Shown: piece after piece, positions 1 to 64,000 of the stretch
How positions within the stretch are numbered: the first letter of the stretch is position 1
How the letters are laid out: each line of letters starts with the position of its first letter
Origin: a virus
Reading direction: 5' to 3' (one strand)
Length of the DNA: 64,000 bases
IMG/VR virus record: IMGVR_UViG_3300017917_000529
Span: 1 to 64,000 of that record
The notes under the pieces: generated by a model
What the model saw: only the letters and a program-made list of their open reading frames with translations
Told to the model about the DNA's origin: nothing
The model's database searches: none
Made by a program: the position numbers and the translations under genes

Positions 1-1487
1 TTCTTGGTCTTAACCTTTGGCTTCCTTCTAGCCTCTCCACCGCTTCCAGCATCAAATTCATTCTTTGGTTGAGAACCAGGGCCACTTGGACCGCTTGGTG
101 CTGAACCACTTGGTGCTGATGGTGCACTTGGTGGAACCATTGTTGCTGCCATAGTTGCTACTTGACTTGCTACAACTGCTGCAACAACTACATCTTGTGA
201 TGTTTCTCTTTCTTCTTCTGTCATATCAGCACCTAATTGACCAAGTGCTTCTACAACTTGGCCAGGGTCTGATAGTAACTCTCCTACTAATGCTGCAGGA
301 TCTGCTAATGTTTCAAATACAATTGCAACACCTGCTTCTAATATAACTCCGTCACGGTATTCAATATCTTGATTAGGATCTAATTGTTCTAATAATTCTA
401 ATACTTGTTCATCTGATAATTCTTCTAATAATTCTGCTACTGGCATAGGTTCATCTATTTCATAATTTTCTAATAATAATTTTGTAATATTATCTAATTG
501 TTCATTAGTAATTTCTTCTTCATTAACTATTAATTCATCAATAGCATTATTGATTTCTTCCTCAACTGGTATAATTTCTTCTATAGGAGTTGGTTCTTGT
601 GAAGGTTCGATTACAGGTTCTGGTTGTGGCTCTTCTGTCACTTCTGGTTCTGGTTCCTGTGTCACTACTGGTTCTGGTTCGACAGTTGGCTCAGAGGTTT
701 GAGTTGGTTGAACTGGATCAGGATCTTGAGTCTGAGTTGGACTAGGTTCAGGTGTTGGTGTAACAGTTTCTGTTGGCGTTGGAGTAGGAGTAGGGGTAGG
801 AGTTTCTGTTGGTGTTGGTGTAGGTGTTGGAGTTGCAGTCTCTGTAGGTGTTGGGGTAGGCGTTGGAGTTGCTGTAGGACTTGGTGTAGGACTTGGAGCA
901 GGTGGTTGAGTAATAACTTGAATACTTAGTGGTTGAATAGGACCATTTTGAGTATATCTAGCACCATATCTTGCGGTAGCAGGTGCATTAGAACTAACTT
1001 CATAAGTAGGAGTCCAGGTATAGTTTACTGGATTAACTTCTGCTAACATTCTAATATAAATAGGATTACCAGATGATTGTCCCCATGGTAATACTTTCCA
1101 ATCAACACATATAGATGTTGCCGTAGATCCATATCTAACATATAAATTATTATTCATACCCCACATAACTCCGTTAGCAAAAGCATGGTAGTCATAAGAT
1201 GCAATTGATATAGACGGAGTTGCTGGATATGTCCAGTAGGTAAAATCACCTTGACCAAAAGTTATTGTTCCTTTAGGGCTTACATAAATATTATTTGTAT
1301 AAACTGTATCTCCCCATTTTAGAGGGGTATTCAGGTTCATTAAAAAGGCTTGATCTCCACCGTTTACCTGATAAGTATCACAAGGTGCTGCCTCTGCTCT
1401 TGATGAGGTTGGCATACAAGAAAGTAATAGTATGCTAGATACTATAAAGACAAATATTGCCCTTCGTAAAAGTTTAAATTTAATAAT
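1..1487 (-). CDS. Secreted protein with Pro/Thr-rich stalk (partial at left edge)
   Basis: The reading frame runs off the left edge. The N-terminus reads as an export signal: Lys/Arg residues, a hydrophobic stretch ending LLLSC (possible lipobox), then SRAEA-AP (possible signal peptidase site). The signal lies upstream of the first in-frame ATG (the Met of MPTSSRAEA), so I place the start at an ATT codon at 1487, ten bases after GGGAGG (1503-1498); ATT starts are rare and this is tentative. After it comes a globular domain of about 150 residues (pattern VYTNNIYVSPKGTITFG, one later CVDW) that loosely resembles nidogen-type (NIDO) domains. Then follow a PTPTPT/ETPTP stalk, an acidic Glu-rich region and a Pro/Ser/Gly plus Lys/Arg tail. 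It could be a virion appendage or a host-surface protein. The function is not recognised. Confidence 0.7.
   Translation of the reverse strand, partial: MIKFKLLRRAIFVFIVSSILLLSCMPTSSRAEAAPCDTYQVNGGDQAFLMNLNTPLKWGDTVYTNNIYVSPKGTITFGQGDFTYWTYPATPSISIASYDYHAFANGVMWGMNNNLYVRYGSTATSICVDWKVLPWGQSSGNPIYIRMLAEVNPVNYTWTPTYEVSSNAPATARYGARYTQNGPIQPLSIQVITQPPAPSPTPSPTATPTPTPTPTETATPTPTPTPTETPTPTPTPTPTETVTPTPEPSPTQTQDPDPVQPTQTSEPTVEPEPVVTQEPEPEVTEEPQPEPVIEPSQEPTPIEEIIPVEEEINNAIDELIVNEEEITNEQLDNITKLLLENYEIDEPMPVAELLEELSDEQVLELLEQLDPNQDIEYRDGVILEAGVAIVFETLADPAALVGELLSDPGQVVEALGQLGADMTEEERETSQDVVVAAVVASQVATMAATMVPPSAPSAPSGSAPSGPSGPGSQPKNEFDAGSGGEARRKPKVKTK
775..905 (-). repeat. Pro-Thr repeat tract
   Basis: Imperfect tandem hexanucleotide-type repeats encode runs of Pro-Thr broken by Thr-Glu. 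This is typical of an extended stalk that lifts a domain away from a surface. The tract is prone to slippage, so its length may vary between isolates. Confidence 0.75.
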
Positions 1488-1519
1488 TTAATAACTACCT
1501 CCCAATGAGATATAGTATA

Positions 1520-1528
1520 ATTATAACA
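1520..1528 (-). promoter_or_regulatory. Extended -10 promoter for the secreted-protein gene
   Basis: The minus strand reads TGT-TATAAT here, followed by a leader of about 25 bases that contains the GGGAGG ribosome-binding site. No convincing -35 is visible. The element lies just downstream of the terminase stop codon. Confidence 0.6.
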
Positions 1529-1534
1529 TTTTTT

Positions 1535-3316
1535 TCAAATTAATTTAAATTGTTGAAGATACTCTATTGCTTCTTGTGGTGGTTCTGGTCTAATTACATT
1601 GTTATTGTTATTTACAAAAACTTCTTTTGGTCTATCTGCAAATGTATGAATATCAACCTCTAAGTTAATATCTCGTGGTGTATTAGAAATTGCACCAAAT
1701 ATTGCTCCACATACAGCGTCTGCCAAGTCTTTTGATTTTTTACGTGGATGATCTACCCTATCGTTCTTCATAATTTTTAACTCTGTTAATTCTTCAAATA
1801 ATAAGTCTACTGAAGGCATTACTAATCTTTCTTCGTAGATGAGCATAGCCATATCTTCATAGTGTTTTTTAGCAACTGATACTGTGTCAGTTTTCATACC
1901 AACTGCTTTTAATTCATTTTGAATATCAAATGATTGCCATCTATCAAATGTAATCAAACCTATATTAAATCCATTTCTTCTAAGGTTTTGAATCCATTGT
2001 TTTACCTCTGATAAGTTTACTGGTCCTTCTTTTTTAGGTTCCCACCAAACCACTGCATCTACAATAACTATTGGTGATACCTGTTCGTAATCTTTTATTA
2101 TTTGAACATTAACCCATTTTTCTACGTGAGCAATTGCAACTGCACATTTATCGTGTTTTTGTGCTAAGTCAGCATGAACATAATATGTTTTATTTGGATC
2201 TGGTTTAAATGCTTCATCAAATCTTTTAAAATTATCTATAGGGTTTCTACCAGTCATACATGCCTTAACTTTATCTACCTGCTTAAAAAACGCATCAGAG
2301 GCATATGTGGGAACGCAAGCAAAACGCATCATAGCATCTCCAAGGTCAGTATAAAATGCAAGTTTAAAATCATCTACAGTTCTAGTAGGATTCACTACCC
2401 AAGTTGGTCTTTTTAATGCAAACACACCAGGATATTTATAAGAAATAATTTCATCTTCTTCCCAAGTAATCTCAAAAGTATTTCCCATTTCCTCTTCTGG
2501 TAATGCTGGATTTAAAATAAATTTATGATGTTTATCAATAACATTTTTTTCTAATATAACATCTTCATATCTTTGTGATATAAAATCTCCAACATATCTT
2601 GGAAATGAAAGCAGTACAACTTTACCCAAATCTGGAAATCTAGAATCTACTGATCCACGAAATGCCTTATATATGTTTTCAGCAGTTTTTCCTTGTTCAT
2701 TTCCAGTTCCAACCTCACTTGCAAAACCAGAAATTTCATCAAGTACTGCTAATAATAAATTTAAGCCTTCGTGTGATTCTCTTTCAGAGTGTCCAGAATA
2801 AACTGTAATTGATTTATTAAATTCTATACTATCTACTTTAGCGTAATACTTTCCTATAAACCATGGAGATTTTTCAATTTTTGTTTTAAAACCTTTAAAG
2901 AAAACATTTTTTGCTTGTTGTGCGTTAATTGCAACGTTAATCAAGTCAATAGCATCTCCTGATGGCTTACCAAAATATCTGGCTGGATCTTTTAAACAAA
3001 GTAGTTTGTAAACTATATAACAACATGCAACTGTAGATGTAAAATCTTTACCACTACCTTTACCTAATTGTAGAATGATTTCATTTTTTGTATATTTATT
3101 ATAATACTGTACTCCTTCTTTTTCACCAAGTAAATTAATCAAATCTTCTTTTTTATAGATTTGACTCATTGCTTCTACAATGTCATACTGTATTTTAGAT
3201 AAACTTGGTTGACCAAGATACTGCTCACTTTCAACAAATGTTTTTGCATCTACTGGGGTTTCTTCAAAAGGATTATCTTGTAATGCTTCTAAAAAATCAT
3301 CAAATGTCGTGGACAA
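1535..3316 (-). CDS. terL: Terminase large subunit
   Basis: This is the ATPase-nuclease that pumps DNA into the prohead and cuts the concatemer. The 593 residues are a normal length. A Walker A-like LGKGSGKD lies near residue 83 and a Walker B-like LLLAVLDEIS near 190. The C-terminal RNase H-like nuclease shows acidic positions in VHADLAQKHD (about 380), ITFDRW, and KDLADAV near the end. The start is a TTG that overlaps the end of the small subunit by 17 bases, with no strong ribosome-binding site, so translational coupling is likely. It sits about 39 kb from portal on this map, at the end of the replication block. Confidence 0.93.
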   Translation of the reverse strand: MSTTFDDFLEALQDNPFEETPVDAKTFVESEQYLGQPSLSKIQYDIVEAMSQIYKKEDLINLLGEKEGVQYYNKYTKNEIILQLGKGSGKDFTSTVACCYIVYKLLCLKDPARYFGKPSGDAIDLINVAINAQQAKNVFFKGFKTKIEKSPWFIGKYYAKVDSIEFNKSITVYSGHSERESHEGLNLLLAVLDEISGFASEVGTGNEQGKTAENIYKAFRGSVDSRFPDLGKVVLLSFPRYVGDFISQRYEDVILEKNVIDKHHKFILNPALPEEEMGNTFEITWEEDEIISYKYPGVFALKRPTWVVNPTRTVDDFKLAFYTDLGDAMMRFACVPTYASDAFFKQVDKVKACMTGRNPIDNFKRFDEAFKPDPNKTYYVHADLAQKHDKCAVAIAHVEKWVNVQIIKDYEQVSPIVIVDAVVWWEPKKEGPVNLSEVKQWIQNLRRNGFNIGLITFDRWQSFDIQNELKAVGMKTDTVSVAKKHYEDMAMLIYEERLVMPSVDLLFEELTELKIMKNDRVDHPRKKSKDLADAVCGAIFGAISNTPRDINLEVDIHTFADRPKEVFVNNNNNVIRPEPPQEAIEYLQQFKLI

Positions 3317-3833
3317 CTGTAATCACTTCATTTTCTTTTGCAATTGCAGAAAGCCTTCTCATAATTTCATCACGTACCTGTGGATATTCTGAAGCAATGT
3401 CTTTTAATATTCCCATCAAAACTTCTTGTTTTTTTTCTATTTGTACCATTTCTTCTGCTAATTCTTTATTTTCTAATAAACCCGCTTTTTGTAACATATC
3501 AATACGTCTTGATTCTATGTCTAATACTAACTTTATACCCTGACTTTTAGCATTAAGATTAGCGGTAGTTGTTGCATCCTCAATAACCTCATATGCCTTT
3601 GTTATTAACTTACTATAATGAGTATCTGCTGCAGCCAAAGCCTCTTTTGCTCTAGCACGAATAGCATCATTTGCTGATGCCATAACTTTCCATTCATTAA
3701 TTAAACTAACAACTTGTTGTCTAGGAATTGCAAGTTCTTTAGATATTCTTGTTGGATCATTACCTTTTAAATATTCCTCAACAACCTGATTAACTTGATC
3801 AAGATGTTTAACAAGATCTTGTTCAGTTGACAC
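3300..3833 (-). CDS. terS: Terminase small subunit
   Basis: This 177-residue protein lies directly upstream of the large terminase and overlaps it. An N-terminal helix-turn-helix (RISKELAIPRQQVVSLINEW, about residues 28-47) would recognise the packaging site. A long charged helical region follows (AAADTHYSKLITKAYEVIED and on), consistent with the oligomerisation core. The start is GTG, preceded by AAGGAAAA. The identity rests mainly on position, size and domain order. Confidence 0.8.
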   Translation of the reverse strand: MSTEQDLVKHLDQVNQVVEEYLKGNDPTRISKELAIPRQQVVSLINEWKVMASANDAIRARAKEALAAADTHYSKLITKAYEVIEDATTTANLNAKSQGIKLVLDIESRRIDMLQKAGLLENKELAEEMVQIEKKQEVLMGILKDIASEYPQVRDEIMRRLSAIAKENEVITVVHDI

Positions 3834-4881
3834 TATGTTTTTCCTTATATATCTTATAAATCATTTCAGCCCAGACATAATGAAATGCAGTTCCATAATG
3901 TCTTCCATCTCTAGCAATCATCGTATATTTATCATCTTTATGATTTTCTGTATATAAATATACTTTTTCTTCAATTTCTTTTATTTGTTCCTTATCGGTA
4001 GTAACAAAATAGTTATCTAAGTTACATAATCTTAAGAATGCATCAGTTCCTCTAACATAGGAAAATATATACAATTCTATATTATGTGATTTACAATATA
4101 CTTCTAAAAACATTAAATATTGATACATATATATATACATTGTGTGGACGAATACAGACAAAGTAGTATCTTGTTTTACTACTGAGTGCCTATAGTTATC
4201 GTTAATAGCATAAAATGTTTGACTTGGTCCCATAGGTTTATCAAACTCATCTGTGCTATCTGAATTTAATGCATAGAACCTGTTTAAATCTGGTAAATCT
4301 AAGAATATAATATCTGGATTACCATACTTATCAATATATTTAAATGTGCTTGCAACAACTTCAAATATACTTTTTCCTGGAGTTCCTATATTATAATATC
4401 CAGAAACTTTTTCTTCTTTTGATATTAAGTCAAGTAATAAATAAGACCACGTTTCTTTTGTGTATAAACCTTGACCATATGTTACTGAGCATCCGTTAAA
4501 CAAAATGTGTTTGCCGTCATGATCTTTTTTAAACTCATTAGACCTGAAACCTTGTTTATTTGGAACAAAATCATCTTCTGGAAAATCTACCCACATCTGA
4601 CTCTCATCTAGTTTTTTAGAATCTTTATATAAACCTTCAATTAAATTATTCCATCCAGTTAACTGTCTAGAAAATGGAAGTTCTACCTTTTCATTTTGCA
4701 GTAACGTTTTATAACTTTGTTTAGCAGTTTTAGTAAATTCACTATTTAGAGTTTCATATAAATTAACACCATCTTGTTTATTTAATGGTTGATAGTTTCT
4801 ACTATTTTCTGTATAGTTAAAAACATTATCATACACATCATCTTCTGTTCTTATTGTTTTTGGATCAAACTGATCATTCAT
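3823..4881 (-). CDS. SGNH/GDSL-family hydrolase-like protein
   Basis: The 352-residue protein carries recognisable SGNH blocks. These are FNGCSVTYGQGL (block I, nucleophile Ser), NIGTPGKS (block II Gly-type), PDIIFLDLPDLNR (block III position) and ARDGRHYGT (candidate Asp/His of block V). Such enzymes remove acyl or acetyl groups from carbohydrates or lipids. A phage could use one to trim host surface polysaccharide or a modified virion glycan. It overlaps its upstream neighbour by 8 bases and terS by 11, so the genes are one operon. It has no signal peptide. The substrate cannot be predicted. Confidence 0.65.
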   Translation of the reverse strand: MNDQFDPKTIRTEDDVYDNVFNYTENSRNYQPLNKQDGVNLYETLNSEFTKTAKQSYKTLLQNEKVELPFSRQLTGWNNLIEGLYKDSKKLDESQMWVDFPEDDFVPNKQGFRSNEFKKDHDGKHILFNGCSVTYGQGLYTKETWSYLLLDLISKEEKVSGYYNIGTPGKSIFEVVASTFKYIDKYGNPDIIFLDLPDLNRFYALNSDSTDEFDKPMGPSQTFYAINDNYRHSVVKQDTTLSVFVHTMYIYMYQYLMFLEVYCKSHNIELYIFSYVRGTDAFLRLCNLDNYFVTTDKEQIKEIEEKVYLYTENHKDDKYTMIARDGRHYGTAFHYVWAEMIYKIYKEKHSVN

Positions 4882-5158
4882 TTTCTGAATCTCCTTTGTT
4901 ATATATTTTTGAAACTTTCAATAATACCAAATATCCAATTAAATCATCTAAATCATTATCTCCATAATATTCGGATCCTCTTGATATTCTAGACAATTTA
5001 TCATCAATTCTAATTTTAATTTGTTCATCTGGATCTGCTTTAGAAAATATTCTTATTGGATCAATTGCAGAATCTCCATATGATTTATTTTTTTCAATAA
5101 GCATGTTTTTTATGTTGTCGCAAATATTAGCAATTATGTATTGGGTTGTGTTACTCAT
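4874..5158 (-). CDS. DUF1599 / nucleotide-modification-associated-like protein
   Basis: A small 94-residue protein with the pattern NKSYGDSAIDPIRIF, then KIRIDDKLSRI, then DNDLDDLIGYLVLL. This spacing of a KSYG motif, a DK..R helix and an acidic D..DL.GY helix resembles DUF1599 (named for its association with nucleotide modification). That family is related in style to all-alpha NTP pyrophosphohydrolases. It could police a dNTP pool or take part in base modification. The function is inferred from the family pattern only. It overlaps the SGNH gene by 8 bases. Confidence 0.55.
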   Translation of the reverse strand: MSNTTQYIIANICDNIKNMLIEKNKSYGDSAIDPIRIFSKADPDEQIKIRIDDKLSRISRGSEYYGDNDLDDLIGYLVLLKVSKIYNKGDSENE

Positions 5159-5313
5159 CTTTTTGATTTCCTTAATTCAAATTTAGCCAGGTATACATAT
5201 ATTGTTTCAACACTACATCCACACTCTTTGGCTATTTCTTCTGGTGACTTTCTATCCATAAGATATCTCTTACGCATAAAAACTTCACTAGTATACATTT
5301 TACCAGATGACAT
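5155..5313 (-). CDS. Small helix-turn-helix protein
   Basis: A 52-residue gene filling the space between the RuvC-like and DUF1599-like genes. The ATG at 5313 overlaps the RuvC stop by one base, and its TGA overlaps the next ATG (ATGA junction). The sequence SPEEIAKECGCSVETIYVYL is a canonical helix-turn-helix, like the specificity helix pair of resolvase or sigma-region-4 proteins. A basic tail follows (LRKSKR). Possible roles are a small transcriptional regulator or a DNA-binding accessory factor. Confidence 0.75.
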   Translation of the reverse strand: MSSGKMYTSEVFMRKRYLMDRKSPEEIAKECGCSVETIYVYLAKFELRKSKR

Positions 5314-5900
5314 CAAACATTAACTCCAGTTATCTTATTCCAATTGTTTACAGCCCAATGTCCTATAGCACAGGCATCTGCAACATCGTTGTCAGATATA
5401 TTTTTATCATACATGGTATTAATAAACCTTATAGTTCTTTCTTTTCTTAAATTTCTTTCATATGTTTTATACCAAGACTCACTTTTTCCAGGATTAGAAT
5501 TAACTATTGATAATCTTTCTTCTTTACTTATCTTCTTGTTTCCTATATAATTTTGCCATGTTATAGGTGATACAGATCCAACTGTAGGTACCCCGCAAGA
5601 ATATAGTGCTCCTATAATTGCTCCCTGAACCAAAGCCAAATCAGCAGCAGTTTTGGGACTATTCATAAACACAGTATGTTCTATAACCATAGCATCTATT
5701 TCATATAATTCAAATAGTGCCATGGTTTTAACACAGGCATCTCCAACCTTTTTATAATTTGTATCTCCACTAAAATTTATTTTTCCATAAAATGATAACT
5801 CTTTGTTTGAGAATACTGAAAATGCAAGACTATTTGTACTAGCATCAATACAACATAAGTTTTTTGGTATAGATTCAATACCCCACTTATTCTTTGTCAT
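5313..5900 (-). CDS. RuvC-like Holliday junction resolvase
   Basis: An RNase H-fold nuclease of about 195 residues. The catalytic acidic residues are visible as CCIDAST (first Asp), AMVIEHT (Glu) and NDVADACAIG (the C-terminal Asp pair). It would resolve junctions left by recombination-dependent replication before packaging. A TTG at 5906 is also in frame, but I prefer the ATG at 5900. The neighbours are DNA-metabolism and packaging genes. Confidence 0.82.
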   Translation of the reverse strand: MTKNKWGIESIPKNLCCIDASTNSLAFSVFSNKELSFYGKINFSGDTNYKKVGDACVKTMALFELYEIDAMVIEHTVFMNSPKTAADLALVQGAIIGALYSCGVPTVGSVSPITWQNYIGNKKISKEERLSIVNSNPGKSESWYKTYERNLRKERTIRFINTMYDKNISDNDVADACAIGHWAVNNWNKITGVNV

Positions 5901-6171
5901 TAGCAATTATCCTAATTTTTTTTAATGCTTTTACTACTTCTACAGGGTTAATCAAACAAAATGTGCAAATTGGTTCATCATTATATATCGATAAATCATT
6001 ACCACAATTTTTACATTTTCTATTTTTACCAATTCTTTTTTGTCTTCTTGAAATTAAATATCTTTCAGCAATTTTTTCTTTTGTTGCTGAATCTCTACAT
6101 TCCTCAGAACAATATATCTGATATGTTACTTTTGGTTTAAATGTTTGTTCACACCATTTACAGTTCTTCAC
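5887..6171 (-). CDS. Small double zinc-finger protein
   Basis: A 94-residue protein with two Cys clusters. The first is CKWC followed by CSEEC (residues about 4-25). The second is CKNC followed by CTFC (about 53-72). A basic linker joins them. The first half resembles the zinc-binding fold of HNH-associated or MYM-type fingers but has no HNH catalytic motif. The GTG start at 6171 overlaps the end of the Cas4-like gene. A nucleic-acid-binding role is likely. Confidence 0.65.
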   Translation of the reverse strand: MKNCKWCEQTFKPKVTYQIYCSEECRDSATKEKIAERYLISRRQKRIGKNRKCKNCGNDLSIYNDEPICTFCLINPVEVVKALKKIRIIANDKE

Positions 6172-6997
6172 CTAATTGCTCCAGAGAATCTATTTTGATG
6201 GTTCCCGCATCTGCTTCAGAGCATGCCTTTTGAATTGGACATTTAGCACATACCTTAGAATTAGATCTATAATTTTTCTTTGGCAATGTCTGATCTTTCC
6301 ATGCTTGACGCACAGTTCTCATCCATTCAAATGCATTGTCTACCCACTTGCGATAACTATCATTCAATGAGATGGGGAGTGTAAGTAATTCATGATTGTT
6401 TTTATTTTCATAAATAATAACACCCTTATCTTTTTTAAACACTTTCATATAAATAAGAACTTGTTTTAAATGATCTATTTTTGGTTTTCTGTGTATTTTT
6501 CTATATTCAAAACCTTCGCTTGGAACAGTTTTAATTTCACCAACCATATCAGTTCCATTAAAATGTATCATAGCATCTGCATAACCATTGATTGGTGGAT
6601 CTTCGGATTTAACTGAAAGTTCTAATGCTGGATGTATCTGTTTGTTGTATTTTCTTGGCTCTGGATCAAATTCTAAATCTTCTGCAAGAACTCCAGAATG
6701 CATCATAGCATCTTGTATTCTTCCATGACTTAAATTACCACCAGTTCTATTTGCTACGCCATAAGCATCTGCATTGTCTACCCATACCGTTCCATCAAAA
6801 GCCAAATACCAAAATCTTGGACATTCTCCATGATTCCATACTATAGTAGATGGAGAAAAACTATATTTTTTATTAAATTTTGGTTTTAAATTTTTTGTAT
6901 ATCCAGTTTCAATTGCCTCTATTAAACCATTTGTATGGTCTGACTCCAAAGTTTTTACATCTTTTTTTATCATAACCTGTTGTAGTAAATTTTTCAT
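6158..6997 (-). CDS. Cas4-like PD-(D/E)XK nuclease with Fe-S cysteines
   Basis: A 279-residue RecB-type nuclease. The core is GYADAMI (Asp), VGEIKT (the E-x-K) and a downstream QVLIYM helix (the conserved Gln). One cysteine near the N-terminus (GECPRFWY) and three near the C-terminus (CAKCPIQKAC) reproduce the four-Cys arrangement of the 4Fe-4S cluster in Cas4 and AddB. It probably acts as an exonuclease that makes single-stranded tails for the RecA-like recombinase encoded about 4 kb upstream. There is no CRISPR array or cas gene nearby, so a phage recombination role is the simpler reading. Confidence 0.8.
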   Translation of the reverse strand: MKNLLQQVMIKKDVKTLESDHTNGLIEAIETGYTKNLKPKFNKKYSFSPSTIVWNHGECPRFWYLAFDGTVWVDNADAYGVANRTGGNLSHGRIQDAMMHSGVLAEDLEFDPEPRKYNKQIHPALELSVKSEDPPINGYADAMIHFNGTDMVGEIKTVPSEGFEYRKIHRKPKIDHLKQVLIYMKVFKKDKGVIIYENKNNHELLTLPISLNDSYRKWVDNAFEWMRTVRQAWKDQTLPKKNYRSNSKVCAKCPIQKACSEADAGTIKIDSLEQLGEEL

Positions 6998-7014
6998 TGT
7001 TATCCTTTTAGTAT

Positions 7015-7023
7015 AGTATAGCA
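7015..7023 (-). promoter_or_regulatory. Extended -10 promoter for the nuclease/resolvase/terminase operon
   Basis: The minus strand reads TGC-TATACT, followed by a 17-base leader with AAGGAT before the Cas4-like ATG. It is the likely entry point for the gene string from the nuclease down to terminase. Confidence 0.6.
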
Positions 7024-7025
7024 GA

Positions 7026-7352
7026 CTATCTTGTTATATACTTTAATGCTGAAACTAAATCGTTAATTGATTCTGCTGCAGTATAATAAATATTTTTTTT
7101 AGATCTATCATTTTTATCAACATTTGCCATCCATGTTGCTTTAAATGCCATTTTAGCAGCAATTGCTTGAAGTCTAACTATTTCTATTGTTGCAACATTA
7201 ATAGGAATATCTGGCTTTACTATTACCTTTGCAATAAAAGTTAGGGCAGTTGTGAGTTCTTCATCATTCATATACTCAGCAATTTCTACAAGACCATTAA
7301 CTTGTTCTAATGTAGTTTTATTATTTTCAGTTTGTAACACCAAAGCCTCCAT
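7026..7352 (-). CDS. Conserved-looking small helical protein
   Basis: A 108-residue, mostly helical protein. Hydrophobic helices alternate with charged turns (LTTALTFIAKVIVKP, RLQAIAAKMAFKATWMANV). It has no catalytic motif. It overlaps the end of the last 2OG oxygenase gene by 26 bases and ends at the promoter of the Cas4-like operon, so it closes the oxygenase operon. I do not recognise the family. Confidence 0.6.
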   Translation of the reverse strand: MEALVLQTENNKTTLEQVNGLVEIAEYMNDEELTTALTFIAKVIVKPDIPINVATIEIVRLQAIAAKMAFKATWMANVDKNDRSKKNIYYTAAESINDLVSALKYITR

Positions 7353-8103
7353 TATCTTCTGGTTCTATTCCTAAAAGCAAGCCCTCTTCGTGATATTGTT
7401 CCCAACTTTTTTGAAATCTTGGATGTTGATTTAATTCATCAATATATTTTTTTCTTACTTCTGGATGGTGTTCATTGTCTAAAGGATTTTCATCTCCTGT
7501 AAATCTATAATTATCTGGAGGACAATAATCAAAACTAACTATCTCAACATATTCTCCAGGCTTCCAGTGTCTTTTTGGTCTCCAATGTACTTGATTAACA
7601 GCACTAAACAACATCGCATCACCATTTTTAAGATCATAATGCTCTCCATCAATAACTAGTTGCCAATCATCAACATTCCCACCAATTTGATAATTAAATG
7701 TAACTAAGTTTTCGTCAGCATCAATATGCGGAGGTAATGATGGTGCATACTTTCCATCTCCGAACTGCATATCGTATTTAATATAATTATAGTGGCAAAG
7801 TTTGATTTCATCTTTATAGACTGGCTTTGCATGTAAATCCATGACCAACTCTATTTCTTTTGGACATTCAAATTCGATTAACTCCCTAGACATAACGGTA
7901 ATTTTTTTAGGATAGAATCTATTCATTGCTGAAATTATTTCAAAATCTGACTCAATTATGTCATCAACTACAATTTCTCTATTTGCCTCAATCACATCTC
8001 TTAATATTTTTATCTGATTTTCATTAAAAGGTTTTTCGATATAAACTGGAAGTTTAGTATTGTATTTATCAAAACTTGTTAAAAAGTTATGTATTTTACT
8101 CAT
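7327..8103 (-). CDS. 2OG-Fe(II) oxygenase, array member 5
   Basis: Predicted non-haem iron dioxygenase of 258 residues. The iron ligands are PPHIDAD (HxD, about residue 125) and NQVHWRP (distal His, about 172). An Arg two residues after the His may bind the 2-oxoglutarate carboxylate. I choose the ATG at 8103 because it forms a TAATG overlap with the previous stop, which discards an upstream extension in the track reading. It is the most divergent in length, with an extra C-terminal segment. The substrate could be a protein side chain, a nucleotide base or a small molecule. Confidence 0.8.
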   Translation of the reverse strand: MSKIHNFLTSFDKYNTKLPVYIEKPFNENQIKILRDVIEANREIVVDDIIESDFEIISAMNRFYPKKITVMSRELIEFECPKEIELVMDLHAKPVYKDEIKLCHYNYIKYDMQFGDGKYAPSLPPHIDADENLVTFNYQIGGNVDDWQLVIDGEHYDLKNGDAMLFSAVNQVHWRPKRHWKPGEYVEIVSFDYCPPDNYRFTGDENPLDNEHHPEVRKKYIDELNQHPRFQKSWEQYHEEGLLLGIEPEDNGGFGVTN

Positions 8104-8738
8104 TAGTATGAACCTTCTGTTGGATTTGAACTTATTCCTGGTGTTTGATCCCACACACTGTACTGATAGTCTCTTCTATCTAAAATTTCCTTATCCTCTT
8201 GTTCTGTTCTATAGTTATTAACTTTAGGAACAAAGTGTAGAAACAGTGCTTCTAAAAATTCTCCGTCTTTAAATTCTTTTTTTGGTCTCCAATGAACTTG
8301 GTGAGTTCCAGAAAAAGTTAACGCTTGGTTGTCTTTTAAAATAAAACTTTCTTGAGATTTCCAATTATCCACAATTATTTCCCAACTAACATTTGATCTT
8401 AATTGTACATCTACTGTAAATCTTTTACCTTCAAAAGCATTATCTATATGTGGAAATAGTAGTGGATTAAACCATAGTTTTCTACAATCAGATATCGTTT
8501 TTTGATATCTAGAAAAATTATATTCTTTAAGAACTAAACCTTCTCCAACAATCTCTTCAGCAACCTTAGTGACACTATCTATGATATCTGATGGAAGTAT
8601 GATATGTGAACTCACATAACTTAAATATTGTTGAAAAGATGTACGTGGAGCATTTTGTACTATCTCATATATTCTATTTATTTGTTCTTCTGTAAAAAAA
8701 TTTTCTATAATAATGTTTGGAACATTTTTATAACTCAT
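8103..8738 (-). CDS. 2OG-Fe(II) oxygenase, array member 4
   Basis: A 211-residue paralogue of its neighbours. LFPHIDNAF gives HxD (about residue 95) and THQVHWRPK the distal HxR (about 149). The strand between them carries the shared pattern VSWEIIVD. It is coupled to both neighbours by TAATG overlaps. It has no signal peptide, so it acts in the host cytoplasm. It has diverged from the other members over most of its length, so this is an old duplication and not recent copying. Confidence 0.82.
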   Translation of the reverse strand: MSYKNVPNIIIENFFTEEQINRIYEIVQNAPRTSFQQYLSYVSSHIILPSDIIDSVTKVAEEIVGEGLVLKEYNFSRYQKTISDCRKLWFNPLLFPHIDNAFEGKRFTVDVQLRSNVSWEIIVDNWKSQESFILKDNQALTFSGTHQVHWRPKKEFKDGEFLEALFLHFVPKVNNYRTEQEDKEILDRRDYQYSVWDQTPGISSNPTEGSY

Positions 8739-9385
8739 TAATTATCTCCTATTTTAATTGGTTGTCTTTCTATTCCGCTTTGCTCTCTTAATCTGTGTGA
8801 CCAATATTCTAAAATTAATTTTTGATCTTTGCTCCAAGGTCTATGATCAGCATATCTAAAATGAGCAAACAGCATATCAACTCTATCTTTATCAGACAAC
8901 TTTTTATTTTCTCTCCAATGAATCTGTTGAGTTCCAGAGAAAACTAATCCATCATTATTTTCTAAATTAAAGGATTGACCTTCTACTATAACTGCCCAAG
9001 GAGTAGTTGCGTTTAGTTGTATATCTAGTGTAATTCTTTGACCATCTTTTTCATGAGTATCAAAATGTGGAAAAAGTTTTGGTTCATACCCATATTCACG
9101 AGAGTATCTTGCAAAAGATAATTCAGTTAAAAACATTTGCTCGTTTAAAACATTACTCATCCAAAGATTTAAATATTTTTCTAAATCTTGATTGTGAAAT
9201 GTCCAAGCCCTATGCCCAACAAAATCTTGTGTTAAAAAATTATCTTTTATTTTATCAACTTCGTGATATATAAGTTCATTTTGTTCTTTTGTTATAATAT
9301 TTTTATAAATAAAAACTTCAAAATCTCTATTTGGAACAATACCATTTTCTAGTTCTTCGTTATATATTGCTGGATCAAAACCCAT
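8738..9385 (-). CDS. 2OG-Fe(II) oxygenase, array member 3
   Basis: A 215-residue member. The ligands are LFPHFDTHEKDG (HxD, about residue 106) and TQQIHWREN (distal HxR, about 155). WAVIVEG lies between them. It is closest to member 2 upstream: both have the PHFDxHxKDGQ core and a C-terminal tail ending in an EQSGI/QESGI and PIK motif. That common tail may be a docking element for a shared partner. Confidence 0.83.
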   Translation of the reverse strand: MGFDPAIYNEELENGIVPNRDFEVFIYKNIITKEQNELIYHEVDKIKDNFLTQDFVGHRAWTFHNQDLEKYLNLWMSNVLNEQMFLTELSFARYSREYGYEPKLFPHFDTHEKDGQRITLDIQLNATTPWAVIVEGQSFNLENNDGLVFSGTQQIHWRENKKLSDKDRVDMLFAHFRYADHRPWSKDQKLILEYWSHRLREQSGIERQPIKIGDN

Positions 9386-9386
9386 T

Positions 9387-10100
9387 TTATTTATCCTCTC
9401 TAAACACTTTATCTACAAGTTCTTCCCAATCTTTTTTTCCGCCCCACTCATCTGACTTGTTTACTGATAGTTTAATTGGATCTAGAGCAATTCCAGATTC
9501 TTGTTGATACTTTACTTCCCAATAACGCATTGCTTCATCTTGATCTAAACTTAGTGGTTTGTTATTTACATATTTAAAATGTGCAAATATGGCAGCACAA
9601 TAATCATTCTTCTTAAAATTATATTTCTCTCTCCAGTGTACTTGTTGGGTTCCAGAAAAAACTACACCCTCGTTTTTTTTAGTTTTATATTTTTTGTTTT
9701 CGACAACTAAATTCCAATCTATATTAGAATCTATTTCAACTGACATTGTTACTGTTTGTCCATCTTTAGCATGATTATCAAAATGTGGATATAGTTTTGG
9801 TTCATATCCAAATTCTGGAGCATAAATACACAACTCTATATCAACTAATCTTACTTTTTCTTTAACTCCTTCACTAACAACTTCCTCAAGTCTTTTAGTA
9901 ATTTCTGGATAGTTAACTACCCACTTTCTTTGACCAGCATAGCCAACAGTTATATAATAATCTTGAAATCTTTTATAATGATGTTTTAATGTATTTATAT
10001 GGTCTTCTGATAAAACATCTTTAATATAAAATACTTCAAAGTCTTTATTATCCACATAAATATTTTCTAATCTTTCATTGTATTCTAGTTTTTTATACAT
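9387..10100 (-). CDS. 2OG-Fe(II) oxygenase, array member 2
   Basis: A 237-residue member. The ligands are LYPHFDNHAKDG (about residue 105) and TQQVHWREK (about 155). Its C-terminus continues past the QESGIALDPIKL motif into a charged tail. The start has no clear Shine-Dalgarno sequence and lies 14 bases after the stop of member 1, so it may depend on coupled translation. Confidence 0.82.
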   Translation of the reverse strand: MYKKLEYNERLENIYVDNKDFEVFYIKDVLSEDHINTLKHHYKRFQDYYITVGYAGQRKWVVNYPEITKRLEEVVSEGVKEKVRLVDIELCIYAPEFGYEPKLYPHFDNHAKDGQTVTMSVEIDSNIDWNLVVENKKYKTKKNEGVVFSGTQQVHWREKYNFKKNDYCAAIFAHFKYVNNKPLSLDQDEAMRYWEVKYQQESGIALDPIKLSVNKSDEWGGKKDWEELVDKVFREDK

Positions 10101-10114
10101 TGTTTTAACTCAGT

Positions 10115-10654
10115 CTACTCTCTATCAATTGGTGCTCTAAAAAAGAAAAATAGCATATCTACAAACTCATCTTCTTCAAATCTTTTTTCTGGTCTTCCAT
10201 GAAATTGTTTAAACGGTCTAAGCAAAACTCCTTGATTATTAACTAATTCATAATTAGTTCCATCTATAGTAATTGGCCAAACAGTATTTGCTTTTAATTG
10301 ATAATCAATTAAAGTTGTATCAAGTTTTGAATCATAGTGACCATTTAGCCTAGGTGCTCCAACGCTTGGAGAATAATGTGCATAAACAGTACTGATATAC
10401 TCACAATCTCCATATTTTTCTTTTACTAATCTCTTTAGTTTTTCAACAATATATTCTGGTGTTGGAAGTATTTCTGCCATCAACCTTCCATTATCTATAT
10501 CTACCATAACAACATCATCTTGATTTATTAGTGATCCATTTTCATCTTGTAGTATTGGAACATGTGGTCTATTATTTATTTCATCATCAACCATCTTAAA
10601 AAGATCTGCACACTCTTCTTTTGTAAACAAATCATTAAATAGTATATTTTCCAT
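10115..10654 (-). CDS. 2OG-Fe(II) oxygenase, array member 1
   Basis: The first gene of the array, 179 residues from the chosen start. The ligands are LNGHYDSK (HxD, about residue 102) and KQFHGRPEKR (distal HxR, about 150). Gly replaces the Trp seen between His and Arg in the other members. I reject the longer start at 10672 because the -10 box TATAAT lies inside that extension, exactly six bases before the ATG at 10654. That spacing predicts a leaderless mRNA. Confidence 0.78.
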   Translation of the reverse strand: MENILFNDLFTKEECADLFKMVDDEINNRPHVPILQDENGSLINQDDVVMVDIDNGRLMAEILPTPEYIVEKLKRLVKEKYGDCEYISTVYAHYSPSVGAPRLNGHYDSKLDTTLIDYQLKANTVWPITIDGTNYELVNNQGVLLRPFKQFHGRPEKRFEEDEFVDMLFFFFRAPIDRE

Positions 10655-10666
10655 ATTACTATTATA
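10655..10666 (-). promoter_or_regulatory. Leaderless promoter for the oxygenase array
   Basis: TATAAT (10666-10661) is followed by six bases and then the ATG at 10654, so the expected transcription start is the A of ATG. The usual upstream TG is absent (AGG instead). No Shine-Dalgarno sequence is present, in keeping with leaderless initiation. Confidence 0.55.
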
Positions 10667-10946
10667 CCTCATCCATTAATTGTTGTAGCATATCCATTTC
10701 AATAATTGCTAATCTTGTTTTAGTATTACCTTCTCCCAAAATTACCACTATTGCTGGATCAGCATTTTTTTTAATTGCATCAGTTACAGCCTTTGCCCAA
10801 ACCTCTTTATTTAAAGTAAAAGACTTTTTTGATTCTTTAAAATCAATAACAAAGTTGTTCCAGGACGCATCTCCCTTAACCGTATTTCTTCCAGAATTTT
10901 TGTGCTGCTTGGCACCGATTCTTTTACTCTCGTTCTTCTCGCTCAT
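10662..10946 (-). CDS. PD-(D/E)XK nuclease-like small protein (putative junction resolvase)
   Basis: A 94-residue protein with the compact order of a small PD-(D/E)XK nuclease. It has a basic N-terminus with SGRNT, then KGDASW (first acidic residue), then VIDFKES (D-x-K). A helix follows, and a hydrophobic strand PAIVVILGE with a later polar helix. Phage and archaeal junction resolvases and VRR-like nucleases share this plan. It lies immediately after the zinc-ribbon protein and RecA in one operon. Confidence 0.65.
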   Translation of the reverse strand: MSEKNESKRIGAKQHKNSGRNTVKGDASWNNFVIDFKESKKSFTLNKEVWAKAVTDAIKKNADPAIVVILGEGNTKTRLAIIEMDMLQQLMDEV

Positions 10947-11106
10947 AATCTTTCTTTGACTTGTGAACCAATCTTACTTTACTAAGATGTTTGTTTTTAC
11001 ACATCCAAGTTAAATCTTTAGTCTCAGTGTAAGACCTTAAGGTATTTACTATATCCTTACATGTATGACAAATAAACTTGCCGTTATATGTTACATAATT
11101 AGGCAC
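10924..11106 (-). CDS. Small zinc-ribbon protein
   Basis: A 60-residue protein with CHTC and a later MCKNKH, which would make a CxxC...CxxxH zinc site. The C-terminus is highly charged (KSKKDYEREERE). The GTG start overlaps the RecA stop, and the 3' end overlaps the nuclease gene by 23 bases. It is probably an accessory DNA- or RNA-binding factor in the recombination operon. Confidence 0.65.
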   Translation of the reverse strand: MPNYVTYNGKFICHTCKDIVNTLRSYTETKDLTWMCKNKHLSKVRLVHKSKKDYEREERE

Positions 11107-12106
11107 TTAATTTATTCTTAATCATCTCTTGTAGACCAAGATCCTCTCTTACTGCTTCTATAAACGCTTCCCTACCTTGAATTTTTGTACCATCTTCTAA
11201 TTGATACCAGGCACCAGTTCTATTTACTAAGCCAGATGCTTCTGCTGTATCTACTAAATCTCCTATTTCATCTATGCCAATTTTATCTCCTCTGAAATAA
11301 AAATCATATTCTCCAGATTGAAATGCTGGAGATGTTTTAGAAAATTGTAACTCCCACCTAACTTTTCTACCAACCTTTTCTTCAATAAGTTTGTCACCAA
11401 TTTTTATTTTACCCTTTAATGCCTGGTTGTCCGATTCAGAAGAAAACAACTTTATTACACATGAAGAATAAAATTTGGTTGCTTGTCCCCCAGAGGGTTG
11501 TTGACTAGTATACATAGCATTAATATTATTTCTAGATTGAGAAATAAGAACTAGTAATGTTGGTTTAACTTTATTGTTTGCATAGTTTAACATCTTCCAT
11601 GCATTACTAAAATCTCTAGATTCTGCACCAATTTGTTTTGTATTTTCTAAAGCCTTCATCTCATCACTGTCTTTTTCAAAATATATTGCTGGTAATAATG
11701 ATGTAATAGAATCAACAACAATCAAATCTACTCCAGCATTCATTAATCCAACTCCAACATCAACCATATCGCTAATTGTTCTTGCTTGAGAATATATTAA
11801 TTTTTCTGGATCAACTCCTAAAGACTTAGCCCATTCTTCTGAATATGACATTTCTGCATCAATCCAAGCACACAACTTTCCTTCTTTTTGTGCCAAGGCA
11901 ATCATTTGTAAACACATAGATGATTTTGCAGAAGACTTGCTACCCCAAATTAAAACTTGTCTTCCATATGGTAAACCTCCACCAAGTGCTTTGTTTAAAC
12001 CAAAACTAGGTGTAGGTTGAAATTCAAAATTAACACCTACTCCAGTTCCCAATCTCTTCCTTAATTTTGGATCAAGTTGAGACAACACTTCTTCTACGCT
12101 AAGCAT
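11099..12106 (-). CDS. recA: RecA/UvsX-like recombinase
   Basis: A 335-residue strand-exchange ATPase. The Walker A is GSKSSAKSS, in which Ala replaces the invariant Gly before the Lys. T4 UvsX also lacks that Gly. The Walker B is DLIVVDSITSLLP. A QIGAESRDFS stretch and an SQSRNN loop match the RecA core. It would drive recombination-dependent replication and repair. A GGAGG site six bases from the ATG gives a firm start. It overlaps dnaE upstream by 8 bases. Confidence 0.9.
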   Translation of the reverse strand: MLSVEEVLSQLDPKLRKRLGTGVGVNFEFQPTPSFGLNKALGGGLPYGRQVLIWGSKSSAKSSMCLQMIALAQKEGKLCAWIDAEMSYSEEWAKSLGVDPEKLIYSQARTISDMVDVGVGLMNAGVDLIVVDSITSLLPAIYFEKDSDEMKALENTKQIGAESRDFSNAWKMLNYANNKVKPTLLVLISQSRNNINAMYTSQQPSGGQATKFYSSCVIKLFSSESDNQALKGKIKIGDKLIEEKVGRKVRWELQFSKTSPAFQSGEYDFYFRGDKIGIDEIGDLVDTAEASGLVNRTGAWYQLEDGTKIQGREAFIEAVREDLGLQEMIKNKLSA

Positions 12107-15100
12107 TTATATCCTCCAATATTGTTGTGCCATCTTTCATTTTACTAAGTTCAAACTTATAAGCATGACCCTCTTCAATTTTCATATATGCTTTTGGAAA
12201 TGCTTTTGGAAAAACGGTAACTGAGTGTAAATTTCTTGATGTATCTGCTAATGTTAATGATGCCATTTTCTTTCCTGCTTTTGTTATTCTAGGCTTAAAT
12301 GATACCACAAAGTGTTCTTCGCTTGTGAATGGAAGTTGTTTGTAATTTAAAAATCTAATTATTGCAGAGTTTGAAGTTTTTAAATCTTCTATTTTTACAC
12401 TTGAAACTATTCTGTTATCATTAACTAAAACTAAGTATGTGTGACCACTCTCTAACGTTGTTTGTTCTTCATCAAATATTCCTATAGCACCAGTTTTGTC
12501 TAATAATTCAACTCTAGACCACCCCTTAGATCTTTTTATTCCTTTTACCATACCCATCAAAATATAAGAACCCTTTTCATCATAATCCTCTACTTCAGTA
12601 ATAAATGCTAAATAATGTGGTGGAAGAGGAATATTAAACTCTGGCAAATTTAAATATTCATATAAATTATTTTTTATTTCTTGGTCATTTCTGGGATTAT
12701 CTGTGAAAGTTGCTGCACCAATTGCTCTTAATGATTGAAGTGCACGACTATTTACACCATTACCTTTAGTAAAGGTAAATTCTTCTAATTCTTTATAAGA
12801 ATTGAATGGTCTTGCATCTATATATCTTTGTGCTATCTTATCAGAAATATATTTAATAGAACTTAATCCAAACCTAATTCCCTTTCCTTCAATTTTAAAA
12901 TCTATATCAGAATCATTGACGTGAGGCAACCTCATTGGTATGCCCATTCTTTTTGCTTCAATTAAATATTCTGTTCTAGCATCTTTATCTTTTTCATTTT
13001 TTAATAATGCAAACATAAACTCCAGTGGATAATAATACTTTAGCCACGCTGTCCAATACGAGACAGTAGAGTAGGCAACGGCATGTGATTTGTTAAACGA
13101 ATATCCAGCATGTGCTTCAAAGTCTTTCCAAAGATCCAAAGCATCATTAGGAGCAATGTAAGCAGAAGCATTTTTAATAAATTTTTCTTGAAACGCATCA
13201 AATTCCTTAGCATCTTTCTTTTTACCAATAATCTTACGAACTTTATCTGCTTCAGACATTGTCATGCCGCCAAGTTCAACGCAAGCCTGCATAACCTGTT
13301 CTTGATACAAAATACATCCGTATGTTTCCATTGTAAAGGATTTTAATATTTGGTGTAAATATCCAGTGTTTTGTTTTCCATGCTTTCTTTCAACATAGTC
13401 TTTTCCGATAGTATTCATTGCTCCTGGACGAACTAATGCATTTGATGCTGCTAACTCTGATAAATTACTAACTCCCATCTTTACTAGTAGATTTGTATAA
13501 GGAGTTGCTTCACATTGAAACACCCCTTTTGTGTATCCACTAGAAAGCATATCGTAAATATTTTTATCTTCCATATCTATATTTAATAAATTAATATCTA
13601 CATAATGATTTTCTTTAATAGCCTTTATTGTATCTTGAATAACACTAAGAGTTTTTAATCCTAATGCATCTATCTTGATAAGACCAATTTTTTCAGCCTC
13701 TTCCATGTCCACACCCACAACAGGTATGCGAACATCGGAACCAGGAGAAGAACGTGTCTCCAACGGTGCGTACCTAAAAATAGGATCTTTACTAGTGACA
13801 ATACCAGCAGCATGTATGCCAGTACCTCTAATACGACCACGTAATTGCTCTCCATATATCTCCACTTCTGGATATTTTTCTCTGAACCATTCAGTTGTTT
13901 TTGATCTACAAAATTCGTCCCAAGTATCAACTAATTTCAATACCTTGTTTACATCTGGCAATGGAATATTTAATACTCTTGAAACATCTCTAACAACACC
14001 TTTTTCTTTAAATTGCAAAAATGTAGCAATTGATGCTACATGTCTATATTGTCTAACCAAGTAATCTTTTACTTCATCACGACGTGAATCTTGAATGTCT
14101 GTATCTATATCTGGAAAATCATTTCTTTCTGGATTTATAAATCTAAAAAATAACAAATTATGTTTAATAGGATCAATATCAGTTATTCCTAATACATAAC
14201 ACAATAAAGATCCTGCAGAGGATCCACGACCTGGACCAACTAAAATATTTTGTTTTTTAGCCCAAGATATCATGTTTTGTACTACCAAAAAATATGGACC
14301 AAATTTTTTATCTTTGATGACAGATAACTCTTCTTTTAACCTATCAACATATTCCTTATTATTTTCAAAACCTTTTTCCTTTAATCCCTCAAAAGCAATT
14401 AATTCAAGTTCTTTATCTGGATTTCTATATTGTACAGGAAGTAAGTTAAGGTTTTCTTTAATATCATAATCTTGTACTTTGTTTGCTATTTCTATTGTAT
14501 TTAAGTATATATCTTCTCTATCTATACCCTGCATTTGCATTGCAGATTTTATTTCTTCATAACTCAATAAATGTATTTTAAATTTATTAAATGTTATCTG
14601 TCTATCTTTACCGTATAAATAATCAAGTCTATCCATCATGTCTTTATGTTTTTTAGATTTTTCGTACGTATGATCTTTTTCTACCTTAGCGTGTGTATTC
14701 AGTAATAGTTTAAATTCTTGTATTTCTCTTTGTTCTTTATCACTATGATGACAATCTGGTGTCACTATCGCTTTAACATCATACTCATCAGCCAAAGAAA
14801 GCAATTGTTTATTTATTTTTGCTTCATTATGTGGCATCACTTCAATATAATAATCATCTTTGAATACTCTTTTAAACCAGTCAATATACTTTTTAGCAAC
14901 AGCATATTCTTCATTTTCTAATGCTTTGACTAGTACGCTGCTTGGACATGCAGATGTAACAATAATTCCTTCAGAATATTTTTCTAATATTTCAAAATCA
15001 AATCTTGGTTTTTTAAAATATCCTTCAGTCCAAGCAATCTCATTTATTTTATTTAAATTTTCCAAACCAATTTTGTTTTTAGCCAAGAGGACTATATGAT

Positions 15101-15371
15101 TGTAGACTAGATCTAAATCTCCAGAGCGTTCTTTTTTATCTCTGGTATCAAATCTGTCCTGACACATATAGCCCTCTATGCCAAGAATAGGTTTAACGCC
15201 CTTTGCTTTTGCACCTCGATACAGTTCTCTATGCCCAGATAAGGTCCCGTGATCTGTGATTGCCAATGCTGGCATACCCAAATCAACTGCACGGTCTATA
15301 TATTCTTCTGGAGTAGCAACACCATCAAATAATGAATAGTGTGTGTGGACGTGTAAACCTACATAACTCAT
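12099..15371 (-). CDS. dnaE: DNA polymerase III alpha subunit (C family)
   Basis: A full-length 1090-residue replicative polymerase. The PHP domain opens with GLHVHTHYSLFDG and TDHGTLSG. The palm catalytic aspartates are in FPDIDTDIQDSRR (about residue 422), with the third in LIKIDALGLKTL (about 569). Further typical segments include GCILYQEQVM and FNKSHAVAYS. A C-terminal OB-fold follows from about residue 930. The usual DnaE is slightly longer. I see no intein. The phage therefore brings its own bacterial-type polymerase, and probably borrows clamp and loader from the host, since neither is visible here. Confidence 0.96.
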   Translation of the reverse strand: MSYVGLHVHTHYSLFDGVATPEEYIDRAVDLGMPALAITDHGTLSGHRELYRGAKAKGVKPILGIEGYMCQDRFDTRDKKERSGDLDLVYNHIVLLAKNKIGLENLNKINEIAWTEGYFKKPRFDFEILEKYSEGIIVTSACPSSVLVKALENEEYAVAKKYIDWFKRVFKDDYYIEVMPHNEAKINKQLLSLADEYDVKAIVTPDCHHSDKEQREIQEFKLLLNTHAKVEKDHTYEKSKKHKDMMDRLDYLYGKDRQITFNKFKIHLLSYEEIKSAMQMQGIDREDIYLNTIEIANKVQDYDIKENLNLLPVQYRNPDKELELIAFEGLKEKGFENNKEYVDRLKEELSVIKDKKFGPYFLVVQNMISWAKKQNILVGPGRGSSAGSLLCYVLGITDIDPIKHNLLFFRFINPERNDFPDIDTDIQDSRRDEVKDYLVRQYRHVASIATFLQFKEKGVVRDVSRVLNIPLPDVNKVLKLVDTWDEFCRSKTTEWFREKYPEVEIYGEQLRGRIRGTGIHAAGIVTSKDPIFRYAPLETRSSPGSDVRIPVVGVDMEEAEKIGLIKIDALGLKTLSVIQDTIKAIKENHYVDINLLNIDMEDKNIYDMLSSGYTKGVFQCEATPYTNLLVKMGVSNLSELAASNALVRPGAMNTIGKDYVERKHGKQNTGYLHQILKSFTMETYGCILYQEQVMQACVELGGMTMSEADKVRKIIGKKKDAKEFDAFQEKFIKNASAYIAPNDALDLWKDFEAHAGYSFNKSHAVAYSTVSYWTAWLKYYYPLEFMFALLKNEKDKDARTEYLIEAKRMGIPMRLPHVNDSDIDFKIEGKGIRFGLSSIKYISDKIAQRYIDARPFNSYKELEEFTFTKGNGVNSRALQSLRAIGAATFTDNPRNDQEIKNNLYEYLNLPEFNIPLPPHYLAFITEVEDYDEKGSYILMGMVKGIKRSKGWSRVELLDKTGAIGIFDEEQTTLESGHTYLVLVNDNRIVSSVKIEDLKTSNSAIIRFLNYKQLPFTSEEHFVVSFKPRITKAGKKMASLTLADTSRNLHSVTVFPKAFPKAYMKIEEGHAYKFELSKMKDGTTILEDINA

Positions 15372-15374
15372 CTA

Positions 15375-16031
15375 TTACCAGTCAGTGTTTGTTGACGAAG
15401 TAACAGAAGGAGAATCAAAACCCAGATAGAAAGCCTCTTGTTCTGCGTAAGGAACTTTTTTAAGAGCCTTTTCTAATTGATAAGGTTCAATGCCTTCCCA
15501 ATTAAAAGGTTCTTTATCTGGTGTAGATGGAATTAATGTGTAACTAGTTTCTGTTCCTTGACCGTTACGCTTTAATTTCCATGTAAGATTTGATATGCTT
15601 CCAGTTTCTAAAGCATATTCACGAATTGTATTAAATGAAGATTGTTTGCTTAATCCCATTGACCAAATTGCAACATATGGTGCTTCAATTCCATCATCAA
15701 CAATAACATTGCAATAGAAACGAAGACGACCTCTCCAGCCAGCCTTTGGATCTTTGCGATGCATTTCTTCAGCCCAATCACGACCTTCTGATTCCATTGT
15801 ATCTAAAGCACGACGCTTATAGTCTTTTGGATTAACGTGTTCTTTAACAACTAGTGCTAGTCCACGTTTTTCATTATAGTTGGCAGATTCTTCATCTAAT
15901 TCTTCAATGAATCTGATTTTTGCTGATTGACCATCGGCAAGTTTTAACCATCTTACCTTTGGTGCATTGCTATCATTTTTTGGTTTATCGAGCAGGGCAT
16001 TGATATTTTTTAATCCCTTTACTACGCTCAT
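15375..16031 (-). CDS. Putative single-stranded DNA-binding protein
   Basis: A 218-residue protein just ahead of dnaE. It begins with a basic segment, then VRWLKLADGQSAKIRFIEEL, a beta-rich core, and ends SSTNTDW. Phage ssDNA-binding proteins of the gp32-like kind often start this way and end in a flexible polar or acidic tail that docks replisome partners. There is no decisive motif. The assignment rests on position between primase and polymerase. Strong AAAGGAG site. Confidence 0.5.
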   Translation of the reverse strand: MSVVKGLKNINALLDKPKNDSNAPKVRWLKLADGQSAKIRFIEELDEESANYNEKRGLALVVKEHVNPKDYKRRALDTMESEGRDWAEEMHRKDPKAGWRGRLRFYCNVIVDDGIEAPYVAIWSMGLSKQSSFNTIREYALETGSISNLTWKLKRNGQGTETSYTLIPSTPDKEPFNWEGIEPYQLEKALKKVPYAEQEAFYLGFDSPSVTSSTNTDW

Positions 16032-16054
16032 ATTTCTCCTTTGTTTGTACTTAC

Positions 16055-16999
16055 CTATTTTAGCATAGCATCTATGGAGTTGTCAAATCTATATTGTAAA
16101 CCTTTAATAGATTCATCATCCATATCACCTATGTCTTTATATTTGTTATTTAATTTTATTATTGTAGTGCGTGATGAAAGTTTTTCTAAAATACGATTTT
16201 TCATATTATCTCCTGCTTCATCATTGTCTGCAATTACAACAATGTCATTAAAATATTTCTTTAATAACTCTATTTGTGTACTTGATATTGTTGCACCAAG
16301 TGTTGCTACTGCTGAAAATCCAACTTGATCCAACCTTATAGCATCAAAAGAAGATTCTACCACATATACAGTGCTTGATGTTTTTACTCTATTTAAATTA
16401 AATAATGTTTTTGATTTTGATAAACCTGGAGTATTTTTAAACTCTTTTCCAACTATAGATCTACCAACAAAGCCTATCAATATATTTCCTGGAGAATGAA
16501 CTGGTATCGTCACCATATCTTGTTTTTCTGAATATCCAAGCATAAATTTTTCTATAGAATTAACAGATATCCTTCTATTAGAAAAATATTGTATTGCTCT
16601 CTCAGAATTTACTGCCTGTCTGTTTAAATTTTCTACAATATTGATATCAAATTCAATAAAATCTGGTTTAATAAACAACCTCTTATTTACCTGCTTTTCA
16701 ATATCTATATTAACTTCTGCATTTTTAATAAAACGAACAGATTCAAAATATGTTCTATCAGTTGTATGCATAACAAATTCTATTAGGTCAGCAATTTTAT
16801 TACAAGAAAAACAAAAGAAAAGTCCAGAAGTCATATTTATTTCCCCTGCTGGAGTTCTATTGTTATTGTGAAATGGGCAAAATACTATAAACTCTGAACC
16901 CATTTCTGAGTATATGTTTAAACCTGATCCCTCAACGACTCTTTTAATTTGTTCTTTGGTGTATATATTGGTACTGTTACGTTGATTCCCTCTATGCAT
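16055..16999 (-). CDS. dnaG: DnaG-type primase
   Basis: A 314-residue short primase. The N-terminal zinc-binding domain has CPFH and CFSC (about residues 41-66). The Toprim catalytic core has VVESSFDAIR (Glu, about 218), TLGATISS, and VIADNDEAGDN (DxD). It lacks the long C-terminal helicase-interaction domain of bacterial DnaG, as in many phage primases. Its first 27 codons overlap the gene upstream. The N-terminal helix YTKEQIKRVVE is needed for the fold, so the overlap seems real. Confidence 0.88.
   Translation of the reverse strand: MHRGNQRNSTNIYTKEQIKRVVEGSGLNIYSEMGSEFIVFCPFHNNNRTPAGEINMTSGLFFCFSCNKIADLIEFVMHTTDRTYFESVRFIKNAEVNIDIEKQVNKRLFIKPDFIEFDINIVENLNRQAVNSERAIQYFSNRRISVNSIEKFMLGYSEKQDMVTIPVHSPGNILIGFVGRSIVGKEFKNTPGLSKSKTLFNLNRVKTSSTVYVVESSFDAIRLDQVGFSAVATLGATISSTQIELLKKYFNDIVVIADNDEAGDNMKNRILEKLSSRTTIIKLNNKYKDIGDMDDESIKGLQYRFDNSIDAMLK
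16057..16065 (-). promoter_or_regulatory. Extended -10 promoter ahead of the SSB/dnaE/recA operon
   Basis: TGC-TAAAAT on the minus strand overlaps the primase stop region and is followed by a 25-base leader with AAAGGAG. It would let the ssDNA-binding protein be made independently of primase and helicase. Confidence 0.5.
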
Positions 17000-17244
17000 T
17001 CACTCTTTCTCTTTCCTACATATATTCCGTAAATTGTTAGTTTAAAACTAAAATTCTTATTTCTCAGGTTATAGTCTATCGTAAAATCTGGCTCCATGTC
17101 AAGTCTTGGAACATACCCAGATAGCCTCATTTCTGAGATTAGTAGCCTTGCATACTCAGCCCTGAGCCTTTCAAATGAGGAGTCATCGTGTATTGTTCCC
17201 TCAAGAGAAAAATGTTTGATAGGTTTGTGATGAAAGTTTTGCAC
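16918..17244 (-). CDS. Hypothetical protein overlapping primase
   Basis: A 108-residue protein of unknown function. The N-terminus is helical (FERLRAEYARLLISEMRLSG), followed by beta-strand-like segments (FTIDYNLRNKNFSFKLTIYGIYV). The start is GTG at 17244, five bases after a TATAAT that overlaps the helicase stop. Its last 82 bases overlap primase in another frame. No family recognised. Confidence 0.6.
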   Translation of the reverse strand: MQNFHHKPIKHFSLEGTIHDDSSFERLRAEYARLLISEMRLSGYVPRLDMEPDFTIDYNLRNKNFSFKLTIYGIYVGKRKSECIEGINVTVPIYTPKNKLKESLRDQV

Positions 17245-17249
17245 ATAAT

Positions 17250-17255
17250 ATTATA
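17250..17255 (-). promoter_or_regulatory. Possible leaderless -10 box
   Basis: TATAAT overlaps the helicase stop codon and lies five bases before a GTG start. The extended TG is missing. An ATG two bases upstream of the GTG is out of frame. Weak call. Confidence 0.35.
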
Positions 17256-18477
17256 ACTGGTTATCTTCATAATCTTTGTATTTATAGTATCCTTTATCAA
17301 AATCTACTTGAATCAAAAACTCTCCCATAAAACCATTTCTATTTTTTCTAAAAGCACATTCTATAATATCACTATTAGTTGCTCTACCAAGTGCCATCAC
17401 CCAGTCTGCATCATATGCAATTTGTCTAGACCATGCTGTTTGACCTAATGTTGGAACACTGCTCAAATCATTTACATCGTCTGGTGTAGCAGAAGAAATA
17501 GCAATAATAGGAACCTCTTCTCCAATAGCCATTAACTTTAATTCTCTAGAAAGATTTTTCATTCTAACCGTTTCGTTATCAGACCTTTGATTTGGACTCA
17601 TTAATTGTAGATAATCTACAATAACAAAGTCTGGCTTATATTGATCTATTTTGCCACGTAATACTGATGGATTGATTTCTCCGCCATTATCATTAGAGAT
17701 GATGTGAAATTCTGGTTTACCTAAAAGTTTGTTTGCATGCCATTTATTAAACATATCAAGTTCTATTTCACCTTTACTCAATTTTCTGTGTGACCAAAGT
17801 CCTTCTCCCATAATTGTGTATACACGATTTCTAACTTCTGCTTCTCCCATTTCTAAAGATATAACTAGTGGAGACTTGCCTTGTTTCCAGGCCTGTACGG
17901 CAAAATACAGGGCTAACCAAGACTTACCTATACCTGGATATGCAAGGAAAACACCAAGTTGTCCTGGCATAATTCCAGAGGGTAAATAGTTATCAAAACC
18001 TGGTAATCCAGTAGTAATACCAACCAAACCAAGTTCTTGTTGTTTTTTAAGATTTTCAAAATATGCAACTGCTGATTGTAAGTCTGTGACATCAATATCA
18101 CGTATTGCAGATGTATTCTTTTTTAACTCAGAGGTTTTTGTTATAAGACTATTTAAAGCCTCAGTGCCTCTATTTTCAGATACATCTGTTGCAGCAGATC
18201 TCAATATATCTTTTAGTGAATCATTTAAATATGTTGTTTGTAATTCTTCAAGATGATGTTTGGTAGATCCTACATTTTCAACAGGTTTAAAATCTCTAAA
18301 TTTTTCTACAACCAAAGATACTGGGGGAACTGTTGAATTTTGTTCAAAGTAAATTCTTATAAAATTCCAAATATCGTTATGTGTTTTTAATAATGAATCC
18401 ATATTACTTTGTAATAAAACGTGCAACTGTTTATCGTTAAGAACTGCTGAAATAACTTTAGATTCTACATTATCCAT
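17251..18477 (-). CDS. dnaB: DnaB-type replicative helicase
   Basis: A 408-residue RecA-fold hexameric helicase. The N-terminal helical domain is reduced. The ATPase shows GLPGFDNYL, the Walker A AYPGIGKSW (about residue 185), SLEMGEAEVRNR, and the Walker B VIVDYLQLMSP. The C-terminal KNRNGFMGEF is typical of DnaB motif 4. It loads at the fork with the primase encoded just downstream. It overlaps the preceding small gene by 8 bases. Confidence 0.93.
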   Translation of the reverse strand: MDNVESKVISAVLNDKQLHVLLQSNMDSLLKTHNDIWNFIRIYFEQNSTVPPVSLVVEKFRDFKPVENVGSTKHHLEELQTTYLNDSLKDILRSAATDVSENRGTEALNSLITKTSELKKNTSAIRDIDVTDLQSAVAYFENLKKQQELGLVGITTGLPGFDNYLPSGIMPGQLGVFLAYPGIGKSWLALYFAVQAWKQGKSPLVISLEMGEAEVRNRVYTIMGEGLWSHRKLSKGEIELDMFNKWHANKLLGKPEFHIISNDNGGEINPSVLRGKIDQYKPDFVIVDYLQLMSPNQRSDNETVRMKNLSRELKLMAIGEEVPIIAISSATPDDVNDLSSVPTLGQTAWSRQIAYDADWVMALGRATNSDIIECAFRKNRNGFMGEFLIQVDFDKGYYKYKDYEDNQL

Positions 18478-18778
18478 TTAACCAATCCTTTGCTTTTTTT
18501 CTTCTTTCAAGTCTTTCAAAATCATCTTTTTCTTTGTCTATTTTAGCCTGCCAAATTTTATCTGCATTATATGCAAAATTGTTCCAACTTGGGTTTTGTG
18601 AAACTTTAAAATAATATTCAAGCAAATCATAACATGTTCCAAGGCCATATGATTCTATTATGGCATCTGCAGCCCATTGTTCTGCATACTTATTTAAAGA
18701 TGGCTGTTGCTTATATCTTTCTTTATGATATTTAGAGTATACCCCTAGCAAAGCCATACGGTCTTTGCGTTCAGCCAT
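18470..18778 (-). CDS. Small replication-operon protein (possible helicase loader or adaptor)
   Basis: A 102-residue, Lys/Tyr-rich helical protein directly ahead of the helicase and overlapping it. Sequence features include NKYAEQWAADAII and YYFKVSQNPSWNNFAYNADKIW, then a basic tail. Small proteins in this position often help load DnaB. The role is inferred from position only. It is joined to the upstream gene by a TAATG overlap. Confidence 0.5.
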   Translation of the reverse strand: MAERKDRMALLGVYSKYHKERYKQQPSLNKYAEQWAADAIIESYGLGTCYDLLEYYFKVSQNPSWNNFAYNADKIWQAKIDKEKDDFERLERRKKAKDWLNG

Positions 18779-18987
18779 TATTCAGTTATCTCTGCTTTTG
18801 CTTCATTTATTTTTTCAGTTAATTTATTTTCAACAAATCCATACACTCTTTCAAATGCTTCACTTGTGGTTTCCCCTTCTTTTTTAGAATCCACAACACC
18901 AAGATCTAATCTTAGTGATTGAAAGTTGCCTAGATTTAATGTATATCCAAGTGTTATAGAAACCTTGGTATTATCATTTTCTTGCAT
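18778..18987 (-). CDS. Hypothetical small beta-rich protein
   Basis: About 69 residues. A strand-rich N-terminal half (TKVSITLGYTLNLGNFQSLRLDLG) is followed by an acidic helix (AFERVYGFVENKLTEKINEAK). The pattern suggests a small sensor-like domain paired with a helix. A GTG at 18993 is an alternative start. It sits at the head of the helicase operon. I do not recognise the family with confidence. Confidence 0.6.
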   Translation of the reverse strand: MQENDNTKVSITLGYTLNLGNFQSLRLDLGVVDSKKEGETTSEAFERVYGFVENKLTEKINEAKAEITE

Positions 18988-19002
18988 ACCCACTTCTTTC
19001 TA

Positions 19003-19548
19003 CTAGTTAATTGATTCATCCCAAACTGGAATAAATCTACCGTCTTCAGTTTTTGTATACTTAAGTATACCATCACCCATTCTTCTAGTCAATTCTTGTG
19101 GACTAGGTGTTATATCATTTGTAATAAGACTATCTTTTCTTGGTCTTCCAATATGATAAGAAGCAAGTATATCACGTATATCCCTTACTTGTGATTCTGA
19201 GTAGTATGATCTTACTTGCCATCCCCTAGCCCCACCTTTTTGAGATCCAGTAGGAAATGGTATAATTCCTCTTTTCATTAAAGATGGCATATATTTTTTA
19301 TGTCTATTTACTAATTCTGCAGTTTGCCCAACAGTATAAGCACGTTCTCTTTTATTTTTAAAATCATTAATTAAACAACTTTCTATTCGATCTTTATTAA
19401 TATTATAAACAGACATTATTCCATTTGACTTATTGTAGTGATGTATTCTTACTAAATCTCCATTTAAAAACCATACTTTCTTGTTTCCAGGAATTACAGG
19501 GGCGATATTGTATGCTTCGCTCTCAATATTTCCTTTTCTAAAAGCCAT
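19003..19548 (-). CDS. MerR-like DNA-binding protein
   Basis: A 181-residue protein with a central winged-helix pattern AYTVGQTAELVNRHKKY, then IPFPTGSQKG, then SYYSESQVRDIRDIL. This is the arrangement of MerR or excisionase-type domains: a helix-turn-helix, a wing, and a helix that follows a Y-type residue. Early genes lie downstream and tail genes upstream, so it may regulate the switch between modules. Good GGAGGG site before the ATG. Confidence 0.6.
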   Translation of the reverse strand: MAFRKGNIESEAYNIAPVIPGNKKVWFLNGDLVRIHHYNKSNGIMSVYNINKDRIESCLINDFKNKRERAYTVGQTAELVNRHKKYMPSLMKRGIIPFPTGSQKGGARGWQVRSYYSESQVRDIRDILASYHIGRPRKDSLITNDITPSPQELTRRMGDGILKYTKTEDGRFIPVWDESIN

Positions 19549-19685
19549 CTACCCTCCAAGGTCTCTTGTGGGGGATTTAAGAATTTTCTATATCCACACC
19601 ACATACAATATAATTCCAGATATTGTCTAGAGTTATAAATTCTATCTATAAAAAGTCTATTGTTGCATTTTAAACATTTTAACAT
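19494..19685 (-). CDS. Small zinc-ribbon protein
   Basis: A 63-residue protein with CLKC near the N-terminus and CMWC about 23 residues later, forming a CxxC...CxxC zinc ribbon. A helical tail follows. It starts by a TAATG overlap with the preceding tail gene and overlaps the MerR-like gene by 55 bases. A nucleic-acid or protein contact role is likely. Confidence 0.6.
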   Translation of the reverse strand: MLKCLKCNNRLFIDRIYNSRQYLELYCMWCGYRKFLNPPQETLEGRWLLEKEILRAKHTISPL

Positions 19686-20125
19686 TAGTTAGGAATTCCA
19701 AGTGCAATTATATTTATGCCTATTGACACATTGCCACTTGTTTTAAATTTTACAACTCCATCAACTTTTGAAACTGTTATATTTTTTAAAACTATTGATA
19801 TGTCTGATCCAGCAGAGGTCCCATCAATGTTTAAAGGAGTAGCAGTAACGATTGGTGCATATTTAAATCCAGAATAACTTAAAGAAAATGGTAATTCATT
19901 TCCAGCATTAACTGTACTATTGTTTGCTACCTCTACATAGCCTCCAACCATTCTCATTTCAGATGATTTTACGTCTTGTTTTCCAGAAGAAATCGTATCT
20001 ATGGTCATATATTTATTTAGTGAGGGAGAAACTTGAGTAGACAGTGTATTTAAAGTATCTGCTATTTGATATATATATGAAACATCAAGTGGCTGACCAC
20101 GATTTGGTAAAGGTATTCTTGCCAT
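19685..20125 (-). CDS. Small virion or tail-tip protein
   Basis: A 146-residue protein. The N-terminus, MARIPLPNRGQPLDVSYIYQ, with a short helix (ADTLNTLSTQV), is typical of phage fibre-attachment segments. A beta-rich domain follows (FSLSYSGFKYAPIVTATPL) and ends NIIALGIPN. It is the last gene of the tail cluster. An extended -10 lies nine bases before the ATG and there is no Shine-Dalgarno sequence. Confidence 0.55.
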   Translation of the reverse strand: MARIPLPNRGQPLDVSYIYQIADTLNTLSTQVSPSLNKYMTIDTISSGKQDVKSSEMRMVGGYVEVANNSTVNAGNELPFSLSYSGFKYAPIVTATPLNIDGTSAGSDISIVLKNITVSKVDGVVKFKTSGNVSIGINIIALGIPN

Positions 20126-20134
20126 AGTTATTCT

Positions 20135-20143
20135 ATTATACCA
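20135..20143 (-). promoter_or_regulatory. Extended -10 promoter, near-leaderless
   Basis: TGG-TATAAT followed by nine bases and the ATG at 20125. The predicted leader is about three bases, too short for a ribosome-binding site. Confidence 0.6.
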
Positions 20144-20644
20144 TTAAAGAGATTCATTTAATAAAGAATATACTTTTAAAAAAGTAGAAGATCTTGATAT
20201 TGGAGTTCCTTTTAAAAATATCTCTATACTAACTTTATTTGGTGCAGAAGCCTGAGTTACTCCATTTATTTTATAGGTTGTTGGATGTAATAACGAGAAT
20301 GAGGTTGCTTCTATTCTTTGTTGATAAACCCAATCTCCAGAATCTCCTCTATCAAATCTTACCCATATATCAAATTCTTTTGATGATCTAACTACATTAT
20401 CTCCTTTTTTAATAATAACTGGATCCCAGATAAAACCAGATACTCCCTGTAACTTGGAATGAACAATTACTCCTGAAACAAAGGTATATTCTGGTTTTAT
20501 AAGTTTAATTGGAGACCAGTGGGATATTCTATTCTTATCTTCTGATACAACTCTATACTTAACTAACCAACCCTGTTCTTTTACAAGAAGATCTGGTAAA
20601 TCAGCATTCTTTATTATTATTTTTTTTATATTTTTGTCTGACAT
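20144..20644 (-). CDS. Tail-tip-associated protein
   Basis: A 166-residue beta-rich protein with a fibronectin-like pattern: GWLVKYRVVSEDKNRISHWSP near residue 25, then FDIWVRFDRGD. The phrase order (comparison of WLVKYR with HWSPI) is reminiscent of Fn3-type strands in actinophage minor tail proteins. It overlaps its neighbour's stop (TAATG). Confidence 0.5.
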   Translation of the reverse strand: MSDKNIKKIIIKNADLPDLLVKEQGWLVKYRVVSEDKNRISHWSPIKLIKPEYTFVSGVIVHSKLQGVSGFIWDPVIIKKGDNVVRSSKEFDIWVRFDRGDSGDWVYQQRIEATSFSLLHPTTYKINGVTQASAPNKVSIEIFLKGTPISRSSTFLKVYSLLNESL

Positions 20645-21807
20645 TATTGTACATCCAACTCAAACCTAAATTCTATATAATTACTTGTATTTGGATTTTT
20701 TATAATAGGCAAAGAATCTATATTTCTTATAACTGTATATCCAGTTAGTCCATATGCTGGATTTAAATTATTTTTGCTTTCGACTCTTAAGGCATCTAAT
20801 GCAATATAATGAGATCCACTCAATGTATCTGCATTTGTTATACCAGTCAAAACTTGAGAATATATCTTTATTGTATCTACTGATTTCCATGGAAAACCAT
20901 TCGTAGTATTTAATTCGTTTATTTTTTTAGAAACAACAAAATATCTATTTGTATCAAAATCATATTGAGAATCATTGTTTATATGATCTACTCTTGCTTC
21001 CATTCTTGCATATGCACCAGGTACGCTAGAAGCAGAAAATTCTATCATTATGTTAGCAGCAATTTTTGATGTATTAATATCTGGATCATTTCCATCTTTA
21101 TTTATTACACTAAATGCTAATCTTAATTCATCAGATGTAGAATATTTAGAAAGATCTGCAGATGTTCCAGATATTTGTATAAAATTGCCTCCGCCAACTA
21201 AAGATCCTGTTGATCCAGTAAAAGTAGAAGAATTTCCTTTTATTAAAATCATATTGTTTAAAAATCTAGGTCTTTCATTTTTTTCATATCTAGACGTATT
21301 CAAAAATATTGTATTATCAGCATTTGTTTGTAAAATATCTAATGCTGTTGATTGATTATTAATTACAAAGTAATCTTTAATTATATTTGGAATTAGTGGA
21401 TCGTCCAATGGTTCTGCTACAACATTTAATGTGTTAGATCCATTTATGCTCCAATTTTCAGATTGTGTAAAAGATAGTAATGTTTTGCTATCACTAGAAA
21501 CAAGCAAAGGATTGAATCCAGCAGAATATAGTCCAACCTCGGTTATCTCGTATCTTTCCTCTGTTGGCAATTCTGCTGTAAGTACAATTTTTGATATACC
21601 ATCTTCATTAATAATGCCTCTAGATGAAACTGGAACTCTAAACATTTCAAAATCTAGTTCTGTTTTTTCTGAATAGTCTGGTTTTGTCCCACTAACATAT
21701 GGCTCTAATGGTTTTGCACCACAACCAACTGCTATATAAGATGCATAGGAAGGAACTTGACCAAGCAAATACTTTAAAATTATATTTTTACCAGTATTAG
21801 TAATCAC
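20644..21807 (-). CDS. Minor tail protein (fibre-like)
   Basis: A 387-residue protein. The N-terminus reads ITNTGKNIILKYLLGQ with YIAVGCGAKPLEP, then ITEVGLYSAGF, a pattern common in tail-fibre base domains. The C-terminal half looks like a jelly-roll or carbohydrate-binding beta-sandwich (GNFIQISGTSADLSKY). The start is GTG with AGGAG upstream. It is a likely part of the adsorption apparatus at the tail tip. Confidence 0.6.
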   Translation of the reverse strand: MITNTGKNIILKYLLGQVPSYASYIAVGCGAKPLEPYVSGTKPDYSEKTELDFEMFRVPVSSRGIINEDGISKIVLTAELPTEERYEITEVGLYSAGFNPLLVSSDSKTLLSFTQSENWSINGSNTLNVVAEPLDDPLIPNIIKDYFVINNQSTALDILQTNADNTIFLNTSRYEKNERPRFLNNMILIKGNSSTFTGSTGSLVGGGNFIQISGTSADLSKYSTSDELRLAFSVINKDGNDPDINTSKIAANIMIEFSASSVPGAYARMEARVDHINNDSQYDFDTNRYFVVSKKINELNTTNGFPWKSVDTIKIYSQVLTGITNADTLSGSHYIALDALRVESKNNLNPAYGLTGYTVIRNIDSLPIIKNPNTSNYIEFRFELDVQ

Positions 21808-21821
21808 AAAAATCTCCTATG

Positions 21822-22304
21822 TTATATTGTATCATAATAAGCAGTTCCAGTTGTTAATATATTTACCTCTATCTGTTCGTCATTTTCAAGATTTATCAAT
21901 TCAATAACCAGATCTCCAGTTAAAGAATCTATATATGCATTTGTTCCATCAGGACCATTTCCATAATCTGGATTTTTTTTATCAAGATCTATTGTAAAAT
22001 TTTTAAAATATTCGTAAGATGTTTTAAATACTGGAGCAAGCGTATAGGAATTATATGCTTGCAATATTTTATTAGAATTGTATAAATTATCATAAACTAG
22101 GTTAGATCCAAATACCGTGTCATTTCTATCTATATTAATAATTTCCTGACCACCAATGTCCTCAAATATTAAATTATACATTGTTTCAATAGGAAGTTGA
22201 TCTTCTCCAACTAAAATATATTGTGGGTCTGCAACCTTAACTAGATATTGATCAGAAGAATTAGAGTATATTATTTGCGGTGTATCTGGAACTGAACTAC
22301 TCAT
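21822..22304 (-). CDS. Small tail-tip protein
   Basis: About 160 residues from the ATG at 22304. That start has GAGGTG just upstream, inside the end of the preceding gene. The protein is beta-rich, with LEDDEQ-like acidic turns and no catalytic motif. It lies between the large tail-hub protein and the fibre-like minor tail protein and is assumed to be structural. Confidence 0.55.
   Translation of the reverse strand: MSSSVPDTPQIIYSNSSDQYLVKVADPQYILVGEDQLPIETMYNLIFEDIGGQEIINIDRNDTVFGSNLVYDNLYNSNKILQAYNSYTLAPVFKTSYEYFKNFTIDLDKKNPDYGNGPDGTNAYIDSLTGDLVIELINLENDEQIEVNILTTGTAYYDTI
21826..21834 (-). promoter_or_regulatory. Extended -10 promoter ahead of the minor tail gene
   Basis: TGA-TACAAT on the minus strand overlaps the stop region of the upstream gene. 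A leader of about 18 bases carries AGGAG before the GTG start. Confidence 0.5.
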
Positions 22305-25300
22305 CTGACACCTCATAACAATATATTTTCATAGTTGCCCCTTGAAAAGATCTTGAATAAACTATATTATAAACAACAAATCTTTTTTCTTCTGATGCTA
22401 TTATATCTTTATTATCTAAAGTTTTATAATGTATGCTAATCAAATCTCCTAATTGAATTATTGGCATAGCAAATATGTCTATACCTATAGCATTTTTAGG
22501 TTCGATAGTTTTATCAATAACCCATCCCATAAGTTCTTCTGCATCGTCCCTTGTTTGTATATAAGGCACATCCATAGTAAATTCTTTTGTTCCATATTTG
22601 GATTTGCTTATTTTTAACTTGTTGTACTTGTTTTTAGAATCAATATTAGATTTTATGGTTTGATCATCTAAATACTGCATGCTAATATTATTAGAATTTT
22701 CTTTATAATAATCATCTACCTTTAAAACATTGTTGGTAGATTGTGTAAATGCAACTCCCTGTATTCTTAAATAATTTCCAGAAGTTTCATCTAATGTTAA
22801 TACGGTATCTGTTGCATTGAATATTAAAAATTCTGCACCATAAGCATCTGGCAAATAACCAGAAATGGTGTATCCTTTTATTTTATTAAAAGTTGGAGAT
22901 ATTTTAGAATATAATGCTGGATATGCTTTATCAAATTTAATATTAAAATATGCACACTCTCTCATTATGGTGCCAAACTCATCAAAATAAAAATTGTATG
23001 ATGGTGGTTCTGATGGGCTAATTCCAGATAAATAAGTTGACTGAACAATAGAACTTAATGCATATTTTCTAAAAGCATCGTTTGATGTAAGTTCTTGATT
23101 ATCAAATATTTTGTTAAATGGAAGATCTATGTTTTCTGAAACATTTTTAGAGTAGTTACTTCCAAGAGCAAAGATATTTTCAAACATAATCTTAGATGTT
23201 CCTCTAGTAAACAAACACATATTGTTATAAATAGGTAATGGATTTGTATCATCTACTATTGCTACTATATTGTTATTTACATATAAATAAAATTTTCTAA
23301 CTTGACCAATATCTATATACTCTATTGCTAAATCATATACTGTAGGATTTGATTCTCCTATCATTCTATATTGTCCAGTAAAATTTCCATCATCTACTAA
23401 AATATTACTTATACCAGACCAAAGTTTAATTGGTACTGCCATGTCAGTAGCACTGTCTTTTCCTATTTTATAAAATAACAAATTTGAAATTGTTGAATCG
23501 TTTGAATATTTATCAATATTGGTTTCTGTTAATGCTACAATTTCAAAGTAATATCCTAGGTTATTTGTAGGATTTACCATTATTCCAATTCCACCAGATC
23601 CCCCACCAATACTTATATTATGAGATGGATTTGTTCCAGGTGTTACATAATATGTCATACTTCCTATTGGTGTTTGACCTCTAACTTCATTGTTTTCTAT
23701 TTTTCCAATAATTCTTAATCTGGTTCCAAAATGTTTAAATTTATTATTTAAAGGTTTATAAACATAATTAATATAATTTATTGGTTTTTGTTCAAAAGTA
23801 AAAGATGGCCCAGTCATTACTAATGCTGAAGATTGTATGTTTCCAGACTTACTGTTAATAGAATTTTTACTATCATATTCTGAGGTATAAGAACTTGATA
23901 AAAAATTTTTAATAAGTCCAGTTCTAGTAGTTTGTTTTGCTATTGAGTCGTTGACTCCAGCGGGACCAACAACAACTGTTTTATCTATTTCTTTATCTGA
24001 AAACAAATATTCTGAATACATGTTACAACTCTTCACATTATCATTATTTGTCCAATATGGATTTAAACCAGCATAATGATTTGTTATTTTTGTATCAAAC
24101 TGCTTTCTGCCATTTTTTATTACATCTCCATTTTTTAATACTTGAACTCCGTTATCAATTACATAATCTAACTCTGTATAAATTCTAACCAAACCAGTTG
24201 GATACATTTTTCCATTAAATGGCAACTTAGAAAAATAGTTTTCATATTCTTGAGTATTTGTAATCCAAACATTTCCTACTCCAGATACATTATATTCCAC
24301 TGCATCATATCTAATTATTTCTCCATTGGAATAAAAATATCCATTATAATTACTAATCCAATAAACATTTTCTCCTAAATCAATTACATTATTAAACAAA
24401 GTATTATATGAAACATATGGAACTTGATCAGATAAAGATGACGCTAAGGGAATTGCAGACAAAACGTATGAAGACATTGATGATTCTGACTCATTAATTG
24501 TTTTTGTTTTATTTTTTCCAGAAACTTCCCATAATAAGGTTGGTTTATATACCCAAGTTTTTTCTTTATCAACAAGTGTTGCTTGTTTAATTGATCCAAG
24601 AGTTTTTTGAATATATCTTGTTGTATAATTTATTTGTCCAGAATTTATTATTTTTGTATCAACTATAGAAGCATTTATAATATTTTCTTTATTATTATTT
24701 TGAATATTTTCAGAACCATAAAGAGTAATATCTGATACTCTATCTATTTTTTTAGGAACTGTATAATTTTTACTCATTATAACTAAATCGTTTTCTTCAT
24801 TAAAGAACATGGAAGATTGAGATGATATTGCTAAATCATTTAAAACTTGAGCAATACTTTTTTGTTCATTGCAGAAGAAAAATGGAATAATTAACTCTTG
24901 TTCATTTTCAATTTTTTTAAATATATAATTAGAAAAACCAGCATAATCCAATAATGTAGATACTGCAAAACTTAAAGAAACATTAGTTAAAAATAAACTT
25001 GGTGCATTTATTTGTTCTAAATAAAAATATAGGTCTCTTAATTCTATAGAAGTTTTTCCATCTTTTAAATTAGTTTGTGGAATATTTTCAGAATATAGTT
25101 TTTTTAATGGCACGTAGTTATGTATGTTTTTTTGCGTTTCTATGTTTTCATAAAAACTAAATTTAACATGATTATTCAAATATTTAGAAATAATACTGTC
25201 TTTATTTTCTTTATTAAAAGATCTGTCTGAATCTATCAATTCAATATTTCCATTAGATGCTAACAATTGTCCAACTGGTAAACCATTTAATCCTAAGTCT

Positions 25301-26556
25301 GATATAGATTTATTAACACTATAACTTGTAACGCTATCTGTTATATTTACTAAAAGTCTTGGAGATAACTCTATTAATTCAAAAACACTATCAAATTTAT
25401 TCATTGTAGTTACTACAACTCTTATTCCTTTTATATATTCAAATTCTTTGTATTCGATAGAATTTGTAGAGGTGTTATTGTATGATATAACATTTACCAA
25501 TTCTGTAACACAAGAAGAAGTATCAACTTCTTTTTCTAATAAACTCCATCCGTATTGTGGAATAAAAGAATCGTAATTAAAACCATTATAAATATATAAA
25601 GTGCCCAATTCTTCTGAATACTTATTAGATACTATATATGCGTCTCCATAAAATGTTTGATCTGGTAAAAGTGATTCAGATAAAATATTTCCAGCAAAAA
25701 AGAATTGATTTTTATATTTTTCTGGAACAACTAACCCATATTTTAATTCAACATGTCCATCTGAACCAATAATATTACTTTCGTCAGATCTGGTAGAACT
25801 TTCATTAAAATTAATTATATCTATCCATGTGTTATTTTTTAATACTTGTACTTTCCAATTACTTGGAGTTGTTTGATTATGATATCCATAAAATGGATCG
25901 TTTATATTTTCAGAAACTGTAGAGAATGGACCAAGATCAACTTCTCCAGTATTTGTTTGCATTTTAATTACAATTCTATTTACTGGAATACTATCTTTAT
26001 ATACTACAAATGGAGCAACATCATCTATATAATTTTTTTCATTTAATATATTTTTTGCTATACCTCTTTCAATATTGCTTTCAGTTCTATAGGAATTCCA
26101 ATATTTAAAATAATCTCTTTTGTCGGCAATATAATATCTTGGTCTATTTGCTAAGTATGAGTTTGAATTATGTAGATATTTATTATTAAAATATTGTATC
26201 TTATTTATCCCAGATCTTGGTCTAAATTTACCAAAACAGTCTTCCAAGGAATATAATTGTTTTTCTTTTTCTTTTGGGGAAGTAAACAACTGTGGTTGAT
26301 CTAAATCGTCAAAACCTCCGTCTATAACAATGTCAGCATTAGTTGCGTTTGTATAAAAATTTCCAGAATCTTGTGGGTCATAAAAACCAATAATATTTTT
26401 ATATTTTGATAAACTTTCTAAAGGTCTATATCTATAATTTCCAATTTTTAATAAATTTTCTGAATCGTTAAAGTTCCATTCTGCTAAAACTAAACCATTT
26501 AGATTTACAGTATTTGATTCTTCAAAAATACTTTTAACATCTTCGTTTTCAAACAT
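22297..26556 (-). CDS. Large tail-hub / receptor-binding protein
   Basis: About 1419 residues from the ATG at 26556, whose TAATG overlap with the distal tail gene decides the start; an upstream extension is rejected. The N-terminal third looks like a tail-associated hub. A region around residues 920-1130 reads as a concanavalin/LamG-type beta-sandwich (FKHFGTRLRIIGKIEN, GGGSGGIGIMVNP, YLYVNNNIVAIVDD). The C-terminus returns to a hub-like fold with LGDLISIHYKT, as in tail proteins of the gp27/Tal kind. It follows the distal tail protein as in siphoviruses. A carbohydrate-binding receptor role is inferred. Confidence 0.7.
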   Translation of the reverse strand: MFENEDVKSIFEESNTVNLNGLVLAEWNFNDSENLLKIGNYRYRPLESLSKYKNIIGFYDPQDSGNFYTNATNADIVIDGGFDDLDQPQLFTSPKEKEKQLYSLEDCFGKFRPRSGINKIQYFNNKYLHNSNSYLANRPRYYIADKRDYFKYWNSYRTESNIERGIAKNILNEKNYIDDVAPFVVYKDSIPVNRIVIKMQTNTGEVDLGPFSTVSENINDPFYGYHNQTTPSNWKVQVLKNNTWIDIINFNESSTRSDESNIIGSDGHVELKYGLVVPEKYKNQFFFAGNILSESLLPDQTFYGDAYIVSNKYSEELGTLYIYNGFNYDSFIPQYGWSLLEKEVDTSSCVTELVNVISYNNTSTNSIEYKEFEYIKGIRVVVTTMNKFDSVFELIELSPRLLVNITDSVTSYSVNKSISDLGLNGLPVGQLLASNGNIELIDSDRSFNKENKDSIISKYLNNHVKFSFYENIETQKNIHNYVPLKKLYSENIPQTNLKDGKTSIELRDLYFYLEQINAPSLFLTNVSLSFAVSTLLDYAGFSNYIFKKIENEQELIIPFFFCNEQKSIAQVLNDLAISSQSSMFFNEENDLVIMSKNYTVPKKIDRVSDITLYGSENIQNNNKENIINASIVDTKIINSGQINYTTRYIQKTLGSIKQATLVDKEKTWVYKPTLLWEVSGKNKTKTINESESSMSSYVLSAIPLASSLSDQVPYVSYNTLFNNVIDLGENVYWISNYNGYFYSNGEIIRYDAVEYNVSGVGNVWITNTQEYENYFSKLPFNGKMYPTGLVRIYTELDYVIDNGVQVLKNGDVIKNGRKQFDTKITNHYAGLNPYWTNNDNVKSCNMYSEYLFSDKEIDKTVVVGPAGVNDSIAKQTTRTGLIKNFLSSSYTSEYDSKNSINSKSGNIQSSALVMTGPSFTFEQKPINYINYVYKPLNNKFKHFGTRLRIIGKIENNEVRGQTPIGSMTYYVTPGTNPSHNISIGGGSGGIGIMVNPTNNLGYYFEIVALTETNIDKYSNDSTISNLLFYKIGKDSATDMAVPIKLWSGISNILVDDGNFTGQYRMIGESNPTVYDLAIEYIDIGQVRKFYLYVNNNIVAIVDDTNPLPIYNNMCLFTRGTSKIMFENIFALGSNYSKNVSENIDLPFNKIFDNQELTSNDAFRKYALSSIVQSTYLSGISPSEPPSYNFYFDEFGTIMRECAYFNIKFDKAYPALYSKISPTFNKIKGYTISGYLPDAYGAEFLIFNATDTVLTLDETSGNYLRIQGVAFTQSTNNVLKVDDYYKENSNNISMQYLDDQTIKSNIDSKNKYNKLKISKSKYGTKEFTMDVPYIQTRDDAEELMGWVIDKTIEPKNAIGIDIFAMPIIQLGDLISIHYKTLDNKDIIASEEKRFVVYNIVYSRSFQGATMKIYCYEVSDE

Positions 26557-27203
26557 TATACTTCTTCCAAGGATATGTTTACATCCCATAAATCATGTGT
26601 AGTAGATCCTCTGCGATTTACGGTGTATGAAAAATCAGATATAAAAACCTCTTTTACTTGTTGGTATTCTCCAAGTCTTCCTACTGTATTGTCTTGTTGT
26701 TTAAAATTTATATATTTGTCATATGCAATAAACAAATAAAATGATTTTGGATGATTTAAATACCAATCTAATAATTCGTTTCCACCTGCACCGCCATCAA
26801 CTGTATATCTTATCAATCCACTTTCTTCTTGTCCAGTATCTTCGTCAAAATTTGCAATTCCAGAAAACGATCTAGATGGTAAATTTTTCCAACTTATAGA
26901 AAAACTTTCTTTGTCTGCTATATAAAAAGATCTCATTTTTCCATTTATGGTTCTTTCTCTTTGTTCTAATCTATTGTTTTTAATATCAATTGGTCCACGA
27001 TTATGATCAGACAAAATAATAAAAGTAGATATTGTAGAAGGATCTCCTTCAAATTCAGACAGACTTGCCCCTATTTCATATCCATCTGGAACATGTGCTA
27101 AGCCATTTTCTGTTTCTATTAAACTACCAGGTAAATCTGCAAACAATAGGGCTTGAGGTCTACCATATTTTTTTCTACCAGAAAGATAATTTAAACTGGC
27201 CAT
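26556..27203 (-). CDS. Distal tail protein-like
   Basis: A 215-residue protein immediately downstream of the tape measure, the normal position of the distal tail (Dit) protein. SFSISWKNLPSRSF and a C-terminal strand set (VFISDFSYTVNRRG, LWDVNISLEEV) are consistent with a Dit/major-tail beta-sandwich. GGGGGAG precedes the ATG. No direct signature; position carries the call. Confidence 0.6.
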   Translation of the reverse strand: MASLNYLSGRKKYGRPQALLFADLPGSLIETENGLAHVPDGYEIGASLSEFEGDPSTISTFIILSDHNRGPIDIKNNRLEQRERTINGKMRSFYIADKESFSISWKNLPSRSFSGIANFDEDTGQEESGLIRYTVDGGAGGNELLDWYLNHPKSFYLFIAYDKYINFKQQDNTVGRLGEYQQVKEVFISDFSYTVNRRGSTTHDLWDVNISLEEV

Positions 27204-30200
27204 TATATTCTACTCCCCCTAATTCTTTGAGAATCTATTTGCTTAATCTTCATCATAACTGTATTAGCAATTTCATTAGGATTTGCATCAGATTTAACAT
27301 TAATACTTAGACTATAATTATACACGGAAGAAGACATTGGATTTTCACCTTTGTTTATTGCTCTTAAATTATCTACCCCAAATTTATCAACTGCAAATTT
27401 ACTTACAATAAACTCTCCAGGAGTTAACATTGCTGGCACGGTATCTGTACCAAATGCAAAACCACCAGAAGCAAATTTTTGAATCATTCCACCATTTGCC
27501 CTATAAACACCATATTTGCTAGTTATACCTGGAAGAACATTTATCTTACTTGCGGCAGCAAACGAAGCAGCAGATTTTACTGGTGCTAAAGTTGGACCTT
27601 TAGAACCCATTACACCCATGCTCATGTTTACACCTTTTAAGTTAGGTGCTGGTGTTGGAAAATATTTTGTTTTTGGTGGTGGAGTAGGATTTTTTGATTT
27701 AGGTTTTTTAGTATCATCTTTTCCAGGATCTGTGTCATCTTTTCCAGGATCTGTGTCATCACTTGAAGAACTGCTAGTTGTTAAATTTTGATTACTATTA
27801 TACTCATTCATTTTTTTGAGTATTTCATCCCAAGTACTACTTAATTGTTCTGCTGCTGTTTTTGATCTTGCTATCATGTCATTATACTTACCAGTAGCAA
27901 ACTCTGCTGCCTCTATTTTTGTTCTTTGAGTTTCCCACTCATCCTTTGTTAAGCCAGCAATTCTCAACCCTTCTAATTGTTGTTGAACATCTTCTTCTAT
28001 AATATCTAATCTTACTTGTGCCAATCTTGCTTGTTCTTGTAAAGGTGCAATAGTATCTTGCTCAATTCTATAATTTTGTTCTTTTAATGTTTTAATCTTT
28101 TGTTCTAATTGATCCCTAGTTAAACCTCCAGAAGTTAGTTTGTTTATTTGTGCATCTCTTGATGCTTCCATCCCTTGTCTTTGTTGATCTAATGCAGTTT
28201 GTGCTTCTGCTGCTCTGGCTTCTTGCACTGCTCTTGCTGCTGCATAAATATCTCCTTCTGCAAGTGCTTGAGATACTGACAATCTATCTCTTTCTTGTCT
28301 AGCAATAATATCATTTACTTTTTGTATTTTATCTAATGCTTCAAACTGTTTATTATATTTATCTCTAATCTCTTCTGCTTTGTCGTCTATAGTTTTAAGT
28401 CCATCTTCATATCTATCAATTTGATAATTGTTGGCTGCCTGAACTCTTTGTGCTATTTTTATTTGTTTTTCAGCATTATTAACTATTAATTTTTGTTTAT
28501 CTATTTCTCCCTTTTTTCCAAGTCTAATTATTTTTTCTTGAATTTCAAAATACTTCATTGCAGCATTATATCCTGGATCAAAAGCATCTGTATAGTTTCC
28601 TATTGCCATTGCATTTTTAAATTGTGCTGCTATTGCTTTTGCTCTAGAAGAAACAATGCTGGTTAAACTTTTATTAGTTTTTTCTGATGCAACTGCTGCA
28701 GCCAAAGCATCATCTTTAATTGCTTCATAAGCATCAGCAACTGGCATTCCAGCAGCAACTAATTTTTTAAATGCTTTTGTTTGATTTTCTGATTGAGCAA
28801 CAACCTTTTCTTGATCATTATAATAATCACCTAATGCTATATTATTTAATGCTGTTTGTAAAGTTTTAAAGTCTTTAAACATTCCTTTATACTTTTTATA
28901 ATCTTCTGGTGATAGTCCAGTAATAAAATCAATTGTATTTTGATTAGCACCCTGTTTTCTAAGTTTTTGTGCCAAACCACCAAATGCTAATGTCTCTTTA
29001 GAAAGTTTCTTTAAAGCCTTTCCAGAGGCATCCCAGCCTACTGTAAGTTCTTGTGTAGCCTTTCTTACATCTCTTAATTTCTTTACTATATCATCTAGTG
29101 GTGATGCTGTAGGTCCCCCGCCACCTGCACCAGTATCATCTTCTCCCTCTGTAGGAGAAATTGTTGCATCCATAGCAGATGTTTTCTTTTTGGCAAGTGC
29201 GTCTGCATATGCTTGTTTTTGTACTGGAAAAGAAGCATTACGAAACTTTTCTCCACCTCCAAGACTAGCGGGTTCACTTAACCATTTTTTAACATCTGGA
29301 TCTTGATTAAACGATGTCGAATCTTGTATAGACATAACAGTTGCAATTTCATTAGCATATACCTGTCTTTGATTTTGTGTTAACTTATCAAAATATTCTT
29401 TATCTATTGCACCAATATACTCTGGAGGCATGAAGGTTGTAAGAACATCGTACTCTAACTTTCCCTTATTTTCTTTTATTCCATCATAAACTTTCATTAA
29501 ATCTTTTTTGGCTTCTGGATTATTTTCGTAGTAATTAACTAAATATGCAATATCTAGTTCTCCTCCAGACATAGTAAGTTGTTCATTAAAATCTAAAATT
29601 TTCTGTGCTTCTTCGGCTGTACTTGCTGCCTCAACATTCATTAAAAATTTCTTTCTTGCTTCTTCGTCTACTTCACCTTTATCATTTAAAAATAGTGATG
29701 ATATCTGATCTATTCTTGCTGCTGATGCTCCTCCAAATTTTGTAACAATATTCATTACTGCATTCATTTGTTCTTTATTTTTACCAAAGGTATCTAACAA
29801 AGAAATCATTGTTCCTGGATCAATATTCTTATTTGCCATTTCCATGGTTAGTCTTATTTTTGCAAATTTATCTCCAGATGACGCAGCAATAGCATCTTGT
29901 GCTAATGGTACAACATCAGCAAACATTGTATCTTCATATGCTTTAGTTGCCATCTTATCAGCAGATGATTGCATAGCACCTTGTAATGCTGGATTATTTT
30001 TAAAATTTTCTTCAATTAATTTAGATGTTTCTTGTTGTTTATCTAATAAACTTTGTCTACTTGCTATATATTCATTTTGTAATCTTTCTGATTTTGCAGT
30101 ATCTCCTGCTGCTTTTGCAATTTCAATTCTTTTTTCATATTCCACCTGTAGCCCATCAAGCATTTGTTGATTTTGTTGTAAAGATATTGCGGCTAAGGCT

Positions 30201-33200
30201 GTTGTTCCACCTGCTGCTGCAGATACTCTTGCTTTTCTTTCTGTTAGACCCCTTACTCCACCTGCAATTGCCCCTATCGTACCTCCTACACCTGCACCAA
30301 TAGCGGTTCCAATACCTGGAATTATAGAACCAGCGGTTGCTCCAATTGCTGTACCTGCTCCTGCACCTGCTGCAACATTTCCAAGTAAACTTTTTGTATC
30401 TTTACCAGTAAACCTTGTTGCGGCTCCTGCTGCTCTAAAAGATTGTGCCAAACCTTTATTTGATTGTTCAACTAGTTGTACTCTAACCTTTAATGGATCT
30501 TTTACTAAGTTTTCTCCATTTGGACCTAATAATCTTTCTAATTGACCACTTACTTTAATTCCAAATTGTTGATTACCTAATTGATCTCCAATATTTAATG
30601 CAATAGATCTTGCTTCCTGTGCTGTTAATGCTCCAGATGTTACTGCTGTTGCTAATTGATTAGTTAATCCCGCTCCAGCACCTGCTGCTCCAGATACAGC
30701 AATATTTTTTCCAACTGCCTTTGTTAAAGCCTGTCCTTTTTCTCCAGCAACAAAAGATTCTCCAAATGTGGTTTTTCCTGTAGCGTTCTGATACTGTTTT
30801 ATACCCTCTGATCTTCTTCTACTCATTAATTCTGATGCTGAAACTCTACCAGCAAATTCTGATAAACCTTGTATACTCTTAGAAGATGCTTGAGTTTGAA
30901 GTGCTAAATCAATTGCAGCATCCCTTGCTTTATCCATTGCCATTCTTTGTTGTACATATAATCCAACAATTGCTCCAACTCCAACGGCAAGTGCACCAAA
31001 TTTGCTATTAAGCATAGGTAAAATAAATGACATAGCCATTAATGGCATCATTAATTTTTGAGATATATCACCAATTTTCCCTGGTGCCATAGCACCCATT
31101 GAAGCAGCCATAGATGCAACCATTGATGCAGAACCTAAGCCACCAGAAATTCTCTGTCCCATATTTCCTTTTGGATTTGAAGGTGTTGGCGGAACTGCTA
31201 CTCCCCTTTGTTGTTTTGCAATTTTTTCATTTTGCCTTCTAATTGATTTATCTATTGCCGTTATACCAGTTGATTTTCCATATAAAGAAGTTGCAGATTG
31301 AGATGCATACACTCCTTGAGTTACAGAGTTTCCTAGTTTCTGTCCTGCTAACTTAGCATCATCTACTTGATCCTCAAATCCAAGTACTGCTCCTCTTGCA
31401 AAATCTTTTCCAATTTGTTTCATTTTGGTTGATGGAGATTTTATTCCAAGTTCATCTTTTATTGTACTTTCAAGTATTCCAAATATTTTTCTTATTCTTT
31501 CACGAACCGAATTAATTACAAACTTATCAGCATCAGAACTAAGTTCTTTTCTTATTTGTTTTCTTTGTTCAGGACTTGCATAAGATTTATTAGATAGGAC
31601 AGCATTAGTACCTGGAATTCTCATACCTACAAGATCTTTGGATACTTGACCCCTATCCCCTCCTCTTTGTTTATTGCCTTTATCTTTTTTAGTTATATCT
31701 GCTTGTATTGTTGAAAAGGTGTTAGCAGACTTTTCTAAAAGTTTTCCAGCAGCACGAGTAGAATCTGAAGCACTACTTGATAGTGCCTGAGTCATTTCTA
31801 GTTTTATTATTTCATAAAATTTACTATCATCTACAACTGTTTTTCCTAATTTTCTTAATGAACTCTCTATGTTTTTTTGAATTTGCATCAAACCTTGCTC
31901 TTCTTTTGATCCAGGCCTTACATTATGCTCTTGAATTAAATATCTCATAAAACCTTTTTGGCCTACTGGAGAATTCATAAAATCTGCACTCTGTTCACCA
32001 GTCATCAAACCTTTATTAAATGCTGCTGGCATACCAAAAACTAAATTAGATTTAACAGACATTGGTTTATTTCCTCTGAATGCTTCTAAAATTGCTGGAT
32101 TAACATCTTTTCTTTTTTCAAGTTCTTTTAACATTTCCGTTCTTTGAGCCTGTGATATTTGGATACCTTTATCTCCATGTGATGCAATGAGACCAAAATT
32201 AGCAGGTCCTTTTTGAACTAATCCAGTAGCCATTAACTGTTTGTACCCACCCTCAGTAACATCGTCTATTTTCTTTTGTGCTTTTATCATCATGCTTTTA
32301 GTTACTTTGTACACACCATTTTCTAAATTAACGCCAACTTCCTCTAAAGCCCTTATTAATAAATCATCTATGTTTGCTATTTCACTTTGTAAATCTAAAG
32401 TTTTTTGTATAAGTTTTATTACATTATCATCAGTACTGGAAAATGTCATTCCCCTTACATTTAAAGGTCTTCCTTTAATGTATCCAGGAATATTGTTTGC
32501 AATCATTCCATTAATTAACGGTGCATATTTTTTAGCCATTGCTGATGGTATAACTGCTTCTCCTGGAGAAAGCATTGCTGGAACTTTGTCTCCAGTACCG
32601 CTTCCAGGAACACTTACAATTCCTTCTGCAAGTTTCATTGGTGGTTTTGGATTTTTTCTTGGACCTGCTAAACTAAAAGCGTTTTGTGCTGCAATTGCTT
32701 GTCTATATGAAGCGACTAAACTGTCAAGTGCTTGTTTTTCTGAAGTAAAACTTTGAGTAAGTTTCATATGTGTTTGATCTAATGAAGCGGCTACTGCTGC
32801 TGCTTGCATTTGTGACTGTGTTAAATAGTTTGTCTGTTCTCCAAGTTGAGTGCTTGATTGTCCTGCTCTATTAAATACACCCTTAATTGCTGTAAAACCT
32901 TTAATTATATTAGCAACTCCGTTTGCCAACAAACCAAAAGACATAATTGCTATAGGTCCTAATCCAGCAAGCAATGCTGTCATATATGTTATAAACTGTT
33001 TAGCACCATCACTTAAGTTGTTAAATTTGTCAAATACCTTTCCAAAAAATTCTATTACTGGAGTCAATGCTTTTAAGAATTCTGCTCCTACTGGTGCTAT
33101 GGCTGTTTTTAAATCTTGAACTTGTTTTTTAAATTTAAACATTGGAGATTCTTCAATTTTCTTTAATTCTCGTTCAGATAAAACTGCAAGTTCTTCAGTA

Positions 33201-34621
33201 GTTGCTTTTGTTAATTCAGCAACAGTTTGAGCCTGAGTTCCTTCTTTAATAACGTTTTGAAATAATGTTGATATACGAGCAAATTGAAACTTACCAAACA
33301 ACTGTTCAATTGCTTGTGCACGTTTCAATGGTTCTAACTCATCTAGGGCTGTTGCTAGTTCTAAAACAAGTTGTTTAACATCTCCTTTATTTGCATCCAC
33401 TATTGCTTTAATATTAATTCCCATACCAGACAAAAATTCAGATGCTCTTTTAGTTGGATTAATGATAGATGCCAAACCAGACTTTAATGCGTTTGCACCT
33501 TCTCCTGCTTGAATACCACCTTCACGCATAGCAGTCATAAAGAACGCTAAGTCTTGAACATCTCCACCAAGTTGTTTAATTACTGGTGCTGCTTTTGGAA
33601 TTGCCGTTGTTAGGTCATCAATATTTAATATTGTTTGGTTTTCAACTGCGTTCAAAAAGTCAATATTTTGTGCTAAATCTTCAGATGCAATTCCAAATGT
33701 AGAGGTTAAAGAAATAAGTGTATCTAAAGATTTTTGTTGATCAATACCACCAAGTACTGCTAACTTGCTAGCCTGAGCAACTTGTGCCATCAAATCTGCA
33801 CCCATCTTACCAGTTGCTGCAACATCAGCAGCCATTTTCATTGTATCTGCAACTGCTACACCATATTTTGTAAATTCGTTTGCAAGCATTTGAACATCTT
33901 TTAATGCTTTTGTAGTATCTGCTGTAGTTGTAAACATATCTCCATATACACGTTTAAATCTAATTGCTTGTTCTTCTAATTCCATAAAAGTTTTTGATGC
34001 AACAGAGCCAAAATACATTAAAGGAATAGTAAAACCAACCATAAGTTGACGTCCAGCCCACTGTGTATTTTTACCAAAATTTAATAAACTAGTAGAACCT
34101 TGTTTTAGTAATTGATTTAGTAATGCTTGACGTTGTGCAGCCATTGCTGTTTTTGTTGCGTAATCATTCATGTCAAGTGCAAGAGGTCTTAAAGATATTG
34201 CTTTTAATGCACCTGATGCATCTCTACCCATTTTAATATACTGAGTTTGTAAAGTTTTTACATTTTCTCTTGCAACTTTATTAATAGTATCAAATTCTGA
34301 TTTAAATAATTTACCAAAAGTTTTTGTAGAAGCACCAGCATATCTGAAGTACTCCTTCATAGTAAATTTATTTTTTTCTAAAGCATCATTAAAGGCATCA
34401 GTGGTTGTTCTAATTTTTTTCATTTCGGCAAGGAATTTGCCGCCAGCATTAACTTGATTAATTAAATTTTGTGCCATATTCTGGGATACTGCTGCACCAG
34501 CAGCACCAGTTTTGGCCATTGAGGTATGAAAGGCTGATATTTGACGTTGTAACGCCTTTAAATGTGATATTGCTTCGCCAGTATTAACATTAATATTAAT
34601 ATTGGATTCGATATCAGCCAT
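27203..34621 (-). CDS. Tail tape measure protein
   Basis: At 2472 residues this is the largest gene. It sets tail length and is later ejected. N-terminal coiled-coil helices lead into a region typical of phage tape measures (ALKDVQMLANEFTKYG, AAPVIKQLGG). Hydrophobic patches occur at about residues 540-570 and again centrally (MPLMAMSFILPML, VGAIVGLYVQ). Two copies of the tape-measure motif DKVPAMLSPGE / DTVPAMLTPGE occur near residues 670 and 2390. A long charged coiled coil fills the last quarter. At the usual 0.15 nm per residue the tail would be about 370 nm. It follows the tail chaperones. Confidence 0.95.
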   Translation of the reverse strand: MADIESNININVNTGEAISHLKALQRQISAFHTSMAKTGAAGAAVSQNMAQNLINQVNAGGKFLAEMKKIRTTTDAFNDALEKNKFTMKEYFRYAGASTKTFGKLFKSEFDTINKVARENVKTLQTQYIKMGRDASGALKAISLRPLALDMNDYATKTAMAAQRQALLNQLLKQGSTSLLNFGKNTQWAGRQLMVGFTIPLMYFGSVASKTFMELEEQAIRFKRVYGDMFTTTADTTKALKDVQMLANEFTKYGVAVADTMKMAADVAATGKMGADLMAQVAQASKLAVLGGIDQQKSLDTLISLTSTFGIASEDLAQNIDFLNAVENQTILNIDDLTTAIPKAAPVIKQLGGDVQDLAFFMTAMREGGIQAGEGANALKSGLASIINPTKRASEFLSGMGINIKAIVDANKGDVKQLVLELATALDELEPLKRAQAIEQLFGKFQFARISTLFQNVIKEGTQAQTVAELTKATTEELAVLSERELKKIEESPMFKFKKQVQDLKTAIAPVGAEFLKALTPVIEFFGKVFDKFNNLSDGAKQFITYMTALLAGLGPIAIMSFGLLANGVANIIKGFTAIKGVFNRAGQSSTQLGEQTNYLTQSQMQAAAVAASLDQTHMKLTQSFTSEKQALDSLVASYRQAIAAQNAFSLAGPRKNPKPPMKLAEGIVSVPGSGTGDKVPAMLSPGEAVIPSAMAKKYAPLINGMIANNIPGYIKGRPLNVRGMTFSSTDDNVIKLIQKTLDLQSEIANIDDLLIRALEEVGVNLENGVYKVTKSMMIKAQKKIDDVTEGGYKQLMATGLVQKGPANFGLIASHGDKGIQISQAQRTEMLKELEKRKDVNPAILEAFRGNKPMSVKSNLVFGMPAAFNKGLMTGEQSADFMNSPVGQKGFMRYLIQEHNVRPGSKEEQGLMQIQKNIESSLRKLGKTVVDDSKFYEIIKLEMTQALSSSASDSTRAAGKLLEKSANTFSTIQADITKKDKGNKQRGGDRGQVSKDLVGMRIPGTNAVLSNKSYASPEQRKQIRKELSSDADKFVINSVRERIRKIFGILESTIKDELGIKSPSTKMKQIGKDFARGAVLGFEDQVDDAKLAGQKLGNSVTQGVYASQSATSLYGKSTGITAIDKSIRRQNEKIAKQQRGVAVPPTPSNPKGNMGQRISGGLGSASMVASMAASMGAMAPGKIGDISQKLMMPLMAMSFILPMLNSKFGALAVGVGAIVGLYVQQRMAMDKARDAAIDLALQTQASSKSIQGLSEFAGRVSASELMSRRRSEGIKQYQNATGKTTFGESFVAGEKGQALTKAVGKNIAVSGAAGAGAGLTNQLATAVTSGALTAQEARSIALNIGDQLGNQQFGIKVSGQLERLLGPNGENLVKDPLKVRVQLVEQSNKGLAQSFRAAGAATRFTGKDTKSLLGNVAAGAGAGTAIGATAGSIIPGIGTAIGAGVGGTIGAIAGGVRGLTERKARVSAAAGGTTALAAISLQQNQQMLDGLQVEYEKRIEIAKAAGDTAKSERLQNEYIASRQSLLDKQQETSKLIEENFKNNPALQGAMQSSADKMATKAYEDTMFADVVPLAQDAIAASSGDKFAKIRLTMEMANKNIDPGTMISLLDTFGKNKEQMNAVMNIVTKFGGASAARIDQISSLFLNDKGEVDEEARKKFLMNVEAASTAEEAQKILDFNEQLTMSGGELDIAYLVNYYENNPEAKKDLMKVYDGIKENKGKLEYDVLTTFMPPEYIGAIDKEYFDKLTQNQRQVYANEIATVMSIQDSTSFNQDPDVKKWLSEPASLGGGEKFRNASFPVQKQAYADALAKKKTSAMDATISPTEGEDDTGAGGGGPTASPLDDIVKKLRDVRKATQELTVGWDASGKALKKLSKETLAFGGLAQKLRKQGANQNTIDFITGLSPEDYKKYKGMFKDFKTLQTALNNIALGDYYNDQEKVVAQSENQTKAFKKLVAAGMPVADAYEAIKDDALAAAVASEKTNKSLTSIVSSRAKAIAAQFKNAMAIGNYTDAFDPGYNAAMKYFEIQEKIIRLGKKGEIDKQKLIVNNAEKQIKIAQRVQAANNYQIDRYEDGLKTIDDKAEEIRDKYNKQFEALDKIQKVNDIIARQERDRLSVSQALAEGDIYAAARAVQEARAAEAQTALDQQRQGMEASRDAQINKLTSGGLTRDQLEQKIKTLKEQNYRIEQDTIAPLQEQARLAQVRLDIIEEDVQQQLEGLRIAGLTKDEWETQRTKIEAAEFATGKYNDMIARSKTAAEQLSSTWDEILKKMNEYNSNQNLTTSSSSSDDTDPGKDDTDPGKDDTKKPKSKNPTPPPKTKYFPTPAPNLKGVNMSMGVMGSKGPTLAPVKSAASFAAASKINVLPGITSKYGVYRANGGMIQKFASGGFAFGTDTVPAMLTPGEFIVSKFAVDKFGVDNLRAINKGENPMSSSVYNYSLSINVKSDANPNEIANTVMMKIKQIDSQRIRGSRI

Positions 34622-34646
34622 TCATTCTTACCTCTTATTTAGTTAT

Positions 34647-34967
34647 TTATGGTAAATTATTTAAAAGTGCTGCATCTGCTAATTTAACTCCAGATGCTTC
34701 TTCAATAATTTGATATACCGTTGGAAGATCCATATTTTCTTCTAACGCTGCCAAATCTTCTGCAAGTTCTGGCTTATATTGTTTCATTGCAATTTGAATA
34801 CATTCCATCAATATATTCATTGATTTTTCATTATCTTCTGCCACTGCTGCTACGCCTTCAAATTTTTTCATGAAAGGACGTAGTAGAGAAATCTTTAGTG
34901 GTCTTACTTTGATTTTTGTACCGTCAATAAGCGTAACTGTTTTTTCTTCGTTAACAGTAGTTGCCAT
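34647..34967 (-). CDS. Tail assembly chaperone, short form (G-like)
   Basis: A 106-residue chaperone of the tape measure. The pattern LIDGTKIKVRPLKISLLRPF, then NILMECIQIAMKQY, then DLPTVYQIIEEASGVKL is shared with the N-terminal half of the gene directly upstream. It ends 25 bases before the tape measure, which leaves no room for a frameshift extension. It has its own extended -10 and a strong AAGGAGG site, so it may be made in excess. Confidence 0.82.
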   Translation of the reverse strand: MATTVNEEKTVTLIDGTKIKVRPLKISLLRPFMKKFEGVAAVAEDNEKSMNILMECIQIAMKQYKPELAEDLAALEENMDLPTVYQIIEEASGVKLADAALLNNLP

Positions 34968-34993
34968 TATTCCTCCTTATAAGGTTAAATCTA

Positions 34994-35002
34994 ATTATAT
35001 CA
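34994..35002 (-). promoter_or_regulatory. Extended -10 promoter of the short chaperone
   Basis: TGA-TATAAT in the gap between the two chaperone genes, followed by a leader of about 26 bases with AAGGAGG. The element permits separate dosage of the short form. Confidence 0.65.
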
Positions 35003-35018
35003 CAAAACGACTCTTATT

Positions 35019-35702
35019 TTATATAGTAATTTCTTCATAATCTAAGCCATGTCCTATACCAAACCCTGCTTTCTTGGCTCTAGCACCTCTTAGATTTGTT
35101 ATATCGTTTGCGTCTTTTCCTTTATACAATACTCTTTTTTTCATTTCTTCCCAAGCATCACCTTTGTTATTTTCTTCTAAATCTACTCCTTGAATTGCTG
35201 CAAAAAACTTTTTATCACCATAATCTTGTTCTCTCTTATTTTCTATTATTGAAATTAGTTCTGGCATACACAAAGATATTTCTAATTCTTCATAATTTTT
35301 CCATGCACCTATGAGGAATGCTTCTGCCTCTAATTTTAATAAATCTAGTTCTTGCCAACTTGAACCACTACTTTCAGACTTTGCTTGATCCTCTACACTT
35401 TCTTCTTTATCAGTATTTATCTTGATGCCAGCAGAATATTCTAGTATTTTGTATACCGTTTTAATATCCAAATTATCCTCTATATCGTCTGTTGAACTAG
35501 AGATAGATGGATAGAATTGTTCCATAGCAATTCTGACGCATTCTACCATTATAGATATAGCCTCGTCTTCTGTTGTTTCTTTATTTATTTTTCCAAAATT
35601 ATCTAATATTTTTCTTAAATATTTTATTTTTGATGGAGATATTAATATTTTTGTACCATCAATTAATTGAATTATATTTTCTTCATAAGCCTTAGTTGCC
35701 AT
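35019..35702 (-). CDS. Tail assembly chaperone, long form (GT-like)
   Basis: A 227-residue protein. Its first about 105 residues are a diverged copy of the short chaperone (LIDGTKILISPSKIKYLRK, IMVECVRIAMEQF, DIKTVYKILEYSAGIKI). The rest is the T-like part: a linker, then SSWQELDLLKLEAEAFLIG and a charged tail ending GHGLDYEEITI. In most siphoviruses the long form arises by a ribosomal frameshift from the short gene. Here it is a separate intact gene that starts six bases after an extended -10. Confidence 0.82.
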   Translation of the reverse strand: MATKAYEENIIQLIDGTKILISPSKIKYLRKILDNFGKINKETTEDEAISIMVECVRIAMEQFYPSISSSTDDIEDNLDIKTVYKILEYSAGIKINTDKEESVEDQAKSESSGSSWQELDLLKLEAEAFLIGAWKNYEELEISLCMPELISIIENKREQDYGDKKFFAAIQGVDLEENNKGDAWEEMKKRVLYKGKDANDITNLRGARAKKAGFGIGHGLDYEEITI

Positions 35703-35717
35703 TAATCAATTATAGCA
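35703..35717 (-). promoter_or_regulatory. Leaderless extended -10 promoter of the long chaperone
   Basis: TGC-TATAAT (35717-35709), six bases, then ATG at 35702. The predicted transcript starts at the start codon. The T of the TG also belongs to the U-tract of the terminator immediately upstream. Confidence 0.7.
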
Positions 35718-35747
35718 AAAAGAAAAGCCCATCTTGTGAGATGGGCT
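35717..35747 (-). terminator. Intrinsic terminator after the major tail protein
   Basis: A perfect 9-bp stem (AGCCCATCT / AGATGGGCT, positions 726-734 and 739-747 of the 35 kb line) with a 4-base loop, followed on the minus strand by TTTTCTTTTT. It ends the abundant capsid/tail transcript just before the chaperone genes. Confidence 0.88.
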
Positions 35748-35763
35748 AATCTAAAGTTGCTAA

Positions 35764-36402
35764 TTAAGCAATTGTACGGTCAACGATTTTTCCATACATA
35801 CCATTGTCTAATGGTAGCATACGGAATGTTACGTCGAACATAGATGCTGCATCACGTTTTGCGGATGCTACAACGTTTTCGATTGAAAGAGCACGATATC
35901 CAATATAGATACGTTCTTTATCGATTGAAGGATCGCCAGTTCCTGGACCAACGGCTACTAAACCACGTTCTAGAGGAACGTCGCCCAATTCACCTGAGTT
36001 GATATCAAAAACAGCACTGTTGTTTCCAATTCCTGTTCCAGTTAGTTCAGATAGATCATCTGTTTGTGCAGCAACTGCAACCAAAAGGTTTTCTAATGTT
36101 GCTTCTGCAAATGATGTTGCTAAAGAAACTTGCATGCCATCTTTGAAAAGACGAGCAACGTCAAGAACTTGATCAACTTGAACTTCACCGAAAGAAGGTT
36201 GGAATGTAAGTTCAATACCATTGCTGGTATAGCCTACGTTTGTAAAATCAGCATCATCAGCCAAAGTTTCTTTGTATGATGTTGTTGCTTCAAACGCTGG
36301 TAATCCGTTTCCAATTTCACCTGATAGTGCACCATCATTATATGTAAATAATGCTGCAGCACCAACTATGATGTTATTGGATGTTCCACGAGAATATGCC
36401 AT
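35764..36402 (-). CDS. Major tail protein
   Basis: A 212-residue protein in the classic position between tail-terminator genes and tail chaperones. It is beta-rich (NGIELTFQPSFGEVQVDQV, FDVTFRMLPLDNGMYGKI) and ends in a subunit-like fold. It uses GC-richer codons than its neighbours, like the capsid gene, as expected for a highly expressed gene. It has a long leader with a strong AGGAGAGGTG site and is followed by a strong terminator. These features support a highly made tube subunit. Confidence 0.8.
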   Translation of the reverse strand: MAYSRGTSNNIIVGAAALFTYNDGALSGEIGNGLPAFEATTSYKETLADDADFTNVGYTSNGIELTFQPSFGEVQVDQVLDVARLFKDGMQVSLATSFAEATLENLLVAVAAQTDDLSELTGTGIGNNSAVFDINSGELGDVPLERGLVAVGPGTGDPSIDKERIYIGYRALSIENVVASAKRDAASMFDVTFRMLPLDNGMYGKIVDRTIA

Positions 36403-36462
36403 TTATTTCACCTCTCCTTGTAGGGGTCTATTAAATTGTAAAGCGTTGTTTCCTCAAGTTCA

Positions 36463-36471
36463 AGTATAGCA
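36463..36471 (-). promoter_or_regulatory. Extended -10 promoter of the major tail gene
   Basis: TGC-TATACT with a leader of about 55 bases before the ATG. It makes the major tail gene a nearly monocistronic unit, bounded by this promoter and the terminator downstream. Confidence 0.6.
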
Positions 36472-36479
36472 CCATTTTA

Positions 36480-36989
36480 TTATCTGGCTGGGTTATGCCA
36501 ATCATACTCTATTATTAACTTGTTACCAGCATATGTTCTGGCTGTTCCAAAGTCTATAATGTCTCTAGTTTCTTGTAGTTGATATACCTTAAAACTATGA
36601 AAATACAAAGGTAATGAACTATCTGACCATAATGCAGTATTGGCCCTGGCCCACTTATTAACATCTTCTCCAGACTCATCTAACTGATTAAGTTTATCAT
36701 GTACCTTTTGTGAAAGTTCTATAACGGCTGTTCCACTATTGTTAAAATCATAAAAATAATATAGTAATTGTTCACAATATATATGAGGAAATGATTTTTT
36801 ATTCATCCTAAACATTCTGTCATATACAGCAAACTTTCCATCTGCTTGTGGAAATGTTTCTGTAAGTGCATCAATACTAGTCGTATTAGTTGTTGGAAAA
36901 AAAGGTATGCTAAGATCAAAATCAGCATTTATTACATTTGACATGTATGCATTTATTATTGCTGGTGGAAAGTGTATCGTAGCAGGCAT
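36480..36989 (-). CDS. Tail terminator-like protein
   Basis: A 169-residue protein between the gp10-like gene and major tail protein, the place of the tail terminator in siphovirus neck modules. LYYFYDFNNSGTAVIELSQKVHD and LIIEYDWHNPAR fit a small alpha/beta fold. It lacks a diagnostic motif. It is coupled to the upstream gene by overlapping codons. Confidence 0.55.
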   Translation of the reverse strand: MPATIHFPPAIINAYMSNVINADFDLSIPFFPTTNTTSIDALTETFPQADGKFAVYDRMFRMNKKSFPHIYCEQLLYYFYDFNNSGTAVIELSQKVHDKLNQLDESGEDVNKWARANTALWSDSSLPLYFHSFKVYQLQETRDIIDFGTARTYAGNKLIIEYDWHNPAR

Positions 36990-37657
36990 TATGCAATCAC
37001 CGCATTAGCAATCCATTTAAATCCAGTAGATTTTCCTACTGGTCTTCCACCACGTTTTCCAGATTTCATATTAGTTTTAAATACTTTTGGATATTTAATA
37101 TAGTCATATAATCCAGATGTTTTTATAAAAGATTGTTTAAAATATTGTGTCATAAAAATATCAAACACTTCTTCAAATGCACCTTGCACTTCGTCTCCTC
37201 CTGGATTATAAACTTTAACAGGGTTTCTTGTAAAAACAGTTTCTCCTCCATCTTCAAAAACCAAGACAGGAGATTTTTTAGGTCTTATTGTTAAAGGTTT
37301 TCCTTTTTCCATTATAGTTGCTTTGTTATAAAATGGAGTATTTGATCCTTCTTTTATTGATTGTGATTGTGTAAAACTTGTGTAAAATGTTAAACCAACG
37401 CCACTAACTGTAAAATCTATATCGAATAATCTAGCATTTGAAGATCCTACTTGATACCATTCATAAATATGATGCAACATTTGAGGATCTGTTCTTGCAT
37501 ATGAATCAATAAATTCTTTTAATCTTTCTACAACTGCTTTACCCATATTATTTAAAAATATTTTTTTGCCACTTTCCACTCCTTCTAAAAAACCAAAAGA
37601 GTATTCCATAATATTTTTCATATCTTTTTTAAATTGTCTACTATCTAAAGTTATCAT
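36989..37657 (-). CDS. HK97 gp10-like neck/tail component
   Basis: A 222-residue protein starting MITLDSRQFKKDMKNIM, with a central SGVGLTFYTSF. The N-terminal helix with a basic face, then a beta meander, then a basic C-terminus (KSGKRGGRPVGKS) fit the HK97 gp10 type that completes the neck. Position and order (after the stopper, before the terminator) support the call. Confidence 0.6.
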   Translation of the reverse strand: MITLDSRQFKKDMKNIMEYSFGFLEGVESGKKIFLNNMGKAVVERLKEFIDSYARTDPQMLHHIYEWYQVGSSNARLFDIDFTVSGVGLTFYTSFTQSQSIKEGSNTPFYNKATIMEKGKPLTIRPKKSPVLVFEDGGETVFTRNPVKVYNPGGDEVQGAFEEVFDIFMTQYFKQSFIKTSGLYDYIKYPKVFKTNMKSGKRGGRPVGKSTGFKWIANAVIA

Positions 37658-38103
37658 ATATCAGTTCCTTGGTTATCTGATCTTTTTAATATAACTCTAT
37701 AATATTCTGTTTTTCCAAATAAACCAGAAAATGGACTCAATGTTACTATTTCAAACAATGTAGATTTTCCTGCACGTACTCCACCTGTTTCTACATAAAT
37801 GGGATTTCCTTCTCCATCTAATATATTTGTTATAAGTAAATTAGTTAATGCAATGCCGCTATTCATATCATCAAATCTTATATCTGTTGGAACCCTACCT
37901 GATAAAATTTTGTCAACTATAACTGCCACACTTCCAGTTTGTTGTTCTTCTTTGTTTTTAATTCCTCCTGCTGCAAAATAGCATGGAGTATTTTTATATA
38001 AAGACCATTGTTTTTTTATTGCTCCGTATTGACCTTGTTCTACACTAGAATAAAAAACATCTGCTGTCATTGGAAAGGCAAAGTCTGTAGATTCGCATAT
38101 CAT
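37654..38103 (-). CDS. Head closure / stopper-like protein
   Basis: A 149-residue beta-rich protein. It contains TADVFYSSVEQGQYGAIKK near the N-terminus, SGRVPTDIRFDD, and a C-terminal FGKTEYYRVILKR. Small beta-barrel stoppers lie in this position between the connector adaptor and gp10-like protein. It overlaps both neighbours by 4 bases. Confidence 0.55.
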   Translation of the reverse strand: MICESTDFAFPMTADVFYSSVEQGQYGAIKKQWSLYKNTPCYFAAGGIKNKEEQQTGSVAVIVDKILSGRVPTDIRFDDMNSGIALTNLLITNILDGEGNPIYVETGGVRAGKSTLFEIVTLSPFSGLFGKTEYYRVILKRSDNQGTDI

Positions 38104-39014
38104 AATATCCCCAGGCGAGTTATGTTTTTAACATATTTAGATAGAATCTGATCTACGATTATATTACCTGTTCCTTCAAACAACTTCTTAGCATTAAATT
38201 TTACTTGATATTGATCAGTTCTATATTCCTCAACATATCTTTTATATTGGTCTAATTTTCCACATTTAATATCGTGCATCAACATTTCTGTTGCTTTTTG
38301 AATATCAGCAGGTACTGTTTTATAACCTGCATCTAAAACCAATGTATAGTCATATCCTCTTGGAAATGAAACACTATCCCATCCATAAAAACCTAAATCT
38401 CCATATGATTTTGGAAGACTTGGAATACCCTGTTCTATTCTATTCCAAGCATCTGTTGAATTTGGTATAAACTCTTGTACAGCAGAGTTATCTAAAGTTA
38501 ATTTAAAATATCTATCGTTTTCTTCTTCTTCAACATCAAAAACCAAAACATCATTTTCGTAAACTCTTAAAATTCTATAGGCATTGTGCCATATTGGTAT
38601 GTAATCTAAACCATCTCCAACTGTTTGATAAATAACTTTTTGGTTATAAAAACCATCTGTAATAAAAGAATCAATTATAGATCTTGCAATTAATTCGTTA
38701 TTTGTTGCTTCTTGAATTTCTGATGCTGTTGTTCCAAGTTTATTTGGGTCTGTATATGGTCTTACAATATCAAGGTTATCTTCAACATTGACATGGCCAT
38801 CTGAATCTAAAATTCTTAAATCGTAATGTCTATCATATTCTAACTTATCCAATGGTAATACATAGGTTAGTTGTGAATTTTCATCAGAAGTAATGTCTAA
38901 CTCATCAACAAAGTGTTCCACCAAGTCCTCTAATCTAAGAGTATAAATATCTCCGCTTGTAGGGACATCAAACTTTAGTGTTATTGGGTATGGTGGAACT
39001 CTTAATGCTTCCAT
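38100..39014 (-). CDS. Head-tail connector (adaptor-like)
   Basis: A 304-residue protein downstream of the capsid gene. An N-terminal beta domain (VPPYPITLKFDVPTSG) precedes an adaptor-like core ending in DIQKATEMLMHDIKCGKLDQ, a helical stretch typical of gp6/adaptor proteins. The N-terminal extension is unusual for a simple adaptor and may decorate the connector. The call relies on synteny. Confidence 0.6.
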   Translation of the reverse strand: MEALRVPPYPITLKFDVPTSGDIYTLRLEDLVEHFVDELDITSDENSQLTYVLPLDKLEYDRHYDLRILDSDGHVNVEDNLDIVRPYTDPNKLGTTASEIQEATNNELIARSIIDSFITDGFYNQKVIYQTVGDGLDYIPIWHNAYRILRVYENDVLVFDVEEEENDRYFKLTLDNSAVQEFIPNSTDAWNRIEQGIPSLPKSYGDLGFYGWDSVSFPRGYDYTLVLDAGYKTVPADIQKATEMLMHDIKCGKLDQYKRYVEEYRTDQYQVKFNAKKLFEGTGNIIVDQILSKYVKNITRLGIL

Positions 39015-39017
39015 TTT

Positions 39018-39452
39018 TTATAAGCCGTATTCCTTTGCTACATCTTCAGGTTCTAACAATGTAATATGATCACGAGTTTTCCATTGTTCTGCTTGTTCAG
39101 GTGTAACATAATTTATACCAATTTTTACTTGACCTACACCAGCCCAAGAAACATTTTTAGTAGATTTTACTGCCACCTTAACTGAATCTTTTTTAGGTGT
39201 TTCAACTTTTTTAGGTTTCTTAGGTTTTGGTACTGATACTGCACCAATAGCACCATTTGACAAAGGAGCAAGTGCTTGAACAATTTCCTCTGCTTTTTCT
39301 TCTGGAATTACTGGTTCATCGTTAGCAATTAATGCTGGCTCTAAAACTTCTTCTTTAGGTACTTCAACTTCTTCAACAACTGCTTCTTGAATTTTATTTT
39401 CTTCAACTGTTTCAGAAACTTGAGGTTCTAAATTATTTTCTAATTCTGACAT
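39018..39452 (-). CDS. Acidic/basic low-complexity head-associated protein
   Basis: A 144-residue protein just after the capsid gene. The first half is very acidic (EEVEVPKEEVLEP), the middle basic (PKPKKPKKVETPKK), and the last 45 residues form a small ordered domain (VGQVKIGINYVTPEQAEQW). This C-terminal domain resembles small structural motifs that cap capsids or connectors. It may be a decoration protein or a scaffold-type adaptor. Own extended -10 and AAGGAGG. Confidence 0.5.
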   Translation of the reverse strand: MSELENNLEPQVSETVEENKIQEAVVEEVEVPKEEVLEPALIANDEPVIPEEKAEEIVQALAPLSNGAIGAVSVPKPKKPKKVETPKKDSVKVAVKSTKNVSWAGVGQVKIGINYVTPEQAEQWKTRDHITLLEPEDVAKEYGL

Positions 39453-39468
39453 ATGTCCTCCTTGTAGT

Positions 39469-39477
39469 ATTATATCA
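39469..39477 (-). promoter_or_regulatory. Extended -10 promoter ahead of the connector genes
   Basis: TGA-TATAAT, then a leader of about 16 bases containing AAGGAGG before ATG 39452. Confidence 0.6.
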
Positions 39478-39491
39478 TTTTATTAAATATT

Positions 39492-39523
39492 AAAGGGAGT
39501 AAGAAATTAATCCTACTCCCCTT
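39492..39523 (-). terminator. Hairpin after the major capsid gene
   Basis: Arms of 12 bases around an 8-base loop. Two positions pair as G-U only when read as minus-strand RNA, while the plus strand would have mismatches, which supports minus orientation. The U-tract that follows is weak, so this may be a leaky terminator or an RNA-processing or stabilising hairpin. Confidence 0.6.
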
Positions 39524-39540
39524 AAATTATGGTTTACAGA

Positions 39541-40686
39541 TTAGGAATCTGATGCTGCGTCTGCGTATGCGACTGCGTCTAATTCTTCCCATTGAATACC
39601 AAAACGAACGAATACTGTATATTCTACAGTGTCTTTCTTTGGTTTGTATTCACGGTTAACTGTAATATCTCTTTGGAAGCCCCATACACGGTTTTGAGGG
39701 AATGTCAAATCGACATAACCTGCTGGGTAGTAAGGAACTTCTTGTACGTCAACACCAAGAACACGAGTTGTACGTGCTCCACCGAATGTTTGACCATTTC
39801 CATCAAGGTATGCTTGACGGTTTGCTGATGTACCACCTGCACGGTATGCAAATGCTTCTGCTACTGCGTCTGCAAGTGTACCATTGTGCTTAACAATTCC
39901 TTGGAATACGTCTGTACCTGCGTAGAACTTAAGATTGTTCTTAAGTGCACGGTATTTACGTGGCATTGCCAAGATAATGTTTTGTAATACTTCAGGTGTC
40001 CAACGGTTATCAGATACTGTAACAACTGATTCGTGTGCTCCAGAACCTGATGCTTTTGCACGGTTGATAAAACCGTTCATGATGGACAAGAATGAACCTG
40101 TTGATCCATCACCGTTAATTGCTAGGTCTTCGATATCATTACCGAAAGCATTAGTCATCAATCTTACGATGTGATCTTCCAATGCTGCACCTTCAATATT
40201 GTCTTCAAGTGCTTCAGATGAAACTTCCCAATCTAAGCGAATTTTCTTTGTAGTTAATTCAACTTTTGAGAATGTTGCACCAGCGTTTGTGTAATCGCCA
40301 ATACCTTGTGCGGCTGCACGAATTACACGTTCACCTACGTTAACTTTTTCAAGTTCCATGGTGTTTGCTCTCATGGTAACTCTACGACCATCTTGAGCCA
40401 ATACAGTTGCATCCCACACGTAGTCAATAAAACGACGTGCTTGTTCAGGACGTAGAATACCGCTTCCTGCATCACCTGAAGGGTTAACTGCGTTTGGACC
40501 AGTAGTTACTCCTGCTAATGCATCAGGGATGTTGTTTAGAACACCACCAGTTGCATAGTTACCAGGAACGTTTGCTGCTGTGTCTGAACCAGATGCAAAT
40601 GCACCTTGTGCTTGATACAAACCTGGTGCGTCTCCACCAATGTTATCTCCGTCACCTGGTTGATTTTTTATAATTTCTTCCGACAT
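39541..40686 (-). CDS. Major capsid protein
   Basis: A 381-residue HK97-fold capsid subunit from the start at 40686. That ATG has GGAGGTG seven bases upstream; a longer reading to 40791 overlaps the protease gene and lacks a site. A Gly/Pro-rich N-terminal arm is followed by the E-loop/spine region (ELTTKKIRLDWEVSSEALED), the domain DIEDLAINGDGSTGSF, and a C-terminal DTVEYTVFVRFGIQWEELDAVAYADA. It is GC-richer in codon use than its neighbours, as expected for high expression. Confidence 0.9.
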   Translation of the reverse strand: MSEEIIKNQPGDGDNIGGDAPGLYQAQGAFASGSDTAANVPGNYATGGVLNNIPDALAGVTTGPNAVNPSGDAGSGILRPEQARRFIDYVWDATVLAQDGRRVTMRANTMELEKVNVGERVIRAAAQGIGDYTNAGATFSKVELTTKKIRLDWEVSSEALEDNIEGAALEDHIVRLMTNAFGNDIEDLAINGDGSTGSFLSIMNGFINRAKASGSGAHESVVTVSDNRWTPEVLQNIILAMPRKYRALKNNLKFYAGTDVFQGIVKHNGTLADAVAEAFAYRAGGTSANRQAYLDGNGQTFGGARTTRVLGVDVQEVPYYPAGYVDLTFPQNRVWGFQRDITVNREYKPKKDTVEYTVFVRFGIQWEELDAVAYADAASDS

Positions 40687-40705
40687 ATATTTCACCTCCG
40701 AGTGA

Positions 40706-42025
40706 TTATCTGAATAGATCGGCTGTTTTGAGGAAACGTCCGCCCCATAGGGATTTTTCAACCATTGCTGGTTGTAACTGTACGACCTCACCGAGATCGC
40801 CAGACTTACGAAAAGCGGTATCAGATTCTACTGATTCCATACGCTTTCCAAATTCATTAACTGCACCATTTGTTTCCACTAGTGCATTTTGTGTTTGGGT
40901 AACTTGATTATTTAAACTTCCAAGTTCCTTTTTTAAATCTGCAACTTCTGTTTGTAAAGATTTTACAGTTGCAATTAGATCGCTAAAGGCTGATGTAAGA
41001 GTATTCTTAACTTCGGTTACTGCCTCAACAATAACTTCGTCTGACTTAGATACTTCTGCGACAACTTCTTCAGTAACTTCTGTTACTGATTCAACTGCAT
41101 CTGCTTTTTCAGCAACCACTGTTTCTTCAGCAACTTCTGCTGTTTCAACAACGTCTGCTTTTTCAGCAGGAGCATCAACTGTGGCATCTGCCTCTGGAGC
41201 AACCTCAACATTTTCAACTGCAATGTCAGTTTTTTCAATTTCTTCTGACACTACTTGTGTTGTTTCTGTCATAGGACTTACCTCCTTGGTAATCTTAGAA
41301 GTATTAATGCCTTTAGCACTATCAACTAAGAACTTTATCATGTTTGTTTTTTCATCATCCGTTTTTTCAACGAATCCTATATTTTTCATTTCAGTTCCAG
41401 TTACAGGACTGATTTCTTTTTCATTTTCTGAAACCATAACAATTCCTGTTTCTGAATCCCAAAAAACATTTTCTAAAACTGTATTATCTCCTTTAATAAC
41501 TGCAACACCATCAACCTTTTCGACTGATACAATATTTGCAAATTGATTTGCAGGAGAATCTACTAAACTTAATTCTACCAGATCGTAATCTTTGATTACT
41601 CTTATTTGAGAATTTAACTTTTCATCAAATGCGTCATCCCACTTATTCATTTTTCCACCAATAGAAAAACCAGTAAGTGTTCCGTCCAAAACCTTTTCCC
41701 ATGTGCTTTGAGCACCTTTAGATACATATGCTGAAACAAAAATTCCATTATAAAACTTTTTACTTGATGGATCAAAATACTTATCTTGTTTGAATGAAAC
41801 CATTTTGCCTACTGCAACTGGTTGATGCATTTCTCTTATGTTTCCTCTGAAACCTTCAAATGCTTTTAAACTTGCCTCTGTAGTAACTATGTCCATCTGT
41901 CGATCTATATTATCAAGAGATGCAAAACCAGAGACTATACGTCTCTCTTTATCAACTTTGCTAAATGGCATAGAAAGGCGAACACTGTCGCCCTCTGTAT
42001 TCCAATGGGCTTTTAATATAGTCAT
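40706..42025 (-). CDS. Prohead protease with C-terminal scaffold-like region
   Basis: A 439-residue protein. The first about 180 residues are a phage prohead protease of the herpes/HK97-type fold: REMHQPVAVGKM (candidate catalytic His), LTGFSIGGK (candidate Ser), and YDLVELSLVDSPANQFA. The rest is acidic Glu/Val repeats followed by a coiled coil (IATVKSLQTEVADLKKELGSL), as expected of a scaffold. A fused protease-scaffold is known in other phages. Confidence 0.83.
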   Translation of the reverse strand: MTILKAHWNTEGDSVRLSMPFSKVDKERRIVSGFASLDNIDRQMDIVTTEASLKAFEGFRGNIREMHQPVAVGKMVSFKQDKYFDPSSKKFYNGIFVSAYVSKGAQSTWEKVLDGTLTGFSIGGKMNKWDDAFDEKLNSQIRVIKDYDLVELSLVDSPANQFANIVSVEKVDGVAVIKGDNTVLENVFWDSETGIVMVSENEKEISPVTGTEMKNIGFVEKTDDEKTNMIKFLVDSAKGINTSKITKEVSPMTETTQVVSEEIEKTDIAVENVEVAPEADATVDAPAEKADVVETAEVAEETVVAEKADAVESVTEVTEEVVAEVSKSDEVIVEAVTEVKNTLTSAFSDLIATVKSLQTEVADLKKELGSLNNQVTQTQNALVETNGAVNEFGKRMESVESDTAFRKSGDLGEVVQLQPAMVEKSLWGGRFLKTADLFR

Positions 42026-42035
42026 CGTACTATAT

Positions 42036-42041
42036 ATTATA
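42036..42041 (-). promoter_or_regulatory. -10 box ahead of the protease gene
   Basis: TATAAT ten bases before ATG 42025. A TATAGT nearer the ATG is an alternative. There is no TG extension and no Shine-Dalgarno sequence. Confidence 0.4.
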
Positions 42042-42082
42042 GAGCCTTTTTATACACATGTTATCAACAAGTTATAAACAAG

Positions 42083-43678
42083 TTATTGTGTAGATCTGCC
42101 TTCACCTTTTGGATTTCTACCGCTTATAGTTGCTGAACCGTCTGATTGATTATTTAATCTTTCACCGTCTCTAGCACGGTCTGCTGGATTGTTCATCTGC
42201 TCAGGCTTGGCAGTAAATGGCTCATCTCCCCCATCTCTTTGTGGTAGTCCAAGAACAACTCTTGCTTCGTTAGGAACCATGATTTGTGTCTTTACGTATC
42301 TTTCTAAAATTTGAGATTGGGCTATTTCGTCAGTTAGTGTAAGTTCATTAAACTTAAATTCTAATATATCTTGTTTTTCACGTATAATCTTATTAATTTG
42401 TTTCTCTAATTGTGCTTGTGCTGGTCTTGCTACCTGCTCTTTAAAGGTGCGATCTTGAGCAATTGCTGCTGCGATAGCGGCAGAATCAGAACCACCAAGT
42501 TTTGATAATGGAACTTGATGGGCAACCAAGATATCATCTCTATTTTGTTTTCTATATTCTTTAAATGATCCTTCTTGTACACCAGACTCAATTGGTTCCA
42601 TCTTAAACTCTACTTTATTGTTTTCAGAATCCCCTGGAAGCGGTATATATAGAGTTCTGTGATTTTGTCCTTTTAGTCCAGTTTGTAAAAATCTAAATAA
42701 CTTGTCTTCAGCATCTGCTGATAATTTAGCACCCTTCATGGTAACAACATATCTAGGAACAGCCTTATTTCCAAAATAATCAATATTGTATTGAGATGCT
42801 AATTGATCACCATGTAAAGAAGAAATAGCAGAAATAATATCTGGAACCCCATAAAATGTATTTAGTGGTGAGTATTGCTTAAAATGAATAATTTCATTTG
42901 GTCTTGGATCTGCTGTTACTGGATTTGGATTTTTAGCACCAAAGTTTCTAAAGTATACAACTTTTTGTCCAATTACTTGAACGTATCCATCTCTTAATCT
43001 TCTAACTCTCATTGTTGTGGCTGGAATATGTCCAACATATCCAATCTCTCCACGAGTAGTTCTTCCAATTTCTAAAAATCCATTACCAATTGCCTGTACA
43101 TCTGTATAAACCTTTTCCATTGTAGTTGTAAAAGAATCATCTTGGTTTAAACTTTCTAACCAATCACGTAATTCAATCTTTGCTCTTTCAATTCTATTTC
43201 TTGCACGACTAAGGGCTGTGTCATCAGAGACACCTTCAAGTTTAAGCATTGTTCTTTTTGATATTTCAAAATCATATCCCAAACCAACAATATTTTCTAC
43301 CTTTGCATCAATTGCAGCGTGATTTGCAAATGAGGTATCATAATAATTTGCTAACTCATATACATTCCAAGGTGGAGTAATTACATCAAATAGACCATAT
43401 CCATTTCTAAACACATTACCTGGATTTATTTGTGTTGAGGATACTCCATCTCTTCCTTGTGGTACCTGAAGTGATCTATCCACATATGATTGTTGGGTTG
43501 TGTCTACTAATGCCTTTGACATCCTAGAAGCACGTCTTTTAAAATTGTTATCTAAACCACTATAATTTTTTAATTCATCCCAATTTTTATTAAATGGATC
43601 TGAATTGGCAAACATGTTATTTTCAGAATTTGAATCATCAATTCTTGCACCAATAATATAACTAAGTTCGTCACTCAT
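42083..43678 (-). CDS. Portal protein
   Basis: A 531-residue dodecameric portal. DPRPNEIIHFKQYSPLNTFYGVPDI, TGLKGQNHRTLYIP and EYRKQNRDDILVAHQVPLSKLGG are typical of siphovirus portals, and the C-terminus is flexible and polar (RNPKGEGRSTQ). It lies upstream of protease and capsid in the normal order. It starts by a TAATG overlap with its neighbour. Confidence 0.92.
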   Translation of the reverse strand: MSDELSYIIGARIDDSNSENNMFANSDPFNKNWDELKNYSGLDNNFKRRASRMSKALVDTTQQSYVDRSLQVPQGRDGVSSTQINPGNVFRNGYGLFDVITPPWNVYELANYYDTSFANHAAIDAKVENIVGLGYDFEISKRTMLKLEGVSDDTALSRARNRIERAKIELRDWLESLNQDDSFTTTMEKVYTDVQAIGNGFLEIGRTTRGEIGYVGHIPATTMRVRRLRDGYVQVIGQKVVYFRNFGAKNPNPVTADPRPNEIIHFKQYSPLNTFYGVPDIISAISSLHGDQLASQYNIDYFGNKAVPRYVVTMKGAKLSADAEDKLFRFLQTGLKGQNHRTLYIPLPGDSENNKVEFKMEPIESGVQEGSFKEYRKQNRDDILVAHQVPLSKLGGSDSAAIAAAIAQDRTFKEQVARPAQAQLEKQINKIIREKQDILEFKFNELTLTDEIAQSQILERYVKTQIMVPNEARVVLGLPQRDGGDEPFTAKPEQMNNPADRARDGERLNNQSDGSATISGRNPKGEGRSTQ

Positions 43679-44076
43679 TATTCTTCATCACCATACTTAG
43701 CAATTGTTGCTTTTGCGGCAGCAACTGCACCAAGATCATTGAGATTTGGAATTAATCCAGATTTCATTCTATCTAATTGCTCGCTATATTCTTCATCTGT
43801 AACTCTTCCTATGCCTGGAAAAAACACTGGCTCTCCATCTGGTTCACCGTAGTATGCTGCTGCTCTTTTGATTTCTGCTAATGCTGCAATATCTCCACGC
43901 ATTGCTGGTATATTTAAAATATTATTATTTCCATCTGTAAACCATTTACCATTTGCCTTTTTCCATACATAAAGACCCCAATCATATTGTTTTTCTATAA
44001 AAGTTACTTTAGACTCTCCAATTTGACCTTTCATTTTTGGTAAATTACCTTTTTTATTGGGTTTTTGAATATTCAT
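43678..44076 (-). CDS. Small head-module protein of unknown function
   Basis: About 132 residues from the ATG at 44076, which lies seven bases after TGG-TATACT (leaderless). An in-frame ATG at 44082 would be only one base from the -10. The N-terminus is basic (NIQKPNKKGNLPKMKGQ) and a central YDWGLYVWKKANGKWFTDGNN gives a small folded domain. It precedes portal and overlaps it. No known family recognised. Confidence 0.6.
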   Translation of the reverse strand: MNIQKPNKKGNLPKMKGQIGESKVTFIEKQYDWGLYVWKKANGKWFTDGNNNILNIPAMRGDIAALAEIKRAAAYYGEPDGEPVFFPGIGRVTDEEYSEQLDRMKSGLIPNLNDLGAVAAAKATIAKYGDEE

Positions 44077-44083
44077 AACCATT

Positions 44084-44092
44084 AGTATACCA
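44084..44092 (-). promoter_or_regulatory. Leaderless extended -10 promoter ahead of the head module
   Basis: TGG-TATACT, then seven bases to ATG 44076. It lies immediately after the stop of the preceding large gene. It drives the small gene and, by coupling, portal. Confidence 0.6.
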
Positions 44093-44094
44093 TA

Positions 44095-47000
44095 TTATGT
44101 TGGAGTTGATATGTATTGTTTCCATGAAGAACCAACATATATTGGATTATCATTACTTTTAACCAATAATTGTCTTTCTCCATCATTTCCAACAACAATT
44201 TTATTGGTTCCCATATAAGTTTTATAAATATTTGCAGAAATATCTCCAAATTCTGAAGAAGATGTTTTAATTAATACCCCAAACCACAAGTATCCCTGAT
44301 TCCAAAAATCCCAATCAAACTCAAATGGATCTTCTGATCCTAAAACGTATTGCTCTTTAACTTCATCCCAAATTCTAGTAATAGAAGATTGTCTTTGTTG
44401 TAACCCAGTTAACTTATAATATGATATATTGTTATAAATTAAAGGACCATTTAGATTTATAGATCCAGTAAATGAATTAAATTGTAATGGGTTGGAAAAA
44501 GATATGTTTAAAAAATACCAATTTTTATTATCTATTACTGGATTAGCAACAAGGTTTCCATTTAAATAATATGAAATACCATTTTGCAATTGACCAGTTT
44601 GTGAATCTATCGCATATATCTTTGCTCTTTGACCAAAATTTCCATTTGAAACTATGTAAAAATTTATACTTGAGTTTATTGAATTAATTTGAAAAATTTG
44701 AGTTGGTGTATACGTAAAATTAAAAGTATCATTTTTTATTGCAACTTGAATATTTGATATAGAAAAAACAGAATCCTTGTTTTCATTTATTGGCATACTT
44801 ATACCTCTGTTTTGATATACATTAAAATCACCTTTTAGTTTGATGCCAGAATATCTAGTTAAGTGTAGATATGGGTTAGATTTTTTATAAATACTTACAG
44901 GATTTTTTCCTTTATAGTCATTATAGATTCCATTTTTAATATATGGATATAATTTGGTTCCAGATTTAGTATTAATTGGGGTTGGACTGTCTTCATTTAA
45001 TGATCTAGAAGATAGTTCTAAACTTTTGATTTTTATTTTTCTATTAATAGTAGACTTTGTTTTAAATTCTAAATAAATAGAAATAGCAAGATCTTCAAAG
45101 TTTACTGATGATGGTGGGTAAATAATTGTATCATTTTGAACTAAAAATATTGTATTTTGCCAGTCTGGATAATTTTCAAGATTTAGAATACCACTTTTTA
45201 ACGCTGGAGCAATTGTTGTAAAAGATTCAAACTTCTTATTAATTCCAGTTTCAACAAACTGAAAATTTATATAAGATTTAACTAAAGAATTTTCCGAATC
45301 ATATTCATATGTTAAATCAGATCTATTGTATTGTAAATCATCATAATTATTATATCCAGTGAAAAGAGAATTGTCAAGATATTCGTATGTTTTCTGTATC
45401 GGAGTTGAAAATTTTTCATCTAACTGTCCATAAGTCCATCCACTAGAATCTTCTACAACTTTAAAAATAGATGGGGAAGGAAAATTAATGTTATATTGAA
45501 GATAGTCTATTGAATACTTTTTCTTTCCAGATTGATCTGTTACATATTTTGCAAAATATTTTAATGGTACATAGTCTTCCCAATACCCAGAAGACCCTAT
45601 ATCTAAATAGTATTTGTTATATCTTATTGTTGGCTTTAGAGTATAACTTCCCAAATGACTTGATATGTGAGTGTGCATTGTGCTATTATCTTTTAATATA
45701 CCATTGCTATCAAAATGATTGTCAAATAGTTTATGATTATTTTTTGTTGAAAGACAAAAATCGTATAATTTTCCGTAAAAACATGAATTATTTGTATCAT
45801 TATTTAATAGTATAATCTTTAAAGAATTTTTACCACCAAAAAATGTTGCAACATCTTTTCCAAAATTGAGTACAAGTTTTTCAATATCTATTCCAATCTC
45901 TAAATACTCATTTATAGAATATTCTGATTCATGCAAAATAGTTTCATTATTAGAAACTTTAATTTTATAAATTATGTGTCCTTCATCTGTAAGGTATATA
46001 GAAAAGTAATCTGAATTATTTTTATTTTTAATCATAATTAAAGTAGAGTTCACCAATTCACTTGTTTTAGCAATAATGTGAAATGATTTTATATCATCAT
46101 TTAAAATATTAAAACTCTCAAATGAAAAAGATGAATTTTGATCTATAAAAGTTACAAATTTATTTTCTTCATTTTGCAAACTCTTTAATTCTTCATACCA
46201 AGAATCTATATCATCAATATCTATATTTGGTAAAGAGTATTCTATATTTGAAATATAACTTTGATTTATATCCAAATTATCATATTTTCCTTGTTTCCAT
46301 TTTCCAATATTTGGATATTCATAATTTGTTCCATAATTAGAAAAAGAGTAGTCTATAAATGCTGACTTTCCACTATATGATGAATCGACTGATTCAAAAG
46401 ATTTAACTGCTTGTCCATATACCCATCTTTTTTTTGCAGTTATTTCTGGAACAATGTATGGGTATATAGCAAAACAATCTATTTCAAATGGATAAATATT
46501 TTCATAACAATAAAAACCTAACCAATCTTGATCTTTTTCTAAAACATCTAATTTAGATGGTAAAGAAATGCTACTATTATCTATACTTATATCAATAACT
46601 TTTTCTCCATTTAAAAATAAAAACATTTTATTATTAGAATACGATATTTGTATCAGCATTGGTCGTGACCACTCTTCAACATATACTGATTTAAAATTAT
46701 TATCAACAACTAAAGTTAAAAAACAATCATCTGCGTATAAACCATCATTTGAAGATATTGGACCAAATATTTTTTTACTATCCAATGTATCAACATTAAA
46801 TCTCAACCACATTTCTACAGTATAAGTATTATATCTTCCAGACTCATTCAAAAATCCAAATCCTGGAAAAATAATTGATGGTTTAGAAGTTTCGTCTTCA
46901 TTTATATTAGGAAATAATTTTGTTACATTTGATGCACCATAAACTAAAGGCACTCCAAAATTTTGTGCATAAATTTTATTATTTTTTACTAAATAATATC

Positions 47001-47694
47001 CATAATTAGTGTCTGATCCATAAGATTTTGCTAAAATACCTTGTGAGTTTTCTATAGATATGTTTGATGGAATATCTACAATTTCTGAGCCCATTGAGTA
47101 ATTATTAAATTCTTCTGACCACTGACCAAATGACAAACCGTTAAGAAAAAATTCATATGCTTCGCTTCCATTTTCACTTGCAGAATATCCTATTTTAATA
47201 ACTATTTGTAATGGTGTATTTTGATTAATATTTTGAAATGTTTCTGATAGTAAAAACCATTTTCCACTTACATTTATTGGAACACTTTTTAAAATTTCTA
47301 CTGGTTGACCACTTAGTACATCTGTATATTTAAAACCTATTGCAACTGAATTTAAATGTACACTTTCTGAATAAAAATAACACGAAAGAGCAAAAGTATC
47401 TAATTCTTGATTAATATCAGATAGATTTATTATGTTGTCACTTGTTAATATTGCTACCTTGTTTTCTGTAGTAGATGGTATTCCAACTACTTTATAAAGA
47501 GATTCTGAAATAAAGGGTTGGCTAGATAAACTTATTTCTTCTGATACTATCGCATCTGATATAGTCCATAAACTAATATCTTTATCTGTTTCATCTAACA
47601 AACCAACATAATCAGATTTATCATCTAGTGCCCAAAGGGATATTGGATGCTCTGAAAAAATTTTTTCTGCATAAAGATTTGATGGGTTAGACAT
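44095..47694 (-). CDS. Large virion appendage protein with LamG-like domain
   Basis: 1199 residues, beta-rich throughout, with no enzyme motif. A concanavalin/LamG-type sandwich is visible around residues 290-410 (YTVEMWLRFNVDTLDS, FLFLNGEKVIDISID). The segments RWVYGQAV and GWTYGQLDEKF show a repeated WxYGQ element between domains. Such proteins bind carbohydrate and decorate tails or capsids. Placement ahead of portal, outside the tail-tip cluster, could mean a head-associated or long side fibre. Function inferred. Confidence 0.6.
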   Translation of the reverse strand: MSNPSNLYAEKIFSEHPISLWALDDKSDYVGLLDETDKDISLWTISDAIVSEEISLSSQPFISESLYKVVGIPSTTENKVAILTSDNIINLSDINQELDTFALSCYFYSESVHLNSVAIGFKYTDVLSGQPVEILKSVPINVSGKWFLLSETFQNINQNTPLQIVIKIGYSASENGSEAYEFFLNGLSFGQWSEEFNNYSMGSEIVDIPSNISIENSQGILAKSYGSDTNYGYYLVKNNKIYAQNFGVPLVYGASNVTKLFPNINEDETSKPSIIFPGFGFLNESGRYNTYTVEMWLRFNVDTLDSKKIFGPISSNDGLYADDCFLTLVVDNNFKSVYVEEWSRPMLIQISYSNNKMFLFLNGEKVIDISIDNSSISLPSKLDVLEKDQDWLGFYCYENIYPFEIDCFAIYPYIVPEITAKKRWVYGQAVKSFESVDSSYSGKSAFIDYSFSNYGTNYEYPNIGKWKQGKYDNLDINQSYISNIEYSLPNIDIDDIDSWYEELKSLQNEENKFVTFIDQNSSFSFESFNILNDDIKSFHIIAKTSELVNSTLIMIKNKNNSDYFSIYLTDEGHIIYKIKVSNNETILHESEYSINEYLEIGIDIEKLVLNFGKDVATFFGGKNSLKIILLNNDTNNSCFYGKLYDFCLSTKNNHKLFDNHFDSNGILKDNSTMHTHISSHLGSYTLKPTIRYNKYYLDIGSSGYWEDYVPLKYFAKYVTDQSGKKKYSIDYLQYNINFPSPSIFKVVEDSSGWTYGQLDEKFSTPIQKTYEYLDNSLFTGYNNYDDLQYNRSDLTYEYDSENSLVKSYINFQFVETGINKKFESFTTIAPALKSGILNLENYPDWQNTIFLVQNDTIIYPPSSVNFEDLAISIYLEFKTKSTINRKIKIKSLELSSRSLNEDSPTPINTKSGTKLYPYIKNGIYNDYKGKNPVSIYKKSNPYLHLTRYSGIKLKGDFNVYQNRGISMPINENKDSVFSISNIQVAIKNDTFNFTYTPTQIFQINSINSSINFYIVSNGNFGQRAKIYAIDSQTGQLQNGISYYLNGNLVANPVIDNKNWYFLNISFSNPLQFNSFTGSINLNGPLIYNNISYYKLTGLQQRQSSITRIWDEVKEQYVLGSEDPFEFDWDFWNQGYLWFGVLIKTSSSEFGDISANIYKTYMGTNKIVVGNDGERQLLVKSNDNPIYVGSSWKQYISTPT

Positions 47695-47709
47695 AGGATC
47701 TCCTAGTCC

Positions 47710-47718
47710 ATTTTATCA
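47710..47718 (-). promoter_or_regulatory. Extended -10 promoter of the appendage gene
   Basis: TGA-TAAAAT with a 15-base leader holding AGGAGA before ATG 47694. It sits in the short gap after the prolyl-hydroxylase-like gene. Confidence 0.5.
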
Positions 47719-48246
47719 TATTTTCCTTGTAAACCAGCGTGGTAATGTAAATCTTGTTCCATCAATAATTGGCTTTACACCATGTATGAAATTTGGATTA
47801 TCTGGAAAGCATAATAGATCTCCAGGTTTTGGCTTATATGAAATTTTGTATTTTGGAAAATATATGTCTCCGCCCTCATACTCATCATTTAAATAAACAA
47901 GTGTTGCTATGTCTAATGGTCTAGAAGCATCGTAGTGTTCATGCATTCCCCTGCCTTTTTCAAATTTGGCAATGTGTGTTTTTTCTTCTATAAAGTTTTC
48001 AAAGTTTACAGAGTATTCAGAAATAACAAATTTATAGACTCTTTTTGCTACATCTTGAATTATTTTAAGTATCTCTTTATCATTTTCAAGTATTTCATTG
48101 TACGTATGTACCTTAAATTCTTGCTCAGTATTTCCAAAATCAGTAAAAGAATCTAAATGATTTTTAGCATAATTAGACACAGAAATAGCATCATTATAAT
48201 TCATAAAACCACCAATGTACTTTATCTGGTTTATATATTCTTCCAT
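47716..48246 (-). CDS. Prolyl-4-hydroxylase-like 2OG-Fe(II) oxygenase
   Basis: A 176-residue dioxygenase. The ligands are HEHYDASRP (HxD, about residue 103) and NFIHGVKPI (distal His, about 155), followed by TRFTLPRWF with an Arg at the usual spacing for 2-oxoglutarate binding. YEGGDIYFPK lies between them, as in the PF13640 type. It is spaced six bases from nrdJ and belongs with it. A Pro/Lys hydroxylase for the collagen-like or other virion proteins is one possibility; no direct evidence. Confidence 0.82.
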   Translation of the reverse strand: MEEYINQIKYIGGFMNYNDAISVSNYAKNHLDSFTDFGNTEQEFKVHTYNEILENDKEILKIIQDVAKRVYKFVISEYSVNFENFIEEKTHIAKFEKGRGMHEHYDASRPLDIATLVYLNDEYEGGDIYFPKYKISYKPKPGDLLCFPDNPNFIHGVKPIIDGTRFTLPRWFTRKI

Positions 48247-48252
48247 AAGACC

Positions 48253-50280
48253 CTATCTTTTTATTTCACAAGAATCAGTTGTACAGTACATTTCTCCCTG
48301 TGCTTCTAGGTTTTTTATTCCATCGTATATTGCATCCCAATTTATTTTGGATATCTTACCTATATAACTATTATACTCTTCCTCTGTAATTTCTGTATAT
48401 GGTTGTTGAGGATATACGGTGTTGCCCATTGGTAAAAATGATACTGCTTTTAATTGTCCTTCATACATATGTAGTGCTGGAGCAACATGCTTGGATTCTT
48501 TTTCTTTGTCAAATGACAATGTTACAGATACTCCATTATCAGACCAATATTTTTGAGCAGTTGCTGCAAGAGCAATTTTTTCAAAAAGAGTTACATCTTT
48601 TTCGGCTCTAGAGTGTTCTGAGGCAATTGGAAAATACACAACTTTAGTATTTGCTGAAACAACATCATCTTCAATTTTATAACCAGCAGCCTTAAATAAA
48701 TGTATCATTGGATCTGATTCTCCAAATCTAATTGCTCTCATAAAGAATTTACCACCTGGACCCCAATGAACTCCTGGAGTTGCACCAGAAAGAATGCTTA
48801 CGCTACCTGATGGTTTTACTGTTGTAACTCTAATTGATTCACGGACACATAGCCACTCTGAGTATTGATGATCATATTTTTTAATATTTGAATATCCTTC
48901 ATCCATCCATTCACGAACTGTTGGCAAACCATGTTTATCTGAGAATGATGCAATGCCAGTTAGAGAAGTTCCAATTCTTCTATTTCGTTGCATAATTCCA
49001 TTTGTTTGTTGCCAATGTGTTGGAACAAGTGTTACCGTTTTACCATAAAGGTATGCAAATTTTAGTGTTCTTAAAAAATCTTCTTTATCTTCATGTCTAT
49101 TTAGATGAACCTCAACCAAAGTACACAATTCGTATGACTCTAGCGGTTGTTCAGCACATGGATTAAAACCCATAACTCTATAGTCTTTTCCATCTGCAGG
49201 ATCTTTTAATCTTCCATAATTTCTAGCAACATCTAACCATATAAAACCTGGTTCTCCATTGTTTACAATCAAATCAACATAATCTTCATATTTTGTTCCA
49301 ACTGTTGCTGAAATAGAATTATTTGACATCCATGCCCAACCTGGATTTTCTGAATCAAAAGAGTTTCTTTCAGGAAAAACATCTGGATTTTTTAAATTAA
49401 TAAAATCTTTATCTCCAGAAGAACCTAATGCTAATGTTGCTGATCTACGAACATTTCCTGCAACAACACATGTTCCAATTAAATTAACAATATCTACTAT
49501 TGCCCTAGAATCAAACTTTTCTTCAGTTCTACTACCAATAACTTTATTGATTTGTTCATGTAGTTTAATTAATGGTGCTGGACCCGATGCAACTCCACCA
49601 AAGCCTTTAATAGGTGCACCAAATGGTCTAATTAAATCATAATTAAATTTTTGTTTATGTTGTCCTGATCTAAGATATGAGTTTAATAATAATCTAACAG
49701 ATTCTACCCAACCCTCTCTTGTATCTGGAATTTCATAAATATTTTCTTCGTCTAATGGTTTATAAATAGAAAATTCTTTTTCTTGTCCAACGGTATCAAA
49801 ACCTACACCTATACCAAGCATCAAAGCATCCATTACCCATGCAAATAATGCTCCTGGATCATTTCTATCTAAGTCTTTTGTAGATACCATTGCACAATTT
49901 TGAAGTGCTGCTGAGTTTCTTTTTTCCATAGTCATAGGAGTTCCAAAAGCCCACATTCCACGACCTGGAGGGGTCCACTTAAGGTTAAACATACGATCAT
50001 ATGCTTCTTGGGCTGATTTTTGTGCTTTATAGTCATTCCAAGGCAATCTGTTTTCTTTTGCATGATTCTTTTGTACTGAATACATGCCTTCGATTACACG
50101 TTTACAAACCTCATACCATCTTTCTTTAGTTCCATTATCTTTTACTCTAGAATAAGTTCTAATAAAAGTTATTTCTCCTAATGAATTATTACCAGCGTCA
50201 ACAAAACCAAATGGTGATGGTTTGATACTATACTTTTGTATGAAGTCTTCTGGAAGTTTGAAACTAAAAAATTCTGACAT
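48253..50280 (-). CDS. nrdJ: Class II (B12-dependent) ribonucleoside-triphosphate reductase
   Basis: A 675-residue monomeric enzyme that makes dNTPs for phage replication. The active-site loop FNPCAEQPLE (about residue 372) gives the thiyl-radical Cys and Glu. The reducing Cys pair is NCAMVST near residue 127 and ELCTLVEV after the loop. The C-terminal shuttle pair is CTTDSC. This is the Lactobacillus RTPR type that needs adenosylcobalamin and no oxygen. The gene has its own extended -10 and AGGAG site. It sits among virion genes, not in the replication block. Confidence 0.95.
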   Translation of the reverse strand: MSEFFSFKLPEDFIQKYSIKPSPFGFVDAGNNSLGEITFIRTYSRVKDNGTKERWYEVCKRVIEGMYSVQKNHAKENRLPWNDYKAQKSAQEAYDRMFNLKWTPPGRGMWAFGTPMTMEKRNSAALQNCAMVSTKDLDRNDPGALFAWVMDALMLGIGVGFDTVGQEKEFSIYKPLDEENIYEIPDTREGWVESVRLLLNSYLRSGQHKQKFNYDLIRPFGAPIKGFGGVASGPAPLIKLHEQINKVIGSRTEEKFDSRAIVDIVNLIGTCVVAGNVRRSATLALGSSGDKDFINLKNPDVFPERNSFDSENPGWAWMSNNSISATVGTKYEDYVDLIVNNGEPGFIWLDVARNYGRLKDPADGKDYRVMGFNPCAEQPLESYELCTLVEVHLNRHEDKEDFLRTLKFAYLYGKTVTLVPTHWQQTNGIMQRNRRIGTSLTGIASFSDKHGLPTVREWMDEGYSNIKKYDHQYSEWLCVRESIRVTTVKPSGSVSILSGATPGVHWGPGGKFFMRAIRFGESDPMIHLFKAAGYKIEDDVVSANTKVVYFPIASEHSRAEKDVTLFEKIALAATAQKYWSDNGVSVTLSFDKEKESKHVAPALHMYEGQLKAVSFLPMGNTVYPQQPYTEITEEEYNSYIGKISKINWDAIYDGIKNLEAQGEMYCTTDSCEIKR

Positions 50281-50311
50281 GTTTTATCTCCTATTGAATT
50301 GTAATTAGATA

Positions 50312-50320
50312 ATTATAGCA
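50312..50320 (-). promoter_or_regulatory. Extended -10 promoter of nrdJ
   Basis: TGC-TATAAT with a leader of about 31 bases carrying AGGAGA. An imperfect hairpin (GCAGTGTTTT / AAAACTCTGC, one mismatch, 50318-50346) overlaps the promoter's upstream edge and may end transcription of the preceding small gene. Confidence 0.6.
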
Positions 50321-50364
50321 GAGTTTTTGAAAAAGTAAAACACTGCTTGTTTTTTTATTGTGCG

Positions 50365-50493
50365 TTAGTGAAAAGACATTGCTGTATGTTTTTTTGGACT
50401 ACAACGTTCACATAACACATATGTGTTTTTTGTATATGGACAAGTTGTACTTTTTATTTTATGTCCAAAAATTAAACAAAAAAGTTTTTTCAA
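50365..50493 (-). CDS. Small DUF1660-like zinc protein
   Basis: A 42-residue protein read from a TTG that overlaps the stop of the oxygenase gene. KKLFCLIFGHKIK followed by a Cys (TTCPY) and LCERCS matches the pattern of the short prophage family DUF1660: an N-terminal C...GHK and a downstream CxxC zinc site. TTG initiation and lack of a clear ribosome-binding site are the weak points. It accounts for most of the gap between the oxygenase and nrdJ genes. Confidence 0.5.
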   Translation of the reverse strand: MKKLFCLIFGHKIKSTTCPYTKNTYVLCERCSPKKHTAMSFH

Positions 50494-51119
50494 GGTAGTG
50501 GAACCCAGTGTTGTAATTTATCTCCACTCATATGTGTAAGTGGGGAAATATCATAAGCAATAGTTATTCTTGGTTTATTAAATAACCAAGGCCCTATACC
50601 ATGTGGATGACCAGTTTCAGATAAAATAGCCCTATTATTTTTATTAATATTTTCTACTGGCTTTGCATCGTGTCCACCAATTTTATAATAAGTAATAGAT
50701 GGTTCAGCATCTACGCAATAATAGCCATGAAAATTAGGAGCACCTGTTCCACCTAAATGATCATGATAGTGTGTTGATTCATTTATTGCTGGATCTTCCA
50801 TACCATCTGTATTAAACCAACCTTGAACCATATACGATTGTTTTGTATAATCAATTCCATAATATTCACATGCCTCTTTTGTCATATCTCTAAGTGCAGA
50901 AAAAAGTTTATGAATTTGTGGATTATAGCATTGAAAAATATTAAACTTTGTTCCTAGATTATGAACACCTTGCACAGTACTAGCAAACTCTTTAGATATT
51001 TTTGGATATACTCCAGCAAATAAATCTTTTTCTAGTTTTAATAAATATGCTGATAACTGTGTTAAATCATTATCAAGATATTTTTCAAAAAACCTATGAG
51101 GAAGTTTTGAATTTATCAT
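50490..51119 (-). CDS. PF13759-like 2OG-Fe(II) oxygenase, copy B
   Basis: About 209 residues from the ATG at 51119, which forms an ATGA overlap with copy A. An extension to 51224 is rejected because it would read through that gene. HYHDHLGG gives the HxD-like ligands and GHPHGIGPW the distal His. NFHGYYCVDAEPS and PRITIAYDIS are shared with copy A. It resembles the putative 2OG-Fe(II) oxygenases common in large marine and freshwater phages. Cytoplasmic. Substrate unknown. Confidence 0.75.
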   Translation of the reverse strand: MINSKLPHRFFEKYLDNDLTQLSAYLLKLEKDLFAGVYPKISKEFASTVQGVHNLGTKFNIFQCYNPQIHKLFSALRDMTKEACEYYGIDYTKQSYMVQGWFNTDGMEDPAINESTHYHDHLGGTGAPNFHGYYCVDAEPSITYYKIGGHDAKPVENINKNNRAILSETGHPHGIGPWLFNKPRITIAYDISPLTHMSGDKLQHWVPLP

Positions 51120-51781
51120 ATTAATGGAATCCAGTGTTGTTCGTGTTGTCTTCCAACATATTTTAATTCTTCTAGTGTCATAACATCGTATGCCACTGTA
51201 ATTCTTGGACCATCCCAAGTCCAATCTCCTTGAGCATGTGGATGACCCATTTCAGAATATATAGCACGATTATCTATATTTTTATTTTCTACATCTTTAC
51301 CAAAAACTCTATAATATGTTGTTGAAGGTTCTGCTTTTACACAGTAATATCCATGAAAATTATCTGGAGCACCAGTATGACCATGATCATGCCAATCTAA
51401 CTTTCCTTTTTTAGCATAATTTATATTAAACCATCCCTGTAACATATATTTCTTTTTTTCAAAATCAATTTCATAATACTCACATGCTTCTTTAGCCATA
51501 TCTTTAATATTTTTATATAACTCATATATACCTTCTATATGAAATTGAAAAACATTGTATTCTCTCCATTTAACAGTAGAAATACTACCAGACTCTACCC
51601 AAAAATCCTTATTGTTAACTGGAGTGATTCCGTCTAGTTCTACTTTTTCAATACTTTGATATCTATCGATTAGTTCATTTGCTAATAAATCTAAATCATT
51701 ATTTAAATATCTTTCAAAAAATTTATGTGGCTTGGTTGATTCTTGAATACCACGTAATTCTGGTGGTGGACCTTGTCTCAT
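51116..51781 (-). CDS. PF13759-like 2OG-Fe(II) oxygenase, copy A
   Basis: A 221-residue protein. LDWHDHGHTGAP gives candidate iron ligands, GHPHAQGDW the distal His, and PRITVAYDV the strand with the likely 2-oxoglutarate Arg. FHGYYCVKAEPSTTYYRV is nearly identical in style to copy B, so the two are tandem paralogues. AGGAAAA and an extended -10 precede the ATG. It lies just downstream of a Hint-domain virion protein. Confidence 0.77.
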   Translation of the reverse strand: MRQGPPPELRGIQESTKPHKFFERYLNNDLDLLANELIDRYQSIEKVELDGITPVNNKDFWVESGSISTVKWREYNVFQFHIEGIYELYKNIKDMAKEACEYYEIDFEKKKYMLQGWFNINYAKKGKLDWHDHGHTGAPDNFHGYYCVKAEPSTTYYRVFGKDVENKNIDNRAIYSEMGHPHAQGDWTWDGPRITVAYDVMTLEELKYVGRQHEQHWIPLI

Positions 51782-51805
51782 TAGTTTTCCTATCTACTTA
51801 CAACT

Positions 51806-51814
51806 ATTGTAGCA
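51806..51814 (-). promoter_or_regulatory. Extended -10 promoter of the oxygenase pair
   Basis: TGC-TACAAT, followed by a leader of about 24 bases with AGGAAAA before ATG 51781. Confidence 0.55.
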
Positions 51815-51830
51815 TATAGGATTTTTATTA

Positions 51831-53084
51831 TTAATCTGGTATTTCTGAAGGAGAGTAGTCGTTATAATGAACTAGCCCACCTGCTATAACCAAACCAATT
51901 GGATATCTTCCAAAACTATAAACAGTTCTAGTTTCATTAATAACTTCAACATTATCTATTACAACTAATGAATCTCTTGTTATTATTTTATCTCCAGGCT
52001 TAATATCTCTTGATGAAATAAATTGATATAAACCATTTTTAACAACAAACATGTCTTCTAACAAAGAAAATCTCATATCTGGGTTATTATTAAATTGTAC
52101 AGTTTCGTGAACAACTGTTGGTGTAATTTTTGTTACTTCTGCTTCTAACTCTCTATAGTTAGTTAAATTACCACTTTTTTTCCATAGAACAATTTTAAAT
52201 AAATCTCCGACAGGCATTTCTTCAAATGCTTTTACTATCAACTTATCTCCAAGTTGAATATCTTTTGCTTTTTTATTTCCAGTTGTTGTAAGAACTGGGG
52301 CATCTTCGTCTACACAATATGTAGTTGGTGAAAAACCAAATACTCTGAATGGAGAGAATCCAAATACTCTAAAAGGTGAAAAACCAAAAACGTTGAATGG
52401 TGAGAAACCAAATACGTTAAATGGTGAGAAACCAAATACTGTAAAAGGTGAGAAACCAAACACACCAAACGGAACGAAAGAAAATGTTGTAGTAACTGAT
52501 GCTGAGTAATCTGAAAATTCTGAATCACCATTAGCATTGGTTGCTTCAACTCTATATTGTTGTGATGTTCCTGCTTCTTGTGATACTGTTACGCTTGTTG
52601 AAGTTCCTGTGTTTCCTGATTTACCGTCGTTTGATTCCCAGTAATAGTTGGTAATTGCTTTTCCACCATTTGCTGGTGCACTCCACGAAACTTGATCTTG
52701 ATCAGCGTTTGGAGATGATGCACTTGGTGCTGATGGTTTTGCTGGAACTGTTGTTGCTGTAATAGAATTAGAAACTTCAGATGATCCAGATGTTCCATAT
52801 TGATTGGTTGCGGTAACTGTAAAAGTATAAGATGTATCAGATTGTAAACCTGTTACTGTGATTGGAGATGAAGATCCAGTTGCTGTATAATTTCCTGGAT
52901 TTGATGTAACTGTAAAAGAATCTGCAGCGTACGTAGGGTCTGCTGTAAATGTTACTGTTGCTGCACCATTATTAAATGGTCTGGCTGTTCCAACATCAGT
53001 TGCTGTGCCAATTGTTGGTGCTTTTGGCATAAGAAAGTCATTTGCACCTTGTGATTTCTTACCACTCTTTTTACCTACTGCCAT
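51831..53084 (-). CDS. Fn3 - VFGFSPF repeat - Hint domain virion protein (A)
   Basis: A 417-residue protein. After a basic N-terminus come two fibronectin type III domains (about residues 28-110 and 115-200; typical YTATGSSSPITVTGLQ and TSYTFTVTATNQYG). Then comes a tract of six VFGFSP units spaced every eight residues (about 208-253). The rest is a Hint (hedgehog/intein) fold: YCVDEDAPVLTTTGNKKAKD (block A, Cys1), SSRDIKPGDKII, TVYSFGRYPIGLVIAGGLVHYND (block F/G region). The block B position reads FSLLED in place of TxxH. Autoprocessing or cross-linking to a surface is possible. It has a paralogue at 60133. Confidence 0.8.
   Translation of the reverse strand: MAVGKKSGKKSQGANDFLMPKAPTIGTATDVGTARPFNNGAATVTFTADPTYAADSFTVTSNPGNYTATGSSSPITVTGLQSDTSYTFTVTATNQYGTSGSSEVSNSITATTVPAKPSAPSASSPNADQDQVSWSAPANGGKAITNYYWESNDGKSGNTGTSTSVTVSQEAGTSQQYRVEATNANGDSEFSDYSASVTTTFSFVPFGVFGFSPFTVFGFSPFNVFGFSPFNVFGFSPFRVFGFSPFRVFGFSPTTYCVDEDAPVLTTTGNKKAKDIQLGDKLIVKAFEEMPVGDLFKIVLWKKSGNLTNYRELEAEVTKITPTVVHETVQFNNNPDMRFSLLEDMFVVKNGLYQFISSRDIKPGDKIITRDSLVVIDNVEVINETRTVYSFGRYPIGLVIAGGLVHYNDYSPSEIPD
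52326..52463 (-). repeat. 24-bp coding repeat (VFGFSPFx), six units
   Basis: Five full 24-base units plus a partial one encode VFGFSP-F-x. The variable residue x runs T, N, N, R, R from N- to C-terminus. The tract is exactly 138 bases, the same length as the second copy at 60646-60783. Confidence 0.9.
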
Positions 53085-53104
53085 CTTATCTCCTTGTTTC
53101 TTTT

Positions 53105-53113
53105 ATTATACCA
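53105..53113 (-). promoter_or_regulatory. Extended -10 promoter of Hint protein A
   Basis: TGG-TATAAT, then a leader of 20 bases with AGGAGAT before ATG 53084. Confidence 0.6.
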
Positions 53114-53118
53114 AGTCT

Positions 53119-54870
53119 TTATGCAGACAAATCTCCGTATACTACCCAGGTATTTTCTGCTCTCTTAAATAATGTTGCTGAAGACCATTGTGCTCTTAAT
53201 TTTAATCCAGGTGTAGCATTTACTGTTACTCCTGATGCTCCTGCAATTGTTACTTGACCTGCACCTGTTTGTAGAATATCTAAAGATGTTCCTATTGGAA
53301 ACGCTACTGCACTATTAAGTGGAATTGTTACTGTTGTTGCACTGGCATTAGACATTTCAATCAAAGAATCTCTTTCGGTTAATGCTGACAGAGTGTAACT
53401 TGCTGTTTTTTGTATAATTGGAGTTCTTGAAGGAACACCCTCTTTTGTTTGAGATCCATCTGTAAATGTTACACCAGAAGCAGAAACTACTGTATTTCCA
53501 GTTACTGTTATATCTGCTACGAACAAATCGTTTAATTCTAAGTCATCTAATAAGGCTTGTCCAAAGTCAACTGTTGTTGTTGGTTCTGTACCATATCCTT
53601 CAAAAAATTTCCATCTATCTGCTGATACGTCTCTTACGATACCAGCGTGTAAGTTTGATCCATTATTATAAGCAACTACCAAACCTAAGTCAACTGTATT
53701 TGCTGGATTTTCATGAGCAAGTTGAACCATATTATCTTCAATTGTTATAGATGTTGCACTAGCAGCAAAAGAATTACCATTTACTGTTATGTCGTTATCT
53801 ACAACTAAATTTCCGTTAATTGTTAGGCTACCAGTTAATGTTTGAGTATTTGCATCAGTTAATACAATCTTTGTTGTATCTGCAATACCGTGAACATTTG
53901 AAGTATCAAGATTGTGATCTTCTATTTGTGAAGCAGCATTTGACACAGCGTTTGAAAAAACATTTGCTGATTTTTCGTCTACGTATGTTGTTGTTGATAA
54001 TGCTAAAGTGTTTGATATACCATGAACATTTGCTGTATCATCTAAATGTGTTTGAATTTCTCCATCAACATATGTGATTGTTGCTAATGCTAAGGTATTT
54101 GCTATACCGTGAACACTATCTGTTTCAAGATTATGATTTGAAACAGCATCGTCTGCATATGCTTCTAAATCTGTTATTGCATTTGCTATAGATTGTGAAA
54201 GAGAATCTTCTACTCCATCAGTATATGATTGTGCATTTCCTAAAGTAAAGGCAGCAACGTTATCTGTATATGCTTCTGATGTTGTTATAGCATTTGCTAT
54301 TTCACCTTGTAGGCTAGATACAGCATTTGCAAGATTATTAGCAGTTAATTCTTCTGCTAGGTCTAATTGATCTGAAATATTATTTGAAAGTATATTTATG
54401 TTATTATCTGTATAATCATTGGCAGCATCTAAACTAGTATTAATAGAATTTGATATTGTTAAGAAAAATTCTCCATCGTTATTTAATGCGTTTGCTAATT
54501 CAGCAAGGGTATCTAGTATAAGTGGTGCATTATTTGTTATATCTGCTATAGCATTTGAAACTAAATTTGTTACATCTGAACTTCTAGCAATATTATTTGA
54601 AATCTGTGCATCTGGAATTAAATTACTTCCGTCTAATGTGGCAACACCATTAGCAGAACCTTTTTCGGTTAATAAAATATAATCGTCTAAACTTCCGCCT
54701 AGATCTTCTAAATTCTTAAAGTATGATAGGTCGTCCCAGTTACTGGTACCGTCTCCAATTTTAAATTGTCCTGTGTCGGTTTCAAAACCAATTTCACCTG
54801 CACCTAATACTGGATTTGCGTTGGCCCATTGAGCCTCTGTTCCTCTGCGTTGGAGCATTCTTGTTGCCAT
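53119..54870 (-). CDS. Tail fibre with Mtd_N-type head domain
   Basis: A 583-residue fibre. The N-terminus RRGTEAQWANANPVLGAGEI then GFETDTGQFKIGDGTSNW matches the head-attachment domain of the major tropism determinant (Mtd_N) found in many phage fibres. A long helical stalk with SNAI and YTDN repeats follows. A shared C-terminal cap (FPIGTSLDIL...NTWVVYGDLSA) is also present in the protein at 61060. Probable receptor-binding or side fibre. Confidence 0.75.
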   Translation of the reverse strand: MATRMLQRRGTEAQWANANPVLGAGEIGFETDTGQFKIGDGTSNWDDLSYFKNLEDLGGSLDDYILLTEKGSANGVATLDGSNLIPDAQISNNIARSSDVTNLVSNAIADITNNAPLILDTLAELANALNNDGEFFLTISNSINTSLDAANDYTDNNINILSNNISDQLDLAEELTANNLANAVSSLQGEIANAITTSEAYTDNVAAFTLGNAQSYTDGVEDSLSQSIANAITDLEAYADDAVSNHNLETDSVHGIANTLALATITYVDGEIQTHLDDTANVHGISNTLALSTTTYVDEKSANVFSNAVSNAASQIEDHNLDTSNVHGIADTTKIVLTDANTQTLTGSLTINGNLVVDNDITVNGNSFAASATSITIEDNMVQLAHENPANTVDLGLVVAYNNGSNLHAGIVRDVSADRWKFFEGYGTEPTTTVDFGQALLDDLELNDLFVADITVTGNTVVSASGVTFTDGSQTKEGVPSRTPIIQKTASYTLSALTERDSLIEMSNASATTVTIPLNSAVAFPIGTSLDILQTGAGQVTIAGASGVTVNATPGLKLRAQWSSATLFKRAENTWVVYGDLSA

Positions 54871-54911
54871 TTTTTATTTTCTCCTATAGGAAATTACCTA
54901 TTTCTTTTTAT

Positions 54912-54917
54912 ATTATA
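54912..54917 (-). promoter_or_regulatory. -10 box ahead of the Mtd_N-type fibre
   Basis: TATAAT in the 56-base gap before ATG 54870, with a 41-base leader holding AGGAGAA. The TG extension is absent (AGT). Confidence 0.4.
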
Positions 54918-54926
54918 ACTTATTTT

Positions 54927-55382
54927 TTAATTATATTCATCACTTGGTGTTCCACCATCAAACACTGTAGCCCATGTATTAGAAAATGGTGTTCCGCCAC
55001 TTAGTGTTGATATTTGTGGATCATTATATTGTGCTGAATCCCAAAAAATAGTTGTAATTCTTCCGTCTCCATCAATTGCTTCATCATGAATGTGATCTGG
55101 AATATTTTGAACATCATTGCTTGTTGCAATTGTATACCAATCACCTTCATAATAAATTTTTAATCTTTCAACGAAAGTGTCAAACCACATATCACCATTG
55201 TCTGGTGAAGAAGGGGCAGTATTGCCAACAGGAGTTGATCCTGCAACAGCATCGACATAGTCTTTAGTAGCAGCGTGGTCACCTAATGTTGGTGTTGCAA
55301 CTGTTACAGTGCCACCAAACGAACCTCCGTTTGTTACGTATAACCCATTTTTGACTTTGAAGTCTTTATTAAATGTAGTCAT
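54927..55382 (-). CDS. Short fibre/adaptor protein
   Basis: A 151-residue protein with the attachment start FNKDFKVKNGLYVTNGGS, also seen in the next gene upstream. A central NGDMWFDTFVERLKIYYEGDW resembles tail-fibre segments that read DGTLWxDT...KIY. The C-terminus is Asp/Gly rich. It would be a small fibre subunit or adaptor. Confidence 0.6.
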   Translation of the reverse strand: MTTFNKDFKVKNGLYVTNGGSFGGTVTVATPTLGDHAATKDYVDAVAGSTPVGNTAPSSPDNGDMWFDTFVERLKIYYEGDWYTIATSNDVQNIPDHIHDEAIDGDGRITTIFWDSAQYNDPQISTLSGGTPFSNTWATVFDGGTPSDEYN

Positions 55383-55409
55383 TTACTGCCCCCTATTTTT
55401 TTTATTAAG

Positions 55410-56999
55410 TTATGCTAACAAAGTTCCAACAACTGTAACTGTGCTGTTATTATTTGCTGTTGTTGCTAATAAGCGAACATTTCCAGAGTTAATATCTGCA
55501 CTAATTGATGCTGCTGAACCATTTGTTCCAACAATTGCATATTCTGTGATTGCAATGTTGTCTGATGTATCAAGAGTTAATAAAACTTTTGAAACTTCAG
55601 TGTGTGTTGAGTAAGCAACCTTAACCAAAAATTCTGCTGATCTGTAATCTGCTTTTGGCCAAGAGAATGCTGTTTGAACTCCTGCTGTAGGTGCACTCAA
55701 TGTTGCTGCAACTACTTTTGCAAGACTATCAATCTCTACTTCTGTAAAATTAGGAACAACTGCTTCTAAAGCATCTACTGCACGTTGGTCAGTAAAGTAT
55801 AGATTGGTTGTACCTTCTGCTAAATCATCAGTATCTGAGTCAGCAACACCGTTTTCTGCGGTAATTACCAATCCTGCAGAGTTACCTGTGATTGTAATAT
55901 TTGTTAATGTTGCATTTGTCAACAAATCTGCTGCAGAAGACTTAGCACGAGCATCTGTGAAGTATTCGTTGCTTGTTCCTTCTTCAATATCATCTGTTGT
56001 TAATGCTCCAATTTCTGTATCTGTGTAAGATACTGCGTTAGAGTATGCATTTGCTGCTGCTCCTGCTGCGTCATAGTTTGTTGCCAAACCATCTGCATAA
56101 GATTGTGCGTTTGATAAAGCATTTGCTGCTGCTGAATCTGCATAATCTTCAGCGTCTGCTAAGGCATTTGCTGCAGATCCTAGTGGATCATAACTTCCAG
56201 TAAAGGAAATTGTATTTCCTGTAATGCTAATATCTGTTCCTGCTGTTAATGCATTTTGTTTTTCTGCAATTAAATTAGTTACAGTTCCAACAAAGTTTGC
56301 ATCATCACCAATTGCTGCTGCAATTTCATTAAGTGTATCTAATAATGCTGGTGCACTATCTACTAACGCTGCAATTGCATTATCTGTATAATCTTCTGAA
56401 TAAGATATTGCATTTGAGTAAGCATTTGCTGCTAAACCTGCTGCATCGTAATTAATTGCTAATCCATCTGCGTAATTTTCTGCTGCTGATTGAGCATTTG
56501 CTGCTGCACTATCTGCATAAGATTGTGCGTTTGATAAAGCATTTGCTGCTGCACTATCTGCATAAGATTGTGCGTTTGATAAAGCGTTTGCTGTTGCACT
56601 ATCTGCATAATCTTCTGCATCTGCTAAAGCGTTTGCAGCAGAACCTGCTGGATCGTACATACCAGAAAGTGCATCTTGTGCTCTTTGATTTGTAAAATAT
56701 TTATTTGTTGTACCTTCATCTAAATCATCTGTATCGAAGTTTGAGATGTCTGATACTTGACCAGTTACATCACCAACAAGATCTGCTGTGATTACGTTTG
56801 CAGAAAAGTTTGCACTTCCGTCACGTAATACAACAGTGTTTGCTGTTGCGTTTGCGGTTGCTGATCCACCAATAAGACCAATAATATAATTTTGGTCATC
56901 TTGCTTCTTTGTAAGAACGTCGTAGCCACCAATGGTACCTGTGGAACCTTCAACGACCAGACCATTCTTAATCTTGAAGTTCTTTGCTATTGTTGCCAT
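55410..56999 (-). CDS. Repeat-rich tail fibre
   Basis: A 529-residue fibre starting KNFKIKNGLVVEG. The stalk is a chain of 15-residue repeats (SYADSAAANALSNAQ) and larger blocks (EDYADSAAANAL, YDAAGLAANAYSNA). The motif DDLDEGTTNKYFTNQRAQDAL recurs in variants (DDIEEGTSNEYFTDARAK, DDLAEGTTNLYFTDQRAVDAL). The C-terminal about 100 residues form a separate beta domain. Trimeric coiled-coil architecture is likely. The repeats invite length variation by slippage. Confidence 0.72.
   Translation of the reverse strand: MATIAKNFKIKNGLVVEGSTGTIGGYDVLTKKQDDQNYIIGLIGGSATANATANTVVLRDGSANFSANVITADLVGDVTGQVSDISNFDTDDLDEGTTNKYFTNQRAQDALSGMYDPAGSAANALADAEDYADSATANALSNAQSYADSAAANALSNAQSYADSAAANAQSAAENYADGLAINYDAAGLAANAYSNAISYSEDYTDNAIAALVDSAPALLDTLNEIAAAIGDDANFVGTVTNLIAEKQNALTAGTDISITGNTISFTGSYDPLGSAANALADAEDYADSAAANALSNAQSYADGLATNYDAAGAAANAYSNAVSYTDTEIGALTTDDIEEGTSNEYFTDARAKSSAADLLTNATLTNITITGNSAGLVITAENGVADSDTDDLAEGTTNLYFTDQRAVDALEAVVPNFTEVEIDSLAKVVAATLSAPTAGVQTAFSWPKADYRSAEFLVKVAYSTHTEVSKVLLTLDTSDNIAITEYAIVGTNGSAASISADINSGNVRLLATTANNNSTVTVVGTLLA
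56473..56650 (-). repeat. 45-bp tandem repeats in the fibre gene
   Basis: Two near-identical 45-base units (15 residues each) occur in tandem, with diverged copies on both flanks and another block near 56095-56170. They encode the Ala/Ser/Asn-rich fibre stalk. Confidence 0.8.
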
Positions 57000-57012
57000 C
57001 TATATCTTCTCC

Positions 57013-57459
57013 TTATGCCTTAAGTCCTATACGTGCGTAACGTACAGTGACTGGCTTTATAATTGCGTCTGGTGTTACAGTTAAAGCAACTGTATCTCCA
57101 GCCCTTGAGACGCTTATGGTGCCAATATTCCCATCATTGTCTATCGTTCCGTATTCGCTAACGTTTATATTTGTTCCGTCAACTAATATGGTTAACTCTG
57201 TTGCGTAAAAGTAATTATCTCCTTGCGTGGTTTTTGCAATAGAAATTATGTACTTTACCATTCTCCACTCTGCTGCACTAAAACTATCAATTACTGTAAC
57301 ATTTTCAATTCCTGTAATAGTGTTGTCATTATTTCCAAATGTTCCCAGTCTAGTAGCCTGAGCAGCCGTGGTATCAATTAAATCTTCGTAATCCTGTTGA
57401 GATGGCCTATCGCCTGTCTCGTATCTGGATTTTACTGTTGAAATGGATACTTGTGCCAT
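57013..57459 (-). CDS. Fibre-module structural protein
   Basis: About 148 residues (MAQVSISTVKSRYETGDRP on). The ATG at 57459 lies six bases after TGT-TATAAT, so it is leaderless. The upstream ATG at 57477 overlaps that promoter and is rejected. The protein has a short N-terminal helix (YEDLIDTTAAQA) then a beta sandwich (ATELTILVDGTNINVSEYG, VTVRYARIGLKA), similar in plan to C-terminal fibre domains nearby. Structural role inferred. Confidence 0.6.
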   Translation of the reverse strand: MAQVSISTVKSRYETGDRPSQQDYEDLIDTTAAQATRLGTFGNNDNTITGIENVTVIDSFSAAEWRMVKYIISIAKTTQGDNYFYATELTILVDGTNINVSEYGTIDNDGNIGTISVSRAGDTVALTVTPDAIIKPVTVRYARIGLKA

Positions 57460-57474
57460 GTTTAGATTATAACA
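57460..57474 (-). promoter_or_regulatory. Leaderless extended -10 promoter
   Basis: TGT-TATAAT (57474-57466), then six bases to ATG 57459. There is no room for a leader or Shine-Dalgarno sequence. Confidence 0.7.
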
Positions 57475-57496
57475 CATTTTTAACTAAAAAATGTTA

Positions 57497-58222
57497 TTAT
57501 CTAAATATATAACTTCCTATATGAACTACTTTAACATAAGGTGCAACGTATACTGTTCCACCAAGTTCTCTCCAAAGTGTACAAAAAAAATAATCTTCAG
57601 ATAAAAGTCTTTCTTCTTTAGGATCTACCTGTGTTTTCCAAAAATCATGTATATACTCACCTTTTTTAATTCCACCTAAATCTAATTGATCGCTTTTATA
57701 TTTTCCAACATGTTCTTTCATCTTTTCAAAAACATTACGTTTAATCAACATCATTCCAGTTCCAACATTTTTTACTTTTAAAAGTTGTTTTGGGTTTTCT
57801 GCAACCTGTTTTAAGTCTTCTGAATTTATTAAATTTATATTTACGTAAGCACCATATCTACTTAGATCTTCTTTTTTTGATTCTGCTGCTTTTTGAATAT
57901 TTTTCCAATTAATTGCTTTCATTGGAACGGCAGCACCAACTAAATCAACATCCTCTTTTATCATTTCTATAACATGATCAGAGTTAAACCCTTCATCCCC
58001 ATCTACAAACAATAAATAATCACAATCAGATCTTAAGAATATTTCAGTCAATGTATTTCTTGCCCTATTTATAAGTGATTCATTATACAAATCATTAAAA
58101 CTAACCCTATATCCCTGGGTAGTTAATTTTAAAACCAAACTTAATATACTTTTTGTAAACATACCACTACATTGACCACCATACATAGGGGTTGCTATAA
58201 ATATTTTTGGTTTTTTATCCAT
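57497..58222 (-). CDS. GT-A-type glycosyltransferase-like protein
   Basis: A 241-residue protein. PKIFIATPMYGG opens a nucleotide-sugar binding fold, SLINRARNTLTEIFL follows, and DYLLFVDGDEGF provides the DxD metal-binding motif. LLSEDYFFCTLWRELGG is a typical C-terminal acceptor-side motif. Such enzymes are common in large phages and could glycosylate virion proteins, modified DNA or host surface sugars. Its location among fibre genes makes virion glycosylation the simplest reading. Confidence 0.78.
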   Translation of the reverse strand: MDKKPKIFIATPMYGGQCSGMFTKSILSLVLKLTTQGYRVSFNDLYNESLINRARNTLTEIFLRSDCDYLLFVDGDEGFNSDHVIEMIKEDVDLVGAAVPMKAINWKNIQKAAESKKEDLSRYGAYVNINLINSEDLKQVAENPKQLLKVKNVGTGMMLIKRNVFEKMKEHVGKYKSDQLDLGGIKKGEYIHDFWKTQVDPKEERLLSEDYFFCTLWRELGGTVYVAPYVKVVHIGSYIFR

Positions 58223-58234
58223 AGGTATATTCTA
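58223..58234 (-). promoter_or_regulatory. Possible leaderless -10 box of the glycosyltransferase
   Basis: TAGAAT, six bases, then ATG 58222. TG directly precedes the box with no spacer base. Weak but fits the genome-wide pattern. Confidence 0.35.
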
Positions 58235-58456
58235 CATTATGTAGTTGCTATATCCAATAACTTGTAGTGGGATTGGGGGGACATTATTTGGACCATACCC
58301 AGGAACTTTTATATTAGTAAATCTAATTCTAAATGGAAGCCTGTATTCTATTTCTACCGTTATTGGTTTGTATATAACTTTAGCAGTTTTTACTTTATCA
58401 GTATCAATTGTTTTTACTTTATGCTTTATATCGTCAAAAATTATTGCTGTTGCCAT
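58232..58456 (-). CDS. Small virion-module protein
   Basis: A 74-residue protein. Charged N-terminal half and a hydrophobic beta-type C-terminus (IEYRLPFRIRFTNIKVPGYG). The start overlaps the previous stop (TAATG). No family recognised. It may be a fibre chaperone or a minor subunit. Confidence 0.5.
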   Translation of the reverse strand: MATAIIFDDIKHKVKTIDTDKVKTAKVIYKPITVEIEYRLPFRIRFTNIKVPGYGPNNVPPIPLQVIGYSNYIM

Positions 58457-58863
58457 TAGTCAGTTACATCTTCAAGAATTATCATACTACCCTGAGCAAC
58501 TGTCCATACAATTTCTGATGTTGATAATTCTATATCAAATATATCTCCAGTTTCTAATTGAACTGATTCCTCTGCTGTAAGTCCTACTGTAAATTCTCCT
58601 GCTAAATCATCTGCATCTGCCGCAGGTGTTAAAGTTAAGATAACTGTAGCATCATCAGTAATTTTACCTAGGTTTTCAGTACTATTTGGTCTTTTAATTT
58701 TCATAGCAATATCCCAGTCTGGAATATTTAATGGTTGTTCTTCATCATCAGTTACATAAACCTTAAATCCAGAAGTATCTCCACGAACTACAGTCCATTC
58801 AACTGTTGGTGGTTTTAAACCTACTTCATAAAAAGATTTTGCAGAATTTCTTAAAATTGCCAT
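58456..58863 (-). CDS. BppU-like baseplate/fibre N-terminal domain protein
   Basis: A 135-residue beta-sandwich protein: WTVVRGDTSGFKVYVTDDEEQP, then WDIAMKIKRP, and TGDIFDIELSTSEIVWTVAQGS. This order (a polarised strand with RGDTxxF, a middle strand, a final strand with I.....QGxMxI) is that of the BppU N-terminal type domain in baseplate upper proteins. Leaderless start. Confidence 0.6.
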   Translation of the reverse strand: MAILRNSAKSFYEVGLKPPTVEWTVVRGDTSGFKVYVTDDEEQPLNIPDWDIAMKIKRPNSTENLGKITDDATVILTLTPAADADDLAGEFTVGLTAEESVQLETGDIFDIELSTSEIVWTVAQGSMIILEDVTD

Positions 58864-58878
58864 ATGGTAATTATATCA
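58864..58878 (-). promoter_or_regulatory. Leaderless extended -10 promoter
   Basis: TGA-TATAAT (58878-58870), six bases, ATG 58863. Same geometry as at 59423, 57459 and 35702. Confidence 0.72.
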
Positions 58879-58895
58879 TCTTATTGATTTTAAGA

Positions 58896-59423
58896 TTATG
58901 ATAAACCGTTTTTTAATGCTCCCCAGGTACCATTACCTTTAGCAGTAACTACAAGAACTCCATTAGATGCATCTGCATAAGCACAAACTGCTACTGCACC
59001 AGCACCACTGGCTGGTCTAACATTTGTTAATCCTCCACCAGTTTTTACATATAAAATATCACCAGCAACAAATTCAGATGTGTTGACGTCTGGCAATACT
59101 CCAGATACAACACAAATTCCTTGTGAATTATTTGATGTTGTTGATTTTAACAATCCTAATATTGGTGCTGTTGTTGATGGAATTGCTTTATCAACGGTAG
59201 TTAAATCTTGTTCAGTATTGTGACCATTAATAAATACAGGAGATCCTGCTGCTATTGATCCACCAGATGTATTTATTACATCTAACTTCATGTAAGATAA
59301 TCCAAGTCCAGCAAGAGTGCTATCTAATGAATTTGCTAAAGATGCAATATCTCCGTGAACATTTACACTATCATCAACTTGTGGATAGGGTAAATTATAT
59401 ATGCTAGATTGTCCTGTTGCCAT
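58896..59423 (-). CDS. Small virion protein (fibre-module)
   Basis: A 175-residue protein. A short helical N-terminus (DIASLANSLDSTLAGLG) is followed by a beta-rich capsid- or fibre-decoration-type fold: PVFINGHNTEQDL, TAPILGLLKSTT, FVAGDILYVKTGGGL. The last motif is common in phage minor structural proteins. Leaderless start. Confidence 0.6.
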   Translation of the reverse strand: MATGQSSIYNLPYPQVDDSVNVHGDIASLANSLDSTLAGLGLSYMKLDVINTSGGSIAAGSPVFINGHNTEQDLTTVDKAIPSTTAPILGLLKSTTSNNSQGICVVSGVLPDVNTSEFVAGDILYVKTGGGLTNVRPASGAGAVAVCAYADASNGVLVVTAKGNGTWGALKNGLS

Positions 59424-59438
59424 AGAAATATTATATCA
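59424..59438 (-). promoter_or_regulatory. Leaderless extended -10 promoter
   Basis: TGA-TATAAT (59438-59430), six bases, ATG 59423. It lies back to back with the plus-strand lysozyme promoter, so the 140-base gap holds two divergent promoters. Confidence 0.72.
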
Positions 59439-59485
59439 TTTTAAATAATTTTTTGTATTATCTTACTAAAATATAATACATATAT

Positions 59486-59514
59486 TTGACATAAGGGTAA
59501 ATTAATGTTATACT
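59486..59514 (+). promoter_or_regulatory. Consensus promoter for the lysozyme unit
   Basis: A perfect -35 TTGACA (59486-59491), a 17-base spacer, and TATACT (59509-59514) with the extended TG-T. This is the strongest promoter in the window and the only clear one on the plus strand. The predicted start is 59521, the A of the leader ATG. Confidence 0.88.
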
Positions 59515-59520
59515 TGATAT

Positions 59521-59551
59521 ATGACACCAACCAAGGTGTCATGTTTTTCTT
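59521..59551 (+). promoter_or_regulatory. Stem-loop at predicted +1 of the lysozyme mRNA
   Basis: A perfect 8-bp stem (ATGACACC / GGTGTCAT) with a 6-base loop (59529-59534), followed by GTTTTTCTT. It has the look of an intrinsic terminator. However, at the very 5' end of the RNA it may instead act as a stabilising 5' hairpin or a translation switch for the leader peptide. Confidence 0.7.
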
Positions 59552-59553
59552 AG
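59521..59553 (+). CDS. Ten-residue leader peptide
   Basis: ATG six bases after the -10 opens a frame encoding MTPTKVSCFS and stops at TAG 59551-59553. The stop overlaps the AGGAGG site of the lysozyme gene, so termination would place a ribosome at the lysozyme start. The start codon and first five codons form the 5' stem described below. Whether it is translated is not known. Confidence 0.5.
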   Translation: MTPTKVSCFS

Positions 59554-59563
59554 GAGGAAAACT

Positions 59564-60136
59564 ATGAAAAAAGATAAAACATTTTTAATAGGAATACTCG
59601 CAAGTGTGGTCGCATTATCAGTTAGTTTTAACATAGCAAATGCTAAGGCTATTGAAAGTACGCCCAAAAAAGAAGATTTTGCAAGATATACCGCTCAAGC
59701 GGTTTTTTTGCTTTCTGTAGAGAATAATGATCACTACACAGAAGAAGATATTAAAGTGCTATCTAAGTATGAAGATCATGTTCAATTTAATGATTTAGAA
59801 CTTAAAGAGTTTTTAGGTGCTTGTGGATTTAAGGGTCGTAGACTTATGGAAGCATGGGCTATAGTTAAAAAAGAGTCTATGGGAAACGCCTTAAGTTTTA
59901 ATGGTAATTCTAAAACTGGAGATAAATCATATGGATTGTTTCAAATTAATATGATTGGAGACCTTAATGCTGACAGAAAAGAAAAATATGATTTAGATTA
60001 TGCCAGTCAGTTATTAAATCCAGTTATAAATTGTCAAGTTGCATATTTAATGAGTAAAAATGGAGAAAACTGGGGACCTTGGAAGGGTTTAACTTCTAGA
60101 ACTAGAGAATTTATGTATAAATTTCCAAAAGATTAA
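59564..60136 (+). CDS. Secreted lysozyme / lytic transglycosylase-like protein
   Basis: A 190-residue exported protein. The signal peptide is KKDKTFLIGILASVVALSV with an ANA-K cleavage-type site. The SLT/lysozyme-like domain has the candidate catalytic Glu in AIVKKESMGN (about residue 103), SYGLFQINM in the substrate groove, and a closing NGENWGPWKG. It would cut host peptidoglycan. The Sec signal means it can reach the wall without a classical holin. It is the only large gene on the plus strand and has its own promoter. AGGAGGA lies six bases before the ATG. No conserved holin is visible in the window. Confidence 0.82.
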   Translation: MKKDKTFLIGILASVVALSVSFNIANAKAIESTPKKEDFARYTAQAVFLLSVENNDHYTEEDIKVLSKYEDHVQFNDLELKEFLGACGFKGRRLMEAWAIVKKESMGNALSFNGNSKTGDKSYGLFQINMIGDLNADRKEKYDLDYASQLLNPVINCQVAYLMSKNGENWGPWKGLTSRTREFMYKFPKD

Positions 60137-61050
60137 TCTATTGGATAAGCATTATATACAAATAAAGAATCTGCCACTATAAGACCAAATGGTTCTCTTA
60201 TAAAATCATAAACTTTTCTTTTTTCTTGTATAATTTCTATTTTTTCAACATAGTATAATTCACTATCATTTATCTGTTCTTTATTTCTAACTATTTGATC
60301 ATTTTTCTTTAATTCAGATGAAACAATAAAAATTAATTTATTATCTCTTAAAACTAAAATATCTTCTTGAGTAGAAAATCTTTTAAATTTATCTCCATTA
60401 ACAATAACTGTTTCAAATACTTCTGTTTCTTTAATATTTTTTATTTCAGCAACAAGATCTTCATATTCAATATTAGTTTCAGAATTCCATTCTCTAATAC
60501 CTTCGTGATTTGTAAGTGGAATATTTTTAAAATATTTAACTATTAACTTATCATCCATTGTTATATCTTTTGCTAAAATATAACCTTTTTCTGTTAAAAC
60601 AGGGGTGTCTTGGTCTATACAATATGGAGTAAAACTATATGTTACTGGTGAGAACCCAAATACTCTAAAAGGTGAAAATCCAAAAACGTTAAATGGAGAA
60701 AAACCAAAAACATTAAAAGGAGAAAACCCAAAAACATTAAAAGGAGAAAATCCGAATACTGTAAATGGTGAAAATCCAAATACTCCAAATGGCACAAAAC
60801 TAAATTGTCTAACTGTTAAATCAACTGGGGTTTCATAATCTGCTGGTGTGGTAACTGCTGGAACTTGTTCAACAATTTTTCCATCATTTTCTAATTCTGT
60901 TGGTTCACCAGAAACAGATGTAACAACATTTCCTAGAGTAAAACCTTCTGAAACAACGTCTGATTGAGCCTGTGCACTTGTTCTTCCAATAAAGTTAGGA
61001 ACTAGTTTCATTCCTTTGGCTATAACATATTTGACTAATTTTCCAAACAT
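60133..61050 (-). CDS. PASTA - VFGFSPF repeat - Hint domain virion protein (B)
   Basis: A 305-residue paralogue of the protein at 51831. It begins with a basic helix, then a PASTA domain (about residues 17-82: LVPNFIGRTSAQAQSDVVSE, ending VDLTVRQ), a module that binds peptidoglycan. Then come six VFGFSP units (about 90-135) and a Hint fold starting YCIDQDTPVLTEKGYILAKD with Cys1. The block B position reads FSTQED, and the C-terminus ends SLFVYNAYPID with no His before Asn. The two families share repeats and Hint but differ in the N-terminal ligand domain. The stop is shared with the lysozyme gene. Confidence 0.8.
   Translation of the reverse strand: MFGKLVKYVIAKGMKLVPNFIGRTSAQAQSDVVSEGFTLGNVVTSVSGEPTELENDGKIVEQVPAVTTPADYETPVDLTVRQFSFVPFGVFGFSPFTVFGFSPFNVFGFSPFNVFGFSPFNVFGFSPFRVFGFSPVTYSFTPYCIDQDTPVLTEKGYILAKDITMDDKLIVKYFKNIPLTNHEGIREWNSETNIEYEDLVAEIKNIKETEVFETVIVNGDKFKRFSTQEDILVLRDNKLIFIVSSELKKNDQIVRNKEQINDSELYYVEKIEIIQEKRKVYDFIREPFGLIVADSLFVYNAYPID
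60646..60783 (-). repeat. 24-bp coding repeat (VFGFSPFx), six units, second copy
   Basis: Same length and same amino-acid units as the tract at 52326-52463, with x running T, N, N, N, R. Codon choices differ between the copies and between units, so the amino-acid sequence, not the DNA, is being kept. Confidence 0.9.
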
Positions 61051-61059
61051 TATATTATC

Positions 61060-61710
61060 CTATGCTATCAAATCGCCAACTAGAAGCCAGGTATTTGTGT
61101 CAAACTTAAACAAAGATACACCAGAATATCTTGCTGCAATAGACTTATTTCCATTTTTACTATTCAAAGTAACTCCAGTATCTGGAACAAATGTAACGGA
61201 GCCAGTGTTCATTCTAAAAAAATCTATTTCTGATCCAATTGGAAAAGCAACACTTGAGTTAGGTGGAATAGTTACTGTCCATGTTGTTGTAGAATCAAAT
61301 GTTAATGTTTGACCAATATTATCTAAACTTAAATTCCAATTTTGTGTTGGAGCAGTTGTTTGTTTATTAAATGTTACCAATCCGCCATAAGATATCCATT
61401 GACTTCCATTATAAAATTGTAAATCGTTTACTGCTGATCCACCAGAATCTTGTCTAATAAAACATATAGTTCCTCTAACTGGAGAAGATAATGCTGAATC
61501 TCTTGCTGCAGGATTTAAATAATTGTTTATTCCAGCCTTTGCTGTAATTACTGCATTGATATCTGAAAATGTAACATTGTTTTGAAATTCATGTGTTCCT
61601 GACCAAATATAATTTGATGTAGTGTTTGTATTTCCACCAATTGCATAAAAAGTATCTGTATCTTGATCGTAAACATATGCTACTTTTCCATCAGTATTGA
61701 ATGTTGTCAT
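61060..61710 (-). CDS. Fibre protein with shared C-terminal cap
   Basis: A 216-residue fibre. The start TTFNTDGKVAYVYDQD resembles the attachment start of its neighbours. A central segment (ARDSALSSPVRGTICFIRQD) reads as a tail-fibre connector. The last about 60 residues (FPIGSEIDFF ... NTWLLVGDLIA) match the end of the Mtd_N-type fibre at 53119. Coupled to the tiny gene upstream by ATGA. Confidence 0.68.
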   Translation of the reverse strand: MTTFNTDGKVAYVYDQDTDTFYAIGGNTNTTSNYIWSGTHEFQNNVTFSDINAVITAKAGINNYLNPAARDSALSSPVRGTICFIRQDSGGSAVNDLQFYNGSQWISYGGLVTFNKQTTAPTQNWNLSLDNIGQTLTFDSTTTWTVTIPPNSSVAFPIGSEIDFFRMNTGSVTFVPDTGVTLNSKNGNKSIAARYSGVSLFKFDTNTWLLVGDLIA

Positions 61711-61808
61711 GATGCACTAATCCCTATAGCCTTTAATTCTTCTTCTGTTAAACCTAATGCAACTAATTTAGCAATTGCAATTTCTTTTAAAATAGTATTA
61801 TCACTCAT
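61707..61808 (-). CDS. Very small protein in the fibre operon
   Basis: A 33-residue protein, MSDNTILKEIAIAKLVALGL then TEEELKAIGISAS. The start forms TAATG with the preceding gene's stop, and the end forms ATGA with the next start. Short helical proteins of the pattern KLxALGLTEEE are common beside phage structural genes. Function unknown, but the tight coupling on both sides supports translation. Confidence 0.7.
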   Translation of the reverse strand: MSDNTILKEIAIAKLVALGLTEEELKAIGISAS

Positions 61809-62248
61809 TATGCACCTATCGTATCCCATTCTTCTGTTGCACTATTATATATTTTCATTTCAAGTGGACTTGATCCTTTTACTACCCACAATGTTCCATC
61901 AGTAGGGTTTGATGGTTCAATTGCTGTATAAATTGCAGTTGGATTACTTGGTGTATTTCCTGGTTCTGAATCAACATCTAACCACAACAAACCTTCTTGA
62001 AGTGTTGTTGGCTGTGTATTTGAAACTATAGATCCAGTTCCCAACGCTTCTAATGCATCTATAGAATCTTGAATATTTTTTAAATGATATGCTATGGATG
62101 GATTTACTAATGCAGCAGTATTGCTATTTGTTTCATCGTAAGAACTAGATCCGTAATGATATGTTCTAAGGGCAGATTGAATATCTGCGGCATCCTCATA
62201 TCCTGGAACCTTAGTAGAATATATATTTCCTATGCTAACATCAGCCAT
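61808..62248 (-). CDS. Fibre-associated protein
   Basis: A 146-residue protein. An N-terminal helix-and-turn set (DAADIQSALRTYHYGSSSY) precedes fibre-type modules: LQEGLLWLDVDSEP and PTDGTLWVVKGS with MKIYNSATEEW. This repeats a segment found at 54927. Structural role inferred. Confidence 0.6.
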   Translation of the reverse strand: MADVSIGNIYSTKVPGYEDAADIQSALRTYHYGSSSYDETNSNTAALVNPSIAYHLKNIQDSIDALEALGTGSIVSNTQPTTLQEGLLWLDVDSEPGNTPSNPTAIYTAIEPSNPTDGTLWVVKGSSPLEMKIYNSATEEWDTIGA

Positions 62249-62265
62249 TTATCATCACCAACCTC

Positions 62266-62274
62266 ATTATACCA
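62266..62274 (-). promoter_or_regulatory. Extended -10 promoter in the fibre operon
   Basis: TGG-TATAAT overlapping the upstream stop, with a 17-base leader holding a GAGGTTGGTG-type site before ATG 62248. Confidence 0.55.
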
Positions 62275-62851
62275 CGATAGATATTGCAAAATGAACTGTT
62301 TTCACACCACTTAAATTTTGCCAAGCGGAACCAGTATACTCAATAGCATTAACAGTTACTGGAATTACTTGTAAACCACTTATTGGATCATTAATAAATG
62401 AACCAATTTCTATAGATGATGAAATTGGATTTTCATTTGGAATATTATAGGTTATATTAAAATTAGCACTTGTTAGAGTTTGAGAAGTTTCTTCATCAAC
62501 TATATAACTTACAGGAATATTAAAAACTTTAGATCCATCTACAAAAGTTCCAGTTAATATTTTATTATATTGTATTGGATTTAATTTTATTATTGGATAC
62601 CATTGAAAACCTTCTGCACCATCAGAGTTATATTGGTATATATAAGAATATTCATTATCTGTTTTTAAAACATTTACACAAAGATCTTTTGCTTTTGGTG
62701 TTTGACCTACTAAATTGGTATTTGGATTTCCTACTGAAACGTAAAATAAACTTCCACGTTCTCCCTCTGGTCCAAAATCGACTTCAACATTTACAGAACT
62801 TGGTCCACTTAAAACTAATAATTCGTCTGTTGTTAAAACTACTTCAGCCAT
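62267..62851 (-). CDS. Fibre or baseplate structural protein
   Basis: A 194-residue beta-rich protein. The N-terminus LTTDELLVLSGPSSVNVEVDFG then GPEGERGSLFYVSVGNPN has a short collagen-like GPEGERG patch. TVNAIEYTGSAWQNLSGVKTV and the rest are typical of virion beta domains. It starts by TAATG coupling with the BppU-like gene. Confidence 0.6.
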   Translation of the reverse strand: MAEVVLTTDELLVLSGPSSVNVEVDFGPEGERGSLFYVSVGNPNTNLVGQTPKAKDLCVNVLKTDNEYSYIYQYNSDGAEGFQWYPIIKLNPIQYNKILTGTFVDGSKVFNIPVSYIVDEETSQTLTSANFNITYNIPNENPISSSIEIGSFINDPISGLQVIPVTVNAIEYTGSAWQNLSGVKTVHFAISIVV

Positions 62852-63198
62852 TATGCACCTGTTACATCTGCTGTTACTGTTATCGTTCCTTTAAGAAGAG
62901 TGTAAACAAGTTCAGATCCATTTGAAATTTGAACATCATAATAGTATGTTGTACCAGCAACTAATTGTCTTCCTATTGCTGGAAGTATTTTACATGTAAT
63001 TTTAGTTTTTGCAGAATCTATAGATGCTGATCCACCTACAGAAAAACTTGGACTTGGGCCAACTGAAGATGCTATAGTAAATGTTGATGTGTATCCTGTT
63101 AAATCAAAGGTATTTCCTGAAGCATCTTTTGGGTAAATAATAAAATCATAGGTATCACCTTCGTAGTAATTAATGTTATATGTGCCTGGAAATGCCAT
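62851..63198 (-). CDS. BppU-like N-terminal domain protein
   Basis: A 115-residue beta sandwich: INYYEGDTYDFIIYPKDASG, then FDLTGYTSTFTI, then YYYDVQISNGSELVYTLLKG. This is the same plan as the protein at 58456 (EGDTxxF strand, then a strand with Y..TI, then D.Q.S.....T...G.I.V), so the two are distant paralogues. Probably a baseplate or fibre attachment domain. Confidence 0.62.
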   Translation of the reverse strand: MAFPGTYNINYYEGDTYDFIIYPKDASGNTFDLTGYTSTFTIASSVGPSPSFSVGGSASIDSAKTKITCKILPAIGRQLVAGTTYYYDVQISNGSELVYTLLKGTITVTADVTGA

Positions 63199-63213
63199 AG
63201 ATCCTCCTGTTTT

Positions 63214-63222
63214 ATTATATCA
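63214..63222 (-). promoter_or_regulatory. Extended -10 promoter
   Basis: TGA-TATAAT between the collagen-like gene and the BppU-like gene, with a 15-base leader holding AGGAGG before ATG 63198. Confidence 0.6.
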
Positions 63223-63224
63223 TG

Positions 63225-63968
63225 TTATGACACTGAGATATACATGCTTTTTAATAAATAAGAGGCATCATAATCTGATTTAATATAAGCATTACAGTAG
63301 TTAAACCACATATCTTTATTTTCAACATAAATGGTTTGATCAAAACTTATATCATATATTCCTTGATATTTAAAATATCCTAATTGACCAAGGTTTGACT
63401 TATCTAATTCTTGATAAACTGTTGCAATCCATACCTCTGTATGATTTACTAATATTTCTAGTTGTATGTTATAGGTAACTTTTACTACAGAACCAATTTC
63501 TAAGCCTCTAAATGTAAAAGATCTTGTTTCTTCGTTATATAAGGCATTACATCCTTTTGGTAAAAAATTATGATTTTTTTTAATACTGTGTTTGTCAATT
63601 AATAATTGATGCCATCCATTTTCTCCTCTATTGGGATTTATTGTATGTATCCTACTAGATGTATTATGATAACTAGCCCATCCAAGTTGTTGGTTATAGG
63701 TAGAACCTAGTCCCTCTTTTCCATCTTTACCATCTTTTCCATCTTTTCCATCAATACCATTTTTTCCATCTTTTCCTTTTGGTCCTGGATCACCTTTTGG
63801 TCCTTGTGGACCTTCTGGTCCCCTATCACCTTTTGGTCCTACTAAACCTTGTTCTCCTTGAGGTCCTGGTACTGGCAAGAATTGTAGTTGTGGTTGATTT
63901 TCATCTGAATAAATTTTTGGTTTTTCTTTTTCTTGAATAGGAAAACCCATACTTCGTGTTATTGGCAC
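63225..63968 (-). CDS. Collagen-like fibre protein
   Basis: A 247-residue protein. The N-terminal 35 residues are an adaptor. Residues about 36-90 are Gly-X-Y triplets rich in Pro, Lys, Asp and Gln (GPQGEQGLVGPKGDRGPEG and on, then KDGKDGKDG). The rest is a C-terminal beta head (YNQQLGWASYHNTSSRIHTI, IYVENKDMWFNYCNAY) that may trimerise and bind a receptor. The start is GTG with GGAGG upstream. The bases right of 63968 hold only the upstream AT-rich leader. Confidence 0.78.
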   Translation of the reverse strand: MPITRSMGFPIQEKEKPKIYSDENQPQLQFLPVPGPQGEQGLVGPKGDRGPEGPQGPKGDPGPKGKDGKNGIDGKDGKDGKDGKEGLGSTYNQQLGWASYHNTSSRIHTINPNRGENGWHQLLIDKHSIKKNHNFLPKGCNALYNEETRSFTFRGLEIGSVVKVTYNIQLEILVNHTEVWIATVYQELDKSNLGQLGYFKYQGIYDISFDQTIYVENKDMWFNYCNAYIKSDYDASYLLKSMYISVS

Positions 63969-64000
63969 GGAATAACCTCCTATTTATTTATTTTTATAAT

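Follow-up and report, generated by a model that had tools for sequence, protein, structure and literature searches.

Oxygenases that depend on Fe(II) and 2-oxoglutarate (2OG) hold the C5 carboxylate of 2OG through a basic residue, the position of which varies among subfamilies. In PHD2 this residue is Arg383, and the Arg or Lys is found at about +9/+10 from the distal His (PMC10952196). In cyanophages and pelagiphages, 2OG-Fe(II) oxygenases of the conventional kind (PHROG 61) are present as several non-identical copies per genome (PMC3037559, PMC9599517), which in pelagiphages are often nearby but not adjacent (PMC9599517). Another phage family, PHROG 2954, bears the label "ferrochelatase" in cyanophages, has been taken as such in pelagiphages (PMC9599517), and phrog2954 was explicitly named as ferrochelatase, an iron/heme metabolic marker, in marine viromes (PMC11561400). 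As for genome organization, the Stanwilliamsviridae (Streptomyces phages, e.g., Comrade) carry the same DnaE-RecA-...-PHROG 9818-Cas4-RuvC operon as the virus described here, with terminase and DnaE 54% identical to those of our record, but no oxygenase gene is present in the corresponding interval.

Within this operon, the window (i.e., the whole stretch of 64,000 nucleotides that was analyzed) contains five co-directional open reading frames (ORFs) on the minus strand at 7327-10654, hereafter array A, with junctions of +14, +1, -1, and -1 nt in transcription order. DnaE, a RecA/UvsX-like recombinase, and two small ORFs are located upstream, while a PHROG 9818 gene, a Cas4-like gene, a Zn-ribbon gene, and RuvC follow downstream. 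The initial annotation had described five adjacent genes, each with an HxD motif and a distal His in a QxHxR frame, sitting between recombination genes and a Cas4-like nuclease; the motifs were confirmed in all five and the neighbor genes agree. The features of this region are the following:

11099-12106, minus strand: RecA/UvsX-like recombinase of the same operon (PF00154, E 1e-35)
10662-10946, minus strand: conserved 94-aa ORF, a conserved neighbor in related loci and the upstream border of the slot
10115-10654, minus strand: array gene 5 (first transcribed), ORF of 179 aa, GHYD...QFHGRP (profile E 1e-56; also called from its position-specific clade and orthologue lengths)
9387-10100, minus strand: array gene 4, ORF of 237 aa, PHFD...QVHWRE (profile E 3e-74)
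8738-9385, minus strand: array gene 3, ORF of 215 aa, PHFD...QIHWRE (predicted structure)
8103-8738, minus strand: array gene 2, ORF of 211 aa, PHID...QVHWRP (profile E 2.5e-72)
7327-8103, minus strand: array gene 1 (last transcribed), ORF of 258 aa, PHID...QVHWRP (profile E 2.7e-74)
7026-7352, minus strand: PHROG 9818 family gene (E 1.7e-24), the downstream border of the slot
6158-6997, minus strand: Cas4-like exonuclease of the same operon (PHROG 1706, E 2e-40; 37% to Streptomyces phages)

Translation of array gene 1 probably does not begin at the GTG listed at 8154, since its orthologues have a length of 258 aa, which corresponds to the ATG at 8103. For array gene 5, an alternative start at 10672 is possible. 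A leaderless promoter had been predicted for the array, but a scan for sigma-70-like sites detected 26 in the region against 29.0 +/- 6.2 in shuffles, and without such an excess a promoter of its own is unsupported. Since the array also abuts or overlaps its neighbors, it looks like an internal segment of a larger operon. Among relatives, the array is found at one slot of the recombination operon with 0-5 genes in conserved order, and it is absent from 42 of the 70 related loci, all of which share the replication genes. In array-free loci, the 94-aa ORF directly abuts the PHROG 9818 gene. These comparisons show the array to be accessory cargo of actinophage-like viruses, made up of zero to five ordered, specialized paralogues that are always inserted at this one place in the recombination operon.

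Although the five tandem genes stood as first described, the count did not, as the whole record (68,789 bp) encodes eight copies of the family. All eight were retrieved at E 7e-8 or better by a single-query search of the record with array gene 4. An eight-copy profile recovered each at 1e-56 or better, which holds by construction since the profile was built from the same eight sequences. Judging from sequence comparison, the homology of the eight copies is far beyond chance. The three further copies (array B) are found beyond the window, at 65,340-67,320 on the plus strand, and lie near tail and lysis genes, outside the replication module. A possible protein substrate is encoded next to them:

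63225-63968, minus strand: collagen-like tail protein (PF01391, E 1e-9), 1.4 kb from array B

This collagen-like gene adjoins array B in all array-B contigs, and the fold matches reported below include vCPH and P4H, two points in favor of hydroxylation of the tail protein by the array. However, the gene is present in 6/8 long contigs with the family versus 4/5 without it (Fisher p 1.0), and this presence/absence test led us to reject collagen as the substrate. Moreover, the collagen repeat of the window is nearly devoid of Y-position prolines, and we give this reading hardly any weight. Viral contigs scanned with the collagen C-terminal domain yielded no match.

Phylogenetic analysis placed the members in one clade, with position-specific clades inside it, and the arrays are collinear among relatives. 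Orthologues are 63-91% identical, whereas identity among paralogues is 17-37%, the closest pair being array genes 3 and 4 (37%). Omega ranges from 0.07 to 0.29 across all eight genes. On the basis of these identities and omega values, the array genes are old paralogues under purifying selection; the suggestion that the copies had diverged strongly was borne out, and recent amplification was ruled out by the tree and the identities. Such collinearity would be compatible with the genes working stepwise or as a set, but is no proof of it.

The fold anticipated for these proteins, a double-stranded beta-helix (DSBH) of the 2OG/Fe(II) oxygenase type, was obtained in the predicted model of array gene 3 (215 residues, pLDDT 91.8, pTM 0.89). 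This model matched dozens of members of the 2OG/Fe(II) oxygenase superfamily with VIA Z of 13-15, including SnoN (15.3), P. putida P4H and PBCV-1 vCPH (14.3), PHD2 (~14), and AlkB (13.7). ALKBH3 was also among the matches, and related predicted models are present in BFVD. No solved relative was found by sequence (LH3 at E 1.4, CorA at 0.7, and SptF at 0.17 are not significant), and profile searches with the array proteins returned no Pfam or NCBIfam match, the PF13640 cut-off included. Prolyl hydroxylases of the PHD/P4H type (PHD2, P. putida P4H, and PBCV-1 vCPH; PF13640) have the same predicted fold and size as the array family and share HxD...H and the Tyr before HxD, but identity is 11-16% and their Arg/Lys is at ~+9/+10 instead of +2.

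In the alignment of the family, the residues Y, L, H, D, W, H, and R are retained in 86/86 distinct members, so that the HxD...H metal triad is invariant. The Arg at distal His+2, already pointed out in the initial annotation, proved to be a family signature (86/86) and the sole column that is more than 60% basic; among the same 86 members no basic column was detected at ~+9 to +12 relative to this His. In contrast, of 25 conventional oxygenases read in the same genomes, 22 carry their Arg at +10, several genes in G008-G014 being of this kind, and the PHROG 61 oxygenases of cyanophages and pelagiphages also have the conventional position. The window itself provides an internal contrast:

47716-48246, minus strand: conventional 2OG-Fe(II) oxygenase with Arg at His+10 (PF13640, E 7e-11; HGVKPIIDGTRF)

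Conventional 2OG oxygenases also co-occur with the array family (8/8 genomes with it versus 1/5 without). Taken with the structural model, these data make it likely that the array genes encode small Fe(II)/2OG-type oxygenases with a PHD/P4H-like DSBH, an assignment that refers to the enzyme class and not to the substrate. HxD and the distal His would bind Fe(II), and Arg+2 would hold the 2OG C5 carboxylate from strand VII rather than from strand VIII. Cupin/DSBH proteins without enzymatic function, or copies in decay, would also account for the empty canonical position of the 2OG-anchoring Arg/Lys, and the enzyme activity of the family is itself predicted. Nevertheless, the invariant triad and the low omega of all eight genes make that explanation highly improbable, and gene decay into pseudoenzymes was rejected in view of the invariant sites and omega.

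The core HxD...W...GDA..Y.G...HWR, with Arg at +2, is shared with PHROG 2954, in which it is kept in 79/79. PHROG 2954 and PHROG 3531 are found in cyanophages as well as pelagiphages, and relatives of these genes are present in Sphingomonas and in some bacterial MAGs; the gene neighbors of five bacterial homologues revealed no consistent partner. Profile alignment of the array family with PHROG 2954 reached 98.8% probability (E 8e-17). The PHROG 2954 profile matched 22/27 array-family members over part of its length (best E 2e-9), and its matches to the array proteins were weak (E 1e-5 to 1e-8). PHROG 2954 has both the HTDRP.CE and Q.FLHY signatures, which are missing from the array family in the alignments, and it consists mostly of single genes (78/80 loci). 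By these sequence comparisons the array family is a sister family of PHROG 2954, not a core member. The PHROG 2954 model is also a DSBH (VIA Z up to 16.6), and four PHROG 2954 "ferrochelatases" gave no match to PF00762 (ferrochelatase) at E up to 1; because of this predicted fold and the lack of PF00762 in the tested members, the "ferrochelatase" label is very probably wrong.

The substrate cannot be read from the fold, as protein, DNA, and small-molecule oxygenases match at tied Z. Our leading guess, which we put forward tentatively, is that the targets are protein side chains, either of the host translation machinery or of virion proteins. Each paralogue would hydroxylate its own target, and all would be produced alongside the proteins of replication and recombination. 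Hydroxylation of glycans, lipids, or small molecules is an alternative that we rate only slightly lower, in which the array would act with the SGNH hydrolase, glycosyltransferases, and carbamoyltransferase of the same phages. SnoN and SnoK are 2OG enzymes of nogalamycin, and SnoN acts on a small molecule. They gave the best VIA Z for both array gene 3 (15.3) and the PHROG 2954 model (16.6), but at ~10% identity and tied with protein hydroxylases, SnoN and the prolyl hydroxylases being within about 1 Z. The following gene of the window tracks the oxygenases across relatives:

3823-4881, minus strand: SGNH/GDSL-like hydrolase (motif GCSVTYGQG)

The SGNH hydrolase accompanies the family in 7/8 genomes and is present in 0/5 of those that lack it (Fisher p 0.005), although this association derives from 13 genomes and is uncorrected for shared ancestry. 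By eye, 2OG oxygenases are found beside a GT-A-like gene in islands of G010, G011, and G013, with a NodU-like carbamoyltransferase also in those of G011 and G013, but the islands hold mostly conventional oxygenases and not the array family. GT2-like and RmlC-like genes adjoin array B in G002, yet this is the only genome with a glycosyltransferase there.

The position of array A beside RecA, Cas4, and RuvC, together with the AlkB and ALKBH3 fold matches, could instead point to TET/AlkB-like oxidation of DNA bases or nucleotides as an anti-restriction hypermodification. We consider this unlikely: the operon neighbors examined include no recognizable DNA methylase, hydroxymethylase, or base glucosyltransferase, array B is outside the replication module, the 42 array-free loci have the same replication genes, and AlkB does not outscore the prolyl hydroxylases or SnoN as a fold match.

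Irrespective of substrate, this uncultured phage group carries up to eight diverged oxygenase-like copies, distributed between an ordered slot and a second cluster. PHROG 2954 gains an enzyme class, so its reading as an iron/heme marker in marine viromes should be revised to oxygenase, and the rule of a "ferrochelatase next to 2OG oxygenase" becomes one of oxygenase next to oxygenase. A more speculative and rather improbable proposal is that Arg(+2) on strand VII represents a second solution for holding 2OG in a large unrecognized clade (the array family, PHROG 2954, and bacterial relatives), and that the ordered array constitutes a multi-step pathway on one phage or host polymer. As HxD...HxR is invariant and the usual position lacks a basic residue, the mode of 2OG holding is directly testable, and the single slot, with its 0-5 paralogues in fixed order, offers a natural gene-content series for probing the role of phage oxygenases.

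Five genes transcribed in one direction encode products of 179-258 amino acids by ORF reading, all of them carrying an HxD motif and a distal histidine with an arginine at +2 (Arg+2), and are separated by gaps of +14, +1, -1, and -1 nt. Judged from orthologue lengths, gene 1 probably starts at 8103 and gene 5 at 10654. Gene 4, queried against the whole source record (68,789 bp, of which the window covers bases 1-64,000), retrieved eight copies of the family in total, including a second array just beyond the window end, which has a collagen-like protein gene and short ORFs of lysis/tail type as neighbours.

7327-10654, minus strand: array A, genes 1-5
65,340-67,320, opposite strand to array A: array B, three copies
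63225-63968: collagen-like protein gene
47716-48246: conventional oxygenase (PF13640), in the window

Pfam and NCBIfam searches with the array proteins yielded no model matches. Structure prediction for gene 3, run with 26 relatives, gave a high-confidence model (pLDDT 91.8, pTM 0.89) that falls among the 2OG/Fe(II) oxygenases by Foldseek and VIA-align, in agreement with the fold proposed by the initial annotation. Since the Z values of these matches are effectively tied, the fold indicates oxygenase class, not substrate.

VIA-align Z values of the gene 3 model
SnoN: 15.3
Burkholderia oxygenase: 15.1
P. putida P4H: 14.3
PBCV-1 collagen prolyl hydroxylase: 14.3
PHD2: about 14
AlkB: 13.7

Residues Y94, L104, H107, D109, W130, H156, and R158 (gene 3 numbering) are invariant in 86 distinct members, and R158, the Arg+2, is the sole alignment column with more than 60% Arg/Lys. 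In PHD2, the distal histidine (His374) lies nine residues before Arg383, and the His+2 residue (Val376) lines the 2OG pocket; for this reason, Arg+2 could plausibly substitute for Arg383 in the array family. Arg383 of PHD2 holds the C5 carboxylate of 2OG (PMC10952196). In the conventional oxygenases of the same phages, arginine occupies +10 in 22 of 25 readable sequences, and V/I is usual at +2. The arginine position that defines PF13640/P4H was tested and is not shared by the array family, which therefore lies outside that group; by fold and metal triad it is a new variant inside the 2OG/Fe(II) oxygenase superfamily, with cofactor use predicted. Two loci encode ~400-aa proteins with two HxD...HWR-type domain matches apiece (L052:3998-5218 and L055:1763-3064). 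Beside a tail-fibre-type gene in the window, an overlapping paralogue pair with HDH...R motifs (50490-51224 and 51116-51781) had no matches in a Pfam search and may possibly represent further divergent 2OG-type oxygenases.

An IMG/VR scan seeded with the adjacent Cas4-like gene recovered 80 related loci, 70 of which showed both borders of the array's slot, namely a 94-aa ORF upstream and a PHROG 9818 gene downstream. The family was absent in 42 and represented by one to five members in 28, although loci may be near-identical across samples and hence not independent events. Of the 42 without the family, 40 have abutting or overlapping border genes (gap -19 to +2 nt), and in the remaining two (L172 and L174, about 4610-6660) a KefB-like cation/H+ antiporter sits in the slot and a methyltransferase-like gene is inserted one gene upstream, which points to an operon with several cargo points. 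Stanwilliamsviridae, cultured Streptomyces phages, have the operon in common (terminase and DnaE 54% identical) but, unlike the array phages, carry no oxygenases in the corresponding interval. Given this and the frequently empty slot, the array is accessory cargo in a conserved recombination operon. Relatedness of the phage core suggests that the host is probably an actinobacterium.

A maximum-likelihood tree of 76 sequences clustered the genes by array position, not by genome, and recognisable subfamilies kept an identical order across three-, four-, and five-gene arrays (5, 3/4, 2, 1 in locus L186; 3/4, 2, 1 in locus L180). The gene-2 grouping of these two loci was weaker (89/65), and several deep branches were long, with unsure branching order. 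Identity was 63-91% between orthologues across genomes and 17-37% between paralogues, and pairwise omega fell within 0.07-0.29 in each of the eight genes, compared with 0.10 in the Cas4-like neighbour. The earlier view of these genes as old, separately maintained paralogues finds support.

Regarding substrate, the collagen gene adjoins array B in every contig holding that array, but is equally frequent in long contigs without the family (4/5) and with it (6/8; Fisher p 1.0), so hydroxylation of the collagen-like tail protein, the most attractive candidate reaction at the outset, lacks support. Conventional 2OG oxygenases occurred in 8/8 genomes with the family versus 1/5 without (p 0.007), and an SGNH-type hydrolase in 7/8 versus 0/5 (p 0.005), these values being from 13 genomes with shared ancestry ignored. 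In some relatives, conventional oxygenases lie in islands that also contain genes of SGNH, GT-A-like, and NodU-like carbamoyltransferase type (the latter two assigned by eye), which makes glycan or small-molecule chemistry a close second to protein hydroxylation, the leading guess. In one relative only, G002 (L020), RmlC-like sugar-epimerase-like and GT2-like genes (9249-10644) directly adjoin array B. Oxidation of DNA bases is less likely, as the gene neighbours examined included no recognisable partner enzyme, array B sits elsewhere, and the family is absent from relatives with the same replication genes.

UniProt holds, as uncharacterised, sequences from one uncultured phage whose protein set is very similar, so the genes themselves are not unseen; within the literature searched, the enzyme class, signature, slot, and relabelling of PHROG 2954 appear new. 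Elsewhere in the window, octapeptide-like repeat (VFGFSPFN) proteins joined to Fn3 or PASTA domains (51831-53084 and 60133-61050) end in a Hint-like segment recognised by eye; such repeat genes number two apiece in G000, G002, and G005, and another at L018:3115-3666 has a Cys-rich tail.

Only one profile matched the array family (E 1e-5 to 1e-9 in most members), namely PHROG 2954, which carries the label 'ferrochelatase'; profile-profile alignment linked the two with 98.8% probability (E 8e-17). Four cyanophage proteins annotated 'ferrochelatase' matched PHROG 2954 at 1e-51 to 1e-64 but hit no Pfam model for ferrochelatase when E values up to 1 were allowed. All 79 aligned PHROG 2954 sequences (cyanophage set plus IMG/VR) retain HxD, Trp, the distal His, and Arg+2, and a member was modelled (pLDDT 95.7) as a double-stranded beta-helix near P4H, PHD2, and SnoN (Foldseek E 7e-8, Z up to 16.6). 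Given the missing Pfam match, the retained HxD...HxR core, and this model, the label is very probably wrong. The conventional PF13640 oxygenase in the window matches PHROG 2297 (E 3.5e-22), whose label 'DNA endonuclease' also looks doubtful. In a Legionella MAG (L201, 5803-11315), a PHROG 2954-like oxygenase gene lies ~3 kb from lasso-peptide-biosynthesis-like genes (PqqD-like, B2-like, kinase-like, and asparagine-synthase-like, by eye). The relabelling counts because published work reasons from 'ferrochelatase': pelagiphage ferrochelatases, not necessarily all PHROG 2954, were described as invariably neighbouring a 2OG oxygenase and were linked to heme/iron (PMC9599517), and ferrochelatase (phrog2954) as enriched in seasonal viruses (PMC11561400).

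Follow-up and report, generated by a model that had tools for sequence, protein, structure and literature searches.

Two paralogous tail chaperone genes in probable replacement of a programmed -1 frameshift in a clade of siphovirus-type phages

The window (the whole stretch of DNA that was analysed, 64,000 nucleotides) covered 64.0 of the 68.8 kb of the virus record and had a G+C content of 32%. Its virion genes were carried on the minus strand, and all features of the locus described here lie on that strand. In downstream order, the genes were those of the major tail protein, a putative long tail chaperone, a putative short tail chaperone and the tape measure protein. The major tail protein gene (35764..36402, 212 aa), upstream of the cassette, matched PHROG 2175 (E 3.2e-30) and PHROG 885, major tail protein (E 0.0046); its product was 41-44% identical to the annotated major tail proteins of the Stanwilliamsviridae. 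An intrinsic terminator was located between this gene and the long chaperone gene at 35716..35746 (GCCCATCTCACAAGATGGGC, a hairpin and a T-rich run, dG about -12 kcal/mol). The long gene (35019..35702) encodes a one-frame, GT-like fusion of 227 aa, with a G domain at about residues 1-100 and a T domain at about residues 111-227, and an extended -10 box, TGCTATAAT (35709..35717), was found 6 nt 5' of its ATG. The short gene (34647..34967) encodes 106 aa, comprises the G-like domain only and has lost the ancestral slip site. It is preceded by an extended -10 box, TGATATAAT (34994..35002), and by the Shine-Dalgarno sequence AAGGAGG (34972..34978). Directly downstream, 25 nt after the short-gene stop, starts the tape measure gene (27203..34621, 2472 aa), which was assigned from its position, its length and its synteny with the annotated tape measure genes of three other loci (L163-L165). 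Elsewhere in the window, a 1199-aa ORF (44095-47694) without PHROG or Pfam match was noted; it is flanked by the portal-side genes on one side and by a gene for a class II ribonucleotide reductase (48253-50280) on the other.

The original prediction had described the 227-residue gene as a G-like domain plus a T-like tail in one frame, and the 106-residue gene as a repeat of the G-like part only. Both ORFs were recovered exactly as described. In a search within the record itself, the short protein was aligned to residues 1-96 of the long protein with 38% identity (E 1.8e-20). The N-terminal regions of both proteins matched PHROG 10504 (E 3.9e-19 and 3.4e-17) and the C-terminus of the long protein matched PHROG 10474 (E 1.3e-14). 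Since the halves of the long protein match different PHROGs, the G and T parts are separate ORFs in other phages. In the long gene, the T part (SGSSWxxLDL...) runs on in frame past a linker of variable length. Weak matches to PHROG 1932, tail assembly chaperone, were obtained in the profile search (E 0.01-0.085). The searches revealed no direct homology with lambda gpG or with chaperones of solved structure; profile searches of PDB and Pfam gave no meaningful match. The closest isolates of the chaperones and major tail protein of the window were the Stanwilliamsviridae, and alignment to known G/T proteins, which had been proposed as a check, established homology to the annotated chaperones of this family. 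Gene order, domain make-up and this homology suggest that the cassette acts like G/GT chaperones.

Loci were collected by scanning viral contigs with the long gene, the short gene and divergent relatives as queries, and phage isolates were added, which gave 410 loci. Several of these are overlapping pieces of one contig, and counts are therefore also given as distinct DNAs. Loci were classified by reading frame. The layout with a fused long gene and a short gene was found in 304 of the 410 loci (145 distinct DNAs, from many metagenomes). A single G gene with T in the -1 frame was found in 95 loci (75 distinct DNAs), among them those of the Stanwilliamsviridae, which infect Streptomyces; frameshift joins are annotated in Yaboi, NiceHouse and Francesca. 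The other 11 were loci cut by a contig end, a locus with a broken frame (L130), an isolate with a G that the search missed because of its divergence (L249) and the window itself, present twice. None of the 410 loci carried both a frameshifting and a fused gene. A scan of bacterial and archaeal genomes for relatives yielded none, hence no host or prophage match. Given its presence in 145 distinct DNAs, the two-gene layout is due neither to chance nor to assembly error. Single-nucleotide errors can fake a fusion, and frames are disrupted in two loci (L130 and L346), but the conservation of an identical layout across so many metagenomes refutes an assembly artefact or a mutated frameshift cassette in a single contig, for which the remaining probability is negligible. 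In L346 (263-1322), the long gene is disrupted at its end and continues into the short gene, which may be an assembly error. Another locus (L271:1719-2500) holds a 218-codon open frame, class I methyltransferase-like by motif, between the long and short genes; as it is inserted between them, the two genes are separable units.

The canonical heptamer of the frameshift-type G genes sits in a KLNDP motif (GAC CCA AAC), and in many of these genes the -1 frame opens right at it. An in-frame slip heptamer was present in 70 of the 75 distinct frameshift-type genes (65 CCCAAAC, 3 CCCAAAT, 1 GGGAAAA and 1 GGGAAAC). The five exceptions were Streptomyces phages whose G ends in KLNDPE. The site was read as CCCGGAA in the two that were inspected (Coruscant and Braelyn), and in Coruscant T lies in the -1 frame as in the other frameshift-type loci. 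In the short genes the motif has decayed, to KLADAA in the window and to KLSDP or KLND remnants in L032 and L044. No slip heptamer was found in the last 32 codons of 123 of 142 short genes, and none was conserved. Past the short-gene stop, the -1 frame was open for a median of 5 codons (142 loci), which bears out the prediction that the short gene, with its 25-base gap before the tape measure gene, is followed by no T frame. The window short gene contains TTTAAAT in frame near its end, and a shift there would lead to an immediate stop.

Frameshifting might still contribute, either through a -1 slip in the long gene that adds to the pool of short protein or through slippage in the short gene that yields a variant. 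In-frame TTTAAAT or TTTAAAC does occur near the end of some short genes, that of the window included, and a minority of long genes have TTTTTTA/G in their T part. Such a contribution is nevertheless very improbable: no heptamer lies near the junction in 87 of 144 long genes and none is conserved, most short genes lack one at their end as well, and a -1 shift there soon meets a stop and enters no T frame. In place of the programmed frameshift of G/GT chaperones, the locus thus has a one-frame fusion, no conserved slip site and no T frame. That G and GT are separate paralogous genes here, as first proposed, agrees with the paralogy, with the conserved two-gene layout and with the loss of the slip site.

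Expression signals were compared across distinct upstream regions. The long gene was preceded by an extended -10 box in 92 of 93 of them, at a spacing of 5-9 nt from the start codon in 89. A strong Shine-Dalgarno sequence was present in two and missing from the other 91. A terminator-like hairpin was found within 100 nt upstream of the long gene in all 93, and in 2 of 93 when the sequences were shuffled. For the short gene, a -10 box was found in 82 of 84 distinct upstream regions, mostly 24-31 nt from the start, and a strong Shine-Dalgarno sequence in 80; in the window, it has a perfect TATAAT, a leader of about 20 nt and a strong Shine-Dalgarno sequence. Where a box was present, it was a perfect TATAAT in 82 of 82 short-gene upstream regions and in 26 of 92 long-gene ones. 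The frameshift-type G genes resemble the short gene (box in 33/33, Shine-Dalgarno sequence in 31/33, terminator in 29/33). No terminator was found between the long and short genes or after the short gene. Codon usage was nearer to that of the major tail protein gene in the short than in the long gene at 138 of 139 loci.

Leaderless genes are common in Actinobacteria, where they carry a TANNNT box about 12 bp before the start codon and no Shine-Dalgarno sequence (PMC3160421, PMC3898074). The first T of the box of the window long gene is located 12 nt upstream of the start, and no Shine-Dalgarno sequence is present. The long-gene transcript is predicted to be leaderless and to start at about 35702, and the short-gene transcript would be leadered, with a start at about 34987. 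The original prediction of a leaderless promoter for the long form and a leadered, strong Shine-Dalgarno one for the short form is matched by a signal pattern that is conserved across the distinct upstream regions, and its view that such signals probably set the ratio of the two forms is likewise supported. Less long than short form is the likely set point, as suggested by the poorer -10 boxes and poorer codons of the long gene and by analogy. Leaderless mRNAs of Mycobacterium tuberculosis are not clearly translated less well, without overall mRNA:protein difference (PMC3898074), so that the direction assigned to the ratio depends on the quality of the -10 boxes, the codons and analogy.

The leaderless start could instead serve a temporal specialisation: it would place the long gene under another translational regime (e.g. 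70S initiation, late infection), and the ratio would be set post-translationally or by complex assembly. The leaderless and leadered genes of M. tuberculosis do differ between growth and starvation while showing no overall difference in mRNA:protein (PMC3898074), and a promoter of its own, insulated by a terminator, precedes the long gene in every distinct upstream region (93 of 93). This explanation is improbable, as the consistently degraded -10 boxes and the poorer codons of the long gene are easier to reconcile with a low set point than with a timing switch.

Similar signals were observed elsewhere on the minus strand of the window. Promoter-like extended -10 boxes (TGnTATAAT) precede many genes, with no obvious -35 box. 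At two gene starts (59423 and 58863), TGATATAAT is located exactly 6 nt before the ATG without Shine-Dalgarno sequence, which makes these genes leaderless candidates. Their PHROG matches were a weak one to head decoration (E 0.0088) and one to a family of unknown function.

In the G-domain tree, the long-gene G domains (long-G) formed one clade (99/94) and the short genes another (100/100), which points to a single origin. The short clade was grouped with the frameshift-type G (100/92 in a second tree) and long-G was placed outside. One frameshift-type locus (L409, slip site GGGAAAC, cassette at L409:2501-3171) has a G that is sister to the short clade (98/98) and a T that is nearest to the T of the fused long genes. 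It appears to be the nearest extant relative of the pre-duplication state and is the strongest candidate for that state. A clade of short plus long was not rejected by the topology test (p-AU 0.256 and 0.176), and the tree does not date the duplication relative to the split from the frameshift group. In the frameshift-type phages, conservation was higher in G (0.81) than in T (0.70). In the long gene it was lower in G (0.52) than in T (0.68), and it was 0.73 in the short gene. These values suggest that constraint shifted after the split and that long-G is fast evolving.

Instead of arising by duplication within the lineage, the long gene may have been acquired from another phage and set before an existing G gene that then lost its T. 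The branching of long-G outside the short and frameshift group in the best tree would be expected from such an acquisition, and so would the single clades formed by the long and the short genes. Against it, the T of the long gene is closest to the T of the same phage group, L409 included, the short plus long clade survived the tree test, and relaxed evolution of long-G would account for its long branch. Acquisition is on balance doubtful, and duplication within the lineage is preferred, although the position of long-G outside the frameshift group is not what a simple late duplication would lead one to expect.

Evolutionary distances among short genes were found to track those of the tape measure (partial r 0.78; major tail protein -0.12), and the distances of the long-gene T tracked those of the major tail protein (0.66). 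These correlations were rejected as proof of binding, as gene adjacency (and recombination) could yield them. They suggest a pairing of the short form with the tape measure and of T with the major tail protein. The direction is that of the lambda model, where the tape measure is covered by G and the tail tube protein is brought in by T (PMC5009743), and gene neighbourhood may contribute to it.

The locus was interpreted, with considerable confidence, as a chaperone cassette of the lambda G/GT type in which the -1 programmed frameshift has been replaced by two dedicated genes. This interpretation builds on the architecture, paralogy, conservation, slip-site loss, signals and codon bias that were observed; event order, transcripts, ratio and protein roles would be as follows. 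The ancestral cassette would have consisted of a terminator, a TATAAT box, a leader, a Shine-Dalgarno sequence, G, a CCCAAAC slip site, T in the -1 frame and the tape measure gene. Duplication of the cassette would have been the first step. The upstream copy would then have turned into GT fused in frame, with loss of its leader and Shine-Dalgarno sequence, so that the -10 box abuts the ATG. The downstream copy would have retained the leadered, strong Shine-Dalgarno start but neither the slip site nor T. The long form would be made only from its own weak leaderless promoter, because the terminator would halt major-tail-protein transcripts and any RNA that reads through would offer ribosomes no site for the long gene. 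The short form and the tape measure protein would be made from the strong promoter and also by read-through of the long transcript. More short than long form would be expected, as lambda needs (G:GT about 30:1; PMC5009743). In this scheme, the tape measure would be coated by the short protein, and T on the few long molecules would bring in the major tail protein. It is probable, if less firmly held, that a whole phage clade has swapped recoding for a hard-wired ratio device acting at transcription and initiation, in which the minor long form is driven by a weak leaderless promoter insulated by the terminator and the major short form by a strong promoter with leader and Shine-Dalgarno sequence, and that the two G domains were thereby freed to diverge into a heterotypic chaperone pair.

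The G/GT frameshift is a textbook case of recoding. Its replacement by gene duplication in a large environmental phage group would be a rare natural case. The ancestral frameshift state and the derived two-gene state are both found in close relatives, which makes the purpose of the frameshift testable. It can be asked whether the frameshift fixes a ratio only, or also couples the synthesis and the sequence identity of the two forms. The conserved pair of leaderless and leadered starts probably sets stoichiometry. For annotators, the layout provides a rule to find chaperones where a slip site is absent.

Like gpG and gpGT of lambda, the two proteins are a short and a long form with a common N-terminal domain, to which the long form adds T, and they are encoded between the major tail protein and the tape measure. 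By analogy, the assembly role and the need for an excess of short form are likely to be the same. The lambda long form results from a -1 slip in one gene, whereas here there are two genes and no slip site, and the common domain has diverged to 38% identity. The G/GT frameshift has been described as conserved across a wide range of long-tailed phages, T4 being the exception (PMC5009743). The phages of the Stanwilliamsviridae (Coruscant, Yaboi, Faust, Braelyn, Gilson, Wofford, Tomas and Beuffert) have direct homologues of G and T in the same synteny; they differ in that G is present once and T is reached in the -1 frame at a KLNDP slip site. Some Microbacterium phages of cluster EA are said to lack an evident frameshift, but the subclusters are described as having two ORFs, not a fused long gene with a paralogous short gene (PMC7302621). 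In the literature searched, where the work of Vladimirov and co-workers is represented by citations, no description of the fused-plus-short layout in siphoviruses was found, nor any of the conserved leaderless/leadered promoter pair. In some T4-like phages, the short and the long chaperone are reported to have genes of their own (Vladimirov, Gautam and Davidson 2022, cited in PMC10885494). As that layout is described in the citing paper, a separate short gene and a fused long gene without frameshift are common to both. The T4-like phages are contractile-tailed, unlike the siphovirus-type clade studied here, which has close frameshifting relatives and the conserved leaderless/leadered pair. The original prediction had implied that the arrangement is exceptional; the layout itself was upheld, but it is less unprecedented than that, since some T4-like phages are reported to do likewise. 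Split short and long chaperone genes had thus been reported before in some T4-like phages, and what is new is their occurrence in a large siphovirus-type clade, with frameshifting sisters and a conserved promoter pair.

Follow-up and report, generated by a model that had tools for sequence, protein, structure and literature searches.

The 64,000-nucleotide stretch of viral DNA analysed here (hereafter the window; positions 1–64,000 of the IMG/VR record IMGVR_UViG_3300017917_000529) encodes two proteins, A and B, which carry different folded heads followed by a common Phe/Pro-rich tract and a C-terminal Hint domain, and which recur as a pair in related virus records where their C-terminal ends vary together. 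Hint domains are familiar from inteins, from Hedgehog processing and from bacterial intein-like (BIL) domains. The reading we favour, with a probability of roughly 45%, is that A and B represent a conserved pair of tail-region stalk or adhesin-like proteins with a BIL/Hedgehog-type autoprocessing Hint cap. A matched Hint pair on such proteins in a large uncultured phage family would be a new setting for Hint chemistry.

Both genes are intact ORFs on the minus strand, located where the initial annotation had placed them. Protein A (417 aa, 51831..53084) begins with a head (52485..53084) consisting of the conserved N-terminus K..G.KSQGANDFLMP and two Fn3 domains, recognised by alignment, by Pfam (PF00041, E=1e-9 in two stretches, 38.9 bits against a cut-off of 25) and by Foldseek, in which Fn3 tandems were the structural matches. 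The tract (residues 201–255, 52320..52484) comes next, followed by the Hint domain (residues 257–417, 51834..52316), the Cys1 codon of which (residue 257) lies at 52314-52316 and the block-B Glu codon at 52056-52058. In protein B (305 aa, 60133..61050) the head is a PASTA domain (60811..61002; PF03793, E=1.8e-5, 25.1 bits against the curated cut-off of 23.2), the tract occupies residues 83–142 (60625..60804) and the Hint domain residues 144–305 (60136..60621), with the codons of Cys1 (residue 144) and the block-B Glu at 60619-60621 and 60364-60366, respectively. Six VFGFSP units were counted in each tract, as previously proposed, and the modular architecture of two Fn3 domains or PASTA joined to a common tract and Hint domain is confirmed by Pfam and by the sequences. 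A comparison with PHROGs gave weak tail matches for A and no match for B.

It is nearly certain that the C-terminal domain of both proteins has a true Hint fold, since three routes lead to it, namely a family profile searched against the PDB, AlphaFold modelling and Foldseek. Pfam recognises the domain of A only weakly (PF01079, E=0.13), and one family member reaches PF14890 with E=5.6e-6. The profile, built from 16 family members, found the BIL domain 2lwy (E=2.6e-6), which is the best match, the RadA intein 4e2u (1.2e-5) and also 6qaz, the cyanophage-like gp41-1 intein. As the Foldseek search with full-length A was swamped by Fn3 matches, the Hint domain of B was folded separately, resulting in a model with pLDDT 94.4 and pTM 0.88, which matched inteins, the Hedgehog domain 1at0 (TMt 0.69) and 2lwy (TMt 0.77). 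The claim of a Hint fold starting at a Cys is therefore borne out, and the possibility that no such fold would be predicted is ruled out. The window Hints are under purifying selection (dN/dS 0.08–0.50), and the idea of a freely decaying pseudo-domain was rejected on this ground.

The tracts of A and B are nearly identical as proteins and just 77.6% identical as DNA, and across relatives the A tract shows dN values of 0.00–0.03 at dS values of 0.4–0.8, the strongest constraint within protein A, so the likeness of the two tracts is due neither to chance nor to recent DNA copying. A recent duplication of the window pair was likewise rejected due to the old synonymous divergence between the tracts. 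In the AlphaFold model of A the head and the Hint domain have a pLDDT of about 90, and the tract, with values below 50, is predicted to be disordered. Many tract dialects are used in the family (among them VFGFSPFx, GAFGFTPF, YSFTP, FFAPPG, FFSPPG, FFPPFFP and (FGA)n), and the B proteins of three genomes (G009-G011) have the non-aromatic repeats PPV, VTP or TP. Given the predicted disorder and this variety, the description of the tract as a fixed aromatic spring is unsupported. Only low-complexity chance matches were obtained for the tract in the PDB. The Phe/Pro stalk, strictly conserved as it is, is a puzzling material in its own right, carried by phages whose hosts appear to be freshwater actinobacteria.

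The IMG/VR scans yielded 27 relatives of A and 10 of B. For the A-family alignment at least 538 related stretches were counted. Four main active-site states were distinguished in the family by sequence comparison: C1, T..H and a terminal HNK (11 proteins, in three of which the alignment misplaces the Cys1 visible in the sequences); S1, mostly with [ST]..H and an HD or FD terminus (about 20 proteins); C1 and ..Q, mostly with HN (10 proteins); and C1 and ..E (30 proteins), ending in HN in some and in HYN, VYN, YH or YG in the others. Across 73 Hints, position 1 is only Cys (49) or Ser (21) where aligned, and position 87 is limited to His, Glu or Gln in 72 of the 73, which points to restricted substitution and not free decay; the count over all Hints was used here, since Cys1 and Glu87 define the S..E class and finding them invariant within it is circular.

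Both window Hints keep Cys1 and have S..E in block B, where the His is replaced by Glu, and both have altered the terminal His-Asn, A ending in HYN and B in VYN. In neither is there a C-extein with a +1 Cys, Ser or Thr, the protein ending at or shortly past the Hint domain. The domain thus shares with class 1 inteins the fold and the Cys/Ser1 and lacks the T..H of block B and the +1 nucleophile; splicing is impossible, and an active intein was rejected for this reason. The BIL domain 2lwy is similar in its fold and in having no +1 nucleophile, whereas the window copies, which have Cys1, lack the block-B His and the clean terminal His-Asn and sit on a phage stalk instead of bacterial proteins. 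Every sequence feature of BIL domains (Cys1, block-B His, terminal His-Asn, no +1 nucleophile) is found in the T..H clade (L044/L045/L046/L050/L086/L114/L128-L130), which has the same VFGFSPF tract and the full site C1, T..H, H-N-K-stop. The sequence before Cys1 in the T..H clade, Y-G-[VI]-[KR]/C (the slash marks the junction), is conserved in 10 of 11 proteins, whereas in the more diverged window class the –1 residue varies (Y, F, R, V, L, I, A or S), being Tyr in both window copies.

These altered sites can be set against what is known of functional ones. In class 1 inteins the N-terminal Cys/Ser and the C-terminal Asn/Gln/Asp are the only omnipresent residues (PMC7664689), and working inteins may lack the block-B or penultimate His through compensation (PMC7664689, PMC6333167); in vitro, the loss of the block-B His can be offset by a bulky –1 residue (PMC6333167). 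BIL domains lacking a +1 nucleophile mainly perform cleavage, and Hedgehog proteins use the N-S shift alone (PMC7664689).

The distinct A proteins that were classified comprise 48 with a C-terminal Hint domain, about 8 that stop at the tract (L070, L077, L083, L099, L100, L107, L110 and L113) and 5 with a short Cys-rich tail; the list also includes the frame-shifted gene L080 and the false entry L105. In L080 (2305-3637) the A tract and the Hint are in different frames, which is either an assembly error or a real frameshift. Short Cys-rich tails such as GCSGCARSYCWQACPSCCGSCGC replace the Hint domain in L108, L109, L112, L116, L091, L141 and L142. In L138/L139 the B protein stops at the tract, and about 10 nt downstream a Hint-like gene of its own begins (E about 6e-6). 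Such a gene is also found after B in L125 (weak, E=0.02) and in L127 (E=6e-5), and L137 contains another stand-alone one. As read by eye, the stand-alone genes near B have no Cys1 nucleophile. Capping or chaperoning would fit these arrangements, as head with tract and Hint are separate polypeptides in some lineages, and the absence of Cys1 suggests that the Hint fold is also useful without cleavage chemistry.

In the favoured reading, the head of each protein (Fn3 in A, PASTA of the cell-wall type in B) is folded and leads through a disordered Phe/Pro-rich stalk to the Hint domain, which would fold at the C-terminal end and hold the sticky stalk soluble through synthesis and assembly. The Hint would then break the peptide bond before Cys1 by an N-S acyl shift, the thioester being hydrolysed or captured, and the stalk would be left as the new C-terminus. 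Autoprocessing is supported by genes that encode equivalents of the cleavage products (A proteins that stop at the tract, and the L138/L139 B with its separate Hint-like gene), by the full-site clade with the VFGFSPF tract and conserved junction and another clade with S1, [ST]..H and H-D, and by the purifying selection on the window Hints. A self-releasing cap also has a precedent in the S74 chaperone, a self-releasing C-terminal folding and assembly domain on low-complexity tail proteins (PMC7824862). The altered block-B and terminal residues of the window copies, the variable –1 residue and the stand-alone genes lacking Cys1 beside B count against it. Autoprocessing is likely somewhere in the family, and in the window's own copies it has an even chance or less. 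With Cys1 kept, block-B His changed to Glu and the terminal His-Asn altered, the window reaction, if still running, would be N-terminal cleavage only and would need compensation, perhaps from the bulky Tyr at –1; the chemistry may have changed and is possibly lost. The ability to cleave or to form an ester or thioester, proposed in the initial annotation, is consequently least secure for the window's own copies. The family is also a natural experiment, with full, Ser1/Asp, Glu/Gln block-B, stand-alone and Hint-free versions, and because all site variants occur with related heads and stalks, one protein panel could reveal the residues needed.

A serious but more tentative explanation is that the window Hint is non-catalytic and stays attached, capping, trimerising or chaperoning the stalk or binding a partner, with the catalytic residues as relics. 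The loss of the block-B His and the altered terminal His-Asn in both window copies would agree with this, as would the Hint-like genes devoid of Cys1 that adjoin B in several genomes, and purifying selection is equally consistent with a structural role. It accounts less well for the presence of Cys1 or Ser1 in every fused Hint where aligned, for the limitation of block B to His, Glu or Gln and for the complete sites in related lineages carrying the same tract.

The pairing of A and B, which like the fold is near certain, was evident from a Hint profile search, in which exactly two Hints were found in 16 of 22 virus records, some of them near-identical to each other. The two copies are mostly 8–12 kb apart (about 5.6 kb in G012/G013), and one copy is weak in G017. 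The second copy is B, with the PASTA head detected by Pfam in G000, G005 and G009, below the cut-off in G014 and recognised by eye in the remaining B proteins read; the B protein of G012/G013 carries an additional long N-terminal region. Most A relatives share the N-terminus K..G.KSQ..NDFL.P and the Fn3 head. As A is always of the Fn3 type and B of the PASTA type in the genomes examined, the heads are not freely swappable as had been suggested. They form two fixed orthologous types, and it is the tract that, jointly with its Hint, becomes homogenised or replaced. In L013 and L038, which belong to one phage (1548 bp overlap at 100%), the tract and Hint DNA is 97.3% identical over 631 bp under unrelated A and B heads, and the grouping in a tree of 28 Hints follows the genome lineage more than the distinction between A and B (supports of 100/100 for G012 A+B and 100/99 for G014 A+B, L013/L038 being identical), with other lineage-wise groups within which A and B then separate. 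It is thus the tract and Hint end, not the head, that is exchanged between A and B.

In 9 of 11 lineages A and B have the same C-terminal class, an agreement that none of 200,000 permutations equalled, and the tract dialect matches within genomes (1/5040 permutations, one genome per lineage) with the exception of G009-G011; both tests rest on a manual grouping of the lineages and on their independence, which is only approximate. The matching classes comprise six Hint classes, the Cys-rich tail of G031 (L091/L141) and the bare tract ends of G024/G025 (...SPPFR in each protein) and G027/G028, and mismatches occur in G021 and G026. This agreement in C-terminal type and dialect supports the cap reading. 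It might instead be a by-product of recombination, repetitive tract DNA converting the C-terminal ends with no functional coupling, as repeats are natural recombination seams and the L013/L038 ends are so alike beneath unrelated heads. We regard this as rather unlikely, because the A and B tracts of G009-G011 are repeats unrelated to each other and the Hints still match by class and lineage, the synonymous divergence in the window pair is old, and where the fused Hint has been lost, A and B have both lost it.

The favoured cleavage could also end in transfer as in Hedgehog proteins, a nucleophile of the partner stalk, the virion or the host envelope attacking the Cys1 thioester so that head and stalk become covalently attached. 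The window domain resembles the Hog domain 1at0 in its fold and in being a C-terminal Hint with Cys1 and no C-extein, A and B have the same C-terminal class throughout the Hint-bearing lineages, and the alternative Cys-rich tails could be another cross-linking solution. Such transfer is nevertheless improbable, being entirely inferential, as the 161–162-aa Hint ends the protein with no sterol-recognition-like region after it, no acceptor is known and the block-B His is missing in the window. Still less probable is the speculative extension in which paired stalks are matured by alternative-site Hints (Cys1 with Glu or Gln for the block-B His) and their freed or activated ends become covalently linked to one another, to the virion or to the host surface, as a Hedgehog-like self-modification in a phage tail.

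The closest annotated analogue of the A/B system is Phage NCTB (LT598654.1; 'intein domain' proteins BN7874_136, _135 and _132), which like the family has two Hint-bearing tail-region proteins and one stand-alone Hint gene. Its tail cluster (93362-106114, L150) encodes a collagen-like protein with a C-terminal Hint, the stand-alone Hint and a 1305-aa protein with a C-terminal Hint, and three entries at ranks 5–7 of a viral fold search (A0A1C3NF88/FC5/FC6) have lengths equal to those of these three NCTB proteins. In NCTB, too, the Hint is C-terminal, with a Gly-rich linker in front of it. Unlike the window proteins, those of NCTB have no aromatic tract, their heads are collagen-like/Ig-like and Calx-beta-like by eye, and their Hints, 15–21% identical to the window Hint, have a block-B His (TEQH, TQQH) and a terminal HN. 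In tblastn searches of INPHARED no relative was found with A or the L019, L044 and L130 proteins as queries, L023 gave a single weak match, probably due to Fn3, and L093 matched Phage NCTB alone. A scan of 84,980 bacterial and archaeal genomes with two head motifs revealed no relative, leaving a prophage or host origin unsupported. UniProt contains, among its uncultured Caudovirales phage entries, three proteins that belong to the A/B family or are closely related to it (A0A6J5NY54, A0A6J5NYB8 and A0A6J7WKC1, with 58, 39 and 32% identity over the Hint), under the automatic single-domain names PASTA_pknB, Fibronectin type III and Hint domain, with no description of the A/B system. The S74 chaperone/autopeptidase of tail fibres and tailspikes is similar by analogy only, having an unrelated fold and Ser/Lys chemistry, and Pfam scans gave no match to that family. 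The open-access papers searched offer no description of the A/B pair or of the junction between repeat and Hint, and within that scope the pairing appears to be as novel as the initial annotation had supposed.

The hosts of these freshwater (lake) tailed phages are probably actinobacteria, as suggested by gene content: WhiB, an actinobacterial marker (PMC6802176), is above the cut-off in 7 of 12 family records, though not in the window's own 68,789-base record, and the window portal is 47% identical to those of Streptomyces phages, e.g. Coruscant. The genes near A and B are tail-fibre-like, which suggests that both proteins belong to the tail region of the virion. The tail-fibre-like gene at 53119-54870 encodes an Mtd_N domain (PF18454, E=3.9e-15), and a protein with collagen-like Gly-X-Y repeats is encoded at 63225-63968. 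The gene at 59564-60136 (+) codes for a lysozyme/SLT-like protein (PF18896, E=6.8e-12), a cell-wall enzyme adjoining the PASTA protein B; the two genes are convergent and their ends overlap by 4 nt, and in L146/L147 its position is taken by an NlpC/P60-like gene, as judged by eye. Downstream of A there is a 2OG-Fe(II) oxygenase-like gene (47716-48246; PF13640, E=7.2e-11), and two further CDSs (51116-51781 and 50490-51224) are oxygenase-like by sequence pattern with no Pfam match. Similar genes are found downstream of A in most relatives and, as they adjoin Pro-rich tracts, hydroxylation of the stalk is a testable idea.
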